In this document: piece after piece, positions 1-64,000 of the stretch
Layout: each line of letters opens with the position of its first letter
Numbering within the stretch: the stretch's first letter is position 1
Assembly: GCA_008933705.1 (NCBI GenBank)
Contig: WBUN01000018.1
Span: forward strand, 18,044-82,043
DNA length: 64,000 nt
Reading direction: 5' to 3'
Source of the DNA: Hyphomicrobiaceae bacterium
Lineage (GTDB): Bacteria > Pseudomonadota > Alphaproteobacteria > Rhizobiales > Hyphomicrobiaceae
Translations under genes and position numbers: made by a program
The notes under the pieces: generated by a model
The model's input: only the letters and a program-made list of their open reading frames with translations
Databases searched by the model: none
Told to the model about the DNA's origin: nothing

Positions 1-102
1 CTCCCCGCCCCTGGGGGCAGTCAGGACCGAGGTGCGCCGGAGGCCCGCTCAGCGCCGCGACCGTCCCCAGGTTTCAGCACTAGGCGGCACTGATTGGCAG
101 CG

Positions 103-120
103 ACTTGACTCTGATCAAGT
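103..120. promoter_or_regulatory. FNR-type box ACTTGACTCTGATCAAGT
   Basis: TTGAC-N4-ATCAA dyad upstream of the thioesterase-padB cluster. Confidence 0.6.
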
Positions 121-181
121 CGGATCGTTGGCCTACCAAATAATCTCTCTGCAATCAAATCAAGCAGCCGGGAGAGCGCCA

Positions 182-598
182 ATGAAGGAGTCCCTGCGGC
201 CGGGCATTTCGAAGACCAAGCGCGTGGTGATCGACGCTGACCGAACCATCGCGTTCATGGGTGAGGAAGGCCGGGTGTACGCTACGCCAAGCCTGGTCCG
301 CGATATCGAGCACACCTGCCGCGACCTGCTGCTCGAGCATGCCGATGCCGGCGAGGATTCGGTCGGCACAGGCATCTCGATCAGTCACACGGCACCGACG
401 TTGCCCGGTATGGCGGTGGACATCACTGCGACTGTAACGGCAGTCGATGGACGCAAAGTCACCTTCGATATTTCTGCCAAGGACGAGATGGAGCCGATCG
501 GCTCCGGCCGGCACACGCGCTTCATGGTCGAAGTCGCGAAGACGCAAGAACGTCTGAAGGCCAAGTCGGCGAAGCGTTCCGCTGCCCAGAACAAATGA
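182..598 (+). CDS. hotdog-fold thioesterase-like protein (FlK family-like)
   Basis: ORF 32..598; start at ATG 182 (MKESLRPG..). HTAPTLPGMAVDITATVTAVDGRKVTFDI resembles fluoroacetyl-CoA-type thioesterases; directly precedes padB. Confidence 0.6.
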   Translation: MKESLRPGISKTKRVVIDADRTIAFMGEEGRVYATPSLVRDIEHTCRDLLLEHADAGEDSVGTGISISHTAPTLPGMAVDITATVTAVDGRKVTFDISAKDEMEPIGSGRHTRFMVEVAKTQERLKAKSAKRSAAQNK

Positions 599-610
599 AG
601 TGATCACTGC

Positions 611-3346
611 ATGCGTGCCGACGATCCAGGCCGCGACCGCACCGTCTCCACGTACTGTTACCAGTGCGTGGCAGGACCTGATCTGCTGAAAGTCCGTGTC
701 CAAGACGGCGTCGCTACCGAGGTTGCCCCGAACTCCGATGCTGCGGAGGTGCACCCCGCAGGGGGCAAGGCCTGCGTGAAGGCGTTCGGGCTGGTGCAGA
801 AGCTCTACAATCCTCATCGCGTCCTCCACCCGATGAAGCGGACGAACCCGAGGAAGGGGCGCGGGGAAGATCCCGGCTTTACGAGGATCTCATGGGATGA
901 GGCTTTGGCCCTGGTCGCCGAAAAGCTCAACGCGGCTCGGGAGCGCGGCGTTCTCGATCAATCCGGATATCCACGGCTGGCGGCAAGCTTCGGCGGCGGC
1001 GGCACGCCCACAGCTTACATGGGAACGCTGCCGGCATTCCTCGCAGCCTGGGGACCTGTCGACATGAGCTTCGGCAGCGGGCAGGGCGTCAAATGCTATC
1101 ACTCGGAGCATCTCTACGGTGAGCTTTGGCATCGCGCCTTCACAGTCTCACCCGATACCCCGCTGTGCGAATATCTCGTCTCCTTCGGTGCCAACGTGGA
1201 AGCCTCCGGCGGCGTTTGCGGGGTCAGGCGCCACGCGGACGCGCGCAAGCGCGGCATGAAACGGGTTCAGGTCGAGCCGCATCTCTCCGTCACCGGCGCG
1301 TGCTCGGCGGAATGGATTCCCATAAAGCCCAAGACCGATGCTGCATTCCTCTTCGCCATGATCTACGTGCTGCTGCACGAGCATCCGCGCGACCGGCTGG
1401 ATCTCCCATTCCTGAAGAGCCGGACCTCGTCGCCGTACCTGGTCGGGCCAGGCGGCTTCTTTCTTCGCGATCCTCATTCCCACAAGCCCTTGGTCATCGA
1501 TCTGAGCACCAGCCGTGCCGTGCCGTACGATACCGTCGGTATCGATCCGGCATTGGAGGGAACGTTCAGCGTCGATGGCGTCGAGATCGGTCGCGACCAG
1601 GAGCTGACCGCGGTCAACGCGAGCGTGAGCCCCTCGTTTGCCCACCTCGTCCGCCATGTGGAGGCCTATTCACCGGAATGGGCAGCGCCGATCTGTGATG
1701 TCGATGCCGAAACCATTCGCCGGATCGCCAACGAGTTCCTCGATCATGCCCGGGTGGGCGAAACCATCGACATTGAAGGCGTGACCCTGCCTTTGCGCCC
1801 CGTCTCGATCTCGCTCGGCAAGACCGTCAACAACGGCTGGGGCGGCTACGAGTGCTGTTGGGCACGCACGCTGCTCGCGTGTCTCGTCGGTGCGCTCGAG
1901 GTGCCGGGCGGGACGCTTGGGACAACCGTGCGCCTCAACCGTCCGGCGGACAACCGCTGGTCGAGCGTAACGCCCGGGCCGGATGGGTTCATGCACTATC
2001 CGATGAACCCGACTGCGAAGGACGAATGGATCTCGCGGCCGCCAGCGCGCAGCGCGCATCGTACACTGGTGCCGCTGGTGGCCAACTCGGCGTGGAGCCA
2101 GGCGCTCGGGCCCACGCATCTGGCGTGGATGATGCAGAAGGAGGGCTTCGATCACCTGCCCCCTGCCTCTCCGCCCGACGTCTGGTTCGTCTACCGGACG
2201 AACCCGGCCATTTCGTTCTGGGACACGGATGCGGTCGGCGAGGCCATGGCACGCTTTCCGTTCACGGTTTGCTTCGCCTACACGCGCGACGAGACCAACC
2301 ACATGGCCGACGTGCTGCTGCCCGATTGCACGGACCTTGAAGGGCTGCAGCTTCTCCGCATCGGTGGCACCAAATACGTCGAGCAGTTCTGGCAATATCA
2401 GGGATTTGCCCTTCGGGACCCCGCGGCTCGCCCGCAAGGAGAGGCCAAGGATTTCACCTGGATCGCCACTGAGCTCGCACGACGGACGGGCCTGCTCCAG
2501 GCCTACAATGGCGCCATCAATCGCGGGGCCGCCGGCGTGAGCTTGTCGGGGCAGAACTACGACTTCTCGCTCGACGTGAACCAGGCCCACGAGGTCGACA
2601 AGATCTGGGATGCGGCCTGTCGGGCGGCGAGCGCGGAGCTGACCGATGGTGCCGAGAGCCAGGGCCTCGACTATTTCCGCGCACATGGGTTTCGCGTGAA
2701 GCCCTTCCCGCGGCTGCAATGGTATCTCTTTCCGAAGCTCGTCGATGCCGGGTTGCGCTTTGAGCAGCCCTACCAGGAGCGTTTGCTTCGGGTCGGCGGC
2801 GAGCTTGCGCGACGCCTGCACGAAAACGACATTCACTGGTGGGATCGGCAGCTCGAGGAGTATGAGCCGCTGCCGCATTGGCGCGACCTGGGTGCGCTCT
2901 GGGAAGGCGCCCTCTCACGCCAGTTCGATGTGCGCATCGCCGACTATCCCTTCTGGCTGATTACGGCGCGCAGCATGCAGTACTCGTGGGGCGGCAACGT
3001 CGGCATCCAGTTGATCAAGGAAGTTGCCGACAACGTCGCGGGACACGGCAGCGTCGTGATGAATGCCGGAGCAGCGGCAAAGCTCGGAATCGCTGACGGA
3101 GATCTCGTGGAGGTGCGCTCGCCTCTCAACCGCACGCAGGGCCGCGTCATGCTGTGCGAGGGCATCCGGCCGGATACGCTGCTGATGATCGGCCAGTTCG
3201 ACCACTGGGCCACACCCTTTGCCAAGGATCTGGGGGCGCCCAGCATGAACGCGCTGGTGCCCATGATGCTGGAGCTGACGGATGCGACAGGATCGAGCGC
3301 GGATCTCGTCAAGGTGAAAGTCACGCGTCTCGGGAGCACATCATGA
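611..3346 (+). CDS. padB: molybdopterin oxidoreductase, phenylacetyl-CoA:acceptor oxidoreductase large subunit (PadB-like)
   Basis: 911-aa molybdopterin oxidoreductase (CYQCVAGPDLLKVRVQDGVATEVAPN...), followed with ATGA overlap by FeS and membrane-anchor domains and a phenylacetate-CoA ligase. Confidence 0.8.
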   Translation: MRADDPGRDRTVSTYCYQCVAGPDLLKVRVQDGVATEVAPNSDAAEVHPAGGKACVKAFGLVQKLYNPHRVLHPMKRTNPRKGRGEDPGFTRISWDEALALVAEKLNAARERGVLDQSGYPRLAASFGGGGTPTAYMGTLPAFLAAWGPVDMSFGSGQGVKCYHSEHLYGELWHRAFTVSPDTPLCEYLVSFGANVEASGGVCGVRRHADARKRGMKRVQVEPHLSVTGACSAEWIPIKPKTDAAFLFAMIYVLLHEHPRDRLDLPFLKSRTSSPYLVGPGGFFLRDPHSHKPLVIDLSTSRAVPYDTVGIDPALEGTFSVDGVEIGRDQELTAVNASVSPSFAHLVRHVEAYSPEWAAPICDVDAETIRRIANEFLDHARVGETIDIEGVTLPLRPVSISLGKTVNNGWGGYECCWARTLLACLVGALEVPGGTLGTTVRLNRPADNRWSSVTPGPDGFMHYPMNPTAKDEWISRPPARSAHRTLVPLVANSAWSQALGPTHLAWMMQKEGFDHLPPASPPDVWFVYRTNPAISFWDTDAVGEAMARFPFTVCFAYTRDETNHMADVLLPDCTDLEGLQLLRIGGTKYVEQFWQYQGFALRDPAARPQGEAKDFTWIATELARRTGLLQAYNGAINRGAAGVSLSGQNYDFSLDVNQAHEVDKIWDAACRAASAELTDGAESQGLDYFRAHGFRVKPFPRLQWYLFPKLVDAGLRFEQPYQERLLRVGGELARRLHENDIHWWDRQLEEYEPLPHWRDLGALWEGALSRQFDVRIADYPFWLITARSMQYSWGGNVGIQLIKEVADNVAGHGSVVMNAGAAAKLGIADGDLVEVRSPLNRTQGRVMLCEGIRPDTLLMIGQFDHWATPFAKDLGAPSMNALVPMMLELTDATGSSADLVKVKVTRLGSTS

Positions 3347-6285
3347 CCCGCTGGGTGATGGTCGCAGACCTTGAGCGCTGTGTGGGGTGCCAGACGTGCA
3401 CGGCCGCCTGTCGGCACGCAAACGCCACCTCCCCCGCCGTGCAATGGCGGAAGGTCCTCGACATCGAGGTTGGCACTTATCCGCAGGTCAGCCGCACGTT
3501 TGTCCCGGTCGGATGCCAGCAATGTGCCGATCCGCCGTGCATGCACGTATGCCCCACGGGGGCCACGCGCCAGCGTAGCGACGGCATAGTCACCATCAGC
3601 CATGACCTGTGCATTGGCTGCGCCTATTGCGATGTCGCATGTCCCTATCAGGCACGGTTCAAGATCGATGCGGAACAGTTTGCCTACGGCCGTGCTGCGA
3701 TGGCGAACGAGGTGCAGCGCTATGACTCCCGACGGCTGGGGATCGCACAGAAGTGCACCTTTTGCTCCGATCGCATCGATGATGGCCTCGCGAATGGGCT
3801 GACGCCCGGCATCGATTCACAGGCAACGCCAGCCTGCGCCAACGCCTGCATCGCCGGTGCGCTGCATTTCGGCGACATCGACGACGCCGACAGCAATGTG
3901 TCGCGGTTGTTGCGTCAGCACAGCCACTTTCGCATGCATGAGGAGATCGGGACTGAGCCTGGCTTCTACTACATCGATGGCAAGGGACATGAGCCAGCCC
4001 GCGGGGCGGTCAATCCTATGGTCGCTTCCGCGCAGGCCGGCAAGCTGCGCAGCAAAGGCGTAGAGCCTTGGCATCAGCAGCATTGGGATTGGAAGGCAGC
4101 CGGGAACTTCATCTGTGGTGGAGCCGGAACAGGCCTCTTGCTGTCTGTCGCGCTGGCAAATCTTCACCAGGGCGCCTTTTACCCGCTCGGCTGGCTGGCG
4201 CTGGCAATGGTCGCCGTCGGCTTGTTCCTCCTGCTGTTCAAGATCGGCCGGCCGTTGCGCGCCGCCTACGTGGTGCGTCAGCCCAATCGCTCGTGGATGG
4301 CCAGGGAGGCTTGGCTGGCAGGGGCATTCTTCCCTTCTGCCGCGCTTGCGATCTGGCTCGAGAACGCGACGCTCCTGATCGCTGCAGCCTTTGTCGGGGC
4401 CCTGTTCCTGTTCAGCCAAGCCATGATTCTCAAGGCTGCGAAGGGCATTCCTGCCTGGCGTGTGTCGCGCATCGTGCCACTGATCGTCGTGACCGGTATC
4501 GCCGAGGGCGCGGGCCTGTTCCTTACGGCCGCCGCCCTGCTGCCTTCAACCGAGTTGGTGATCGCTTCGGCTGCTGCGGCAACTGCCATGCTGGCTGCGC
4601 TGCGCGGCTGGAGCTGGCGATCCTATGTCACGTCGCTTGAAGTGGAGGGCGCGCCTGTTCGCAGCCTCGCAGTCCTCAATGCATTCGGTCCCTGGTTTTT
4701 CCTGTTCGGCCTGGCCGTCCCGGTCACGCTGATCTTCTTCGGCTCGGTGGGGGGCAATTCCGGCTCGCTGCTCTTTGCTGTTGCCGGCGCCTGCGTTTTC
4801 GCCGCGGGCGCCGCCATGAAGCTCGTTCTGGTGACGCGGGCCGGCTTCAACCAGGGCTATGCAGTGCCGGCCCGCGGCTCCATTTCGGGCTCTGCCGTCA
4901 AGCCGGGGTGGTCGTTGCCGCGTACGCGTGGAGGCGGACCCATGAGAGTACAGACCGTTGCCCCAGTCCCGGGAGCGTTCATGCACGATCCTGCAGCAGA
5001 GACGATGCCGCGGGCCGAGCTGAAGGCGCTGCAAACAAGCCGTTTGAGGAAGACGTTGGAAAACGCCTATGCAAACGTGCCGCATTACCGGCGAGCGTTC
5101 GATCTGGCGGGGGTGAAGCCAGGCGACTTCAAGGTGCTCGCCGACATTGCGCGCTTTCCGTTCACGCAGAAGTCGGACCTGCGCAACAACTATCCTTTCG
5201 GCATGTTTGCCGTCCCGCAGAGCAAGCTCCTCCGGCTTCATGCCTCGTCCGGCACGACCGGCAAGGCGACGGTTGTCGGCTACACGAAGGGAGACATCGA
5301 CCGCTGGGCCGATCTGATGGCGCGCTCCTTCGCGTGTGCCGGCGCGTTGCCGGGCGACATCATTCACAATGCCTACGGCTACGGTCTGTTCACGGGCGGT
5401 CTCGGTGCACATTATGGCGCGGAGCGTCTTGGCTGCACGGTGGTCCCTCTGTCTGGCGGGGGAACCGAGAGGCAGGTGACGCTGCTTGAGGATTTTTCGG
5501 CCAATGTGCTGTGCGCAACGCCGTCCTACGCCCTGAACATTGCGGAGGTCGCGGATGCCATGGGCGTCGATCTGCGGCGATCGCCGTTGCGCCTGGGGAT
5601 GTTCGGCGCCGAGCCTTGGAGCGAGGCCATGCGCCGCGATCTCGAGAGCAAGCTCGGCATCAAAGCCATTGACGTCTATGGCCTGTCCGAAATCATGGGA
5701 CCTGGAGTGGCATGCGAATGTCACGTGGAGCAGGCAGGGCTGCACGGCTGGGAGGATCACTTCCTTTTCGAGATCGTCGATCCAGAGACGCTGCAACCGC
5801 TGCCCATGGGCGCGACCGGAGAACTGGTCATCACCACGCTGACCAAGGAGGCGCTGCCCATGATCCGCTACCGTACGCGCGACATCACCCGCCTCAGCGA
5901 CGAGCCATGCACGTGTGGGCGCACTCACCTGCGCATCATGCGCGTGACCGGGCGCAACGACGACATGCTCATTATCCGCGGTGTGAACGTCTATCCCTCG
6001 CAGGTGGAGGCAGTCCTCGTCGGGCTGCCGGGCCTCGCACCGCACTACCAGTTGATCCTGACCCGGGAGGGGGCGCTCGACTCCATGACCGTGGAGGTCG
6101 AGCTTGCTCCTGACAATCTGCTTGCGGATGCCGGCCGCGCCCGCAAGGCCGACGAAGTCGCTCACCACATCAAGTCGTTGATCGGGGTGACCTGCAAGGT
6201 TGTGATCAAGTCACCCGGCGAGGTGCCTCGCTCCCAAGGGAAGGCTGTCAGAATCAGGGATCTGCGGATGCGCGCCATGGCTTAG
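3343..6285 (+). CDS. apparent fusion: PadC-like 4Fe-4S subunit + PadD/DmsC-like membrane anchor + phenylacetate-CoA ligase (PaaK/PadJ)
   Basis: One frame from ATG 3343 to TAG 6283-6285 (980 aa). N-term has ferredoxin motifs (CVGCQTCTAAC, CCxxCADPPCMHVCP, CIGCAYCDVACP), then a polytopic membrane segment from ~HQQHWDWKAAGNF, then PaaK motifs (SSGTTGKATVVGYT, YGLSEIMGPGVACEC). No stop codon between the parts; internal ATG 4942 has a GGAGG just upstream. Confidence 0.8.
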   Translation: MTRWVMVADLERCVGCQTCTAACRHANATSPAVQWRKVLDIEVGTYPQVSRTFVPVGCQQCADPPCMHVCPTGATRQRSDGIVTISHDLCIGCAYCDVACPYQARFKIDAEQFAYGRAAMANEVQRYDSRRLGIAQKCTFCSDRIDDGLANGLTPGIDSQATPACANACIAGALHFGDIDDADSNVSRLLRQHSHFRMHEEIGTEPGFYYIDGKGHEPARGAVNPMVASAQAGKLRSKGVEPWHQQHWDWKAAGNFICGGAGTGLLLSVALANLHQGAFYPLGWLALAMVAVGLFLLLFKIGRPLRAAYVVRQPNRSWMAREAWLAGAFFPSAALAIWLENATLLIAAAFVGALFLFSQAMILKAAKGIPAWRVSRIVPLIVVTGIAEGAGLFLTAAALLPSTELVIASAAAATAMLAALRGWSWRSYVTSLEVEGAPVRSLAVLNAFGPWFFLFGLAVPVTLIFFGSVGGNSGSLLFAVAGACVFAAGAAMKLVLVTRAGFNQGYAVPARGSISGSAVKPGWSLPRTRGGGPMRVQTVAPVPGAFMHDPAAETMPRAELKALQTSRLRKTLENAYANVPHYRRAFDLAGVKPGDFKVLADIARFPFTQKSDLRNNYPFGMFAVPQSKLLRLHASSGTTGKATVVGYTKGDIDRWADLMARSFACAGALPGDIIHNAYGYGLFTGGLGAHYGAERLGCTVVPLSGGGTERQVTLLEDFSANVLCATPSYALNIAEVADAMGVDLRRSPLRLGMFGAEPWSEAMRRDLESKLGIKAIDVYGLSEIMGPGVACECHVEQAGLHGWEDHFLFEIVDPETLQPLPMGATGELVITTLTKEALPMIRYRTRDITRLSDEPCTCGRTHLRIMRVTGRNDDMLIIRGVNVYPSQVEAVLVGLPGLAPHYQLILTREGALDSMTVEVELAPDNLLADAGRARKADEVAHHIKSLIGVTCKVVIKSPGEVPRSQGKAVRIRDLRMRAMA

Positions 6286-6316
6286 GCGACGCCTAAGGCG
6301 TCCCGGCCGTGGACCA

Positions 6317-6847
6317 TCATCCCTGCGAGCTCGGCGGGTCGGGATCCTCCGACCAGGATGGCGAGGGCGGGGGATATTTCGCGAGCAGCCGATGCACGAG
6401 GTTGACGTGTTCGGCCTCCTCCTCGACGAATTCCTCCGCCATCCTCTTGATCTGCGGGTCGCTCGCCGACGCTGCGGCCGCCTGAAAGAAGGCAAGCGCG
6501 CGCTGCTCGCCTGCGAGCGCGAGTTCCAGCGCATGCCGCGGCGTCATCATGTAGTGCGCGGCACCGAGGTCGACCTCTTCCGGGCTTTCACCCCGGCTCC
6601 ACTTGGCCACCTCGCGTGCGCGCGAGACCACGTCGATATCTCCTGCCAGGCGGCGAATTTCGTCGCGGTGAATGGCTTCCGCGCGGGCGAGATCACGGAA
6701 TATCGCGGCGAGGTCGGGATTGTTGTGCGTCTCCATCTGCGCAGCGAGAACCTCGTAGCGCTCCACGGCGTCGGCCTCAATCTGAAAGGCAACGGCAAAG
6801 AGATCGGCGAGGGAGGAGACTTCGGGCGCACCGGTTGGCTGGCTCAT
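6317..6847 (-). CDS. ferritin-like/rubrerythrin-family diiron protein
   Basis: 176 aa with paired E...ExxH motifs (FQIEADAVERYE, ARAEAIHRDE, LAGEQRAL, EEEAEHVNLVHR); ATGA overlap with korB. Confidence 0.7.
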   Translation of the reverse strand: MSQPTGAPEVSSLADLFAVAFQIEADAVERYEVLAAQMETHNNPDLAAIFRDLARAEAIHRDEIRRLAGDIDVVSRAREVAKWSRGESPEEVDLGAAHYMMTPRHALELALAGEQRALAFFQAAAASASDPQIKRMAEEFVEEEAEHVNLVHRLLAKYPPPSPSWSEDPDPPSSQG

Positions 6848-7680
6848 AGCTCGAACTCCTTTTCGAGCTCTGACAATTCGACGTGCCGTTGCACGACGGC
6901 CGGCTGATAGGGCCTGCGATCGCCGCGATACAGAATTCCGATGTTGAAGCCATCATCCGTCATGATGCGGCGTGCCGCTTTGGCAGGATCGCTGGTTGCC
7001 CCGACGGGTGCCTGGTGCACCTGACTCTTCCAGTCCCTTTCATCGGGGCGGAAGGTCACGCAGGGGCTCAGGATCTCCACGAACGAGAAACCCGGATGCC
7101 GGATCGCCTCGGCCAGAACGGCCGCAGTCTCGTTCGGCTCGCCGGAGAAGCAGCGAGCGACGAAGTTCGCACCCGACGCGAGCGCCACGACGAGCGGATG
7201 GAATGGCCGCAGGCCGGTCCCGCCCGGCGACAACGCGGTGTCGAACTCGGGCTCGGTCGTAGGCGACGGCTGACCCTTGGTCATCCCATATATGCGGTTG
7301 TCCATGACCACATAGGTCATGTCGACGTTGCGACGGCAGGCATGGAGGAAGTGGTTGCCGCCGATCGAGTATCCGTCTCCATCCCCGCTTGCCACCACCA
7401 CCGTCAGATCCGGTCGCGTCACCTTCAGCCCGGCCGCAAGCGCGAGCGAGCGTCCGTGCACGCCGTGAAAGCCGTAGCAGTTCGTGTAGGCGGGTATGCG
7501 CGAGGAGCAGCCTATGCCGGAAACAACGACAATCTGCTCGGGTGGAAGGCCCAGCTCCGCAAATGCCCGCGTGAAGGACATGAGGACATGGTAGTCGCCG
7601 CAGCCGGGGCACCAGATCGGCTTGATGTCCGACTTGTAGTCGGCGGGTTTGCAGGCGAGCCGTTCATGAGCGGTCGACAT
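6844..7680 (-). CDS. korB: 2-oxoacid:ferredoxin oxidoreductase beta subunit
   Basis: KPIWCPGCGDYHVL, TPP-binding GDGDGYSIGGNHFLHACRRN; next to alpha subunit and bcr genes as in Thauera-type clusters. Confidence 0.85.
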   Translation of the reverse strand: MSTAHERLACKPADYKSDIKPIWCPGCGDYHVLMSFTRAFAELGLPPEQIVVVSGIGCSSRIPAYTNCYGFHGVHGRSLALAAGLKVTRPDLTVVVASGDGDGYSIGGNHFLHACRRNVDMTYVVMDNRIYGMTKGQPSPTTEPEFDTALSPGGTGLRPFHPLVVALASGANFVARCFSGEPNETAAVLAEAIRHPGFSFVEILSPCVTFRPDERDWKSQVHQAPVGATSDPAKAARRIMTDDGFNIGILYRGDRRPYQPAVVQRHVELSELEKEFEL

Positions 7681-9404
7681 TATGCTCTCCGTTCCATGAT
7701 CGCGCGGTGAATCTCGCTGACGCCGATAGGCATCGGACCCGGCCTGTTGAGCACGTCGACTCTCCCCGGCAGATCGTAGTGGGCCCTGAGATAACGATAG
7801 AACTGGGCGCCGTGGCTTTGCTCGACGACAAGAAGGCGGCTCTTGCCTGCGATTGCAGCGGCAAAGCGCTCGGGTTGAGCGGGGAAGAGCAGGCGTGGCG
7901 CAATCAGGCTCACCTCAACTCCATCCTGCGCGGCGCGACCGATTGCTTCGCGCACTGCGCCGGTCAGAGACCCCCAGGTCACCACCGCCAGATCGCCGCT
8001 GCCTTCGAGCGTCGCCCAATGGTCGCCGTAGGCGAAGCGTACGAGCTTGTCGCGACGCTTGTCGAGCTGGGCCTGGTGATCGGATGCGCCACTTGTGGGA
8101 ATCCCGCGTTCGGTATGTGTGAGGCCGTCAGCCGTGTATTGGCCACCGGACGTGCCGGGAACGACCATTGGCGACACGCCGCTCCCGGCGATCGCATAGC
8201 GCTTGTATGCGCCGGCCGCGCTAATGTCTGTGGCCCTCGATCGCTGGCCGATGAATGCGACATCGGCCGGTTTCTCGATTGCGGCGCGCGCCTGGCCGAT
8301 GAACTGGTCGGACAGCACGATTGCGGGTGTCTGCAGGGCTTCTGCCAGGTAAACCGCCCACTGCGTCGTGAACAGGCAATCCCCAATCGACTGCGGCGCC
8401 ACAACGAGATGCGGGGCATCGCCATGGCATCCGTAGACGGCGATGTTCAAGTCGGCCTGCTCGGACTTGGTGGGGATGCCCGTGGAGGGGCCGCCGCGCA
8501 TGACATCAACGACGACAATGGGAATCTCGGCGGCCGTTGCCAAGCCGAGCGACTCGATCATCAACGAGAGACCAGGTCCTGACGTCGCGGTCAGCGATGG
8601 TGTGCCGCCGTAGGATGCCCCGATGATCATATTGATGGCGGCAAGCTCATCCTCGGCCTGCAACAGCACACCGCCGACCTTGGGCAGATTCGGCGCAAGC
8701 CACTCGAGGATCTCGGTCGCCGGGGTAATGGGGTAGGCGGCGGCAAAGCGAATCCCGCCGCGGATAGCGCCGAGCGCTGTTGCGTCATTTCCGGACACGA
8801 GCCATTTCCTTGTAGCTCGCTTCGGTGCGGCAAGGCGCAGACTGAGATCGAGATCTTGGGCGGCATCGTATCCTGCGATCAAGCCTGCTTGACTGGCCTT
8901 GATGGCCGCTTCGCCTTTGTCGGACAGTCGCTTTTCCAGCAATGCCAGGCAGGTCTCCCGCTCCAGGCGAACCAGCCTGCAGGCGATGCCAAGCGCAATC
9001 ATGTTGGCACGGCCGTCGGGGATTGCCTTGGCCATGTCCTTCATCGGAATCTGGACCTCGCGTGCACCAGCTTCGGCGATGTGCGGCGGTACCGCGCCGC
9101 CACGCGGGTCGCCGATCAGCAGGCTATCGTGCCCGATCTTGATCTCGGCGCCGAAGCGGTGGGCGTTAAGCCAGTCGATCCCGATCAGGACATCGAATTG
9201 CTCGGGCATGCATTCGACGGGGTGAGATGCAAGGCGCAGGAGTGCCGCCGCTTCGCCGCCGCGGATCTGTGGACCGACCGTCCGCGTGAGCAGGCCCTGC
9301 CAGCCTGCAGCGCTTGCCGCTTCGAGCAGAAGGTTGCCGGCCGTAAGGGCGCCGGCGCCGCCGCTCCCGACGAAACCTATTGAAATGCTTTGTGAATTCC
9401 CCAT
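7680..9404 (-). CDS. korA: 2-oxoacid:ferredoxin oxidoreductase gamma-alpha fused subunit
   Basis: 574 aa; N-term gamma domain ([21 protein letters not shown]) followed by alpha pyrimidine-binding domain ([34 protein letters not shown]). Confidence 0.85.
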
Positions 9405-9455
9405 TTGCGCCTCACGTATCCGGTGCCGCCTTCAGGGCTTCGTCCCTAGCAATAA

Positions 9456-9475
9456 ATATTTCGGTACTAGAATGC
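9456..9475. promoter_or_regulatory. ATATTT-N8-GAATGC element in kor/had divergent intergenic region
   Basis: atatttcggtactagaatgc; degenerate match to the operator repeated in the sulfur island. Confidence 0.25.
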
Positions 9476-9489
9476 ATTTTTTTTGATTT

Positions 9490-9507
9490 CCTTGCTTTAG
9501 ATCAAGG
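9490..9507. promoter_or_regulatory. FNR/AadR-type box CCTTGCTTTAGATCAAGG
   Basis: TTGCT-N4-ATCAA dyad upstream of had (ATG 9602) and korA. Confidence 0.55.
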
Positions 9508-9601
9508 CGACCTACCTGAAACGATGAAGTATGGCCGGGCAGCTTGCAAGCTCGCGCGGCCGACGCTGATGCGTTCGTCGGCCAGGTCTTGGGGGACACC
9601 C

Positions 9602-10675
9602 ATGAGCATAGCGCCGACCCGCTGGGTGATGAGGAGCAAGGACGAGCCTCTCGTTGAGGAGGCGATCGGGAGGCCCTCTCTCGGGCCAAACGACGTCTTC
9701 ATCGAGATCGCCGGGTGCGGCGTCTGCCATACCGATCTCGGCTTCTACTATGACGGTGTTCGAACCAAGCATGACCTGCCGCTGACGCTCGGGCACGAGA
9801 TCAGCGGTCGCGTCCTCGAAGCCGGGACGAACGCGACATGGTGGGTCGATCGGGCTGTCATTGTTCCCGCCGTCATCCCATGCGGCCACTGCGATGCCTG
9901 CCGGCGCGGCAAGGCGACCATCTGCCCCAACCAGAAGATGCCCGGCAACGACATCCACGGCGGCTTCGCCACGCACATTGCGGTTCCGGCCCAGGGGCTA
10001 TGCGTCGTCGACGAGGCCCGGCTGGCGGCGGCCAGAATCGAATTGGCCGATCTGTCGGTGGTCGCAGACGCTGTCACCACCCCCTATCAGGCGGTAGTTC
10101 AGGCAGGCGTCACCACCGGCGATCTTGTCGTCGTCAACGGTGTTGGCGGGGTCGGCGGGTACGCAGTGCAGATCGCAAGCGCCCTTGGCGGCAAGGTGAT
10201 CGCCATCGATGTCAGCGATGAAAAGCTCCAGGCCATCGCAGGTCATGGCGCCGCCTTGACGCTGAACGCCCGCCAGATGTCGTCGCGCGATATCAAGTCG
10301 GCGGTGCAGGGTTTCGCCAAGCAACATGGATTGCGCCAGAGCGAATGGATCATCTTCGAGTGCTCCGGCACTCGTGCCGGACAGGAGACGGCTTTTGGCC
10401 TTCTCAATCATGGGGGCACGCTGGGGGTTGTCGGCTACACGATGGACAAGGTCGAGGTCAGGCTGTCCAACCTCATGGCCTTCCATGCCAGGGCGCTCGG
10501 CAATTGGGGCTGCCCACCGGAGCTCTATCCCCAGGCCCTCGAGCTGGTGCTCAACGGCCTCGTCAAGGTCGCGCCGTTCGTCGAGAAGCACCCCCTGAAA
10601 GAGATCAATCGCGTTTTCGAGGCGGCTCACGCCGGGGCGTTGAAGCGTCGCGCCGTTCTTGTCCCTACGCTTTGA
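9602..10675 (+). CDS. had: 6-hydroxycyclohex-1-ene-1-carbonyl-CoA dehydrogenase
   Basis: Zn-dependent MDR ([46 protein letters not shown]) immediately upstream of oah-dch-bcr. Confidence 0.9.
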
Positions 10676-10680
10676 GGAGC

Positions 10681-11835
10681 ATGACCATGGCTGTTGAGGC
10701 GATTAGTAGTCCCGCTGTCACGACGCGCGATGCAAAGGACCACAATCTCGTTGCCGAGTCAGTGCGTCAGACGGTCAGCAAAGGCGTGCACTACGACAAG
10801 AAGCCGGTCAAAGGCGAGGACGGCAAGCCTGTGGCTGGCCTCTACAATGCATGGATTACACTCGACAACCCGACGCAGTTCAACTCCTACACCACGGACA
10901 TGGTCAAGGGAGTGATCCTGGCCTTCCGCGCTGCCAGCGCGGCGCGGGACATCGTTGCCGTCGTCTTCACCGGATCCGGTGACAAGGCCTTCTGTACCGG
11001 CGGAAACACCAAGGAATACGCGGAGTACTACGCCGGCAATCCGCAGGAATACCGCGGCTACATGCGCCTCTTCAACGACATGGTGTCGGCAATCCTTGCC
11101 TGCGATAAGCCGGTGATTTGCCGCGTCAACGGCATGCGCATCGGCGGCGGCCAGGAAATCGGCATGGCCTGCGACTTTTCGGTCGCGCAGGATCTCGCCC
11201 GCTTCGGGCAGGCCGGCCCCAAGCATGGCTCCTCGCCGATCGGCGGCGCTACCGACTTTCTTCCCGTTGTCATCGGTGCCGAGCGCGCGATGGCGGCGTG
11301 CGTGCTGTGCGAGCCGTTCTCGGCCCACGAAGCCTACTACATGGGCATGCTGACGGACCTGGCACCTGCCCTCAAGGTCGACGGCAAGTTCATCGCCAAT
11401 CCGCTGGTCGAGACGGAACGCATCACCGACGAATACGGCCGCTTCGTCTTCGGAAAGCCCAAGACCGGCGATGCGCTGAAAGCGGGACAAGCTCTGATGA
11501 AGAGGGGCACCGTTGATCTCGGCCTCCTCGACGACAGGATCGAGGGGCTGTGCACGAAGCTCCTCTACACCTTCCCGGATTGCACCACCAAGACCGTCGA
11601 AGAGCTGAGAAAGCCCAAGCTCGACGCCTGGAATCGCAACAAGGAGAATTCTCGCGCGTGGCTCGCGCTCAACATGATGACCGAGGCGCGCGCCGGGTTC
11701 CGTGCCTTCAACGAAGGCACCCGCGAGACGGGCCGAGAGGCCGACTTTGTCGCCCTCCGCCGCGCCCTCGCGGCAAACACCCCGTGGTCAGACGACCTTA
11801 CCGAGAGCATCCAACCGAGGGCTCGCAAGTCATGA
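10681..11835 (+). CDS. oah: 6-oxocyclohex-1-ene-1-carbonyl-CoA hydrolase
   Basis: Crotonase-fold protein (FTGSGDKAFCTGGNTKEYAEYYAGNPQEYRGYMRLFNDMVSAIL, FGQAGPKHGSSPIGGATDFLP); position between had and dch. Confidence 0.9.
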   Translation: MTMAVEAISSPAVTTRDAKDHNLVAESVRQTVSKGVHYDKKPVKGEDGKPVAGLYNAWITLDNPTQFNSYTTDMVKGVILAFRAASAARDIVAVVFTGSGDKAFCTGGNTKEYAEYYAGNPQEYRGYMRLFNDMVSAILACDKPVICRVNGMRIGGGQEIGMACDFSVAQDLARFGQAGPKHGSSPIGGATDFLPVVIGAERAMAACVLCEPFSAHEAYYMGMLTDLAPALKVDGKFIANPLVETERITDEYGRFVFGKPKTGDALKAGQALMKRGTVDLGLLDDRIEGLCTKLLYTFPDCTTKTVEELRKPKLDAWNRNKENSRAWLALNMMTEARAGFRAFNEGTRETGREADFVALRRALAANTPWSDDLTESIQPRARKS

Positions 11836-12599
11836 CAGCGCCCATCAAGGTGTGGCTCGAGTCGGAAGGGCGGCTGCTGCGTCTGCGCTTGGGTCGCCCG
11901 AAGGCCAACATCATCGATGCCGCCATGATCGCGGCGTTGGACGGTGCATTGTTCGAGCATTTCGGCAACCGCAGGCTGGGGGGCGTGCTGCTCGATGCGG
12001 AAGGCCCGCATTTCAGCTTCGGGGCAAGCGTCGAAGAGCACATGCCCGAACAGTGCGCGGCGATGCTGCAGGGGATTCATCGTCTGATCATCCGGCTCGT
12101 CGAGGCGCCATGCCCGGTGCTGGTCGCCGTGCGCGGCCAATGCCTCGGAGGCGGGCTCGAGCTGGCGCTCGCAGGTCACCTCGTCTTCGTCGCCCCCGAC
12201 GCCAGCCTCGGCCAGCCGGAGATCAAGCTCGGGGTGTTTGCCCCTGCGGCTTCCTGCCTGTTGCCGGAGCTGGTCGGTCCGGCGCGGGCCATCGATCTGC
12301 TGCTGTCCGGCCGCAACGTCACGGGCACCGAAGCTGCCGCGATGGGAATGGTGCACGCAGCTGTGCCCGACCCCGGGGCCGCAGCGCTTGGCTACTTCGA
12401 GGAACATCTCAGACCCAAGAGCGCAAGCTCCTTGCACTATGCCGTCAAGGCGGCGCGCCTCGATTACGCGGCGCGGGTCAAAGCGAAGATCAAATCGGTC
12501 GAACAGCTCTATCTCAACGAGCTGATGAAAACCCGCGATGCGGTCGAGGGCCTGGATGCCTTCACTGCCAAGAGGGCGCCGCAATGGCAACATCTCTGA
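11832..12599 (+). CDS. dch: cyclohexa-1,5-diene-1-carbonyl-CoA hydratase
   Basis: Crotonase family (VRGQCLGGGLELALAGHLVFVAPDASLGQPEIKLGVFAP); ATGA overlap with oah; upstream of bcrC. Confidence 0.88.
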   Translation: MTAPIKVWLESEGRLLRLRLGRPKANIIDAAMIAALDGALFEHFGNRRLGGVLLDAEGPHFSFGASVEEHMPEQCAAMLQGIHRLIIRLVEAPCPVLVAVRGQCLGGGLELALAGHLVFVAPDASLGQPEIKLGVFAPAASCLLPELVGPARAIDLLLSGRNVTGTEAAAMGMVHAAVPDPGAAALGYFEEHLRPKSASSLHYAVKAARLDYAARVKAKIKSVEQLYLNELMKTRDAVEGLDAFTAKRAPQWQHL

Positions 12600-13771
12600 A
12601 CGGATCGTCGGCGGCGAGCATCGTCGCGCGCGCGCAAGGACTATTCGACGATCTGTCGTTCACGGCAGCGCGCGCGTGGAAGGCGGCCGAGCCCGGCCGG
12701 AAAGTCATAGGCTACATGCCTATCTACGTGCCGCGCGAGATCATTCATGCGGCCGGCATGCTTCCGCTGGGAATTCTTGGCGGCGGCGATCAGCTCGAGG
12801 TGATCCACGGTGACGCCTACTATCAGAGCTACATCTGCCGCATTCCGCGCTCCACTATCGAACTTGGCGTGTCGGGGCGGCTCGATTTCGTGGACGGGAT
12901 GCTGTTCCCATCGATCTGCGATGTGATCCGCAACCTGTCCGGCATGTGGAAGATGATGTTCCCGAACGTATACGTTCGCTACTTCGATGTGCCGCAGAAC
13001 TACAAGGACGGAATTGGCGGCAACTACTACGTCAGTGAGCTGTCCGAATTGGTCGAGGCTCTGGGCACCTTGCGTGGCAAGCCGATCAGCGACGACGAGC
13101 TTCGCCATTCCATTGCGGTCTACAATGAGAACCGCCGACTGGTCCGGGAGCTTTACTCCTTCAGGGCACAGCGCCCGTGGCAGGCACCGGCTGCGGAAGT
13201 GTACCTTGTGCTGCGCGCCGGCTTGGTGCTGCCGGTCGAAGAGCATTCGGCATTGGTCCGCGATTATCTCGCGGCGGCAGAGCGCGAAGAGCGGCCTCGC
13301 CGCGATAACTGCCGCGTCGTTCTCACCGGCGTGTTCTGCGAGCAGCCTCCGCTCAACTTGATCAAGTCTCTGGAGCTCTCCGGCTGCTACGTGGTCGACG
13401 ACGACCTGCTGCTGGTCACGCGTTGGCTGACGGCGGACGTACCCACGAGCGGCAATCCGCTGCAGGAGCTCGCTTCAGCCTTCCTGCACCACTCCGAATC
13501 GACGGCTGCGAAATACGAGCCCGACTTGAAGGAAAAGGGGCAGCATCTCGTGCGCGCCGTGCGACGGTCCGGCGCCGAAGGCGTCATTTTTGCCTGTCCG
13601 AGCTTCTGCGACCCAGCGCTGCTTGAGCGGCCCATGCTGCAGCACGTGTTGAAGGACGCAGACATCCCCTACATCGCGTTCAAGTACGCCGAGAACTCGG
13701 GGCAGATGCAGCCTATTCGCGAGCAGGCAGGCACATTTGCCGACTCGATCAAGCTGTGGAGCGGAGCATGA
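12584..13771 (+). CDS. bcrC: benzoyl-CoA reductase subunit C
   Basis: KVIGYMPIYVPREIIHAAGMLPLGILGGGDQLEVIHGDAYYQSYICRIPRS; start ATG 12584 within ORF 11702..13771. Confidence 0.9.
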   Translation: MATSLNGSSAASIVARAQGLFDDLSFTAARAWKAAEPGRKVIGYMPIYVPREIIHAAGMLPLGILGGGDQLEVIHGDAYYQSYICRIPRSTIELGVSGRLDFVDGMLFPSICDVIRNLSGMWKMMFPNVYVRYFDVPQNYKDGIGGNYYVSELSELVEALGTLRGKPISDDELRHSIAVYNENRRLVRELYSFRAQRPWQAPAAEVYLVLRAGLVLPVEEHSALVRDYLAAAEREERPRRDNCRVVLTGVFCEQPPLNLIKSLELSGCYVVDDDLLLVTRWLTADVPTSGNPLQELASAFLHHSESTAAKYEPDLKEKGQHLVRAVRRSGAEGVIFACPSFCDPALLERPMLQHVLKDADIPYIAFKYAENSGQMQPIREQAGTFADSIKLWSGA

Positions 13772-15081
13772 CGGTAATCGTGACCCCCAAGGCCGGTCCT
13801 GCCAAGCAGGTCGTCAAAGACGACTCCATGCTGAAGCAGAAAGAAATGATGGCAGCGCACTATGAGCGGCTGACGAATGCCCCGGAGACGGGCGAAAAGG
13901 TTGCTTCGACCTTCGTGCCGGGCAATCTCAACGAGCTGATCAAGTGCTTTGACCTGCTCAACAATCTGCCTGAGGTCAATGCCATTCAAAGCGGCCTGCG
14001 GCGCCAGTCCGGCTCCTATGTGCTCGAGGCCGAGAAGATCGGACACTCGGAGGATGTCTGCACGTACGTCAAGTCGGACATCGGCATGATGGCCAAGGGC
14101 AATATCGGCCCGAACGGCAAGCGCCTGCCCGACCCCGATGTGCTGCTACTGTCCTACACCGGCTGCTTCACGTTCATGAAGTGGTTCGAGCTCCTGCGCG
14201 AGCAGTACAAGTGCGAGACGATCATGTTGCACACGCCCTACATGGGCGACGGCAAGATCACCAAGAACATGATCGAGTACATGGTCAAGCAGCTCAAGGA
14301 AGAGGTGATCCCCAAGCTCGAGCGCATATCGGGGGTGAAATTCGATATCGACCGCCTGCGCGAGTACCTGAAGAAGTCGGCCGTTGCCGAAGACGACCTG
14401 GTGCGCGTGCTGCAGAGTGCAAAGAGCAAGCCGTCGCCGATCGATGCGTATTTTGGAGGCATCTACTACATCGGGCCGATCTTCGGGGCCTTCCGCGGCA
14501 CCGACGACGCCATCGACTACTACAAGTTCCTGCGTGCCGAAGTCGAAGAGCGTCTGGCGAACGGCCAGGGTCCGGTAACTCCGGACGGCGATATGGGCCA
14601 AGAGAAGTACCGGCTCGTCGTCGAAGGACCGCCGAACTACACGAACTTCAGGCAGTTCTGGAAGATGTTCTACGACGAAGGCGCCGTCGTTGTCGCTTCC
14701 AGCTATACCAAGGTTGGCGGCGTCTACGATTTCGGGTTCCGCCACGATCCCGACAAGCCGCTCGAAACCCTCGCGGAGTACTGCCTCGGCGTCTATACGA
14801 ACCGAAGCCTGCCCATGCGCGTCGACATGCTGTCGAACTACATCGACGAGTACGCCGCCGATGGCCTGCTGATCAACTCCATCAAAAGCTGCAACAGCTT
14901 CTCGGCCGGCCAGCTGCTCATCATGCGTGAGGTTGAAAAGCGGACCGGCAAGCCTGCCGCGTTCATCGAGTCCGATCTCGTCGACCCGCGCTACTTCTCG
15001 GCCGCCAACATCAAGAACCGGCTTGAGAGCTACTTCCAGATGATCGAGCAACGACGTGCCGGCGCGCGCGCGGCCGCCTGA
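13768..15081 (+). CDS. bcrB: benzoyl-CoA reductase subunit B
   Basis: DVLLLSYTGCFTFMKWFELLREQYKCETIMLHTPYMGDGKITKNMIEYMVKQLKEE; ATGA overlap with bcrC. Confidence 0.9.
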   Translation: MTVIVTPKAGPAKQVVKDDSMLKQKEMMAAHYERLTNAPETGEKVASTFVPGNLNELIKCFDLLNNLPEVNAIQSGLRRQSGSYVLEAEKIGHSEDVCTYVKSDIGMMAKGNIGPNGKRLPDPDVLLLSYTGCFTFMKWFELLREQYKCETIMLHTPYMGDGKITKNMIEYMVKQLKEEVIPKLERISGVKFDIDRLREYLKKSAVAEDDLVRVLQSAKSKPSPIDAYFGGIYYIGPIFGAFRGTDDAIDYYKFLRAEVEERLANGQGPVTPDGDMGQEKYRLVVEGPPNYTNFRQFWKMFYDEGAVVVASSYTKVGGVYDFGFRHDPDKPLETLAEYCLGVYTNRSLPMRVDMLSNYIDEYAADGLLINSIKSCNSFSAGQLLIMREVEKRTGKPAAFIESDLVDPRYFSAANIKNRLESYFQMIEQRRAGARAAA

Positions 15082-15093
15082 TCGAGGTGAACC

Positions 15094-16428
15094 ATGAAGA
15101 CCTTCGTCGGGATCGATCTCGGCTCCACCACCACCAAGGCAATACTTCTCGATGAGAACCGGGAAGTGATCGGCCGCGGCATCACCAACTCGCGCTCGAA
15201 CTACAGCACGGCCGCGAGGGTGGCCGGCGAGGAGGCGCGCGTCGACGGGCGCTTCACGCTATCCAGGCGCGCATTGTCGGAGAGCGGCGTGCTCGGTGCG
15301 CGGCTGGACCAGTTCCTGGCTGCGCTCGAACGGGCATTCCGCCTCGAGCAGTTCCTGGAGCAACTCGGCGACCTCGAGCAAACCTGCCTGCGTCAGGTCA
15401 ACGGTCAACGTTTTGCCGGCCGCGAAGATGGGGTGAAGGTCGCGCTTGGCGAAGTCTTCACCAGGCTGCGGGGAGAAGCGCCCGAACTGTACGCGCCTGG
15501 TGCCAAGCGGAAGTCGGATTTCTTCCGCGACATCGCTGGCTCGCGCTATCACAGTCACGCCGAGGAAGTCGCCCGCGAGGCGAATCTGCCCTACGATCTG
15601 CTGCTCAACGTCTACGACAAGTCGATCATAGAGGTTGAGAACCGGCCGCCGGCCGGCGGCCTCAGCGACAAGTTCCGCCGTGCCCTCGCGCGTGTTCTTA
15701 CCGCGGACGCAACGTTTGCGGGCGATGCATCGGGCGTCCAGGACGTCATCCAGCGCTCGCTCGACGTCGAGTTCGAGGAGACCTATCTGGTGGGCACCGG
15801 GTACGGCCGCGTGACGCTGCCGTTCTCGAAAGAGCACATCCGCTCCGAGATCCTCTGCCATGGCCTCGGCGCCCACATGATGTACCCCAAGACCCGCACG
15901 GTTCTGGACATCGGGGGGCAGGACACCAAAGGCATCCAGGTCGATCCCAACGGCATCGTCGAAAACTTCCAGATGAACGACCGCTGCGCTGCCGGCTGCG
16001 GGCGGTATCTCGGCTATATTGCCGACGAGATGAACATGGGCCTGCACGAGCTCGGGCCGCTGGCGATGAAATCGGATCGCCCCGCGCGCATCAATTCGAC
16101 ATGCACCGTGTTCGCGGGTGCCGAGCTGCGCGACCGTCTTTCGCTTGGAGAGAGGCGCGAGGATATTCTGGCGGGGCTTCACCGCGCCATCATCCTTCGC
16201 GCCATCTCGATCATATCGCGCTCGGGCGGCGTCACTGACGAGTTCACCTTCACCGGCGGGGTGGCCAAGAACGAGGCGGCCGTCCGCGAGCTGAAGAAGC
16301 TGATCGAGGAGAACTACGGCAAGGTGACCATCAACATCAACCCGGAGTCGATTTACACCGGAGCGCTTGGCGCTGCGGAGTTTGCGCGCCGGGCCCATCT
16401 CGGGCAGGCGGCCGGAGGCAACCCATGA
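15094..16428 (+). CDS. bcrA: benzoyl-CoA reductase subunit A (ATPase/activase subunit)
   Basis: ASKHA/BadF-type: [51 protein letters not shown]. Confidence 0.9.
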
Positions 16429-17270
16429 CCATTGCGGCTGGCATCGACGTAGGCACCGGCGCAGTCAAGGCTGCACTGTTCCGGGTCGAGAACGGGGAAA
16501 GCTCCTGGCTCGCGCGCTCTACCCTGCGCATCCGTCAGCGCGATCCCATGGAGCTTGCGCGCGCCGTCTACGATCAGGTGCTGGCGGACGCGCGCCTGAC
16601 GGAGAAGGATGTCGACTACGTAGCGACGACGGGTGAAGGGGAGGGGGTGCCCTTCCACACCGGGCACTTCTATTCGATGACCACGCACGCGCGCGGAGCA
16701 ATCTACCTCGATCCTGAGGCACGCGCGGCGCTCGATGTCGGTGCGTTGCACGGTCGTGCCATCAGCATCGATGAGCGCGGCAAGGTCTTGAGCTACAAGA
16801 TGACGAGCCAGTGCGCGTCCGGCTCGGGACAGTTCCTTGAGAACATCGCGCGCTATCTTGGTATCGCTCAAGACGAGATCGGCTCGCTTTCGCGGCAGGC
16901 CGATGATCCGGAGATCGTGAGCAGCATCTGCGCTGTGCTCGCCGAAACCGATGTCATCAACATGGTCTCGCGCGGAATCTCCGCTCCCAACATCCTGAAG
17001 GGCATCCATTTGTCCATGGCAGGCCGGCTGTCCAAGCTCCTCAAGGCAATCGGTGCGACACGCGGTGCGGTCATGATGACCGGCGGACTTGCGCTCGACC
17101 AGGGGCTGGTGAAGGCGCTGCAGGAGGATGTCGCCAAGATGAAGGACATGAAGGCCACCATCCTCAGCCATCCCGATTCCATCTACGCGGGAGCGATCGG
17201 CGCCGCACTATGGGGCGCATTCCGCCACGAGAAGCTTGCCGCGCTGGGAAGTCTGCACAAGGCGGCATGA
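16425..17270 (+). CDS. bcrD: benzoyl-CoA reductase subunit D (ATPase subunit)
   Basis: [22 protein letters not shown]..., [39 protein letters not shown] overlap with bcrA. Confidence 0.9.
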
Positions 17271-17294
17271 GGTTGCTGCAGGGAGAAGAAGCCC

Positions 17295-17540
17295 ATGGCA
17301 CTGATGATCAACGAGGCATGCACAGCCTGCGACGCATGCGAGCCGGTGTGCCCAAACAAGGCGATCTCCGTCGGTGATCCCATTTATGTCATCGACCCTC
17401 TCAAATGCACCGAATGCGTGGGCGCCGAGGACGAGCCGCAATGCAAGCTGGTGTGCCCTGCCGAGTGCATCCTGCCGAACCCCGATTGGGTCGAAAGCAA
17501 GGAAGACCTGCTGGCCAAGTACGAGCAGCTACACGCCTGA
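17295..17540 (+). CDS. fdx: 2[4Fe-4S] ferredoxin (electron donor of benzoyl-CoA reductase)
   Basis: CTACDACEPVCPNKAI and CTECVGAEDEPQCKLVCPAECI; 81 aa directly after bcrD. Confidence 0.88.
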   Translation: MALMINEACTACDACEPVCPNKAISVGDPIYVIDPLKCTECVGAEDEPQCKLVCPAECILPNPDWVESKEDLLAKYEQLHA

Positions 17541-17547
17541 GGCGGCG

Positions 17548-18048
17548 ATGACCTTTGTGAACCGCATCAGTCAAGCGCTCCATGACGAGCATCTTGCCAC
17601 GATCGCGCTCATGGAGAGACTGGAGCAGCTGCTGGCCGCGCGCCGGCGCGGCCCGCCGGATGTCGGGGCCCCCGAGGTCGCGCGGCTTCTTTCCGACCTC
17701 TCCACCGGGGTAGCTGCCGAGGTCGACCGGCATTTCGACTTCGAGGAGAAGCAACTCTTCACGTACCTCGATGCTGCCGGAGACGACGCGATCGGCGCCC
17801 ACTTGGCGGACGAGCACGCCGCAATGCGGCCGATTTGCGCGCAGATTGCGCGGCTCGCGCGAGAGGCCGCCGCCGGAGGCTTCAACGACCGCAGTTGGGA
17901 GACGTTCCGGCAACTCGGCCTCGAGCTCTGCGAGCGCATGCTCGTGCACGTGCAAAAGGAAGAGATGGCGCTGCTGCCTCTGATCGAAGAGACGATGGAT
18001 GCCGACCTGGCAGCCCGCCTCTATGAGGAATACACGCAAAACGGATGA
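17548..18048 (+). CDS. hemerythrin HHE-domain protein
   Basis: LHDEHLATIALMERLE, EVDRHFDFEEKQLF, LADEHAAMRP, MLVHVQKEEMALLPLIEE. Confidence 0.75.
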   Translation: MTFVNRISQALHDEHLATIALMERLEQLLAARRRGPPDVGAPEVARLLSDLSTGVAAEVDRHFDFEEKQLFTYLDAAGDDAIGAHLADEHAAMRPICAQIARLAREAAAGGFNDRSWETFRQLGLELCERMLVHVQKEEMALLPLIEETMDADLAARLYEEYTQNG

Positions 18049-18057
18049 GGAAACCCA

Positions 18058-18549
18058 TTGGCTGCTGCTGCAAATACGGCCACGCGCACCGTTCGACGGC
18101 TTGGCATCGGTGATCTCGAGCGGGTCGTTGCCATCGACCGGGCCCACACCGGCCGATCGCGTCGTCATTTCTTCGAGAAGCGGATGACGGCGGCACAGGA
18201 GCGCCCCGCTGATTTCATTCACGTGGGCACGATGTGGGGTGATGCGTTGTGCGGATTCGCCATAGCCCGCATCCTGCGCGGCGAATTCGGGCGCGAGCAC
18301 GCAGTGGCGGTGCTGGACGCGCTCGGAGTCGAGCCGGAAACCCAGGAGTGCGGCATCGGCCATGCATTGATGGAAGAGCTCATCAAGGCCATGCGCGAAA
18401 TGGGCATACGCTCGCTGCAGTCGCAGGTGGACTGGGCGAACCAGGACCTTCTGCGGTTCCTGCAGGCGTCAGATTTCAAGATCGCCCCGCGGCTGGCGCT
18501 GGAACGCTCTGTGGTGGAGCGTCTCGACGAGACGATCGAGGACGTTTAA
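18058..18549 (+). CDS. GNAT-family acetyltransferase (paralogue 1; TTG start)
   Basis: DLERVVAIDRAHTGRSRRHFFEKR, LGVEPETQECGIGHALMEELI. Confidence 0.7.
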   Translation: MAAAANTATRTVRRLGIGDLERVVAIDRAHTGRSRRHFFEKRMTAAQERPADFIHVGTMWGDALCGFAIARILRGEFGREHAVAVLDALGVEPETQECGIGHALMEELIKAMREMGIRSLQSQVDWANQDLLRFLQASDFKIAPRLALERSVVERLDETIEDV

Positions 18550-18565
18550 GGCGGCGGAGGAGCAG

Positions 18566-19129
18566 ATGGCGCGACGCACGCATATCACCATACCCGAGCG
18601 CGTCGGCGAGGCAGCCGAGGTCAACTATGGCGAGCCCGCCGTGCCCGACTATGGCCCCTTGGCGCGCGACCGGATACCGACGCGCACGATCGCCGAACGC
18701 GATCTGCAGGCATTGATCACGATCGACCGCCGCATCACAGGGCGGGATCGGTCGGCCTATTTCGAAAGCAAGCTTGCCGAAGCGCTGCATGAGTCGGATG
18801 TGCGCGTTTCCCTGCTGGCAGAGCGGGATGGCGGGCCGGTCGGGTTCATCATGGCGCGTGTCGAGTTCGGCGAATTCGGGCGCGTCGAGCCGACCGCGGT
18901 CATCGACACAATCGGTGTGGATCCGGACTATCGGGACCAGGGCATCGGGCGGGCGCTCCTTTCCCAGCTTCTGGTCAACCTGACGACCCTGCGCGTGGAG
19001 CGCGTCCGTACGGAGGTCGATTGGCACGACGGGGATCTTCTCGCCTTCCTCGACCATTCGGGCTTTGAGCCCTCCCAACGGCTCTGTCTCATTCGTGCCG
19101 TGGACGGCGTGGCCGAACCGCCGGCCTGA
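18566..19129 (+). CDS. GNAT-family acetyltransferase (paralogue 2)
   Basis: DLQALITIDRRITGRDRSAYFESKL, IGVDPDYRDQGIGRALLSQLL. Confidence 0.75.
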   Translation: MARRTHITIPERVGEAAEVNYGEPAVPDYGPLARDRIPTRTIAERDLQALITIDRRITGRDRSAYFESKLAEALHESDVRVSLLAERDGGPVGFIMARVEFGEFGRVEPTAVIDTIGVDPDYRDQGIGRALLSQLLVNLTTLRVERVRTEVDWHDGDLLAFLDHSGFEPSQRLCLIRAVDGVAEPPA

Positions 19130-19142
19130 CAGGGCCACAGCC

Positions 19143-20423
19143 TTAGTGCGCGACCACGGCACGGCGTACGATGTCGGCGGTGAACCACGCGAATGCAGCA
19201 GCACCGACAAGCCCGGCTCCTGCGCTGATGCGGGCCGGCCATGCGACATCGAGCGCGATTGCTCCGATGAGCCCTGCCAACGCGAGGCCGTGACACACGG
19301 CGTGCACCTTCACCGGTCTCGACGCGGCGAGCTCGGACATCAGGGGGAGTGTGCCGCCAGCAGATCGCGGTGCGTGCATCGAAGCCAGGAACGGCAGAAT
19401 TCGCTGCAACACGCCGAGCAGAAAGGTCAACAGCCAGCCTCCGATGAGAAGGAATCCGAAGAGGGTAGGTCCGTTCGGTCCTGCGAGGCCATGGAGGGCG
19501 GCAAGACCGACGACGAGAGTTGCCGGCAGCATGATCCACGCGGTGCGGACGAGCAGAAAGGAAATGCCAAGCCGCTTGCGCATGCCGGTCTTGAGCACGT
19601 TGTGCATTTGCCACAGATGCGTTGCGGCGGCGCTGAGGCCGACCAGCCCTGCGCAGGTGAGGGCGAGTACGCTGCCGGCCAGCGCGCCGTACGTGCCGAG
19701 GGCGAGACCCGTGACTGCCAGGCCGTACTCGACGAATGCGACCTGGCGCGCCGGTGGCGCCGAGAGCGCGAACATCGGCACGAGGATGTGGCTGAAGCCA
19801 AGGGCAAAGAAGCCCATGAACCCGAAGCCGCCCAGGATCATGTGCGCGAGGGCTGCCGCCTGGTGATCGGGGAGCACTCCCAACGCATAGTCGAAGGAAA
19901 GGGCTAGCCCGAGGGCCGCGAGCAGGATGAGTGCGGCCAGCGACGTCCAGCTGTAGAGGGCGACGACGGGAAGGCTTGCGGCACTCTGCAGGTTCCCGGC
20001 AAGGAGGGCAGCGAACAGCAGCAAGCCGATGGTCGTCGGCGCGGCTGCGGATATGATGACGGGAACCTGTCCGGTCCACATGCCGAAACTCAGCATCGCC
20101 GTTCCCGGGACGGTAAGCCAAAAGACGAGCTTGATCGGCCATACGGCAGCGAGTGGGCGCCGCGTGGCGACTGGCAGGAGCTGCAACGAGGCGCCGATGG
20201 CGGTCGTCACCAGCACGCCCAGGGTCAACAAGTGGACCGCGCCGAGTGTTGTGGCCGGGCCTCCCCGAAAGCTTTTCGCTTCGGGAGCGTCGGCGAGAAG
20301 GACAGCCCACATGAGCACATGAAAGGCGGCGGCTGCTGCAAAGAAACGAAAGGGGACCGACGCCGGCAATAGACGGCCCTTGGCGCCTGATAGGAAGCTC
20401 GTCACCGGCGTTACGCGCTCCAA
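19143..20423 (-). CDS. polytopic membrane protein, NnrS/heme-copper-oxidase-like
   Basis: 426 aa, many hydrophobic helices with conserved-looking His (GAVHLLTLGVL, LAHMILGGFGFMGFFALGFSHILVPMFAL, HLWQMHNVLKTG). Confidence 0.55.
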   Translation of the reverse strand: MERVTPVTSFLSGAKGRLLPASVPFRFFAAAAAFHVLMWAVLLADAPEAKSFRGGPATTLGAVHLLTLGVLVTTAIGASLQLLPVATRRPLAAVWPIKLVFWLTVPGTAMLSFGMWTGQVPVIISAAAPTTIGLLLFAALLAGNLQSAASLPVVALYSWTSLAALILLAALGLALSFDYALGVLPDHQAAALAHMILGGFGFMGFFALGFSHILVPMFALSAPPARQVAFVEYGLAVTGLALGTYGALAGSVLALTCAGLVGLSAAATHLWQMHNVLKTGMRKRLGISFLLVRTAWIMLPATLVVGLAALHGLAGPNGPTLFGFLLIGGWLLTFLLGVLQRILPFLASMHAPRSAGGTLPLMSELAASRPVKVHAVCHGLALAGLIGAIALDVAWPARISAGAGLVGAAAFAWFTADIVRRAVVAH

Positions 20424-20695
20424 CGGACGATGCGGAGCAGCACCTCATCCGAGCAGTCCGCGTCGCACGTAGACGGAATGATCTCGTGAGACCAGCCCCG
20501 ATCGTCCAGCTCCGGGTAAAGAAAGATCGGCTCGCGATCGAGGTGAGCAATCAACGCCGACTGGGCCTCGCCGCTGTCGATCAATCGCAGGATCTCGATC
20601 ATCGGCTCGGGCGGCGGAAGCCCCCGGACATCCACGTGCAGCGCGTCGACGGTCTGCCAAATCCGTGAACCGTCCTGCGGCCTAGTACAACTCAT
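20411..20695 (-). CDS. DUF2249-domain protein
   Basis: VDVRGLPPPEPMIEILRLIDSGEAQSALIAHLDREPIFLYPELDDRGW; ATG complement at 20693-20695 within ORF 20411..20803. Confidence 0.65.
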   Translation of the reverse strand: MSCTRPQDGSRIWQTVDALHVDVRGLPPPEPMIEILRLIDSGEAQSALIAHLDREPIFLYPELDDRGWSHEIIPSTCDADCSDEVLLRIVRWSA

Positions 20696-20880
20696 GCGCC
20701 AGCCTCCATGCGGCTTCACCACAAGCAGCCAAATATCCGGAATTTCAGCGCCATTGCTTCGTGGTTGCCTATCTTCCTTCCCCGAAATCCAATAGAACGA
20801 CACGGACCGCGTGTCGTGGCAAGCGCCTGACCGGCGCGCTTGTGAACGACCAACCGGTGTCCAATCTCTCCAGTCGAGCT

Positions 20881-21396
20881 ATGCGCAAGCGACGACACAG
20901 CCCTCCTCCCGATTCACCACCCGAAGCCGCTCTGCAAGGCGATAGCTGGCAGGTTGTGCGCATCCGCGCCGGCGATGTCGCCGACGTCATACGATTGGAC
21001 CACCGTGTGACAGGCCTTGCCAAGCCCGACTACTGGCGTGACATGTTCGAGCGCTACGGCAGACGCAGACTTGGCGAGAGAATGTTCCTGGTCGCCAAGA
21101 CGGTCGGCCCTGGCACTCTGCCGGATGTCCTTGGCTTCATCGTGGGCGAAGTACGTGCTTGGGAATTCGGATCCGCCCCGTGTGGATGGGTACTTGCGTT
21201 GTCGGTCGAGCCGCAGGCGCGCCTGCGTGGCATAGGCAAGGCGCTCCTCGGCGCTCTGGCGGCCGAGTTCAAGAAAGCCGGCGTCAACAAGATGCGAACC
21301 ATGGTTGCCAGAGACAATCAGCTCCACCTGCTGTTCTTTCGCAGCGAGGAGATGATGGCTGGACCGTACATCGAGCTCGAGAAGGAACTCGACTGA
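20881..21396 (+). CDS. GNAT-family acetyltransferase (paralogue 3, BadL-like position next to Rrf2 regulator)
   Basis: DVADVIRLDHRVTGLAKPDYWRDMF, LSVEPQARLRGIGKALLGAL; start ATG 20881. Confidence 0.7.
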   Translation: MRKRRHSPPPDSPPEAALQGDSWQVVRIRAGDVADVIRLDHRVTGLAKPDYWRDMFERYGRRRLGERMFLVAKTVGPGTLPDVLGFIVGEVRAWEFGSAPCGWVLALSVEPQARLRGIGKALLGALAAEFKKAGVNKMRTMVARDNQLHLLFFRSEEMMAGPYIELEKELD

Positions 21397-21456
21397 TGAG
21401 CGAGACGTGCGGCGTCGAGGGAGGGTTGCCATGAACATTGGACGCGAATCGGTGCG

Positions 21457-21897
21457 ATGAAGCTGCACGTCTCGAGCCGGCTTGCCATCTTTGCTCTGCT
21501 GGAACTCGCCGCCCGCCCTGAGCAGCAGCTCTCGGTGGCGGAGATTGGTGAGAAGTACGGCGTGTCGAGCCATCACCTGGCGAAGGTTATGCACGTTCTG
21601 GGTCGCGCAGGCCTGGTGCGATCCGCACGCGGCGCGGGCGGAGGGTATCAATTCAGCGGCAATGCGCGGCGCATGACCCTGCTCGATGTGATCCTGCTGT
21701 TCGAGACCCTGGAATCGCAAAACCATGATCCTGCGGTCGGGGAATTGAGCGAGGAAGGGCACGCGCTACGCGAGGTTATGAGCGAAATCGACGATATTAT
21801 ACGGGCCACGCTCGGCTCGATCACCATTGCCACGCTGCACAAGCTGGTCAGGCGCCAGCGGGAGCGACGCCCGCGACGTACGGCAGCCGCTTCCTAG
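21457..21897 (+). CDS. Rrf2-family transcriptional regulator (BadM-like)
   Basis: MKLHVSSRLAIFALLELAARPEQQLSVAEIGEKYGVSSHHLAKVMHVLGRAGLVRSARGAGGGYQF; no cysteines in the 146-aa sequence. Confidence 0.8.
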   Translation: MKLHVSSRLAIFALLELAARPEQQLSVAEIGEKYGVSSHHLAKVMHVLGRAGLVRSARGAGGGYQFSGNARRMTLLDVILLFETLESQNHDPAVGELSEEGHALREVMSEIDDIIRATLGSITIATLHKLVRRQRERRPRRTAAAS

Positions 21898-21920
21898 CCG
21901 GATCAGCATTCGGGGCAAGG

Positions 21921-22712
21921 TCAAGGGACTGACGGCCTTGTAACCTCATCGATACCTGCAAGCTGGAAGAGGGCTTGCGGGTCCTCGATCGTCAATCTGC
22001 GTCCACGCACGGTCACGCCCCATCCCGCCAGGCGCGCAAGATCGCGCGAGAGCGTCTCTTTCGCCATTCCCAATCGCGAGGCGAGCACGGACTTGTCGTA
22101 GGGAAGCCTGATCTCGGCCGAGCTATCGGCCTTCATATGCATGGCGAGAACCCAAGCAACGAGCCGCTCGAAGCATGTTTTCGACCGCACGCTCTTTAGC
22201 TCGCGGAGCATATCCGACAGCCTCGAGGCCAAGCCTGTCGCAATGGCTTCGGCGAACTGGGGCTCGGCTCGGATGAGGCGAAGCGCTCGATCGGCAGGTA
22301 TGCGGCCAACGAACGAGGGCTGGACGGTACGCGCCGACGTCAGCACCGGAGCGCCTTCCAAGATGGCTTCCACCGGAAAGAAGGTCGGCGGCCGCAGGAT
22401 CGACACGGCTACACTTCGACCGTCGCTGCGCGTCGTCGAAAGCTCGACAAGGCCGTCGATGAGAAGGAACAGGTGCTCCGGCGCGCAGCCCTCCCGAAGC
22501 AGCTCGGTCTTAGCGCTGATGCGCGCCACGGACATGTGTGCAGCCAGCTTCTCAACCGCTCTTGAAGACAGCTCGGCGAGGATGGGAAGGCCGCGAAGAC
22601 GCTTGCGCTCGCACGCCTGCATCCGACTGCTCGCCATTTTGGCAGTGGGCGACTTGCGCCCTTTCACGCGCTGTGGGGGATCGACCCGGATACGGTCGCC
22701 TGCATCAGCCAT
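21921..22712 (-). CDS. Crp/Fnr-family transcriptional regulator
   Basis: cNMP-binding-like beta-roll and HTH LPYDKSVLASRLGMAKETLSRDLARL with E-xx-SR recognition motif; no FNR-type N-terminal Cys cluster. Confidence 0.8.
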   Translation of the reverse strand: MADAGDRIRVDPPQRVKGRKSPTAKMASSRMQACERKRLRGLPILAELSSRAVEKLAAHMSVARISAKTELLREGCAPEHLFLLIDGLVELSTTRSDGRSVAVSILRPPTFFPVEAILEGAPVLTSARTVQPSFVGRIPADRALRLIRAEPQFAEAIATGLASRLSDMLRELKSVRSKTCFERLVAWVLAMHMKADSSAEIRLPYDKSVLASRLGMAKETLSRDLARLAGWGVTVRGRRLTIEDPQALFQLAGIDEVTRPSVP

Positions 22713-22792
22713 TTAGTTTGTGACCTGACAAGTGCCAATCGTGGCTCTGCGCTTGTGACTGCGTCATCAATCTCATTCGCCCCGTGAATATT

Positions 22793-22810
22793 CCTTGACC
22801 ATAGTCAAGG
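22793..22810. promoter_or_regulatory. Crp/Fnr-type box CCTTGACCATAGTCAAGG
   Basis: Perfect dyad TTGAC-N4-GTCAA about 60 bp upstream of the heme-copper oxidoreductase operon (ATG 22872). Confidence 0.65.
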
Positions 22811-22871
22811 CACGCAGGTGCCGGGTGCGTATCGTCTCATCGCGATAAAGATCGAGCCGAGGGGACCACCC

Positions 22872-23036
22872 ATGTCGAAAAACGAAGCATCATCGGATGC
22901 ACCGGAGAATATCCCCTTCATGCAGCGCGTGCTCGACAGTCCATTCCTGCTTCTCTTTCTCGGCGTGACCATCCCGACGGTGTTCTACACGCTGTGGGGA
23001 GTCATGGAAATCGCGTCGATACCCATCGCGAAATGA
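22872..23036 (+). CDS. small single-TM protein, putative accessory subunit of heme-copper oxidoreductase
   Basis: 54 aa MSKNEASSDAPENIPFMQRVLDSPFLLLFLGVTIPTVFYTLWGVMEIASIPIAK; upstream of subunit II. Confidence 0.6.
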   Translation: MSKNEASSDAPENIPFMQRVLDSPFLLLFLGVTIPTVFYTLWGVMEIASIPIAK

Positions 23037-23077
23037 CGGAAGCGTTTTGGTGAGCACCGAGCTTTAGGGGGGCTGAG

Positions 23078-23629
23078 ATGGCTGTCACACCGCCTGCACA
23101 ACGAAATTGGTGGAAGGAGCCAATCGAGCGTGTCGAGCTGATTTGGACCGTGCTCGCGTTTCTGTGGGGCATCGCGATGTTCGCCACCATGATCCTGTGG
23201 CACGTCGTCGGAAAGCAGAATCTCGCCAACGAAGCCTATCGAATCTCGCCCGACGTCTTCATGACAAGGACCGAGGCGTTTGCGAAGAAGTACAAGGTTC
23301 GCGAGGAGGGCAAGACGGGCGTGCCGGTCGTGCGCCCACCTGCGGGCGCTGACGTCTACATGCTGGGGCGGCTGTGGGAGTGGTGGCCCGTGCTGGAGCT
23401 GGAGAAGGGGCAAAGCTATCGCCTCCATCTCTCGTCCGTTGACTGGCAGCATGGCTTCTCGCTGCAGCCGATCAACGTCAACATCCAAGTTCATCCCGGA
23501 TACGAGCACATATTGACGATCACGCCCGATCAGTCCGGTCAGTACGGCATCGTCTGCAATGAATTCTGCGGGATCGGCCATCATCAGATGACCGGCAAGA
23601 TCCACGTCGTCGAACGCAAGCCGCAGTGA
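23078..23629 (+). CDS. heme-copper oxidoreductase subunit II with CuA site
   Basis: N-terminal TM helix; DWQHGFSL and CNEFCGIGHHQM (CxxxCxxxHxxM CuA motif). Confidence 0.85.
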   Translation: MAVTPPAQRNWWKEPIERVELIWTVLAFLWGIAMFATMILWHVVGKQNLANEAYRISPDVFMTRTEAFAKKYKVREEGKTGVPVVRPPAGADVYMLGRLWEWWPVLELEKGQSYRLHLSSVDWQHGFSLQPINVNIQVHPGYEHILTITPDQSGQYGIVCNEFCGIGHHQMTGKIHVVERKPQ

Positions 23630-23638
23630 GGGGGCGCC

Positions 23639-25372
23639 ATGACCACCGTTGATGTTGCAGCGGGCCAAGCCGTTGCAGGCCGCCAGGCGCAATTCCGCAG
23701 CTGCCCGTTTACCGGCTTGAGGGTCGATCTTGCGGCCCAGAAGCTCATCATCGCCAATGCGGTCGCCGCAGTGATATTCCTCGCCGTCGGTGGGCTGTTC
23801 GGCCTTCTGGTGGCGCTCACGCGATGGCCGGCCGTGCATCTCCTGCCGGCTGAGCTGTTCTACCTGGTCCTGACCGGGCACGGGGCGAACGTCTTGCTCT
23901 TCTGGATCATCTTCTTCGAGATCGCGGTCCTCTATTTCGCGTCGGCAGTCCTGCTCAACTCGCGCCTGGCGACGCCCAAGCTCGGCTGGCTGGCCTTCAT
24001 CCTGATGGTGGTCGGCGCCGTGATGGCCAACGTGGCGGTCTTGCAGGGCGACTCGACCGTCATGTTCACGTCCTATCCGCCGATGAAGGCGGCGCCGCAC
24101 TTCTATCTTGGCCTGATCCTCTTTGCGGTCGGCGCCCTGGTCGGTGTCGGCATCTTCTTCGCGACGCTCGTCATCGCCAAGGAGGAGCGCACCTACGAGG
24201 GCTCGATTCCGCTCGTCACGTTCGGTGCGCTCACCGCGGCGATCATCGCGGTCTACACCATCGCCTCCGGCGCCATAATCCTGATACCGACGTTCCTGTG
24301 GTCGGTCGGGCTTATCGGCACCATCGATCCTCTGATGTACAAGGTGGTGTGGTGGGGCATGGGGCACGCGTCACAGCAGATCAATGTGTCTGCCCACGTG
24401 GCGCTTTGGTATGCCATCGCCGCTCTGACCGTCGGCGCGCAGCCGCTGTCGGAGAAGGTGAGCCGCACCGCCTTCTTTCTCTACATTCTGTTCCTGCAGC
24501 TGGCCTCCGCGCACCATCTCCTGGTCGAGCCGGGCATCAGCTCCGAATGGAAGATCTTCAATACCAGCTACGCCATGTACCTCGCCGTGCTCGGCAGCAT
24601 GATCCACGGCCTGACCGTGCCCGGATCGATCGAGGCAGCACAGCGGCGCAACGGCTTCACCAAGGGCGCGTTCGAGTGGTTGCGCAAGGCGCCGTGGGGC
24701 AATCCGGCCTTTGCCGGCATGTTCCTTTCGCTGGTGATGTTCGGGTTCATCGGTGGAATCTCCGGGGTCGTGCTCGGTACCGAGCAGATCAATCTGCTCA
24801 TGCACAACACCCTCTACGTCCCCGGGCACTTCCACGGCACTGTCGTGGCCGGAACGACGCTGGCATTCATGGCGGCGACCTACCTGGTGCTGCCGCTCAT
24901 CTTCCAGCGCGAGGTGGCGTTCCCGAGGCTTGCAAAGATCCAGCCCTACCTGTTTGGCATCGGCGCAGCGGGCATCTCGCTGTTCATGATGGGTGCCGGC
25001 ACACTGGGCATTCCGCGCCGGCATTGGGACATGACGCTGGCCGACGCGTCGATGCCCTATGAGTTCTCCGCCGCCGCATTCCTCATGATGGGCTTGAACG
25101 GCGTATTTGCGGTTCTCGCGGCGCTCGGAGGGATCATCTACATCGTGGTCGTCGTCGCCTCCGCGCTCGGCGGAAAGAAGGTCGATGCCTCCCGTCCGGC
25201 GTGGCAGTTCCCGGTGACGAGTGCGGCAGGTGCGAACGTAGCGAAGTATGGGAGCCATGGGACGGTCAAGCTGCCAGGCACGATCATCCTGGTGGGCGTC
25301 TTCTTCGTCGCCTTCATGCTCTACTACTACGTGAACTGGAAGTATCTCTCGGCGGTCTGGCCGCTCCGCTGA
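23639..25372 (+). CDS. heme-copper oxidoreductase catalytic subunit (COX1/B-family-like; possible sNOR-type NO reductase)
   Basis: 577 aa; His ligands TGHGANVLLFW, WWGMGHASQQINVSAHV, ASAHHLLVEPG, YVPGHFHGTVVAG; no Tyr at canonical helix VI (H+4) position. Confidence 0.8.
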   Translation: MTTVDVAAGQAVAGRQAQFRSCPFTGLRVDLAAQKLIIANAVAAVIFLAVGGLFGLLVALTRWPAVHLLPAELFYLVLTGHGANVLLFWIIFFEIAVLYFASAVLLNSRLATPKLGWLAFILMVVGAVMANVAVLQGDSTVMFTSYPPMKAAPHFYLGLILFAVGALVGVGIFFATLVIAKEERTYEGSIPLVTFGALTAAIIAVYTIASGAIILIPTFLWSVGLIGTIDPLMYKVVWWGMGHASQQINVSAHVALWYAIAALTVGAQPLSEKVSRTAFFLYILFLQLASAHHLLVEPGISSEWKIFNTSYAMYLAVLGSMIHGLTVPGSIEAAQRRNGFTKGAFEWLRKAPWGNPAFAGMFLSLVMFGFIGGISGVVLGTEQINLLMHNTLYVPGHFHGTVVAGTTLAFMAATYLVLPLIFQREVAFPRLAKIQPYLFGIGAAGISLFMMGAGTLGIPRRHWDMTLADASMPYEFSAAAFLMMGLNGVFAVLAALGGIIYIVVVVASALGGKKVDASRPAWQFPVTSAAGANVAKYGSHGTVKLPGTIILVGVFFVAFMLYYYVNWKYLSAVWPLR

Positions 25373-25381
25373 ACACGGGAC

Positions 25382-25404
25382 GGCCCGCCGCCGGTCGGCG
25401 GGCC
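25382..25404. terminator. strong GC hairpin between catalytic subunit and ctaB
   Basis: ggcccgccg-ccggt-cggcgggcc, 9-bp perfect stem, no strong T-tract. Confidence 0.4.
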
Positions 25405-25427
25405 TCTTCCAGGCAAGGAGGATCCCG

Positions 25428-26291
25428 ATGCTTGCACGGCTCAGTCAGGTCGCCTCCCTCCTGAAGCTGCGAATCGGCGTGGCGATTGCGGCGAGTGCTC
25501 TTGCCGGCATGGCAGCGGCCAACGGGCCAGCACCGTCGGGGGCGCAGGTGCTTGCGTTTGCTCTGGCGGTGCTCGGTGGTGCGGGCGCAGCAGGTGCCTT
25601 CAACCACTACTACGAGCGCGATCTCGATGTTCGCATGAAGCGCACGCATCAACGCCCGTTTGCGAGCGGCACCCTTGATGGCAGCCGCTGGTGGCTTGCG
25701 TCCTTCGCGGTCTTGCTGGCTGCGTCGCTGGCATTGGCAGCGGCCAGCGGCGGCCTGGTGGCAGCGCTCTATGTCTTCCTCGGGGCCTTCACCTACGGCG
25801 TCGTCTATACGGTATGGCTCAAGCGCCGGACGGTTTGGAACATCGTCGTGGGCGGGCTCGCAGGCAGCTTTGCCGTGCTCGCCGGCGCTGCGGTGGTCGA
25901 TCCCGCGCCGCAAGTTGTCCCTGCCCTGCTTGCCGTGGTGCTCTTCCTCTGGACGCCGCCGCATTTCTGGAGCCTGGCGGCGGCGCGACGGGACGACTAT
26001 GCGGCCGCGGCCGTACCCATGCTTCCGGTCACCGCGCCGGAGCGGACTTGGACCCTGGCCATCCTGCTGCACACAGCAGCGCTGGTCGCGCTGTCTCTGG
26101 TTCCGCTGGGCTTCGGTCTTGGTCTGATCTATGGCGTCGCCGCCGCGGTCGGTGGCGGCTACTTCCTGTGGCGCACCTGGCTGCTCTACCGTGCGCCAAG
26201 CCGCGGCACGGCGATGGCCAGCTTCGCGGCCTCGCTGATCCAGCTCCTGCTGCTGGTCTTCGGCGTTGTCGCCGATGCCTTCATCGGATGA
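25428..26291 (+). CDS. ctaB: protoheme IX farnesyltransferase (heme O synthase)
   Basis: UbiA family NHYYERDLDVRMKRTHQRPFASG; between COX subunits and SCO. Confidence 0.88.
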   Translation: MLARLSQVASLLKLRIGVAIAASALAGMAAANGPAPSGAQVLAFALAVLGGAGAAGAFNHYYERDLDVRMKRTHQRPFASGTLDGSRWWLASFAVLLAASLALAAASGGLVAALYVFLGAFTYGVVYTVWLKRRTVWNIVVGGLAGSFAVLAGAAVVDPAPQVVPALLAVVLFLWTPPHFWSLAAARRDDYAAAAVPMLPVTAPERTWTLAILLHTAALVALSLVPLGFGLGLIYGVAAAVGGGYFLWRTWLLYRAPSRGTAMASFAASLIQLLLLVFGVVADAFIG

Positions 26292-27121
26292 GCCACTGCA
26301 TGCGGCGATATCTTGCGACAGCGCTACTCTCCGTTGTTCTTGGCATGACAACATCGATGGCGGCCGCGCATCGCCCCGCGGACGATCTGTCGCGCGCACC
26401 AGTCCTCGACCAGGGCCGGGCGCTGGAGATCAGCCAGAACGCCATTGGCCGTCCCGTCGGCGAATATCGATTCATCGATGCGAAGGGTGCACGCGTCGAC
26501 ATCGGCGAGCTGCGCGGCAAGCCCGTGGTGATCAGCCTCATCTACACGAGCTGCAGCCACGTGTGTCCCATGATTACGCAAAGGCTGCGCCAGGCCGTGG
26601 AGGAGGCGCAGCGGGTGATCGGGGCCGATCGGTTCACGGTGATCACGGTCGGTTTCGACACGCGCAACGATACGCCCATGCGCATGGCGGCCTTTGCACG
26701 CGCGCAAGGCGTGGATCTGCCGAACTGGAGGTTCCTCAGCGGTGACGAGGCGGCGGTGTCCGCATTGGCCAAGAGCATCGGCTTCACCTATGCCCCTGCC
26801 GCCGGCGGCTATCTGCATGTCTCGCAGGTGTCCATCGTCGACCGGGATGGTCGTGTCTACCGCCAGGTCTATGGCGACGACTTCCCCATTCAGGTGTTCA
26901 TGGAGCCTCTGAAAGAGGCCGTGTATGGCACGATCGGAACGCTCGGCAGCGTGAACGCCCTGTTCGACCGTGTGCGATTCCTATGCACGGTCTATGATCC
27001 GAACCAGGGGCGCTACCGCATCAGCTATGCGATTGTCATGAGTCTGCTCGCAGGTGTCATCTCTCTGGGCGCCACGGCTGTCGTCATCACCCGTGCATGG
27101 CTCAACAGTCGGCACGCATGA
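26288..27121 (+). CDS. SCO1/SenC-family copper chaperone with C-terminal TM helix
   Basis: VVISLIYTSCSHVCPMITQRL (CxxxCP), GYLHVSQVSIVDRDG; ATGA overlap with ctaB. Confidence 0.82.
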   Translation: MSHCMRRYLATALLSVVLGMTTSMAAAHRPADDLSRAPVLDQGRALEISQNAIGRPVGEYRFIDAKGARVDIGELRGKPVVISLIYTSCSHVCPMITQRLRQAVEEAQRVIGADRFTVITVGFDTRNDTPMRMAAFARAQGVDLPNWRFLSGDEAAVSALAKSIGFTYAPAAGGYLHVSQVSIVDRDGRVYRQVYGDDFPIQVFMEPLKEAVYGTIGTLGSVNALFDRVRFLCTVYDPNQGRYRISYAIVMSLLAGVISLGATAVVITRAWLNSRHA

Positions 27122-28743
27122 TGGCTCCTACTGGCGATCCCAGCAAGCGAAACAGCCGGGCGCGCTCCGCGCTTCGCGCGACCATCGAGTACCTCGAGCG
27201 AGGGGCCGATCGCGTCTTCGGACCGAATCTGAACCCATTCGCGCATCTTGGAGCGCTCGGCTTCTTTCTGTTCTGGATCGTTGCCGTCAGCGGCATCTAT
27301 CTTTTCATCTTCTTCGATACCGGCGTCGTCGATGCCTACGACTCGGTGGAGGCGATCACGCACGCGCAGTGGTTCGCTGGCGGCGTCATGCGCAGCTTTC
27401 ACCGCTACGCCTCGGACCTGATGGTCGTGGTGCTTGTGGTGCACGTCGCGCGTGAATTCGCACTCGATCGCTATCGCGGAGCGCGGTGGTTCTCGTGGAT
27501 CACCGGCGTGCCGATCATCTGGATGCTGTACGCCTCGGGCATCACCGGCTACTGGCTGGTCTGGGACAAGCTTGCTCAATACGTTGCAATCGTCAGCTCT
27601 GAGCTGCTCGACTGGTTGCCGATCTTCGGCGAGCCGATCGCGCGGAACTTTCTCGCACCGGGCAGCCTGAGCGATCGCTTCTTCACGCTGCTCGTGTTCA
27701 TGCACATTGCCATCCCGCTGATACTTCTGTTCATCATGTGGGTGCACATCCTGCGCATCTCGCGGCCGAAAGTTAACCCGCCGCGGGCGTTGGCGATCAT
27801 CGTGCTTCTCGGCCTTGTCGTAGTGTCGCTGTGGAAGCCTGCGCTGAGCCAGGGTCCTGCCGACCTCTCCAAGGTGCCCAACGGGGTCGGCTTGGACTGG
27901 TTCTACCTGCCGCTCTATCCGCTCGTCGATCTGTGGTCGCGAGGTGCGGTCTGGGCCCTGCTCGGCGGCTTCACGCTCATGCTGATCATCCTGCCGTGGC
28001 TGCCGCCGTTTCGCCGAGCCAGGCCCGCAGTGGTGGATCTGGCGTATTGCAACGGCTGTGCACGCTGCGTCGAGGACTGTCCCTATGAGGCAGTCAGGCT
28101 CGTACCGCGGACCGATGGGCGTCCGTTCGACCAGCAGGTGCAGGTCAACGCATCGCTGTGCGTAAGCTGCGGCGTTTGCGTAGGGGCCTGCCCATCTTCA
28201 ACGCCGTTCCGGCGCACGACCGATCTCAAGACCGGCATCGATTTGCCGGACTTGCCTTTGCAGACCCTGAGGGAGCGCACCGAAGAGGCCGCCGCCGGTC
28301 TGTCTGGGCAGGAGCGTGTGCTGATCTTCGCGTGTGCGCACGGCGCGGGATCGGGCCGACGGCAAGGTACGGTGGAGGTTCCCTGCGTCGCGATGGTTCC
28401 GCCTTCCCTCATCGACTACGCCATCAGCCGCAATCTTGCCGACGGCGTGGTGGTCGCCGGTTGCGCCGAGCGCGCCTGCTACAATCGCCTTGGGGTTGCC
28501 TGGAGCGAGCAGCGCTTCGCCCGTCAGCGCAATCCGTACCTGCGGGCGAGGGTGCCACGGGAACGGCTGGCTACCATCTGGGCATCGCCGACCGAGAAAG
28601 GCCGCTTCGCGCATGAACTGGCAGCGTTTGCGAGCGCGGTCGCCTCCCTTCCGCCAAGCCAACGCTCACCGGAGGCGCCGCCAGAGGATGCAGCTGTTGA
28701 GGCTACTGCCGCGGACGACACACCGGAGGAGCTCGTGCCATGA
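27118..28743 (+). CDS. cytochrome b (N-terminal type) - 2[4Fe-4S] ferredoxin - MvhD-like fusion protein
   Basis: Two H-x13-H pairs (SFHRYASDLMVVVLVVH; MHIAIPLILLFIMWVH), CNGCARCVEDCPYEA and CVSCGVCVGACPSS, C-term FACAHG...VPC...VAGCAERACYNRLG. Confidence 0.75.
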   Translation: MMAPTGDPSKRNSRARSALRATIEYLERGADRVFGPNLNPFAHLGALGFFLFWIVAVSGIYLFIFFDTGVVDAYDSVEAITHAQWFAGGVMRSFHRYASDLMVVVLVVHVAREFALDRYRGARWFSWITGVPIIWMLYASGITGYWLVWDKLAQYVAIVSSELLDWLPIFGEPIARNFLAPGSLSDRFFTLLVFMHIAIPLILLFIMWVHILRISRPKVNPPRALAIIVLLGLVVVSLWKPALSQGPADLSKVPNGVGLDWFYLPLYPLVDLWSRGAVWALLGGFTLMLIILPWLPPFRRARPAVVDLAYCNGCARCVEDCPYEAVRLVPRTDGRPFDQQVQVNASLCVSCGVCVGACPSSTPFRRTTDLKTGIDLPDLPLQTLRERTEEAAAGLSGQERVLIFACAHGAGSGRRQGTVEVPCVAMVPPSLIDYAISRNLADGVVVAGCAERACYNRLGVAWSEQRFARQRNPYLRARVPRERLATIWASPTEKGRFAHELAAFASAVASLPPSQRSPEAPPEDAAVEATAADDTPEELVP

Positions 28744-29243
28744 CGGCGTGGGCTCGCATCGCTGGTCAGCTCGGGGTGACGATCGCCCTCATGGCGGCGG
28801 TGGCCCAGCTCAGTGACTGGCCACGCTATCACCAGATCGCGGCAAATACCGCGATCATAAGGCTGAGCTTCACGCATGGGTCCAACAGGCAGGCCGAATG
28901 CCGCAGGCGGACGCCCGAGGAGCTGGCAAAACTGCCGCCGAACATGCGCAAGCCGTTGGAGTGCCCGCGCAGGCGCGGTGCGGTATACGTCGAGTTCGAC
29001 CTGGATGGCCAGACGGTCTACCGCGCGTCGCTGCCACCTTCCGGCATTTCGGGCGACGGGCCGGCGCGGGCCTACCAGCGATTTGTCGTGCCCGCCGGAC
29101 CTCATGCCATTGCCATGCGCATGCGTGACACGCCGCGAACCGAAGGCTTCGACTACGTCAAGTCAAGCGACGTCGTTCTCGCCGCCGACGCCAATCTGGT
29201 CATCGACTTCAGCACCGACGCTCAAGGCTTCGTCATTCGCTGA
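28740..29243 (+). CDS. hypothetical membrane-anchored protein, translationally coupled to cytochrome b fusion
   Basis: 167 aa, N-terminal hydrophobic helix; ATGA overlap. Confidence 0.55.
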   Translation: MTAWARIAGQLGVTIALMAAVAQLSDWPRYHQIAANTAIIRLSFTHGSNRQAECRRRTPEELAKLPPNMRKPLECPRRRGAVYVEFDLDGQTVYRASLPPSGISGDGPARAYQRFVVPAGPHAIAMRMRDTPRTEGFDYVKSSDVVLAADANLVIDFSTDAQGFVIR

Positions 29244-29268
29244 CGCAGGCGGGACAAGGGGGTGCGCC

Positions 29269-29670
29269 GTGAAGCTTCTGCACTGGAAGGAAGAGTACAG
29301 CATCGGGATCCAGGGCGTCGATCATGAGCACAGGGAGCTGATCGACCTCATTAACCACCTTCACGAAGAGCTGGATCGGCCGGGTTCGAAGTTGACGGTT
29401 CCCGCCTTCTTTGGAGATCTGCTCAAGGGCATCTCGGCGCACTTCGCGCTCGAGGAAAAGTGCATGCGCGATCACGATTATGACCGGTTGGATCTGCACA
29501 AGAGCGATCACGAGCGCCTGCTGGACGAGCTCCGCGAGATGATGGACGCCTTCGAGCATGCGGAGGACGTGGATCGTGTGGACCTGGCACGGCGTCTGGA
29601 TACTTGGTTCTCGCGGCATTTCAGGACGCATGATGCCGAGCTCCACCGGATGCTCGGGAACTCACACTAA
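29269..29670 (+). CDS. bacteriohemerythrin
   Basis: GTG start; IGIQGVDHEHRELIDLINHLHEEL, HFALEEKCMRDHDYDRLDLHKSDHERLLDEL, HFRTHDAELHRML. Confidence 0.88.
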   Translation: MKLLHWKEEYSIGIQGVDHEHRELIDLINHLHEELDRPGSKLTVPAFFGDLLKGISAHFALEEKCMRDHDYDRLDLHKSDHERLLDELREMMDAFEHAEDVDRVDLARRLDTWFSRHFRTHDAELHRMLGNSH

Positions 29671-29678
29671 AGGAGTTG

Positions 29679-29747
29679 AGCAGGATTCGCGCTTCAGCCG
29701 CACCGTTGCCCGTGGGGCGGCGCAATTCGACCTGAAGCGATCCTGCT
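29679..29747. repeat. imperfect inverted repeat after bacteriohemerythrin
   Basis: agcaggattcgcgcttcag (29679-29697) versus ctgaagcgatcctgct (29732-29747). Confidence 0.5.
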
Positions 29748-29935
29748 TTAGGCTTGCCAGGCACGTTCCCTGGCCGCCGGGCCCAGCCTGACCGGGCCTA
29801 TCCCCCAGGTTTCCGGCCACTGAACCGCGCCAACGGGCTGCGGCAGCATGTGCCATCACGCCTGTGGCGGACCGGCGGAAAGTCTCTTATCCTGATATGT
29901 GAACACGTCTTTTTCTTCTGCTGGAGACTTCCAGC

Positions 29936-30655
29936 ATGGCATCGAAACCGACAGCTGGCGATCTGCAGATCATCACGCGTATTGCGGTCTTCCGGGGGCT
30001 CAAGCCTGAGACGGTCGAGCACATAATTGCGCCTGCTACGGCTATCATGCTGTCTCCGCAGGATTGCCTGTTTCGGCAAGGCGATCCCGCGACGGCGTTT
30101 TTCATAGCGATCAACGGCTGGGTAAAGCTCTATAGGATTACCCAGGCCGGTGAAGAGACGGTGATCCACACGTTGACCAAGGGTGACAGCTTCGCCGAGG
30201 CGGTAGCCTTCACGGGGAGCCGCTATCCGGCCACCGCCGAGGCTGTCAGCGATGCCCGTGTTGTGCGCATCCCGGCCGATCACATCGTCCGCTGCATTCG
30301 CGAGAGCCCCGACATAGCACTGGCCATGATTGCCTCGACGTCTCAGCACCTGCACCACCTCGTGCAGCAGGTCGAGCAGCTCAAGGCCCAGAGCGGCGTG
30401 CAGCGGGTCGCGGAATTTCTTGCCTCGCTGGCTCCGAGCAACCAGGGCCCGTGTGTCATCGCACTGCCCTATGACAAGGTGCTCATCGCGGCGCGGCTCG
30501 GCCTCAAGCCCGAGTCGCTCTCCCGCGCCTTCGCCAAGTTGAGGTCCGTCGGTGTCGTCGTGCACGCCTCCCACGTTGCCGTGAACGACATCGCCAGACT
30601 CCGGCAGCTCGCCGCTGACGATCGTGGCGCAATCCGCGGCGCCTTCCGCTGCTGA
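29936..30655 (+). CDS. Crp/Fnr-family regulator, DNR-like
   Basis: FRGLKPETVEHIIAPAT..., HTH LPYDKVLIAARLGLKPESLSRAFAKL; no N-terminal FNR Cys cluster. Confidence 0.8.
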   Translation: MASKPTAGDLQIITRIAVFRGLKPETVEHIIAPATAIMLSPQDCLFRQGDPATAFFIAINGWVKLYRITQAGEETVIHTLTKGDSFAEAVAFTGSRYPATAEAVSDARVVRIPADHIVRCIRESPDIALAMIASTSQHLHHLVQQVEQLKAQSGVQRVAEFLASLAPSNQGPCVIALPYDKVLIAARLGLKPESLSRAFAKLRSVGVVVHASHVAVNDIARLRQLAADDRGAIRGAFRC

Positions 30656-30763
30656 TCGGCGAGCAGGCTTTCATCGGCAACCGGGCCACGTAGCCGATCT
30701 TGGCAGGCGACGCCGCCAAGCCAGAAGCGGGCACTCGGCTCGCCTCGAAGGCGGGGCGGCGGC

Positions 30764-31537
30764 TTGATTTCGGTCACGTCGCGGCAAGTGTTGTGGAGGT
30801 ACCAAGAAGCGAGACGTGGCCAGGCAAGACCGGCGGTGAAAGGAGGCTCAAGGGTGTCTTCAAGGGTGTCGTCGGAACGGCAGAGCTCAGAAGGCGGTGC
30901 GAGCGTGCGCGAACGCTTGTCCCGACCCGGCCGTGTGCTGCCGTCGCATCGACGCCGCCAACGTGCCGACACGACGTCCGATTTGGTCATCCTGGTCGAC
31001 GAGCAGGATCGAGCGATCGGGACCATGCCAAAGCTCGAGGCTCATCGCGCGGGTCGTTGCCATCGCGCCATCTCCGTGATCGTAAGGGACAGGCGCGGGC
31101 GTCTTCTGCTCCAGCAGCGAGCTCTCGGCAAGTATCACTCCGGGGGTCTCTGGACCAACGCCTGCTGCAGTCACCCCCGACCCGGAGAGAGTGTCGCCGA
31201 CGCCGCTGCGCGAAGGCTTGTGGAAGAGATGGGCATTGCTGCTGCGGTCGAGCCTCTGTTCTCGACGTGCTATCGCGACCGCGTATCGCAGCGGCTTATC
31301 GAGCATGAGTTCGTCCACGTGTTCGGTGGTGTAACCGACCAGACGCCGGATCCGAATGCAGACGAGGTGGCAGATTGGCGATGGCAGTCGCTTGACGAGG
31401 TCGTGAGCGATATCGAGACGCGGCCGCAGCTCTACACCGTCTGGTTCAGGATGTTCCTCCAAAGGTTCGAGGACGATCTGGCCCGATTTGTCGCCGGCCA
31501 CGCTCGCTCATCTTCCGGTGCTTTCTTCAGCCGATAG
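30764..31537 (+). CDS. idi: isopentenyl-diphosphate delta-isomerase type 1 (start uncertain, probably downstream near 30900-30970)
   Basis: DLVILVDEQDRAIGTMPKLEAHRAGRCHRAISVIV, GLWTNACCSHPRPGES, EHEFVHVFGG. Confidence 0.8.
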   Translation: MISVTSRQVLWRYQEARRGQARPAVKGGSRVSSRVSSERQSSEGGASVRERLSRPGRVLPSHRRRQRADTTSDLVILVDEQDRAIGTMPKLEAHRAGRCHRAISVIVRDRRGRLLLQQRALGKYHSGGLWTNACCSHPRPGESVADAAARRLVEEMGIAAAVEPLFSTCYRDRVSQRLIEHEFVHVFGGVTDQTPDPNADEVADWRWQSLDEVVSDIETRPQLYTVWFRMFLQRFEDDLARFVAGHARSSSGAFFSR

Positions 31538-31575
31538 CCGAGAGCTGCATCCCGCGCAGGATCGGGGCAGGGTGT

Positions 31576-32559
31576 TCATGCCTCTTTGGCGGCGGACAGG
31601 GATGCCACCAGCCGACAGGCCAATGCCGCGGCCGCCAGGCGACGGTAGTGGGCGGATGCAATGGTGGTACGCATCGGTTGCACCTGTTTCTGCACGAGCC
31701 GGTCGAGCTGCTGCAGAACCTTCTCATCGACGGGACGGCCGGCGATGGCGTCGGTTCCCGCGAGAAGAAACGGACGGGAATTGGTGCCGGTCAGGCCGAT
31801 GTTCAGCGACTGAATGACGCCATTGGCAGCCGCGAGAGCGACCGCGACACCAGCCAAGGGAAAATCGATGGCGCCGCGCACGCGCACCTTGGCATAGGAT
31901 GATGGTGGCGGGTTCGGCGGCAGCACGACGGCGACAATCAGCTCGTCCGGAGCAAGCGTCAGGTGCGCGCTGCCATCCTCGACGTAGAGATCACCAACGG
32001 GAATGCGCCGGCAGCCGGAGGCGCCGGCGATCTCGACCTCAGCACGAAGCGCCAGGAATGCCGGTGCGAGATCGCCGGCAAAGGCCGCATGGCAGCGGCG
32101 ACCCTGCGGGGCGACGTGACAGGTATCGCCGCCGTGCTTCAGGCAGAAGCCGTTGGCGCGCCGCCACCATTCGCTTTGGTTGTAGTAGATGCAGCGGGTG
32201 TCGAGGCAAAGGTTGCCCCCAACCGTTCCCATCAGGCGATGGCCGGGGCCAGCGATCGCTTCGGCCGCTTCCTTGACGGCACGATAGTTCTGCGAAGTCG
32301 CGGCATCCCGGGTGAGCGCCGCGATGCTTACCATGCTGCCGATGCGGATCCCGTGATCGCTCGCTCGAATTTCGGCCAGCTCCCGGATGCCCGAGAGGTC
32401 GATGAGCAGGCTCGACTTGCCGAGGCCGTGCCGCGCGTTGACGATCAGATCGGTTCCGCCGGCGATGAACCTGCTGCCGGCGTTCTCCTGGCTGGTTGCG
32501 ATCGCGTCGCTCACACTGCGTGGATGGGCAAGCCGGAATTGCGGCAGCAGCGCAGTCAT
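31576..32559 (-). CDS. hcrB: 4-hydroxybenzoyl-CoA reductase beta (FAD) subunit
   Basis: CO-dehydrogenase flavoprotein family with extra Cys loop CLDTRCIYYNQSEWWRRANGFCLKHGGDTCHVAPQGRRCHAAF typical of HcrB. Confidence 0.88.
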   Translation of the reverse strand: MTALLPQFRLAHPRSVSDAIATSQENAGSRFIAGGTDLIVNARHGLGKSSLLIDLSGIRELAEIRASDHGIRIGSMVSIAALTRDAATSQNYRAVKEAAEAIAGPGHRLMGTVGGNLCLDTRCIYYNQSEWWRRANGFCLKHGGDTCHVAPQGRRCHAAFAGDLAPAFLALRAEVEIAGASGCRRIPVGDLYVEDGSAHLTLAPDELIVAVVLPPNPPPSSYAKVRVRGAIDFPLAGVAVALAAANGVIQSLNIGLTGTNSRPFLLAGTDAIAGRPVDEKVLQQLDRLVQKQVQPMRTTIASAHYRRLAAAALACRLVASLSAAKEA

Positions 32560-34886
32560 GACGCAGCCCTCCTGGCGGCCGCGAGCCGCAGACCGCGCCG
32601 GCGCTCGACCAGCGCCTCCACGACGCGATCGGGCGTCACGGGAAGGGCGTTGAGATCGATGCCGATGGCGTTGGCCACGGCGTTGACCAAGGCCGGCGGA
32701 AAGCCTGCGAGCGCGCCCTCGCTTGCCTCCTTGGCGCCGAATGGTCCGTTCGGATCGTTGCTCTCCACGATGTGGACTTCAATGGGCGGGGACTCGGCCG
32801 CGGTCGGCACACGGTATTCGAGCAGGCTCGCGTGCAGCGGCAGCCCATCCGCATATGTCGTTTCCTCGCTCAGCGCCTGGCCCATGCCCATCCATACCGA
32901 GCCCTCGATCTGTCCTTCGACGGCGAGCGGATTGATGGCGTGGCCGCAGTCCAGAGCGGCCCATACCTTGTCGACGGTTACAAGTCCGGTCGCCTCGTCG
33001 ACGGTGACCTCGACGACCTGGGCGGCATAGCTGAAACCCATGGTCGAGCCCACGGCACCGCCGCGGTGCTTGCCGCCTTGCGCTTCGGGCGGGCACGTGA
33101 ACGTTCCTGTCACCGTGATCGGTCCCCGGTTTACAAGTGCTGCTTTCGCAACATCGCAGAACGCAATGCTCGACTGGCCGCCACCCCCGACATGAAACGC
33201 CTCGCCGATGCAGTCGACGTCCTCGGGGGGCACCTCCAGCTTTTGGGCGGCCGCCTCGCAAAGGATTGTCCTGAGCCTCCTGGCGGCGTCGATCGCTGCG
33301 TTGCCGACCATGAACGTGATGCGCGAAGAATAGGCGCCATTGTCCTTGGGGGTTACCGCGCTGTCGCCGGCGATCACACGCACACGATCGAGCGATACGC
33401 CAAGCGTTTCGGCAACGGCGATCGCCACCATCGTCGAGGAGCCCTGGCCGATGTCGGCCGCCCCGGTCAGTGCCGTGACGCCGCCGTCGAAGTCGAGCCG
33501 GACATTGACGACCGCGTGCGGCTCGCCGGTCCAATGGATCGGTTTTGCCGCGCCGCTGACGTAGTGTGAGCAGGCCATGCCGAGGCCTTTGCCCCGCGGC
33601 AGCTTGCCGATGCGGTTGTGCCAATTGCTGGCCGCTTCGACTTTGTCGAGGCATTCTGCAAGACCGTAGCTGTTGACCATGAGGTCGTTCAGCGTGCGCG
33701 TCGGTGCGTGCAGGAGATTGGCGCGGCGGACCGCGAAGGGGTCGAGCAACAGCTCGCGGGCCATGCGGTCCAGGAGGCATTCAAAGGCGTGGCGCGTGTT
33801 GACGCCGCCGTGACCGCGCATCGCACCGCATGGCGGGAGATTGGCATAGACCCGATAACCGTCGTACTTGATGGCTGGAATGTCGTAGAGGCCCTGGAGC
33901 AATGCTCCGGCGTAAAGCAGGGTGACGATGCCGTAGCCGGCGTAGGCGCCGCCACGCTGCACCACATGGAGCTCGCAGGCGGTGATGCGGCCGTCCCGCC
34001 GCATGCCGAGCTTCAGCCTCATGTCGGTCTGAGGTCTGGCGCGATGCGTGAGAAAGTTCTCTTCGCGCGTCAGATGCATCCTCACCTTGCCCGGGGCGAC
34101 ACGGGCGAGAAGCGCCGTGATGATCTCGAAATTCAACACCTCGACGCGCGCACCAAATCCGCCGCCGACGAAGGGCTTCACCACGCGAATGCGCGAAGCG
34201 TCGATCTCAAGACACCGCGCGAGCATCAGGTGCAGGTAGTAGCCGACTTGCGATACGCTCTGCACCGTCAGCCGCCCGGTCAGGGGATCGAAATCGGCGA
34301 GGCAGGCATGGGGCTCGATCTGTGCGTGATTGACCTCGGCGCAGGTGATCGTTGCCTCGCGCACGAGATCGGCTTCGGAGAACCCCCGGTCCACGTCGCC
34401 AAACCCGTGGTGAACCTCTCGCTCGATATTGCCCGGCTTGTTCTCGTGCAGCAGAACGGCGCCGTCTGCGCGGGCGTCCTCCGACGTGTAGTACGCAGGG
34501 AGTGCGCGCACCTCGAGCTCGATGAGGCCGAGCGCCTTCTCGGCGGTCTCCAAATCCGTCGCTGCAACGGCGGCGACGGGTTCGCCGCGATAGCGCACGC
34601 GCCCGCGTGCCAGCGGGTATTCGTTCATGGCAATGGGCAGGACACCGTATGTATGAGGACAATCGTCGCCGGTTATGACGGCCCTGACGCCCTCGAGCGC
34701 GAGCGCCTTCGAGACATCGAGGCGAACGATCTCGCCGTGGCTGACCGGACTGCGAAGAATGCGACCGACAAGGGCATCGGCATGCTCCAGGTCGGCGGTG
34801 TATCGCGCGCGCCCCGTCACCTTATCGATGCCGTCGATCAGCGGGACGCCCTGGCGCCTGGCCTTGCCGTCGAGCTTGATCGTCAT
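32556..34886 (-). CDS. hcrA: 4-hydroxybenzoyl-CoA reductase alpha (molybdenum) subunit
   Basis: Xanthine-oxidase family (KVTGRARYTADLEHADALVGRILRSPVSHGEI, VKPFVGGGFGARVE); start ATG complement 34884-34886. Confidence 0.88.
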   Translation of the reverse strand: MTIKLDGKARRQGVPLIDGIDKVTGRARYTADLEHADALVGRILRSPVSHGEIVRLDVSKALALEGVRAVITGDDCPHTYGVLPIAMNEYPLARGRVRYRGEPVAAVAATDLETAEKALGLIELEVRALPAYYTSEDARADGAVLLHENKPGNIEREVHHGFGDVDRGFSEADLVREATITCAEVNHAQIEPHACLADFDPLTGRLTVQSVSQVGYYLHLMLARCLEIDASRIRVVKPFVGGGFGARVEVLNFEIITALLARVAPGKVRMHLTREENFLTHRARPQTDMRLKLGMRRDGRITACELHVVQRGGAYAGYGIVTLLYAGALLQGLYDIPAIKYDGYRVYANLPPCGAMRGHGGVNTRHAFECLLDRMARELLLDPFAVRRANLLHAPTRTLNDLMVNSYGLAECLDKVEAASNWHNRIGKLPRGKGLGMACSHYVSGAAKPIHWTGEPHAVVNVRLDFDGGVTALTGAADIGQGSSTMVAIAVAETLGVSLDRVRVIAGDSAVTPKDNGAYSSRITFMVGNAAIDAARRLRTILCEAAAQKLEVPPEDVDCIGEAFHVGGGGQSSIAFCDVAKAALVNRGPITVTGTFTCPPEAQGGKHRGGAVGSTMGFSYAAQVVEVTVDEATGLVTVDKVWAALDCGHAINPLAVEGQIEGSVWMGMGQALSEETTYADGLPLHASLLEYRVPTAAESPPIEVHIVESNDPNGPFGAKEASEGALAGFPPALVNAVANAIGIDLNALPVTPDRVVEALVERRRGLRLAAARRAAS

Positions 34887-35374
34887 GACGGCATCTCGGC
34901 GGCCGTCTTCACCGACTCGACGATCTTCACGTAGCCGGTGCAGCGGCAAAGGTTGCCCGACAGGGCTGTGCGGATCTCCCCGTCGGTGGGATTGGGATTG
35001 CGGCGCAGGAGGGCCTCTGCCGCCATGATCATGCCGGGTGTGCAGAAGCCGCATTGCGCACCGAGCTTCTCGTGGAAGGCCTGCTGCAGCCGACTGGGAC
35101 GTCCCTGGCTGAGCAGGCCTTCGACGGTCTCAACCGCGCGCCCTTCGCACCGTACGGCGAGCACCATGCAGGAAGGCACAGCCTCACCGTCGATCAGCAC
35201 GGTGCAAGCCCCGCACTCCCCGCCGTCGCAGCCGGTCTTAACGCCGGTCAGCCGCGCAACCTCGCGCAAATAGTCGACGAGCAATTCATTCTGGCCGACG
35301 GCATCCTCGCGCCAGCGCCCGTTGACTTTCAGCCTGACGAGCCGCTTTGCCGATCGCTCACTCTCAATATGCAT
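34883..35374 (-). CDS. hcrC: 4-hydroxybenzoyl-CoA reductase gamma (2Fe-2S) subunit
   Basis: GCDGGECGACTVLIDGEAVPSC and CGFCTPGMIM...GNLCRCTGYVKI. Confidence 0.88.
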   Translation of the reverse strand: MHIESERSAKRLVRLKVNGRWREDAVGQNELLVDYLREVARLTGVKTGCDGGECGACTVLIDGEAVPSCMVLAVRCEGRAVETVEGLLSQGRPSRLQQAFHEKLGAQCGFCTPGMIMAAEALLRRNPNPTDGEIRTALSGNLCRCTGYVKIVESVKTAAEMPS

Positions 35375-35545
35375 GGGGGGGCCTGTCATATCCGGGCCGG
35401 CGGAAACAGCGTTCGCCGTGCAACGGTGACAGGTGCCCCATCCCGGCAAGGGCCGCCATGATCGAAATCAAGTCAGCCCAGCCGACAAATGGCATGGTCG
35501 ATGGGTGGCCTAACCAAAATCAAGGACGGGGCTTCCACTCGCCCA

Positions 35546-35555
35546 TCAATATTGA
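35546..35555. promoter_or_regulatory. TCAATATTGA palindrome in hcr/CoA-ligase divergent promoter region
   Basis: 10-bp perfect palindrome 28 bp upstream of ATG 35583. Confidence 0.25.
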
Positions 35556-35582
35556 CCATTGAGGCGCGCCGCACATGGGATC

Positions 35583-37178
35583 ATGACCATCCTTCGTGAC
35601 TATAACGCTGCCGTCGATTTCGTGGATCGCAACGTCGCTGAGGGCCGCGCTCTCAAGACCGCGTTCATTGATCCCTCGCGTCACGTCACCTATGGCGAGT
35701 TGCGTGACGCGGCGGCGCGCGTCGGCCCCATGCTGGCCCGCCTCGGCATCGAACCCGAGAACCGTATCGCACTCGTCCTGCTCGATACCGTCGATTTTCC
35801 GATCCTGTTCTGGGGCGCGATACGTGCCGGCATCGTGCCCGTCCTGCTCAATACGCGGCTCACTGCCGACCAGTATCGCTACCTGTTCGACGATTCGCGC
35901 GCGAAGGCCGTCTTCGTTTCGGCTGCGCTCTTGCCGGTGGTGCTCGAGGCCGCGAAGGAGGCAGCCACATTGCGGGTTGTCGTCGTGGTGGGGGGTGGCC
36001 CCGCCAACGTCCCGCGATTCCAATCGCTGCTTGCGGCCGAGAACGAAGGCTCCGTTCCAGCCCGGACATGCGCCGATGAAGTCGCGTACTGGCTGTACTC
36101 CTCAGGCACGACCGGCGCGCCGAAGGGGGTCATGCATGTCCATTCGAGCCCTATGATCCTGTCGCAGCTCGCGGGTCAGGACCGCATCGGCATCTGTGAG
36201 GAGGACGTCGTCTTCTCCGCGGCGAAGCTCTTCTTCTCCTACGGACTCGGCAACGCCATCTTCTGTCCGATGGCGGTGGGAGCAACTTCGGTTCTCTATC
36301 CCGAGCGGCCCACGCCGCGGACGGTGTTCGAAACGCTGCACAGCTACCAGCCGACGATGCTCTACGCGGTGCCGACGCTCTATGCGGCGATTCTCGCCGA
36401 TCCCGAGTGCACGCCACAGAACGGCTCTAGCCGGCTTCGGCTGTGCTTCTCGGCGGGAGAGCCGCTTCCGGCGCACGTCGGGGAGGCCTGGAAGCGCCGG
36501 TTCGATCTCGACATCGTCAACGGGGTCGGCTCGACCGAAATGGGTCACCTCTTCCTGACCAACCTTCCGAATGCGGTCGAGTACGGCACGGCCGGTGTCG
36601 CGGTGAAGGGCTATGATCTCAGGCTGGTCGACGAGGCAGGGCGCGAGGTCGACGACGGCGAGATCGGCGAGCTGCTGGTCCGCGGCCCATCTTCAGCAGC
36701 CGGGTACTGGAACCAGCGCGAAAGGTCGCGCCGCACCTTCGAGGGCGAATGGACCCGCACGGGCGACAAGTACGTGCGGCGGCCGGATGGAGTCTATCTC
36801 TACTGCGGCCGCACCGACGACATGTTCAAGGTGAGCGGCATCTGGGTGTCGCCGTTCGAGGTCGAAGAGGCGCTCGTAGCCCATCCGGACGTTCTTGAAG
36901 CGGCGGTTGTGCCTGCCGAGGACGGCAACGGCCTGACCAAGCCCAAAGCGTATGTCGTGCTGAAGAACAGGAACGGCCTTGGCCCCAATCGGGCCCTTCA
37001 CGATGAGCTCAAGGTCCACGTGAAACGCACGATTGGTGCATGGAAGTACCCTCGCTGGATCGAGTTCGTGGACTCCCTGCCCAAGACCGCAACCGGAAAG
37101 ATCCAGCGCTTCATGCTGCGGAGCAACCCGTCCCCATCGGCGTCTTGCCTGAATGGAGGGGGGGCGGCTGATGATTGA
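35583..37178 (+). CDS. benzoate-CoA ligase family protein (possibly 4-hydroxybenzoate-CoA ligase)
   Basis: [75 protein letters not shown]; divergent from hcrCAB. Confidence 0.85.
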
Positions 37179-38373
37179 GCTTTCACACCTCGACTGGCCG
37201 TTCTTTGCGGAGCAGCATCGGCGCTTTGCTGACGACCTTGTGGAGTGGGCAGGCCGCGAGGTCTCTTCGCGTGTCGATCATGCCGACGTGGATCGCTGCT
37301 GCCGAACCCTGGTGCGCGCTCTCGGAGACGCCGGCTGGCTGAAAGCGGTCGTGCCTGCCGCCCACGGCGGTCTTTCGGAGAAACTGGATGTGCGGACGCT
37401 GTGCCTCGCCCGCGAGATCCTGGCCTGGCACGACAGTCTCGCCGACTTCGCCTTTGCCATGCAGGGCCTCGGCACCGGCTCGATCTCGCTGTTCGGCAGC
37501 GATGAGCTGAAAGCGAAGTACCTGCCGCCGGTGCGTGATGGCCGACACATCGCTGCGTTCGCGCTGTCGGAGGCCGAAGCAGGCTCTGATGTCAGCGCAC
37601 TCGCAACGACGGCGACCAAGGACGGCCCTGCGCACGTGCGCCTCGACGGGGCAAAGACATGGATCTCCAACGGCGGAATTGCCGATCACTATGTCGTGTT
37701 TGCGCGCACCGGTGAAGCGCCTGGCACTAAGGGAATATCGGCATTCGTTGTCGATGCGGATGCGCCGGGGCTGTCGATAGCCCACCGGATCGAGGTGATC
37801 GCTCCACATCCGCTTGCGACGCTGAGCTTCACGGGGTGCCGCGTTCCGCTCGCCAACCGTCTCGGTGCCCCGGGGGAGGGCTTCAAGGTGGCCATGGCGA
37901 CGCTGGATATCTTCCGATCCACCGTCGCCGCGGCCGCATTGGGCTTCGCGCGCCGCGCTCTCGACGAAGCCCTCAACCGCGCGACGACGCGCAATCTGTT
38001 CGGCGCGCCGCTCGCGGACCTGCAATTGACGCAGGCCGCGCTGGCCGACAGCGCCATCGATATCGATGCGGCCGCGCTGCTGGTTTACCGGGCGGCCTGG
38101 TGCAAGGACCGGGGGGCGGCGCGCGTGTCGCGGGAATCGTCGGCGGCGAAGGCATTCGCGACCGAAATGGCGCAACGCGCGATCGATCGGGCGGTGCAGC
38201 TCTTCGGCGGACACGGCGTCCGCGTCGGCGTCAAGGTCGAGGCGCTCTATCGTGAGATCCGAGCGCTGCGCATCTACGAAGGCGCCACCGAAGTGCAGAA
38301 GGTCATCGTTGCCCGAGAGCTGCTGAAGGCGTGCAAGGACAGCAGGCGGCAGACAGCAGGGCGGGCGCCATGA
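37171..38373 (+). CDS. acyl-CoA dehydrogenase
   Basis: [54 protein letters not shown]. Confidence 0.85.
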
Positions 38374-39536
38374 TTCTTACCGAAGAGCACGAGCGGATTC
38401 GCAAGACGGCACGCGATTTTGCGCGGAACTGGCTGGCCCCGCATTCCGCCGAATGGGATCACAATGCGATCTTTCCCCGCAGTGCGCTGCGTGATCTCGG
38501 GAAGCTCGGCTTCATGGGCCTCACGGTGCCGCCTGAGTGGGATGGGGCGGGGGCCGACTACGTGGCGTGCGCGGTGGCGCTCGAAGAGATCGCGGCCGGA
38601 GACGGTGCGGTATCGACGATCGTGAGCGGCCACAACACGGTCGGATGCATGCCGCTCGTCCAATTCGGCACGCGCGAACAGAAGGAGAAGTTCCTGCGGC
38701 CGATGGCACGGGGCGACATGCTCAGCGCCTTCTGCCTGACGGAGCCGCAGGGGGGCTCCGATGCCGCCGTCATCCGCACGCGCGCCGAGCGGCGAAACAG
38801 CGGCTTCCTCCTCAACGGAACGAAGCAGTTCATCACCTCCGGCAAGAACGCAGACGTCGCGCTCGTCTTTGCCGTCACCGACAGCGCCAAGGGCAAGCAC
38901 GGCATCAGCTGCTTCATCGTCGAGACCATGCGGCCGGGCTATCGCGTCGGCCGGATCGAGAGGAAGATGGGGCAGCATGCGTCCGATACGTGCGAGATCC
39001 ACCTCGAGAACCTCAGCGTCCCGAGGGAGAACCTGCTCGGAGACGAGGGCCAGGGATATCGGATAGCACTTGCGAACCTGGAGGGGGGACGCATCGGCGT
39101 AGGCGCGCAGGCGGTCGGCATGGCCCGCGCAGCGTACGAGATTGCGCTTTCCTACGCCCAGCAACGCAGGAGCTTTGGCAAGACCATCATCGAGCATCAG
39201 GCCGTTGCCTTTCGCCTCGCCGACATGGCGACGCAGCTCGAAGCCGCACGCCAGCTCGTGCTCCACGCCGCAGCCTTGCGCAGCCTGGGTTTGCCGTGCC
39301 TGAAGGAAGCCTCGATGGCGAAGATGTTTGCCACGGAGACGGCTGAGCGGGTCTGCTCGGATGCCATGCAGACCCTGGGTGGCGCCGGCTATATCGCCGA
39401 TTTCGGCGTGGAGCGCATCTGCCGCGCGGTGCGCGCCACCAAGATCTACGAGGGAACCAACGACATCCAGCGTCTCGTCATCGGCCGCGCGCTCGTCCGC
39501 GAGGGGGAGCAAGAAGGATTGCGGCCATGTTCATGA
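38370..39536 (+). CDS. acyl-CoA dehydrogenase
   Basis: [58 protein letters not shown] overlap. Confidence 0.88.
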
Positions 39537-40321
39537 CGAGCGTCTCCGGCGGTGTTGCGACCGTGGTCCTCGATCGCCCGCCGGTCAACGCCATCACCGA
39601 GCAGTGGGTGGAATCGTTCAACGCCAAGCTCGACGAGGTCGTCGGCGGCACCGACTGCAAGGTCCTGCACATCCGATCCAGCCAGAAAGTGTTCTGCGCC
39701 GGTGCCGATCTCCAGGAGGTGCACGAACGCATGAACGTGCGGGATGGCCCGGAGCGGATGTATTCCTTCGTGGCCGGCATCCAGCGCCTCTATGCGCGCA
39801 TCGAGCGATTGCCGCAGGTCACGGTGGCGGAGATCGGGGGGGCGGCCATGGGCGGCGGGCTGGAGCTGGCGCTCGCATGCGATCTGCGCGTTGCAGCGCG
39901 TGAAGCCAAGCTCGGCCTGCCGGAAGCGCGGCTGGGATTGATTCCAGGTGCCGGCGGAACGCAGCGCCTCAGCATGCTGTGCGGGCCGTCCGTGGCGACC
40001 CGGCTCATCCTGGGCGCAGAGGTCGTCGACGGGGCAACGGCGCAAGGGCTTGGCCTCGTGCAGTGGGCGGTGCCGCGCGCCGAGCTCACCGAGCGCACAG
40101 CCGAGATCATCGGGCGGATAGACGCGCTTCCCGCAGGTGCGCTTGCTGCGGCCAAGGCGTGCATCGCAGCAGCACGAGGGGGCGGGCGCAACGGGTACTC
40201 CGAGGAGCTCGAAGCGACACGCCGGCTGCTGAGCGACGCGGAGACACGGCAGAGGGTCGAGGCGTTTCTGGCGGGCGCCGCCCACAGCGCGCCCGGGAAA
40301 AGGAAAGGAGCATCTGCATGA
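39527..40321 (+). CDS. enoyl-CoA hydratase/isomerase
   Basis: FCAGADLQEVHE, GGAAMGGGLELALACDLRVAA, LGLIPGAGGTQRL. Confidence 0.85.
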   Translation: MFMTSVSGGVATVVLDRPPVNAITEQWVESFNAKLDEVVGGTDCKVLHIRSSQKVFCAGADLQEVHERMNVRDGPERMYSFVAGIQRLYARIERLPQVTVAEIGGAAMGGGLELALACDLRVAAREAKLGLPEARLGLIPGAGGTQRLSMLCGPSVATRLILGAEVVDGATAQGLGLVQWAVPRAELTERTAEIIGRIDALPAGALAAAKACIAAARGGGRNGYSEELEATRRLLSDAETRQRVEAFLAGAAHSAPGKRKGASA

Positions 40322-41064
40322 GACTGGATGGAAAGACCGCGCTGGTCACGGGCGGCGCGTCCGGGATCGGCAGGGCGACGGTGATGGAGCTGGCCCGCTG
40401 CGGTGCGACGGTCATCTGTGCGGATGTGGACGCCACAAGAGGTGCGCAGCTCGTGCGGGAGGCAGCGGAAACGAGAATCGCCATCGAGTTCTTGGCCGTC
40501 GACCTCGCCGATGCCGGCTCGGCCCGCCGCTGCGCCGGCGAGGCGCTCAAGCGTCATCCTCGCATCGACATACTCGTCAATGCGGCGGGTTGGAACGACA
40601 TCCAGCCGTTTGTCGATAACCCTCCCGAGTACATGGATCGCGTCGTTGCCATCAATCTCGGCGGGACTTTGCATCTCACGCAGGCCCTGCTGCCCTCCAT
40701 GATTGCGGCCGGCAGGGGAAAGATCGTCAACGTCTCGAGCGACGCGGGGCGTGTGGGCAGCTCGGGAGAGACCACCTATGCCGCCGCCAAAGGCGGCGTC
40801 ATCGCGTTCACCAAGTCGCTCGCCCGCGAGGTGGCGCGCTATTCGATCAACGTCAACTGCGTCTGCCCGGGGCCAACCGACACGCCGATGCTCCAGTCTC
40901 GCCCCGACAAGCTCAAGGAAGCATTCATCCGGGCGATCCCGTTCCGGCGATTTGCCAAGCCCCAGGAGATCGCAGACGCAATTCTATTCTTTGCCAGCCC
41001 CCGCTCCGACTACATCACCGGCCAGGTGTTGAGCGTCAGCGGCGGGCTTACGTTTGCCGGCTGA
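40318..41064 (+). CDS. SDR-family dehydrogenase (3-hydroxyacyl-CoA dehydrogenase/BadH-like)
   Basis: [47 protein letters not shown] overlap. Confidence 0.82.
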
Positions 41065-41075
41065 AGGAGACGACG

Positions 41076-41966
41076 ATGTCCACGACTACGGGAGCAGCAA
41101 AGTCGCAACCGGAAGCGACAGCCCAGAGGTTTCGCCCTTTGCGCATCAATTTCGCAGACTTCAAACCCCGGCATTTTGTTTGGCAGCTCGACGGCAAGGT
41201 CGCGACGCTGACGCTCAACCGGCCCGAGCGGAAGAATCCCTTGACGCTCGAATCCTACGCCGAGCTGCGCGACACCTTCCGCGATCTCGTCTACGCCGAC
41301 GACGTCAAGAGCATCGTCATTGCCGGAGCGGGCGGCAACTTCTGCTCCGGGGGCGACGTGCACGAAATCATCGGTCCTCTCGTTGAGATGCAGCGCAAGG
41401 GCGACATGGGCGGGCTGCTCGGCTTCACGCGCATGACCGGTGATCTCGTCAAGGCCATGCGCGCCTGCCCGCAGCCGATTGTGGCCGCGATCGATGGGGT
41501 CTGTGCCGGCGCCGGCGCCATCCTGGCGATGGCATCCGATCTGCGCTACGGCACGGCCCGCAGCAAGACGGCCTTTCTGTTCGTGCGCGTCGGACTTGCC
41601 GGCGCAGACATGGGCGCGTGCAACATGCTGCCCCGGATCGTCGGGTCGGGGCGGGCCGCCGAGCTGCTGTACACTGGCCGAGCCATGGACGGAGATGAAG
41701 CCGAGCGCTGGGGATTCCTCAACAGGCTGTGCGAGCCGAACGCCTTGTTGGGCGAGGCGCAGTCCTTGGCGCGATCCCTTGCCGATGGTCCGACCTTCGC
41801 GCATGCGATGACCAAGCGCTGCATGCATGAGGAGTGGAGCATGGGGGTTGACGAGGCCATCGAGGCAGAGGCGCAGGCCCAGGCCATCTGCATGCAGACA
41901 AAGGACTACGAGCGGGCCTATGAGGCGTTCGTCAACAAGAGGAAGCCGGTCTTCCAGGGCAATTGA
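41076..41966 (+). CDS. enoyl-CoA hydratase family protein
   Basis: [70 protein letters not shown]. Confidence 0.85.
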
Positions 41967-41992
41967 CGGCTACTGCACCAGGTATCGATCGC

Positions 41993-42406
41993 TCAGCGGA
42001 TCAGGGATCGTATCTTCGGCAGAACGGAATTGCGCCATTGGCTTTCGCCGAAGCTCTGCTGGACAATCCTTTCGTCCGCGATGACAAGCCATAGCGGCAC
42101 GCCCGCTCCGCGGCCGAGACGGTCACGGTAGGTGCGCAGGTCGTCAGGCCAATACTCGTCTTTGAGCACGTCCCGCAGCGTCGGCGCCTTCACCTCGCGG
42201 TAGACGATGCGCGCGAATTCCGGCGAGGCCCGAAAGGTCATCGCCTCCGTGCCTTGCCACGAGCGGCAAGGAGCGCAGTCTTCCGCTCCCACATAGAGAA
42301 GCATCAGATCGCGTGCGGCCGATGGTCGTGAGCTGAGCCAGCCGAGCGCAAGGCCTGCGCCTGCAAGCATCAGCACGGTCGCGCCAATCCATCCTCGCGT
42401 CGTCAT
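41993..42406 (-). CDS. thioredoxin-like membrane-anchored/periplasmic protein
   Basis: N-terminal TM; VGAEDCAPCRSWQG (CxxC), thioredoxin-like spacing and PLWLVI. Confidence 0.55.
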   Translation of the reverse strand: MTTRGWIGATVLMLAGAGLALGWLSSRPSAARDLMLLYVGAEDCAPCRSWQGTEAMTFRASPEFARIVYREVKAPTLRDVLKDEYWPDDLRTYRDRLGRGAGVPLWLVIADERIVQQSFGESQWRNSVLPKIRSLIR

Positions 42407-42469
42407 CGGCTGGTCTCAACCCCCACCTTGCGGCTGGGAAGCACGCTATTGGGAGGCGCAGCCATTGCC

Positions 42470-42483
42470 TTGACTGATGTCAA
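42470..42483. promoter_or_regulatory. Crp/Fnr-type box TTGACTGATGTCAA
   Basis: TTGAC-N4-GTCAA dyad 64 bp upstream of the thioredoxin-like gene start (42406, minus strand). Confidence 0.55.
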
Positions 42484-42516
42484 TTTGCCGGGTTCGCCGA
42501 GTGGGCGCCGGATGGA

Positions 42517-43233
42517 TCAGGACGCGGCCGCCGACATGGCAGACGTCAGCCACGCGCCGAGAGCCTCCTGACCCGACTTGGTGACCATGGCGCCGTATCG
42601 GCGGGCGTCGGAGCGGAGGCGAGAAATGTCAATCCTTGCGGCGGAAAGCTCGCACGCGTGCCCGATGAGCCATCGCTCCAAGAGGCGAGGGTCAGCCTCC
42701 ATGTGAAATTGGAGGCCCAGGACATGCGATCCGATCGCGAAGGCCTGGTTGTCGGTGATCGCAGTCGATGCGAGCCGCCTCGCCCCGGCCGGCAGGTCGA
42801 ACGTATCCCCATGCCAGTGCAGCACTTGCCAGTCGGCCTGCTCCAGATGGGCCAGGCAAGAGCTGCGACCCTCGGATGTCGGCGTGATCGGCCCATAGCC
42901 GATCTCCTTGGCCCTGCCGGCATAGACACTTGCACCCGCGGCGCGGGCAATGAGTTGCGCCCCCAAGCAGATGCCCAGCGTCGGGCGGGCAGTGGTCAGG
43001 CGGTGTTCCAGCAGGCGAAGCTCAGGGAGCAGAAACGGGTAGATGCTCTCATCGTAGGCTGCGATCGGGCCGCCCAGGACGACCACAAGGTCGGCGGTCC
43101 TCAGCTCAGGGGACGCCAGATCATCGATCCCCGCCTCGACATACCTGGCATCGAAGCCAGCGCGTGCAAGGACAGGCGCGAAGGTTCCCAAGTCCTCGAA
43201 CGCCACGTGCCGGATCACGACCGCCGTCTTCAT
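42517..43233 (-). CDS. class I glutamine amidotransferase (GMP synthase-like)
   Basis: VVLGGPIAAYDE, PTLGICLGAQLIARAAGA, LGLQFHMEADPRLLE. Confidence 0.82.
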   Translation of the reverse strand: MKTAVVIRHVAFEDLGTFAPVLARAGFDARYVEAGIDDLASPELRTADLVVVLGGPIAAYDESIYPFLLPELRLLEHRLTTARPTLGICLGAQLIARAAGASVYAGRAKEIGYGPITPTSEGRSSCLAHLEQADWQVLHWHGDTFDLPAGARRLASTAITDNQAFAIGSHVLGLQFHMEADPRLLERWLIGHACELSAARIDISRLRSDARRYGAMVTKSGQEALGAWLTSAMSAAAS

Positions 43234-43246
43234 GCAGCACTCCTAC

Positions 43247-44284
43247 TTACGGCCATGCATCGGCCAGTTCATGTGCTTCCGGGTCGGGACGATGATGTGT
43301 TGGCCGCCGCTCCAGCAGAAACTGCGGATAAAGGGAAACGACCACGTCTCCGTGCTGATTGCGCCCTTCCGTGCCTGCGACCAGCAGGCCCCATCGACCG
43401 TGGCCGCCGGCGTTGACCTTATGCTCCGCCCAGCCGCGAAAGCTGATGTGATCTCCTATCGACACCGGTGCCTGCCAGCGCAACCATCTTGCGCCGGTTG
43501 CGGGTCCGAGAGCGGGCACAGGGCAACCGTCTGCCGCGAGCTGCGCGGCGCGACGCTTGTAGTACGCGACGATCAGGCTCATCCACGCTGCCACAACATG
43601 CCAGTCGCTGACGTGCCGGCCGCTGCCGGTTTCGATGCACTCCTTGCTGCCAGCCATAATGCTCTCGAACATGGATACGTTGGCCGAGTCGAAGGTGTAG
43701 CTTCCAAGTGCGATCTCATCCCCGCAGCAGACATCCTCGAAGTACTTTATCAAGTGGTTGCCCGGTCGCGACATGACCTTGGCTCGTCTCGGCGCGCGCA
43801 CCTCGCAGGGTGGCCGTGGCATACGGGTCCGGCTCTTCCGCGCCCCATATGGCTCGCCAAACAGCAACTGGCAAGACCAGCGAACCACGATTTCGCCGAG
43901 CTGGTTTCGTGCTTCAACCTCTGCATGGCGTCGCGTGACCGCTGGGTCACAGGAACATGGCAAGGAAGCGCCCAGTCTCACCTCGCACACGAGATCGTCG
44001 CCGGGTCGAACGGGCCTCAGCCATCGCAGATCGTCGATGCTCCCCATGCCGAGATAGCGCGTATGGCCCGCGAAGGCTTTCCGGAGATCCTGGGCGATCA
44101 AGGCGCACGTTTGCCACCCGGAAGCCGCAAGCCCGCGCAGCGGCGTTGCCTCGGCGGCGCGCTCGTCCATGTGCGCCGGCTGGGGATCGAATGCGCCGGC
44201 AAATGCGATGATGCTGTCCCTGTCGAAACGGCGGGGCTCGGTTCGAAGGATCGGATTGCGTCTGGAAATCGATGGTTGGCTCAT
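43247..44284 (-). CDS. double-hotdog MaoC-like dehydratase-family protein
   Basis: FAGAFDPQPAHMDERAAEATPLRGLAASGWQTCALIAQ (MaoC hydratase motif); second hotdog YFEDVCCGDEIALGSYTF. Confidence 0.75.
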   Translation of the reverse strand: MSQPSISRRNPILRTEPRRFDRDSIIAFAGAFDPQPAHMDERAAEATPLRGLAASGWQTCALIAQDLRKAFAGHTRYLGMGSIDDLRWLRPVRPGDDLVCEVRLGASLPCSCDPAVTRRHAEVEARNQLGEIVVRWSCQLLFGEPYGARKSRTRMPRPPCEVRAPRRAKVMSRPGNHLIKYFEDVCCGDEIALGSYTFDSANVSMFESIMAGSKECIETGSGRHVSDWHVVAAWMSLIVAYYKRRAAQLAADGCPVPALGPATGARWLRWQAPVSIGDHISFRGWAEHKVNAGGHGRWGLLVAGTEGRNQHGDVVVSLYPQFLLERRPTHHRPDPEAHELADAWP

Positions 44285-44550
44285 GGCTGCTGCCCGGAAT
44301 CGCGGCTGACCGCCGTCCTTGGACCTGTCGAGCGTTGTCGCAAATCTGAGATATCGAACATGGCAGTGGAAAAGACGTACCGCACCATATCGATGGTCAG
44401 AAGATCAATGCTCCGCTCGAATCGGCTGCACCGGGATGCATGAAGATTGGTGAGGCGCGTTCCTGCCTTGACTTCGGTTAACCGCGCTCTGGTTTGCCAA
44501 TGCATTCCACGCCCTGCTTGTGGAAGACGCCGGGGGGCGTCGAGCTCTCC

Positions 44551-45762
44551 TTACGGCGAAGCGGGGGTATCCCTGCGTCGGCGCAGGAGCATGGGGCCGT
44601 AGGCCGCAGCGAATGCCGCGAAGGCCACGATCCAGGCGATTCCTGCGGCCGGCAGCAGCAGCAGGGTAAGGTGGGGCGCGAGCGCGGACGCTATTCTCAG
44701 CAGCGCAGCCAGAAGAACGGCACCGTAGATGGCGATGGTCGTGCGGGTTGCGGCAAGCGGACGGCCGGTGTGGCCGAGGCTGGCGCGGGTCATGACGGCG
44801 AGGGTCATCGTTCCTATGGCGCCGGTGGTCCATGCGTGAATGCCGGCGCTGGCGGCAATGTGTCCATGCGACAGCTCGGCCGCGCCCGTCAGGATGTATC
44901 CGAGCGGCACGAAGAAATAGGCCGCGTGAAGGATCGCCACCAGCGGCTCGCGCAGGGTCCGATGCGGCGCCCAGCGGGCTTGCCTGACGAGATGGAGCAG
45001 CCCGGCGAGCACAAGGATGCCGCCACCGGCCCATCCCGGCACGTTCATCTGTGCAGTCGCGATCCACGTGCCGAGCGCGACGATGCCGGCCGTCGTGGCG
45101 AGGGTGTCGAATGTGCCGGGTGGGCGCGGCAGCGGTCCCGGATTGGATCGCCTGATCCAGTTGGATGTGAAGCTCGGCACGATGCGGCCGCCGATCAGTG
45201 TGATCAGGGTCAGAACGGTGCCGATGGCCAGGCGATCGGACATTTCGGGCCTGCCGAAGCGCTCCACCTCCCAATGGAACAGCCCCTGTGCGAACAGCAG
45301 GATGGCGAGCAGCACGAGCACCTTCACGTTGCGCCAGTTCCTCGCGGAGACGACTTCGCGCGCTGCGATAGCGGTCAGGGCCGCAAGAAACGTGAGATCC
45401 AACAGCGCCGCAGACCAAGGCCCGAGGCTCGCCGGCACGATCACGGCGAGGCGGCCGGCCAGCCACAGCGAGACCAACGCGGCGAGCGGCCAGCCGACGA
45501 GGGGAGGGCGGCCGGTCCAGTTGGGGATTGCCGTGAGCAGGAAACCGGCGATGACGGCGGGCACGTAGCCGAAGAGCAGGGAATGCGCATGCCAAGCCAC
45601 AGGCGGCAGCGTGGTCGCGACGGCCTTGAGACCCAGGAACCAGGGCACCCATAGCACGATGGCGAGCGCGGCATGCAGAGCACCGAACAGGAAGAACGGC
45701 CTGAAGCCGTAGCCGAGTATGGCGGGTTGTTGCCACGCCACCCTGCGCGTCACGGTCGCCAT
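44551..45762 (-). CDS. nnrS: NnrS family protein
   Basis: GYGFRPFFLFGALHAALAIVLWVPWF, AWHAHSLLFGYVPAVIAGFLLTAIPNWTGRPP. Confidence 0.82.
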   Translation of the reverse strand: MATVTRRVAWQQPAILGYGFRPFFLFGALHAALAIVLWVPWFLGLKAVATTLPPVAWHAHSLLFGYVPAVIAGFLLTAIPNWTGRPPLVGWPLAALVSLWLAGRLAVIVPASLGPWSAALLDLTFLAALTAIAAREVVSARNWRNVKVLVLLAILLFAQGLFHWEVERFGRPEMSDRLAIGTVLTLITLIGGRIVPSFTSNWIRRSNPGPLPRPPGTFDTLATTAGIVALGTWIATAQMNVPGWAGGGILVLAGLLHLVRQARWAPHRTLREPLVAILHAAYFFVPLGYILTGAAELSHGHIAASAGIHAWTTGAIGTMTLAVMTRASLGHTGRPLAATRTTIAIYGAVLLAALLRIASALAPHLTLLLLPAAGIAWIVAFAAFAAAYGPMLLRRRRDTPASP

Positions 45763-45793
45763 GATGCCAGTCGCCTCTCTTGCGAAATGCCGA

Positions 45794-47008
45794 TCAGCAG
45801 GAACGCCGGCCAACGGTGCCGGCGTCTGCGAGCAAGGGCCAATAGCCGTAGAGCCAGACGAGGAATGCGAGAGCCCACGCGATGGCGCTCGCCACATGCT
45901 GATTGCCCGGCAGAGAAACGCCGAGATCAGGAAGCACGCGCAGAGCAGTGGCCGCGACCAGCAGAAGGAAGGCGAGCTTGGCCGCTGCCGGCAGGCGCAA
46001 GGCGTGATTGGTGTGCATCAGCCCGGCGATGGAAAACACCGCCAGCACGCTGAGGCCCAATCCGCCAAGGAGCGCCACGTGCAGCCCGGACGACTCCGTG
46101 AGAGGCGCCCCGAGCCGGGACGCACCCACCGCCAGCAGACCCAATCCGGCGAGCGCGGAGGCCCCGAACAGACACAGGATTTCGGCGCGCATGAACGGAC
46201 GGCCAATGAATGACTCGCCGGCCCGATCGAGGAAGGCAGCGCCGGCGGCAAGGCACAGGTAGCCGCGAACCTCGATCGACGCGCCTGCAACCTCGCCGGC
46301 GAGCGCGATCGCAACCAAGCCCGGCGCAAGATTCCGGCGACCGGGATGGGGCCTATACGGGCTGGTTGTCTCGCTGGGATCGAGCACGAGATTGGTAACG
46401 GGCACGGCAACCCGCGCCAACGCGAGGCCCAAGAGGCCGAGGAAGGCGAGGCCAAGGGCCGTCAATCCTCGCGCCGCGAGCTGTGTGTCCGCGCCGATGA
46501 AGCCGATGCGCGTGGTCACCTCGGCGGCGAGAAGCACCAGCAGCCAGAACATGAAACCGGAAAGGCTTGTCGTCCGTCTCTGCCAGCTGACGCGCCCGAC
46601 ATAGACGAGCAGAGCGCCGAGCCACAGGCCGTCGGCGAGAGCTCCGAGAGCGCCGAGCAGATCGAAGCCGAGAACGCCGACGCAACGCCCGACTCCCCAC
46701 AGGACGGCCAACGGCCACAGCAGGAGCGGGCCCGGCTGCTCGCTGTCCGTCCACTCCGGCACCGCCGTCGTCACGAAGCCGATCAGAGCCGCGCCATAGG
46801 CGCCGATGAGCATCTCGTGGGGATGCCATTGTGTCGCCGGCACCTGCCTTGCCAGCGGCAGATCGAAGCCCAGAACAACGACCCACAGGAAGGGCCACGC
46901 TGCGGCATAAAGCGCGCCGAGCGGAAAGAACAGGCGCAAGCCCTCGTCGGTGAGCACGCTCAGCAGCGATAGGCGCTCGCGACCCGACGTCTCCACCATC
47001 GGCGTCAT
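45794..47008 (-). CDS. NnrS family protein (second copy)
   Basis: GLRLFFPLGALYAAAWPFLW, QWHPHEMLIGAYGAALIGFVTTAVPEWT. Confidence 0.8.
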   Translation of the reverse strand: MTPMVETSGRERLSLLSVLTDEGLRLFFPLGALYAAAWPFLWVVVLGFDLPLARQVPATQWHPHEMLIGAYGAALIGFVTTAVPEWTDSEQPGPLLLWPLAVLWGVGRCVGVLGFDLLGALGALADGLWLGALLVYVGRVSWQRRTTSLSGFMFWLLVLLAAEVTTRIGFIGADTQLAARGLTALGLAFLGLLGLALARVAVPVTNLVLDPSETTSPYRPHPGRRNLAPGLVAIALAGEVAGASIEVRGYLCLAAGAAFLDRAGESFIGRPFMRAEILCLFGASALAGLGLLAVGASRLGAPLTESSGLHVALLGGLGLSVLAVFSIAGLMHTNHALRLPAAAKLAFLLLVAATALRVLPDLGVSLPGNQHVASAIAWALAFLVWLYGYWPLLADAGTVGRRSC

Positions 47009-47754
47009 GCCAGCCTCCGCTCGTCGACGTCGTTGACATGGCGAAAGAGCGCGTCCTCCGACAGGTAGCGGGCCACCTGCTCGAATACATCGCGGTCCGA
47101 CCGCCGGCCGGGTACACCCGGGATCACGCGCTCGCCGCTGATGCCCCAGCCGCGCGGATCCATCACGGCGATCCGATGCGCTATGCGGGCCGCCTCGAAG
47201 AGATCGTGCGTCACGAACAGGGCCGCGAACCCGGCCTCGCCTGCGGCGGCGATGACGAGGTCCTGCATCCGGCGCCGGAGTGCGACATCGAGAGCCGTAA
47301 AGGGCTCATCGAAGAAGACGAAATCGGGATTGAGAACGAGTGCTCGTGCGATCGCCACGCGCTGGCGCATTCCGCCCGAGAGCTCGACCGGGAACTTCTC
47401 GAGGTCCGATTCGTCGAGGGACACGCGCCGTGCCGCCGCCAGGGCGCGAGCCTGTCGCGCCTTTCGCCCGATCCCGGCGATGCGCAAGGGATAGGCAATG
47501 TTCTCGCGCGCGGTTGCCCACGGCATGAGGCGCGGCTCCTGGAACACCATGCCGTGCCGGGCATAGCGGGCGAGCACCCGGCCGCGCAGCGGCTCGAGAA
47601 TGCCCGCTGCAATATGAACGAGCGTGCTCTTGCCGCAACCCGACGGGCCGACGAGGGCAATGATCTCTCCTGCCGACACGGTGAGATCGACGCCGTCCAG
47701 CACCGTGCGCCCCAGGTACGCGTGGCCGATCCCCGACAACAGCAAGGCCGTCAT
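47005..47754 (-). CDS. ABC transporter ATP-binding protein (NitT/TauT type)
   Basis: ALVGPSGCGKSTLVHIAAG, LSGGMRQRVAIARALVLNPDFVFFDEP; ATGA overlap with nnrS2. Confidence 0.88.
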   Translation of the reverse strand: MTALLLSGIGHAYLGRTVLDGVDLTVSAGEIIALVGPSGCGKSTLVHIAAGILEPLRGRVLARYARHGMVFQEPRLMPWATARENIAYPLRIAGIGRKARQARALAAARRVSLDESDLEKFPVELSGGMRQRVAIARALVLNPDFVFFDEPFTALDVALRRRMQDLVIAAAGEAGFAALFVTHDLFEAARIAHRIAVMDPRGWGISGERVIPGVPGRRSDRDVFEQVARYLSEDALFRHVNDVDERRLA

Positions 47755-48572
47755 CGCTTGATGCCCCAGGGTCTGGCGGCCTCGCGCCACCGCTCGACCT
47801 CCGCGTGGACAGGACGGATCAGGCCGTACTCGACGGCGATCAGGGCAATGACCGCAATCAGCACCCAGGCCAGCGCCTCCGAGACGTCCAGGTTGGAGCG
47901 GGCGCGGGCGAGGCCGCCGCCGACGCCGCCCGCATTGGCCAGCACCTCCGCCATGACCGCGACCTTGAACGCGGTGCCGAGAGCCAGCACGAGGGCCGGA
48001 AAAACGTGGGCGCCGACATGGCGGAGCGCCAGCGTGGAGAACCGGACCCAGGCGTCAGCGCCGAACGCGCGCGCCATGTCATCGAGGCCCCGGTCGCGGG
48101 TCATGACGCCTTCCGCGGCGCCGACGAAGGCCAGTGGCACGGCCGCGATGATGACCGTCGTTACCACCATGCCGTTGGTCGAGCCGAACCAGATCATGGC
48201 CAGCACGATCCACGCGATCGGCGGCACGCCGAGCAACAGGGTCACCAGCGGCCGCGCCAGGCGCAACGCCGCCGCCGAGTAGCCGGCAAGCACGCCGGCA
48301 GCGATGCCCGCCAGCGAAGCGATGAGGAAGCCTGCAAGCGCACGCCCGACGGTTGTGCAGGCGATGAGCCAGTTGGCCCGCTCACCGGCAAGCTGCAGCA
48401 CGGAATGCGAGGTCGCCAGGGGCGACGGAAGGATGAATGAGCCGTAAGCCTCATGGCCCGCCTGCCACAGGGCGCAAAACAGAAACAGCGCGGACAGCCC
48501 GGCCCAGGAGGACCAGATGAAACGGCCCGCTCTTCCCGTGCGCATGGCCAGGGCAGCCATGATTCCCGTCAC
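47751..48572 (-). CDS. ABC transporter permease (NitT/TauT type)
   Basis: AGVLAGYSAAALRLARPLVTLLLGVPPIAWIVLAMIWFG; GTGA overlap with upstream SBP gene (alternative ATG 48560). Confidence 0.85.
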   Translation of the reverse strand: MTGIMAALAMRTGRAGRFIWSSWAGLSALFLFCALWQAGHEAYGSFILPSPLATSHSVLQLAGERANWLIACTTVGRALAGFLIASLAGIAAGVLAGYSAAALRLARPLVTLLLGVPPIAWIVLAMIWFGSTNGMVVTTVIIAAVPLAFVGAAEGVMTRDRGLDDMARAFGADAWVRFSTLALRHVGAHVFPALVLALGTAFKVAVMAEVLANAGGVGGGLARARSNLDVSEALAWVLIAVIALIAVEYGLIRPVHAEVERWREAARPWGIKR

Positions 48573-49582
48573 ATGTAGAACTCCGTTCCCGGCAGCTTCC
48601 CGCCGAGGATCGAGGCATCGGCTTCGGCGATCACGGCAAACATTGCCTCGAGCGCCGGGCGTGCCTCCGTAGCGCGCCTGCAGACAAGGTTGGACCACGC
48701 AATGGATTGCTCGATGATCGGCCATGGCAGCTCCAAAGCCGCTGCTGCATGGTTGGCCGCGGCGGCCGGCGTTGCCACCACGGCCGCCGTCGCTTCGGCC
48801 AGCCGCGCGTGTATCCGCGCGATGAGATCGGGGTGCCGGTCGCGGAACGCGGTTGTGACGGCAAGGCCGGCCTGCGGCAAGGTCGCCCGGTCCTGTCCGG
48901 TGATCTCCGACCAGAGCTTCTGCACATCCATCACGCGGGCGATGGACTTGCCCGCCACCTTGCCCCGCACGATGGCGGCCGTCGCCGCCGGCTCGGGCAC
49001 AAGGGCGGCATCAAGGCGCCCCGCGAGGAGGAGTTGAATGGCCTCGATCGGCGTTCCCGTGGTCTCCACCGTCAGATCGTTGCCTGCCGCCATCCCTTTT
49101 GCCTTCAGGATGCGGCGGAACACGAACTCCGGCGTGTCGTTGCGGAATGGCACGGCGATCTTGCGACCGCGCAGAGATGCCATCGTGGTGAGCGCCGGGT
49201 CGTTTGCCACGATATAGAGGAGGCCGTCCGTCATGACGTTGACCAGCCGCACGCCGAGCCCCCTGTTGAAGAGATTGGCCGCGACCTGGGTCGGGACGAT
49301 AACGACCTGCATCGTGCCGGAGGTCAGGCCCGCGCGCATCTCATCGGGGTTGCGCCAGGCCTTGAACTCCACTTTGTCGGCAACGTCGCGCAGCATCCTG
49401 GCCGCCACCGCATGCGCGAGGGTGATCGATGGCCCGGCGGGCGGCCCCCACAGCGTGAGCTGAGGCAGCGGTGCAGCCAGTGCCTTACCGGCCCAGCCGA
49501 GCGGGCCGAACGAAGGGATGGCGGCCGACCCGCAGAACCTGAGGGCGTCCCGGCGGCTGATGGGCGCTGGAAATTTCGGCAT
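48569..49582 (-). CDS. ABC transporter substrate-binding protein (NMT1/SsuA-like, Tat-type signal)
   Basis: SRRDALRFCGSAAIPS signal; TSGTMQVVIVPTQVAANLFNRG, LRGRKIAVPFRNDTPEFVFRRIL. Confidence 0.82.
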   Translation of the reverse strand: MPKFPAPISRRDALRFCGSAAIPSFGPLGWAGKALAAPLPQLTLWGPPAGPSITLAHAVAARMLRDVADKVEFKAWRNPDEMRAGLTSGTMQVVIVPTQVAANLFNRGLGVRLVNVMTDGLLYIVANDPALTTMASLRGRKIAVPFRNDTPEFVFRRILKAKGMAAGNDLTVETTGTPIEAIQLLLAGRLDAALVPEPAATAAIVRGKVAGKSIARVMDVQKLWSEITGQDRATLPQAGLAVTTAFRDRHPDLIARIHARLAEATAAVVATPAAAANHAAAALELPWPIIEQSIAWSNLVCRRATEARPALEAMFAVIAEADASILGGKLPGTEFYM

Positions 49583-49669
49583 GGTCTCCCGGCTTTCCGA
49601 ATGACGCTTCGTCTGTGGAGTAATTTCCATACTCTCACAGTCAAGTAATAGAACATCGCGCGGCGCGAG

Positions 49670-49683
49670 TTGACTTTGGTCAA
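49670..49683. promoter_or_regulatory. Crp/Fnr-type box TTGACTTTGGTCAA
   Basis: TTGAC-N4-GTCAA 88 bp upstream of ABC SBP start (49582, minus). Confidence 0.6.
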
Positions 49684-49768
49684 ACGACGCGCGACGGCGA
49701 CGCCGCAGCCCTGCCCTTGAAGAGGAACAAGGCGTGCGGCTGTATACCTCGTGCTCCGCGCCGCCCGT

Positions 49769-51688
49769 TCAGAACCGCGTCAAGCCGCGCAGGACAAGCG
49801 AGCGCCCGGCTGCCATCTGGTTGACCAGGAAGGGATCGTCGATGTCGTTGCGCTCGATGTGCTCGGTGTAGGCCTTGTCGAACAGGTTCTCGACGCCGAC
49901 CTGCAACGTCGCGTTCGGCAGCGGTCGCCAAGTCGCCATCACGTCGACGAGGGCAAAGCCGCTTCCTTCGCTGCCGAGGCCGTTGCCGTCGACACCCGAT
50001 CCGGTGCGGAAATAGTTGTCGACCCGGTTCTGGGGCGCGACGGCGCGCAGCCGTCCCTCGATGCCCCAGGCCGGCGTATCGTATCCAACGGTTGTGATCA
50101 CCTCGATGGCGGGAATCTGCCCGATCGGCCTGTTGTCGGTGAGATTCTCGCCATAGGTCAGATGTGCATCGATGCGTGTGAAGAAGCCCGAACTCCACCG
50201 GTAGCCGACGCGCCCCGACAGTCCCGCGATCAGCGCATCGATGTTGCGAAAGACGCTGGCGTTGTTGCTCATGAGAATGCCGGATTGGCCGCGGGCCCGA
50301 TCCCACAAGATGAAATCGTCGGCGTGATCGATGAATGTCCGCGCCGCGAGCTTCCATCCGGCGTGCTGCCAGGCGAACCCGGCCTCGGCGATATGGTGCT
50401 TCTCAGGGTCGAGCGTCGGATTTCCGATCCAGGTGCGATGGACGGGGCCGGGATTGAGCGACGCGCCGGACGGAGGCGTGAACGACACGAAATAGCGCTC
50501 GACCGGATCGGCCGTTCGCACTTGCCGCGAGACGGAGACATACGCGGTCCCCGTCTTGCTGAGGAAGTCCTGTTCCAGGCGAAGCTTTCCCCCGAGATTC
50601 GTCTCGGTGGCTCGATCCTCGCCCGTCACGCCATAGTATTGAAGGAACAGGGATCGGGGCGTCGGCGTGGCGCCGTACCCAGGTGTCACAAGCCCGCTTG
50701 CGTTGACATCGTCAGCCTGGGCGGAGACGAAGCCCAGGCGAATGCCTGCCAGAAGCCGCGCCGAAGCGTTCAAGTTCGCCGTGACATCGCCGAAGGCGGT
50801 CACGTCGGAAACACGGGCGTCGGGCTGGACGCGCGACTGTGCATTCAAGGTCGATATACTCGCGCCCTGAAAGCGCGTGGCGTCGCGATGGTCGTCCTTG
50901 ACGTCAACGCCCAGCGAATAGGCCAGGCCCGGCTGCGCAAACAGCGCGGCGGCGCGCCCCTCGATCAAATCCCGGCTGAACCGCGCGAGGGTGGCCGCAC
51001 CGACGAGCGGACGATAGCTGAAATTGTCGTTCTCGCGCTCGAGCAGCGTTGCCTTGGCCGTCACCTCGATAGCCTTGAGAGGCCCGGCCATCACGGGAAG
51101 GCGGGCCCGTGCCGCGAAGATGTCGGCATCGAAAAACCTCGTGTCGAGGAGGGCACCGCCATAGAGCGTCTTGTGCCGCTCCGCCCGGGTGTAGTCGAAG
51201 GACAGCAATGTGCCGTCGGGCGCCGCGAAGCCGACCCCGGCCGAGTAGGTGCGCCGATCGAACCCGTTGCGTTGGTCCGTACCGTGTCCGTCGCGCCACT
51301 CGCCCACGTCTTCGCCATAGATTGTGCCGCGCACAAAGAACCCTTGCGCGCGCACGCTGGCGCTCGCCAGCCCTTCGATCAGGTGGCACGACGAGGAATA
51401 GTTGAAGCCGACGAGGCCGTGCGTGCCCTCAGGAGGCGCCGGCGGCGGCACCATGCCGGGCGGAAGAATGGTGCCGACGGGGCCGCCCCACCACTGGCTG
51501 CAGGAGGCGATGTCCGGCCGCCACGGATTGCGCAACGCCGGACCGGCGGTCGGATCGTAGATGCCTGTCGGAATGAGATCCAAGGCCGCGGGTCGCTGCT
51601 CGGTGCCCTTGTCGACAGCCTGCGCGAACGCGATCGTCGGCAGAGACAGGAGCCCGACGACGGCTCCCTTCAATATCAAGCCCTTCAC
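49769..51688 (-). CDS. TonB-dependent-receptor-like outer membrane beta-barrel, apparently lacking a plug domain
   Basis: Signal peptide MKGLILKGAVVGLLSLPTIAFA; C-term WRPLPNATLQVGVENLFDKAYTEH...RGLTRF typical of TonB receptors; no plug motif seen in the N-terminus. Confidence 0.7.
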   Translation of the reverse strand: MKGLILKGAVVGLLSLPTIAFAQAVDKGTEQRPAALDLIPTGIYDPTAGPALRNPWRPDIASCSQWWGGPVGTILPPGMVPPPAPPEGTHGLVGFNYSSSCHLIEGLASASVRAQGFFVRGTIYGEDVGEWRDGHGTDQRNGFDRRTYSAGVGFAAPDGTLLSFDYTRAERHKTLYGGALLDTRFFDADIFAARARLPVMAGPLKAIEVTAKATLLERENDNFSYRPLVGAATLARFSRDLIEGRAAALFAQPGLAYSLGVDVKDDHRDATRFQGASISTLNAQSRVQPDARVSDVTAFGDVTANLNASARLLAGIRLGFVSAQADDVNASGLVTPGYGATPTPRSLFLQYYGVTGEDRATETNLGGKLRLEQDFLSKTGTAYVSVSRQVRTADPVERYFVSFTPPSGASLNPGPVHRTWIGNPTLDPEKHHIAEAGFAWQHAGWKLAARTFIDHADDFILWDRARGQSGILMSNNASVFRNIDALIAGLSGRVGYRWSSGFFTRIDAHLTYGENLTDNRPIGQIPAIEVITTVGYDTPAWGIEGRLRAVAPQNRVDNYFRTGSGVDGNGLGSEGSGFALVDVMATWRPLPNATLQVGVENLFDKAYTEHIERNDIDDPFLVNQMAAGRSLVLRGLTRF

Positions 51689-51829
51689 AGAGATTCTCCC
51701 CCAACTCAGTCCCGTAGCGAGGCGAACTGGCTGGCTGGAGCGGGAGCTGAGCTCCCCCCTGGCTGGCTTGTCAGCACGATGTGATGGTCAATTTCTTGAC
51801 TACGCTAGTATAGAAATAGGTAGCGGGGC

Positions 51830-51843
51830 TTGACTTTGGTCAA
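51830..51843. promoter_or_regulatory. Crp/Fnr-type box TTGACTTTGGTCAA
   Basis: Identical 14-mer to 49670-49683, upstream of the TonB-receptor-like gene. Confidence 0.6.
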
Positions 51844-51943
51844 GCCGCCGATCGCGGCGGCGATCGCCCGCTCAGCGAGGCGGAGGGGACCTGTCGCCGC
51901 CGCCGCAACGAGTGCTTTTCCGCGACACGCGAGCGGCGCGCGG

Positions 51944-54820
51944 TTATCTCCGCTTCCTGGTGAACTCGGCGCCGAATGAAAGAGATCCTGGCGTTCGAAT
52001 ATGACCGAGCGGCTTCAAGGGCTCGAACCGCGGGTATGTCTCGCGTGCCTCGTCCGGCTTCGCCTTTTCGATGCGAACACGCAGGTCGTACCAGGCGGCC
52101 TGCCCGGTGACAGGGTCCGAATTGGAGAAGTGGTAGCCGCCCTCACGCTCCGGCAGCAGCTCGCTGATGAGATGGTTGAGCAGGAAGCCGTGCGTGGCTT
52201 CGGGAGCCTTGCTATCGAGGCCCCAAGCGCCGGAGCGCTTGCCGATGGCGTTCCAGGTCCACACGGTATCCGGGTTCACCCCTTCCATCAGCTTCACCTG
52301 CGCCTTGACGCGCCCGATATGACTCGCAATCCAGACCCAGTCGTCATCAGCGATGCCGAGCTCGGCGGCCTTCGACCGGCTCATGTAAAGGCGGTTTCGC
52401 GCCGTGATCTGGCGAAGCCACGCATTCTGCGAGCCCCATGAGTGATACATGTGCATGGGGCGTTGAGTGATGGCGTACATGGGGAACTCGCGATCATCGA
52501 CCATCGTGCCCTCGAACGGCGGATACCACGTGGGCAAAGGATCGAAATAGGCCGCAATACGTTGGCGGTGGTGGTCTGGCGGTTGGATTTGACCGTGTCC
52601 GCGTGCGGCCAGGCGAAAGCGCTGCATCGGCTCCACGTACAGTTGGAACACCAGCCTGGCACCGTCGCCGAGGTACCCCACAGAGGTTGCCCAATCGAGA
52701 TAGGCGCGGTTGGCGTGCTTGTAGTAGCGCATATCCGCAGGGAGGTGGTGCACGTGGAAGCCGCCGTTCTCGACATAGCGCTCGAGCTGCTTTGGGTTGG
52801 GTGCACCGGTGCCGAACAAGGTGCCGTCCTTGCCGCGCCAGCCGGCCAGCGGACCGACGCCGGGCAGCCGCTCGTGGTTGATGATGTAGTCGGGATAGCC
52901 GCCGGGATACTTTCTCGTGCCGTCCGCATTCGTGAACGCCGGCAGCCCCAGCCGCCACCCAAGATCGATCAGCACGCTCTGGAATGGCCGCACATCGCGA
53001 TCGGGCTTCACTACGGGATGCCTGATGGCATCGGCAGGGCCGTCAGGCTCGGAGATCGGCCGATCGAGCAGCGAGATGCAGTCCCAGCGTTCCAGATAGG
53101 TCGTGTCCGGCAGCACGAGGTCGGCATAGGGCACCATCTCGGAGGAATAGGCGTCGGAGTAGATGATCTTCGGGATCTTGTATTCGCCCGTCTTCTCGTC
53201 GCGCGCCGTCAGGTGCTCGAGAATTGCGGGCGTATTCATGGTCGAGTTCCACGCCATGTTCGCCATGTACATGAAGAGCACGCCGATGGGGTAAGGATCG
53301 GCCGTTGCGGCATTGGTGATGACCATGTGCATCAGGCCGTGGGCCGCAAGCGGCGCGTCCCAACTGAAAGCCTTGTCTATGCGCTGCGGCTTTCCGTCAG
53401 CGTCGACCAGAAGGTCCTCGGGACATGTCGGGAAGCCGAGATGAGGCCCGCCAAGGGGCTCGTTGCGGGCGATCTGTCCGGGCTTTCCCGTGGGCTTCAG
53501 GCGCGGGGGTATGCACTTGGGATAGGGCGCTTTGTAGCGATACCCGCCGGGGCAGTCGATGGAGCCGAGCAGGATCTGCAGGATGTGGATCATGCGGCAG
53601 GTGTGGAAGCCGTTCGAATGCGCCGATATTCCGCGCATGGCATGCATCGATACGGGTCGACCGATCGTCTTCTCATGCCGCCTGCCGGCCCAATCGGTCC
53701 AGGGGATGTCGAGCACGACCTCCTCTTTGAAGGCGGCGTGCGCCAGTTCACCCGCAATGCGGCGGATGGTGGCGGCGGCGATGCCGGTCACGGCGGCAGC
53801 TCGCTCGGGAGCGTACTCCTCCGCCAGGAAGCGCTTGGTCAGAAGCTCGAAGACCGGGACTGCCTTGCGTCCGTCCGGCAGCGCGAAGGTGCCGGACAGG
53901 GCCGGCGTGATATCGGGCGAGCCGGCATCGACAAGCGTGCCGGTCTTCCTGTTGAACGCCAAGGGCTCTCCAGCGGAGCCGCGCGCGAACAACCCATCGT
54001 CGCCCGCGCCAGCGTCCTGGATCACCAGCCAGGATGCATTGGCGTAGCGGACGAGGTAGTCGACGTCGATCTGCTGAGTGTGCAAGAGCTCGTGGATGAG
54101 CGCCGCCACGAACAGCCCGTCGGTGCCGGGCTTGATGCCGACCCACTCGTCGGCGACCGCGCCGTAGCCGGTTCTGACGGGGTTGATGGCGACGATCTTG
54201 GCGCCATTCTTCTTGAGCTTTCCCAGGCCGATCTTGATCGGATTGGAGGCATGGTCCTCCGCCACGCCGAACAGCATGAAATAGCGCGTATGGTCCCAGT
54301 CCGGCTCGCCGAACTCCCAGAACGAACCGCCGAACGTGTAGAGGCCGGCGGCTGCCATGCTGACGGAGCAGAAGCCGCCGTGGGCGGCATAGTTGGGCGT
54401 GCCGAACTGAATGGCCCACCAGCCGGTCAGCGACTGGCTCTGGTCGCGGCCGGTGAAGAAGGCCAGCCGCTTTGGGTCCGTCGTCCGCACGCGAGCGAGC
54501 CAGCCCGTCGCAATGTCGAGCGCCTCCTCCCAGGAGATCTCCTTGAACTCGCCGGAGCCGCGCGGCCCGACGCGCAGGAGCGGAGCCTTCAGGCGCGCCG
54601 GGGAATAGTGCTGCATGATGCCGGCCGAGCCTTTGCCGCACAGCACGCCCTTGTTCACGGGGTGATCGCGGTTGCCGTCGATGTAGCGGACCTTGCCGTC
54701 CTTGAGGTGCACGCGGATGCCGCAGCGGCACGCGCACATGTAGCAGGTGGTGGTCTTGATCTCGTCGGCAGAGGGTACCGAAAGGTCGACCAGACCCTCT
54801 TGGCTCGTGCTGGCCCTCAT
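51944..54820 (-). CDS. soeA: molybdopterin oxidoreductase, SoeA-like (sulfite dehydrogenase, cytoplasmic quinone-reducing type)
   Basis: TTCYMCACRCGIRVHLKDGKVRYIDGNRDHPVNKGVLCGKGSAGIMQHYSPARLKAPLLRVGPRGSGEFKEISWEEALD, characteristic of SoeA; in a Sox locus. Confidence 0.78.
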   Translation of the reverse strand: MRASTSQEGLVDLSVPSADEIKTTTCYMCACRCGIRVHLKDGKVRYIDGNRDHPVNKGVLCGKGSAGIMQHYSPARLKAPLLRVGPRGSGEFKEISWEEALDIATGWLARVRTTDPKRLAFFTGRDQSQSLTGWWAIQFGTPNYAAHGGFCSVSMAAAGLYTFGGSFWEFGEPDWDHTRYFMLFGVAEDHASNPIKIGLGKLKKNGAKIVAINPVRTGYGAVADEWVGIKPGTDGLFVAALIHELLHTQQIDVDYLVRYANASWLVIQDAGAGDDGLFARGSAGEPLAFNRKTGTLVDAGSPDITPALSGTFALPDGRKAVPVFELLTKRFLAEEYAPERAAAVTGIAAATIRRIAGELAHAAFKEEVVLDIPWTDWAGRRHEKTIGRPVSMHAMRGISAHSNGFHTCRMIHILQILLGSIDCPGGYRYKAPYPKCIPPRLKPTGKPGQIARNEPLGGPHLGFPTCPEDLLVDADGKPQRIDKAFSWDAPLAAHGLMHMVITNAATADPYPIGVLFMYMANMAWNSTMNTPAILEHLTARDEKTGEYKIPKIIYSDAYSSEMVPYADLVLPDTTYLERWDCISLLDRPISEPDGPADAIRHPVVKPDRDVRPFQSVLIDLGWRLGLPAFTNADGTRKYPGGYPDYIINHERLPGVGPLAGWRGKDGTLFGTGAPNPKQLERYVENGGFHVHHLPADMRYYKHANRAYLDWATSVGYLGDGARLVFQLYVEPMQRFRLAARGHGQIQPPDHHRQRIAAYFDPLPTWYPPFEGTMVDDREFPMYAITQRPMHMYHSWGSQNAWLRQITARNRLYMSRSKAAELGIADDDWVWIASHIGRVKAQVKLMEGVNPDTVWTWNAIGKRSGAWGLDSKAPEATHGFLLNHLISELLPEREGGYHFSNSDPVTGQAAWYDLRVRIEKAKPDEARETYPRFEPLKPLGHIRTPGSLSFGAEFTRKRR

Positions 54821-54890
54821 TGCGCTGCTCCCTGCTCGTGCCGCCGAGGACGGCGGTCCCCCATCTTTTTTGCGAGGGCGTTGCGGCTAA

Positions 54891-54910
54891 ATATTTGAAA
54901 TCGCGAATAT
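54891..54910. promoter_or_regulatory. ATATTT-N8-GAATAT operator (site A)
   Basis: atatttgaaatcgcgaatat between soeA and metallophosphatase genes (divergent). Confidence 0.55.
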
Positions 54911-55058
54911 AATGATATAGCTCGGCTGTGGGAATGGGAAGTAGGCGCCGGTCGGCCGACAAGCCGTCGGCATCAGCCGGTGCGTCAGCTTGTGTCCTGG
55001 CCGAGGCGTCTCATTGCTGGGCCGACTTCCGCTTCACGCCCGAGGACTGGGACCGGCA

Positions 55059-55817
55059 ATGCACGTTGCGCAGATTTCCGACACGCACATTCAGACACGA
55101 GATCGATCGGCGAGGTCGCGGCTCGATGATCTTGACCGCACCGTCGCCTCGATCAACGCGCTGAGGCCGCGTCCCGCTGCCGTGCTGCACACGGGAGATG
55201 TCGCCCATGACGGCGCGCCCTCGGACTATGCAGCTGCCCGAGAGATTCTCTGCGAGCTCGCCTGCCCGGTCTTTGCAACCGTCGGCAACAAGGATGGACG
55301 CGGTGCCTTTCGACAGGCCTTCGCGCCGGATGGATACATGCGCGGCGACGCCGGCTTCGTGCAGTATGCGGTGGAGCTGGGCGCATTGCGCGTCGTTGCC
55401 GTCGATACGCTGGACGCCGACAGCAATCTTGGTGCGTTCTGCGCCGCGCGGGAGGCCGACCTTCGACGCCTTCTCAGCTCTCCGGCAGAGCTGCCGACGC
55501 TGGTGTTCCTGCATCATGCTCCGGTTCCCCTGCCGGACATGGCGAGACAACCTCTGCAATTCCGGGATCCCCGGAGGGCTGCCGCGCTTGCCCGCTGCAT
55601 CGCCGAATGCCGCAACGTGATCGGGGTTGTCGCGGGCCATGTGCATCGCACGCGGCTTGTCGCGTTCGAAGAAACGATGCTGAGCACCGCACCGAGCATT
55701 GCCGCGGATCTCAGCAAGGAGAAGCTGCCCGGCAGATACGCCGGTCGTCCCGTCTATCACCTTCATGCCGTCGACGGCGCGCGTATGGCCAGCGCAAGCG
55801 TTCTTGTGGAGCCTTGA
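55059..55817 (+). CDS. calcineurin-like metallophosphoesterase
   Basis: HVAQISDTHIQTRDRS, VLHTGDVAHDGAPSDYAAAREIL, GNKDGRG, FLHHAPVP, VAGHVHRTRL. Confidence 0.8.
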   Translation: MHVAQISDTHIQTRDRSARSRLDDLDRTVASINALRPRPAAVLHTGDVAHDGAPSDYAAAREILCELACPVFATVGNKDGRGAFRQAFAPDGYMRGDAGFVQYAVELGALRVVAVDTLDADSNLGAFCAAREADLRRLLSSPAELPTLVFLHHAPVPLPDMARQPLQFRDPRRAAALARCIAECRNVIGVVAGHVHRTRLVAFEETMLSTAPSIAADLSKEKLPGRYAGRPVYHLHAVDGARMASASVLVEP

Positions 55818-55998
55818 GTCTCCTCAAGCCGGCTTGAATTGCGGGTGCCGGCTCGCGCCCCGTGCGTCTCATCCAGCCCAGCGCGTTTCCAGTGCGCCGT
55901 GCATTGCGGTGAGCAGGGCAACGGCGCCTCTACGGCGCCGTTGGTCGCACATTCTGGCCGCAGCGCGCAGGCTGGAGGCTTTGGAAGTACGGCACCGG

Positions 55999-57315
55999 CT
56001 ATTTGAGCGGTGCTTCTGCCCCAAAGCGGTACTTGATGCCGGCGGTGACCTCTAACTGGTGCATGCCGATCTCGATCTGATGGGCCGCATTGGAGGGTCC
56101 GCCGAAGGCAAGCTCATTGCCGGTCACCGTCGTATGCGGGGCATACATGGCCGCCAACTCGAGATCGAGGTTTCGCGAGAGCCTGTACTGCAGCCCGCCG
56201 GTGATGTGATGCTGCACAACGCCGGGCGCCAGAATGTTGAACATCACATCGCGCGATGGAATGGGCTGAGTATTGTAGGCGTATCCTGCACGCAGCGTCA
56301 GATTTGGCGAAGTCCTCCATTCGACACCGATCTTGACGATGTCGATGTCCTTCCATCCGAAACCCGAGCCGTTGTCGAGGCCAAGCAGACCGCCTGTCAG
56401 GAAGTTCGGCGATGGATTTGCGATGGAGGGGACGCTGCCGTACCAGATGCGCTTGTAGTCGGCCATCACGGTCACAGCCGGCGTAACATCGAGGGCGACG
56501 CCTGCCTGCAAGCTTGCCGGGATGTCGAAGCCACCCTGCTCGGCAAAAAGGCCGCTGTAGCGATCGAACCTCTGCATCCAGATCGGTGTGCTGCCTGCGA
56601 GACCGAGGCGCAAGTTCGGCAGCACAGACCATTCGATTCCGGCCCGCAGGCCACCGCCGAACGACACATCGGTGTCGCGGCCGGACAGATTTGCCGAGTC
56701 GCTCGACGCCGTGCTGAAGGCGGCAAGGCCTTTTGCCTCGAACATCTGCATCGCAAAGATGGGCGCGACTCCGACCGATACGTTGCCGAACTTCTTTGCG
56801 CCGGCGACCGACAGGAACATTTGCTGTAGATTGACGCCGGCCCTGCCCGCGCAAAATACTCCCGCTCCAGCGCCGCAGCCGCTGACCGTGTTGGTACCGT
56901 ATTCCGTGTTCATGCCGCCGTTGCCGTACATCGTCAGCGCAACGGCATCAAATAGCGGATGACCATGGAGGCGCCAGTTGCGCGCTATGTTCGGTACGGG
57001 AAAGAATTCGTTGTCGCTTTCAACCGTGCCCGTGGGCGTGAAGCCCGCTGGGCCAGAGCCTTTCATCTCGCGGCGCGGACTGAAGATCGAGAGGGCAACG
57101 TCCAACTCGTTGTCGGCGTGGACGATCCCAGCGGGATTGAGTGAAGCGGCAGTTGCATCGCGGCCATCCGCGACGCCGGCGCCGGCGAGCGCCTTCTGCC
57201 TGGCGCCGTAGCCGTGCTGGAAGTAGCCCTCGGTTGCGAAGGCAGACGTTGCGGGTTCGAACGCGAGCACCGCCACGGCTGCGCCGAGGATTCCACGTGC
57301 AATCTTTTGTTTCAT
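55999..57315 (-). CDS. FadL/OmpP1/TodX-family outer membrane transporter
   Basis: FATEGYFQHGYGARQKALAGAGVADGRDATAASLNPAGIV; LRAGYAYNTQPIPSRDVMFNILAPGVVQHHITGGLQYRLS. Confidence 0.82.
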   Translation of the reverse strand: MKQKIARGILGAAVAVLAFEPATSAFATEGYFQHGYGARQKALAGAGVADGRDATAASLNPAGIVHADNELDVALSIFSPRREMKGSGPAGFTPTGTVESDNEFFPVPNIARNWRLHGHPLFDAVALTMYGNGGMNTEYGTNTVSGCGAGAGVFCAGRAGVNLQQMFLSVAGAKKFGNVSVGVAPIFAMQMFEAKGLAAFSTASSDSANLSGRDTDVSFGGGLRAGIEWSVLPNLRLGLAGSTPIWMQRFDRYSGLFAEQGGFDIPASLQAGVALDVTPAVTVMADYKRIWYGSVPSIANPSPNFLTGGLLGLDNGSGFGWKDIDIVKIGVEWRTSPNLTLRAGYAYNTQPIPSRDVMFNILAPGVVQHHITGGLQYRLSRNLDLELAAMYAPHTTVTGNELAFGGPSNAAHQIEIGMHQLEVTAGIKYRFGAEAPLK

Positions 57316-57493
57316 TAGTTCCCTCCCAACAGCGCTGTTGGCCCAGCGCTTCAGCTCTTGTGGCTGATTGCACGCTCAGGGGGCCGGCAGCGGATCGCGA
57401 AGCAAGGCGTCCACGTCAGTCCGCACGGAAGCCTCGGCTGCCGGGGGACTGATAACAAGCATCGGTCAAATGGCTGAACGCCGCAATATAATG

Positions 57494-57513
57494 ATATTCG
57501 AATCATTGAATAT
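57494..57513. promoter_or_regulatory. ATATTC-N8-GAATAT operator (site B, perfect arms)
   Basis: atattcgaatcattgaatat upstream of the FadL-family gene. Confidence 0.65.
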
Positions 57514-57584
57514 GGCGGCACTTTTGCGCGCTCATGTGCCCTTTTTGGCACATAGTGATTCGCCGCAACTCCAAAGGCAGTTTC

Positions 57585-57606
57585 CCCGGCCGCAAGGACG
57601 GCCGGG
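57585..57606. terminator. hairpin downstream of dsrE2-like gene
   Basis: cccggccg-caagga-cggccggg, 8-bp perfect stem, no clear T-tract. Confidence 0.35.
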
Positions 57607-57642
57607 TTGGTTGGCCGGTCGGCTGGGCGCCTCCCGTGCGCG

Positions 57643-58146
57643 TCAGATGAAGAGATTGATGTCCGACTTGAGCGCCTTTTCCATGTAGGTGGCGGCGCCG
57701 CCGATGACGATGCCGGGGATCATGTCCTTCTTCTTGAACTCGAACAGATCCATCGTCATCTGGCAGCCGATCAACTCGACCTCGCTGTCGACGGCGGCCG
57801 TGCGCAGATCCTCGATGGAAGCCACGCCCTTCTTCTTGATGAGGTTCTTCATCATCTTGGTCGCCATGCCGTTCACCCCCGGCAGCATGGCCACCATGTT
57901 CGGCATCTTCATGTGCATGCCCATCATCGGCATGGCCATGTCGGGCTTTCCGAGAGGCGAGATCTGCAGGTCGAGCTTCTTCAGCAACAGCGGCAGGCCA
58001 TAGAAGGTGAAGAACATGGAGACCTTGACGTCCATGGCCGCCGCTGTGGTCGCAAGGATGAAGGGCGGATAGGCCCAGTCGAGCGTGCCCTTGGTTACGA
58101 TGATGGACATGCTCTTGGCGTTTGGCGTGGCAGCGTTTGCGGACAT
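57643..58146 (-). CDS. DsrE/DsrF-like (DsrE2-type) sulfur-carrier family protein
   Basis: MSIIVTKGTLDWAYPPFILATTAAAMDVKVSMFFTFYGLPLLLKK, VELIGCQMTMDLFEFKKKDMIPGIVIGGAATYMEKALKSDINLFI. Confidence 0.8.
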   Translation of the reverse strand: MSANAATPNAKSMSIIVTKGTLDWAYPPFILATTAAAMDVKVSMFFTFYGLPLLLKKLDLQISPLGKPDMAMPMMGMHMKMPNMVAMLPGVNGMATKMMKNLIKKKGVASIEDLRTAAVDSEVELIGCQMTMDLFEFKKKDMIPGIVIGGAATYMEKALKSDINLFI

Positions 58147-58200
58147 TGTCTCCTCCTCCGGCAGTGGCACGCGGGGTTGGGCCCCGGCTCGGCGCCTGTT

Positions 58201-58220
58201 AAATTAGAATATGCGAATGT
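58201..58220. promoter_or_regulatory. degenerate AAATTA-N8-GAATGT operator (site C)
   Basis: aaattagaatatgcgaatgt upstream of dsrE2-like gene. Confidence 0.4.
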
Positions 58221-58383
58221 ACTCATTATCGCAATTGGACCTTTGCGCGCTCAATCGTATCGCACCAGCGACCTCCCTGACGCGCTGAGGTGCGATCGCC
58301 GGCCACGGGTGGCCGTCATGTGCATCTCGTCCTGGCGCTCGCCGGGAGAGCGGGGGTTGATCATCGCTCGTCGGATGGTTAAG

Positions 58384-58411
58384 ATATCTAAAAATCTGAA
58401 TGTTCGAATGC
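58384..58411. promoter_or_regulatory. overlapping ATATCT-N8-GAATGT / AAATCT-N8-GAATGC operators (site D)
   Basis: atatctaaaaatctgaatgttcgaatgc, upstream of the DUF2147-like gene. Confidence 0.4.
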
Positions 58412-58464
58412 TTGGGATCGGAACCCCTCGCTTCGTCCTGCGTCCACAACCCTGGGAGGAAGAA

Positions 58465-58848
58465 ATGCGCACGCGTCACATCGCTCTTGGAAGCTTGCTC
58501 GTCCTGGCCGCGGTCGCCTCGTCGCCGGCATCGGCTGCCGAGCTCAAGGACATGGTCGGCAAGTGGAAGTGGACCGACTACACGGTCGATGTGAAGGAAT
58601 GCACATCGAACCCCTCCGGAGCCGGATTGTGCGCGACCGTCACGGCGGGACCAAAGAACGTCGGCATGGAGATGATCCGCTCGAAGCTCGAGAAGAAGAG
58701 CGAGGTCTTCGTCGGCCAGATTGCCCATCCCGCGACGGCCGAGATCTACAACACCAAGATGACGTTGAAGGACCCGGATACGTGGGGCATGGACGGCTGC
58801 ACGGCGGCCAATGTCTGTGCGACCGGAGATTTCAAGCGCGTCAAGTGA
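58465..58848 (+). CDS. DUF2147-like secreted protein
   Basis: Signal peptide MRTRHIALGSLLVLAAVASSPASAAELKDMVGKWKWTDYTVDVKECTSNPSGAGLCATV. Confidence 0.65.
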   Translation: MRTRHIALGSLLVLAAVASSPASAAELKDMVGKWKWTDYTVDVKECTSNPSGAGLCATVTAGPKNVGMEMIRSKLEKKSEVFVGQIAHPATAEIYNTKMTLKDPDTWGMDGCTAANVCATGDFKRVK

Positions 58849-59075
58849 ATGCGCCTGGCGGGGCGAGCGCCCGCAGGCGAGCGCGGCGCGGGCGCAGGGC
58901 ACGTCCTGCGCCCGGCGTGAAGAAGAAGGCGAACATCGTCATCTGATCGGCCGCCTGCGACGCGGATCCAGGCCGGCAGCAGATCGGGACTGGCGCCCCA
59001 CAGGCACCATCTCGCGATTTGTTGCCACCAGCCGGGGATCGGCGACTTTGAAGAGACCAACCGGGGAGGAGGTCC

Positions 59076-59429
59076 ATGCGTCAATTCATGTTGGATATGA
59101 TGGCGAGCATGATGCCGTTCATGATGCCGCTGGTCTGGCTCGGCGTCGCGCTGATCGTCCTGGGCGTGCTGTCGGTCGTGCTCAGGTTGCTTACGAACAG
59201 TGCGCTGGCCGGCCGTGGCGCCCTCTGGTTCGGCACGTTGCTCGTGATCGTTGGCTTGTTCTTCATTGCCTCGCAGGGGGCAGGCATGCTGCTGGGCGCC
59301 ACGCCTGCGATCAACTTCGGCGATGCCACGAAATACGAGTTCAACCTCAAGCCATTCTGGATGGTCGGGCTCGCCTTTCTGGTGCCCGGGCTCGTCATCC
59401 GGGCATTGCGGGGCTCGTCAGGCGGCTGA
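59076..59429 (+). CDS. small integral membrane protein of unknown function
   Basis: 117 aa, three hydrophobic segments; RBS gggaggagg upstream of ATG 59076. Confidence 0.55.
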   Translation: MRQFMLDMMASMMPFMMPLVWLGVALIVLGVLSVVLRLLTNSALAGRGALWFGTLLVIVGLFFIASQGAGMLLGATPAINFGDATKYEFNLKPFWMVGLAFLVPGLVIRALRGSSGG

Positions 59430-59566
59430 AGAACCCGCGGCACGGCGCGCAGAACGGGTACCGGCGTAATGACGCGCCGACGTGCTCATGTCCCGGTTCC
59501 GAAGTTCGCCGAAGTCTGCCGAACAACGGCCAGCGACAAGGGCCGCCGCATTTCTCGATCATCGCA

Positions 59567-61279
59567 CTAGATGGCGCCGCGTATCTTGACGCTCTGATTG
59601 TCCGAGATGCGGATCGACTTCCTGTCGCGCAGGTGCGCGGCAACCACGTCCCAGATCGGCGGGCCTGCAACGCCCTCGTTCACCGATGCCCAGCCAGCGA
59701 CCACATACTCGCGGTCAGCCTCGATCGGCTTGCCTGTCTTCAGATGCGTCATGTCGGAGATGCGCCTGCCCATCGCCGCATTGATGTCGATCGTGTAGCC
59801 CATGCCGCCGACGCGCACCATGTCGCCGCCTTGCTGATAGTAGGGATCCGCATTGAACAGGTTGTCGGCCACGTCCTCCAGTATGGTCTTGAGCATCTCG
59901 CCCTTCATCGTCACGCGATAGCAGTTCGGATAGGTCATCGCGGTGGCGGTGTAGAGATCGTCCCAGGTCAAGGGCTGCCCGGGCAGGAGCGAGTTGCCCC
60001 AGCGGAAGCCCGGCGAGAGGCTGATCTCGGCGTCGCGCACGGAGAGCATGGCCTGACAGATCAGATCGTCGAACGTGCCGTTGAAGTTTCCGCGCCGGTA
60101 GATGAGCGACTCGTTGTGGGCAAGCTCGGTTGCGAGCATCTTGGCGTGCGGCGCCCGTATCTCGGAGATGAGCTTGGCCACGTCCGGGTCCGGCGCGATG
60201 GCGTCCGTCAGCACGGGGATCAGTGCAAAGGAGACGTCGGCCATTCGGCCGTCCTTCATCTCGATGTCGAGACGGGAAAGGAATTTCGCGGCCGAGCCGG
60301 TGGCGACAAGCAGCGTGCTCTTGACCCTGATCGGCTTCGGCAACGCATCGTGCGTATGCGCCGTCAGGATGATGTCGATGCCGTCGACGCGGGAGGCGAG
60401 CTTGCGGTCGACGTCGAACCCGTTGTGGGAGAGCAGAACGACCAGTTGAGCGCCCGCGGCCCTGGCGGCTTCGACATTCTTGCGCACATCGGCCTCGCGG
60501 ATGCCGAACGACCACTTGGGCATCATCCAGCGCGGATTGGCGATGGGCGTGAAGGGAAATGCCTGGCCGATGACGGCGATCCTGACGCCGCCCTTCTCGA
60601 ACATCTTCGTCGACTTGAAGACCGTATCCTCGAACTCGTTCTCGCGGATGTTGCCGGCGAGAAAGGCGATCCTGGAGGAGCCGGGCTTTTCCTTGTCGCC
60701 GAACAGCTCCGATATGCGGTCGGCGCCCAGCGTGAACTCCCAGTGTCCGGTGGTGGCCTCGATGCCGAGGGCCTCCAGGACGCGGATCATGTCGGCGCCT
60801 TTGGATTGCAGTGCCGTGAACGACCCTTGCAGAGCATCGCCGCCGTCGAGGACGAGCGTCCGGTCGGCGCCGCGCTCGGCGCGAATGGCCTTTATCAGCG
60901 TAGCCATCCGGTCCATGCCGCCGACCCTGCCGTAGGTTCTGGCGAGTGCAGTGAAGTCCGCCGACGACAAGGCGTAGGCGTGGTGGGAACCCGGGGCGAT
61001 GCCGAAGGTGTTGAGGAACTCGGTATCGGTGATGTGCGGGGGCAAACCCTTCGCCTCGCCGACGCCGATATTCACCGACGGCTCGCGGAAGTAGAGCGGC
61101 ATCAGCTGCGCATGGCAGTCCGTCATGTGCAGGATCGTCAGTTGCCCCTTCGGCGTGAAGCGCAGAAGGTCGTCCTGGCCGATGGCCTGCCGCTGTGCTT
61201 GGGCGGATAGGGGGGCGCCAACGCCTGCAATGGCAGCAGCGCCGGCGGCCACCTGCAAAAAGTCACGACGCGAGATCAT
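59567..61279 (-). CDS. soxB: thiosulfohydrolase SoxB
   Basis: Tat signal MISRRDFLQVAAGAAAIAG; GQLTILHMTDCHAQLMPLYFREPSVNIGVGEAKGLPPHITD, LLSHNGFDVDRKLASRVDGIDIILTAHTHDALP. Confidence 0.92.
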   Translation of the reverse strand: MISRRDFLQVAAGAAAIAGVGAPLSAQAQRQAIGQDDLLRFTPKGQLTILHMTDCHAQLMPLYFREPSVNIGVGEAKGLPPHITDTEFLNTFGIAPGSHHAYALSSADFTALARTYGRVGGMDRMATLIKAIRAERGADRTLVLDGGDALQGSFTALQSKGADMIRVLEALGIEATTGHWEFTLGADRISELFGDKEKPGSSRIAFLAGNIRENEFEDTVFKSTKMFEKGGVRIAVIGQAFPFTPIANPRWMMPKWSFGIREADVRKNVEAARAAGAQLVVLLSHNGFDVDRKLASRVDGIDIILTAHTHDALPKPIRVKSTLLVATGSAAKFLSRLDIEMKDGRMADVSFALIPVLTDAIAPDPDVAKLISEIRAPHAKMLATELAHNESLIYRRGNFNGTFDDLICQAMLSVRDAEISLSPGFRWGNSLLPGQPLTWDDLYTATAMTYPNCYRVTMKGEMLKTILEDVADNLFNADPYYQQGGDMVRVGGMGYTIDINAAMGRRISDMTHLKTGKPIEADREYVVAGWASVNEGVAGPPIWDVVAAHLRDRKSIRISDNQSVKIRGAI

Positions 61280-61357
61280 GTCATCGGGCTCCGCGAGGCG
61301 CAGTTTCTGGCAAGCAAAGGGGCAGCATCCGTCGCCGGCGCTGCCCCCGGATTGGCT

Positions 61358-61981
61358 TCACTTGTTGACCGGGCTGTCCGGACTCATGAGCAGGGCGGTG
61401 AGGTCCTTGATCTGGTCAATGGTGAGGAAGTTGTTGGCTCCGAACCGCGGCATCAGCGAGCACGGAAAGGTGGCGTGGCTGTTGTAGATCTTATCGTAGG
61501 CGATCTTGGTATCCGCCTCCGAGAACTTGCGGATCTTGCCGTACTCCAGCAGCGACGGCCCCATGGTGCCGTAGCTCACCTCCTGCTTGGTGAGCTGATG
61601 GCAGGCGTAGCAGTTGCCGCCGTTCACCCGTTTTGGCGGGTAGTCGGTGAAGCGCATGCCGTAGCCGCTCTGCGCCAGGGCTTCGCCCTTCTTCCAGTCG
61701 CCCATGAGCTTGCCGTCGGGCGGATACTGGATCGTCGCCTTCGCACGCTCGCGGATGGTCTTGGCCAGCGCCTGGGGTGGCGTGTTGCGATGTGCGCTGC
61801 AGTCCTTCATCGTCTCGTCGCCGACAAGCCGTGGGTGCCAGTCGGCCGGCGCCTTGGGAAAGGCGGTCTTCATGGCGGCGTCCGCCTTGGCCGGATCCAC
61901 CTTCGGCTTTGTCTGGGCAACGGCGGCTGTGGTGGCGAGACCGGCGACGGAAATGATCAGTGCGATGGTCTTGAATTGCAT
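61358..61981 (-). CDS. soxX: cytochrome c SoxX
   Basis: GNCYACHQLTKQEVSYGTMGPSLLEYGKIR, NSHATFPCSLMPRFGANNFLT; adjacent to soxA/soxB. Confidence 0.9.
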   Translation of the reverse strand: MQFKTIALIISVAGLATTAAVAQTKPKVDPAKADAAMKTAFPKAPADWHPRLVGDETMKDCSAHRNTPPQALAKTIRERAKATIQYPPDGKLMGDWKKGEALAQSGYGMRFTDYPPKRVNGGNCYACHQLTKQEVSYGTMGPSLLEYGKIRKFSEADTKIAYDKIYNSHATFPCSLMPRFGANNFLTIDQIKDLTALLMSPDSPVNK

Positions 61982-61997
61982 TGCTGTCCCCTCCGGC

Positions 61998-62825
61998 TCA
62001 GCGCTTCATGCCAGGGGCGCTGATGTTGCCCCCTTTGGCCGTGTTGACGAGATAGGCGATCAGCGCGACCGAGGCATCGGAGGCGAGCTCGACCTGCGGC
62101 AGGCGCATCTGCCAGAAGCAGTCGTAGACCCGGTGCTGCATGGTCATCACGTGCGTGGTCGACACGCGATAGGCCGGCCACTCTCCGACGACCTTCCTGG
62201 CCTCTTCGGGCTTCGACAGGTATGGCAGCGGCTGAAGACGGATGCGCTTGCCCGTGTCGGCGTGACAGGTCGAGCAGGCAAAATCCATCGGCCCCATGCG
62301 TCGGAAGAACAGGTTCTCGCCGAGGGCCAGCACCTCCTTTTCCTTTGGGTGGTCGAACTTCGCCGCAAACTTCAGGCCGTTTGAGCGCGAGGCGACGTAG
62401 GTGGCAATGGCGCCGAGCTCCTTGACCGGTGCGCCACCGCCCGGGTGCGGACGTTCAACCAGCTTGGCGCGCTCGAAGCCCTGCAGCTTCTCCATGCACC
62501 ACAGGATGCGCGCTTCCACGTCCATGACCTTGTCGGCGTCGGCGAAGTAGCGCGGCAGCTCGGCGAAGGCGCCGTCGACCTTGCCCGGGCCCTTGCCGAG
62601 ATCGCAGCTCTCCAGCGAGACGTTCTTTGGACCGCGCGGCTTCTTCCACAGCTCTTCGCCGCGGTCGGCATCCAGCAACGCAGGATTCGACCATGGGTCG
62701 TCCTTCATCATCTGGCGGTACTTCTCGAGCTGCTTCTCGGTGTCGCCCTGGGCAAATGCGGGCGTGGCCATAGCTGCCACCGTGCAGCAGGCCAGCGTCA
62801 TCAACCAACGAGTCCGCTTCGTCAC
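61998..62825 (-). CDS. soxA: cytochrome c SoxA (one CxxCH seen)
   Basis: GTG start 62825; FACSTCHADTGKRIRLQPLPYL, VMTMQHRVYDCFWQMRLPQ. Confidence 0.9.
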   Translation of the reverse strand: MTKRTRWLMTLACCTVAAMATPAFAQGDTEKQLEKYRQMMKDDPWSNPALLDADRGEELWKKPRGPKNVSLESCDLGKGPGKVDGAFAELPRYFADADKVMDVEARILWCMEKLQGFERAKLVERPHPGGGAPVKELGAIATYVASRSNGLKFAAKFDHPKEKEVLALGENLFFRRMGPMDFACSTCHADTGKRIRLQPLPYLSKPEEARKVVGEWPAYRVSTTHVMTMQHRVYDCFWQMRLPQVELASDASVALIAYLVNTAKGGNISAPGMKR

Positions 62826-62950
62826 CTTGTTTCCTCCCTTCCCAGTTGATCTTGCAGGAGAAGCAGCTTTGGATTGCTGCACCCCATTTTTTTTGGTCGT
62901 GTCCGGGCGACCGACGTCATCGCCTCGGACACATAGTGTTCTTTCTTAAT

Positions 62951-62970
62951 ATTCGAATTTCAGCATATTT
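62951..62970. promoter_or_regulatory. ATATTC-N8-GCATAT operator (site E)
   Basis: atattcgaatttcagcatat upstream of soxAXB. Confidence 0.55.
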
Positions 62971-63050
62971 CGACCTGCTATGACAAGGATGCTGCGTGGA
63001 AAGCCGAGCAACTATCGACAAAGCCGCCGCCAAGCCTTGTCGCACAATAA

Positions 63051-63070
63051 ATATTCGAATATAAGAATGT
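63051..63070. promoter_or_regulatory. ATATTC-N8-GAATGT operator (site F)
   Basis: atattcgaatataagaatgt in the soxA/soeB intergenic region. Confidence 0.55.
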
Positions 63071-63315
63071 ATGAGATCCCCTGCTTGCGACGGCAGGAAT
63101 CACCGTCGACTTCCTCTGCTCACATGTCGAAAGGTGGGCTTGGCTGCAGGGCATGACACGAAGCATGACGCCAATCCGGGGGATCGCCTGTAAGTGTTGT
63201 CGGAATCAATTCAAACGCTGATGGCGATCTTGTCCAGTGGTCGCGCGATCGGACCGGCGTTGCTGTCGGGGTGCGTTATTCCAGCGTCGTGCCGGGATGC
63301 CAAGAGGTTGCGGGG

Positions 63316-64000
63316 ATGACGGGTATTGCGGAGGGGCGGGGGAGGAAGCTCGGGCTGGTGATCGACCTGGACACGTGCGTTGGGTGCCAGGCGTGCGCGA
63401 CGAGCTGCAAGGAGTGGAACACGGGCGGCTACTCGGGCCCGCTGAGCGACCAGGAGCCGTACGGGGCCGACCCGCACGGGGCCTGGCTCAACCGCATCCA
63501 CGCCTTCGAGGCGGGGGAGGGGGCGGAGAGCCGGACGGTGCACTTCCCGCGCTCGTGCCTGCACTGCGAGACGCCCGACTGCGTGACGGTGTGCCCGACG
63601 GGGGCGTCCTACAAGCGGGCCGAGGACGGCATCGTGCTGGTCAACCCGGACACGTGCATCGGCTGCAAGCTGTGCTCGTGGGCGTGCCCGTACGGGGCGC
63701 GCGAGTACGACTACGGGCACGGCGTGATGAAGAAGTGCACGCTGTGCGTGGACCGCATCTACAACGAGACGTTTGCGGTGGAGGATCGCATTCCCGCGTG
63801 CGTGCGCGCCTGCCCGACGGGGGCGCGCCATTTCGGCGACCTGGGCGATCCGGCGAGCGCGGTATCGCAGCTGGTGGCGGGGCGCGGCGGCTTCGACCTG
63901 CTGGGGGCGTTCGGCTACAAGCCGGTCAACAAGTACCTGCCGCCGCGCCGGCGCGGCGCGGTGCGGCAGGAGGAGGGTGCAGGGCCGCCGCCGGCGGCCC
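63316..64000 (+). CDS. soeB: SoeB-like iron-sulfur subunit (incomplete, runs off right edge; not listed in the ORF track)
   Basis: MTGIAEGRGRKLGLVIDLDTCVGCQACATSCKEWNTGGYSGPLSDQEPYGADPHGAWLNRIHAFE...CLHCETPDCVTVCPTGASYKR...CIGCKLCSWACPYGAREYD; read directly from nucleotides, open to position 64000. Confidence 0.8.
   Translation, partial: MTGIAEGRGRKLGLVIDLDTCVGCQACATSCKEWNTGGYSGPLSDQEPYGADPHGAWLNRIHAFEAGEGAESRTVHFPRSCLHCETPDCVTVCPTGASYKRAEDGIVLVNPDTCIGCKLCSWACPYGAREYDYGHGVMKKCTLCVDRIYNETFAVEDRIPACVRACPTGARHFGDLGDPASAVSQLVAGRGGFDLLGAFGYKPVNKYLPPRRRGAVRQEEGAGPPPAA

Follow-up and report, generated by a model that had tools for sequence, protein, structure and literature searches.

A gene at positions 27118-28743 (+ strand) of the window, the 64,000-nucleotide stretch of Hyphomicrobiaceae DNA analysed here, encodes a fusion of a diheme cytochrome b, a 2[4Fe-4S] ferredoxin and an FlpD-like domain, and in the proteobacteria sampled this fusion almost always accompanies the nitric oxide reductase eNOR. 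We propose, with a probability of about 0.5, that the fusion and the small membrane-anchored protein encoded next to it (here SMALL) form a module dedicated to feeding electrons into eNOR from the cytosolic side, in which electrons from a cytosolic reductant would pass through FlpD, the two [4Fe-4S] clusters, heme bH and heme bL to the p-side and on to NO. eNOR was recognized as an NO reductase only recently and is usually annotated, wrongly, as an oxygen reductase; how its proteobacterial form receives electrons has yet to be settled in the literature that we searched.

The open reading frame of the fusion specifies 541 amino acids, or 548 if an alternative in-frame ATG at 27097 is used. Its N-terminal part (residues ~34-301; 27217-28020, + strand) was assigned to bc1/b6-type diheme cytochrome b by Pfam (Cytochrome_B, residues 34-214, 77.7 bits, above the gathering cut-off), NCBIfam and Foldseek, and contains two H-x13-H pairs of heme ligands, H95/H109 and H196/H210, which are invariant in an alignment of 45 relatives. 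Several Fer4 dicluster models of Pfam matched residues 304-361 above their gathering cut-offs, defining a putatively cytosolic 2[4Fe-4S] ferredoxin domain (residues ~304-361; 28027-28200, + strand) whose eight cysteines (311, 314, 317 and 321; 348, 351, 354 and 358) are invariant in 45 of 45 sequences. The FlpD/MvhD-like domain follows (residues 406-512; 28333-28653, + strand). It was recognized by the Pfam FlpD model (PF02662; residues 418-511, 45.1 bits versus a cut-off of 22.3), by a phmmer search that had MvhD chains among its matches, and by likeness to the tail of HdrA2. Cysteines 406, 423, 449 and 454 of this domain are invariant (45/45). It lacks a complete N-terminal part, as the match covers profile positions 30-122 and leaves 1-29 unmatched, and in its CxxC motif the first cysteine is kept and the second lost, residue 409 being Gly, Ala or Ser in the 45-row alignment. 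The preliminary description of this DNA had reported the 541-residue frame with its histidine pairs, the two 4Fe-4S motifs and an MvhD-like C-terminus; each of these features stands, including the FlpD similarity on which it had made its reading of the C-terminus depend. The start/stop overlap with the SCO gene that it described is also real: the ATG at 27118-27120 and the TGA at 27119-27121 share an ATGA, and a second ATGA joins the end of the fusion gene to the start of SMALL at 28740.

The fusion gene is the sixth of eight in a cassette of conserved order, encoding a single-TM peptide, a CuA subunit, eNOR, CtaB, SCO, the fusion, SMALL (one TM helix and a beta-sandwich) and a hemerythrin. 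All lie on the + strand in the window. Subunit II of the heme-copper enzyme (HCO; 23078-23629, Pfam COX2) carries the CuA site, with H125, C160, E162, C164, H168 and M171 conserved in 65 rows, and precedes subunit I at 23639-25372 (Pfam COX1, 221 bits). CtaB/CyoE heme O synthase (25428-26291) scored 242 bits with TIGR01473, above the cut-off, and the SCO1/SenC copper chaperone (26300-27121, with a start at 26288 or 26300) scored 61.9 bits with Pfam SCO1-SenC. The cassette closes with a bacteriohemerythrin gene (29269-29670, start approximate; NF033749, 95.1 bits, above the cut-off), the position of which is conserved in most loci.

In subunit I, a glutamine (Gln247 in the motif GHASQQIN) occupies the position of the catalytic tyrosine, and the heme and CuB histidines are kept. 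Glutamine was found at this position in 70 of 70 aligned relatives, versus tyrosine in six plasmid-borne B-family oxidases and in the ba3 oxidase of Thermus thermophilus, which is the closest solved structure. In an HCO tree built from sequences other than the named eNOR references, the Gln forms made up one clade, split from the Tyr forms with 100/100 support. Glutamine in place of the catalytic tyrosine is a published mark of eNOR (PMC8756737, Table A4), a biochemically characterized NO reductase related to B-family oxidases (PMC11388526). The name replaces that of the ba3-a1 type, which is reported to receive electrons from cytochrome c (PMC8879329); a Tyr-less ba3-a1 enzyme has also been described (PMC6431628). 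Because glutamine replaces the catalytic tyrosine throughout, the sequence marks the cassette HCO as an eNOR-type (ba3-a1) NO reductase derived from the B family, and we rejected an O2 reductase operon on the same grounds. The cassette shares with published eNOR/ba3-a1 systems (Murali et al. 2024, as cited in PMC11388526 and PMC12569097; PMC8879329; PMC8756737) this glutamine, a CuA subunit II, kinship to the B family and an SCO gene in the operon. Besides eNOR, the window genome encodes two aa3-type and one cbb3-type HCO. Since it contains a nirS cluster and a COX1 search of this genome gave no other NOR-like match, the cassette HCO is most likely its NO reductase. Thus, the absence of the tyrosine, already noticed in the preliminary description, is borne out, and its context is now denitrification rather than O2 respiration.

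To define the association of the fusion with eNOR, we scanned GTDB species genomes, which gave 118 confirmed relatives of the fusion, and examined the loci of 80 of these. A Gln-type HCO gene preceded the fusion by a few kb, with gene order conserved, in 70 of the 80 loci; the remaining 10 contigs end before that point. Culturable carriers of the fusion include Roseovarius, Mesorhizobium sp. Root552 and Bradyrhizobium. An evenly drawn sample of 399 Pseudomonadota genomes contained eNOR in 31, the fusion in 34 and both in 30 (Fisher p ~1e-39, a value that ignores relatedness and so overstates the case). Matches to the fusion were bimodal, being either full-length with E < 1e-90 or ordinary cytochrome b that matched residues 36-222 only. 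In the sole genome with eNOR and no fusion, the contig ends right after SCO. The preliminary description had considered that the protein might occur independently of such operons everywhere; instead, 30 of the 34 carriers have the HCO, and the four exceptions come from a contig end (G121) or from incomplete or fragmented assemblies. Three genomes (G065, G085 and G045) carry the fusion and SMALL together, apart from the eNOR core of the same genome. These split operons and the 70 intact loci exclude chance co-location of the fusion and eNOR.

A plasmid of T. thermophilus encodes the single-TM peptide, CuA and Gln-HCO proteins, with nirS 3 kb away, and a plasmid of Thermomicrobium roseum encodes the same three proteins; on both plasmids, which were the replicons searched, the fusion is absent. 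The fusion is therefore either an add-on of the proteobacterial eNOR branch or has been lost elsewhere. A search of plasmids gave one full relative of the fusion, in Defluviimonas.

An AlphaFold2 model of the fusion, built from the 45-row alignment, had a mean pLDDT of 82 and a pTM of 0.78, and its best Foldseek matches were the cytochromes b of bc1 and b6f complexes. NCBIfam placed an ExtQ-like segment after an ExtP-like cytochrome b, a layout resembling b6 plus subunit IV. ExtP, from the b-type cytochrome of a selenite/tellurite operon, was the best match; the scores lie far below the family cut-offs (110 versus 290 bits for ExtP and 29 versus 150 for ExtQ). The cytochrome b part has six TM helices. 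From these six helices, the charge pattern, the bc1-like fold and homology to cytochrome b, we infer that the N-terminus and the Fe-S tail, which follows TM6, should be cytosolic, that H109/H210 should bind heme bH on the tail side and that the ef-loop should be periplasmic. In this loop, D260 and W261 are invariant (45 rows) within an xDWFYL motif where bc1 has PEWY, and the pair resembles this quinol site of bc1. The region that matches the cd1 helix of bc1 is altered (GYWLVWDKLAQ). At the position that visual alignment assigns to the heme cn cysteine of cytochrome b6, only 3 of 45 rows have cysteine, and an identity as cytochrome b6 with heme cn was rejected on this basis. The fusion thus has in common with bc1/b6f cytochrome b and with ExtP-ExtQ of Geobacter, a bc-like system with the Rieske protein ExtO (PMC5877670), its fold, the two H-x13-H pairs and the subunit-IV-like segment. 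It differs from them in its predicted cytosolic Fe-S tail, in having DWFY rather than PEWY and in its partners, as no Rieske protein, cytochrome c or c1 was found by Pfam in the window cassette or in the conserved gene set of the relatives.

The tail of the fusion, by sequence, is closest to the C-terminus of HdrA2 and not to free MvhD: residues 304-514 match HdrA2 571-774, the C-terminal Fer4-FlpD part, in one stretch (NCBIfam, 64.6 bits). The four FlpD cysteines are shared with the HdrA2 tail and with the MvhD/FlpD [2Fe-2S] protein of Hdr complexes (PMC12054007). In contrast to these proteins, the fusion has no HdrA flavin domain, has lost the second CxxC cysteine and is joined to a membrane cytochrome b. 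A second FlpD of the window genome lies in an HdrA-FlpD/HdrA/HdrB cluster that is Qmo- or Hdr-like, and similar FlpD frames of 736-822 amino acids occur in many, not all, fusion carriers. An Hdr partner for the fusion is unlikely as a rule because HdrA relatives were not found in four carriers, namely G366, G093, G402 and G400, the last a complete chromosome. Accordingly, we set aside a hydrogenase/Hdr link as a general partnership, and the tie of MvhD to hydrogenase and heterodisulfide reductase that had been drawn on previously is left unsupported.

A paralogue in the eNOR locus of three genomes (L128/G366; Gallionella L078, which is L167/G402; and L166/G399) has the same cytochrome b, followed by plant-type [2Fe-2S], FAD and NAD(P)H domains in place of Fer4-FlpD. 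This form lies at 8640-10631 in L128 and at 6863-8767 in L166. It retains the DWFYL motif. Its tail is closest to MmoC (204 bits) and BenC (188 bits), below the family cut-offs of 500 and 430. The tail thus resembles the NADH reductases of oxygenases, from which the paralogue differs in that the tail is joined to a diheme cytochrome b within an NO reductase operon. A full-length form was present in 1 of the 399 genomes. Since the three paralogues form one clade (100/96 support) nested among the FlpD forms in a midpoint-rooted tree, the change of tail looks like a single exchange event. Reductases of the MmoC/BenC type are usually NADH-oxidizing donors, which pass electrons to one-electron carriers and normally do not accept them. 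Because such reductases hand NADH electrons on to one-electron carriers, the exchange argues that the cytosolic tail of the fusion is a point of electron entry. This evidence, which comes from outside the window, is the strongest indication of direction. The paralogue occurs beside the FlpD form and not instead of it, so the two may differ in role.

According to the proposed mechanism, a cytosolic flavoprotein, probably NADH-linked, would donate electrons to FlpD. They would then cross the two [4Fe-4S] clusters of the tail, which would lie in the cytoplasm adjoining heme bH, and pass from heme bH to heme bL. Exit would take place on the p-side, either directly to the CuA subunit or via a quinone at the site marked by D260-W261. 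From CuA, electrons would reach the low-spin heme and the heme/CuB site that contains Gln247, and there 2 NO + 2e- + 2H+ would yield N2O + H2O. A narrower version of this proposal, which we advance only tentatively, holds that the cytochrome b carries NADH- or ferredoxin-linked reducing power, taken up through FlpD or through the fused NAD(P)H reductase, straight to CuA of the HCO NO reductase and so by-passes the quinone pool, bc1 and cytochrome c. The membrane electron conduit envisaged in the preliminary description holds up, in the form of a cytochrome b core that has its Fe-S clusters on the predicted cytosolic side and is bound to one operon type; the donor, the role of quinone and the direction of flow are put forward here as proposals. 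Several observations sit uneasily with an input module. The cassette has no gene for a donor dehydrogenase, and HdrA is missing from several carriers. In addition, Thermus and Thermomicrobium have eNOR cores that lack the fusion, and cytochrome c is a reported donor (PMC8879329), which means that eNOR chemistry does not depend on the module.

The likeness of D260-W261 to PEWY also fits quinol oxidation and electron flow in reverse, which is the substance of the main rival. There, bc1-like quinol oxidation without a Rieske protein would take place at D260-W261. One electron would pass to CuA of eNOR, and the second would travel over bL, bH and the Fe-S tail to an acceptor of low potential in the cytosol; by this bifurcation, NO reduction would drive reverse electron transfer. 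The bc1 fold, the invariance of both residues and the retention of DWFYL in the paralogues are consistent with this scheme, CuA is the cassette's sole high-potential site on the p-side, and FlpD-like proteins can connect membranes to bifurcating Hdr complexes (PMC9430772). However, the altered cd1 helix region weighs against it, as does a cassette that encodes neither a Rieske protein nor cytochrome c1. So does the paralogue, as MmoC/BenC-type reductases would normally be donors and not acceptors, and we consider the scheme unlikely.

A second alternative keeps the cytosolic tail as the entry point and changes the exit: the fusion would be a non-pumping NAD(P)H- or ferredoxin-linked quinone reductase, in which the cytochrome b feeds the quinone pool and eNOR is supplied via bc1 and cytochrome c. 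This would suit the cytosolic Fe-S tail, the reductase swap and the cytochrome c donor reported for eNOR (PMC8879329), but it leaves unexplained why the fusion accompanies eNOR and no other oxidase, and why it is constantly paired with SMALL; we judge it quite unlikely. A role in assembly or regulation instead of respiration, such as donating electrons for CuA maturation together with SCO or sensing NO or redox state, appears highly improbable. The neighboring SCO and CtaB are assembly factors, the gene is translationally coupled to SCO and a hemerythrin closes the cassette, yet two b hemes, two [4Fe-4S] sites and FlpD, all with invariant ligands, go far beyond assembly needs, and the Thermus eNOR locus has none of the fusion's redox chain.

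eNOR itself is known; the probable electron route from the cytosol to eNOR through the fusion is not described in the literature searched. A full-text search for the cytochrome b-Fer4-FlpD architecture, which covered literature other than the primary eNOR paper, returned a single listing, RME88945.1, an appendix table entry for an open reading frame with 'C1' cytochrome c, cytochrome b6, DMSOR-beta-like Fe-S and FlpD domains (PMC8756737). This protein has the domain set of the fusion but adds the C1 cytochrome c, and PMC8756737 draws no link to eNOR. The published eNOR accounts that we searched name subunits I and II and SCO and do not include the fusion, SMALL or the single-TM peptide; the primary PNAS 2024 paper, which may mention them, was outside this search. 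If the proposed route is correct, reductant in the cytosol can feed NO reduction directly, and the energetics assigned to such denitrifiers would change. As a genomic marker for eNOR, the fusion would then also far surpass the HCO subunit on its own. The naturally occurring exchange of FlpD-Fer4 for an NAD(P)H reductase offers a direct test of electron input.

SMALL (28740-29243, + strand; 167 amino acids) consists, in an AlphaFold2 model with a pLDDT of 94.8, of an N-terminal TM helix and a periplasmic Ig-like beta-sandwich. Its cysteines C54 and C75 are invariant; it has no cofactor motif and matched no Pfam or NCBIfam family. Foldseek gave weak matches of Ig-like or carbohydrate-binding type and no Rieske or cupredoxin, and a role as a substitute for either was rejected, given an Ig-like sandwich with weak, unspecific matches only. 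SMALL stays beside the fusion where the eNOR core lies elsewhere and, from the model, most plausibly serves the cytochrome b as a structural subunit at the periplasmic face. It might hold the cytochrome b against eNOR or help to form the p-side site, and nothing about it suggests a redox carrier.

SMALL was one of three features that the preliminary description had missed. Another is the first gene of the cassette (22872-23036, + strand), which encodes TMS, the 54-residue single-TM peptide; its position is conserved in 65 rows, and it also adjoins CuA-HCO genes in Thermus and Thermomicrobium. The third, which adds to the evidence for an NO context, is an FNR/FixK/DNR-type box upstream of the operon at 22795-22808, TTGACcataGTCAA, which has the form TTGA-N6-TCAA. 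This motif occurred in the 300 bp that precede the first gene in 38 of 64 relatives, as compared to 3.2% of background windows.

Paralogues of the cytochrome b-ferredoxin (Fer4)-FlpD fusion stand in tandem in a single lineage, at the loci L118, L120, L122 and L129 (family f38). These are two old copies that have been maintained adjacent to each other, and all Cys and His ligands are present in both of the tandem pairs that were fully read (L118 and L122). A further paralogue, with its tail exchanged, is a cytochrome b fused to a [2Fe-2S]-FAD-NAD(P)H reductase, and was found within loci of the heme-copper NO reductase eNOR (L128:8637-10631, minus strand; L078:3690-5672, plus strand; L166:6863-8767, minus strand). 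In the window genome, the sole FlpD besides the fusion is an HdrA-FlpD (781-aa frame), encoded with HdrA-like and HdrB-like (CCG) proteins in an Hdr- or Qmo-like cluster at L134 (C20:80000-97000), which radical SAM and FAD protein genes adjoin.

Downstream of the gene for SMALL, the protein with a TM helix and periplasmic beta-sandwich encoded directly after the fusion, we observed a second, very divergent heme-copper-like protein at L078:6193-7602, L118:466-1911 (minus strand) and L166:15383-16924. None of the three has the CuB His pair or a match in NCBIfam, and two contain a GGHVLQF motif.

Upstream of the NO reductase operon, in window 17374-22712, an Rrf2 regulator that lacks Cys and a divergent Crp/Fnr regulator are encoded along with GNAT acetyltransferases, DUF2249 and a hemerythrin-like ORF. 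A 425-aa multi-TM protein (19143-20423) appeared NnrS-like by eye; neither Pfam nor NCBIfam gave a match to it. Genes for anaerobic aromatic degradation also adjoin the operon: those for 4-hydroxybenzoyl-CoA reductase (31576-35449, minus strand), whose beta and gamma subunits exceed the NCBIfam cut-offs, and an adjoining acyl-CoA/benzoate-CoA ligase-like gene (35559).

The NO source in the window genome is presumed to be a row of consecutive cytochrome d1-type proteins (C118:1485-9698), comprising NirS, a NirF-like protein and a third frame. On the Thermus thermophilus plasmid pTF24b (L085), the eNOR core is annotated as "ba3-type oxidase"; nirS lies approximately 3 kb from it, and immediately downstream of it is an Rrf2 regulator.
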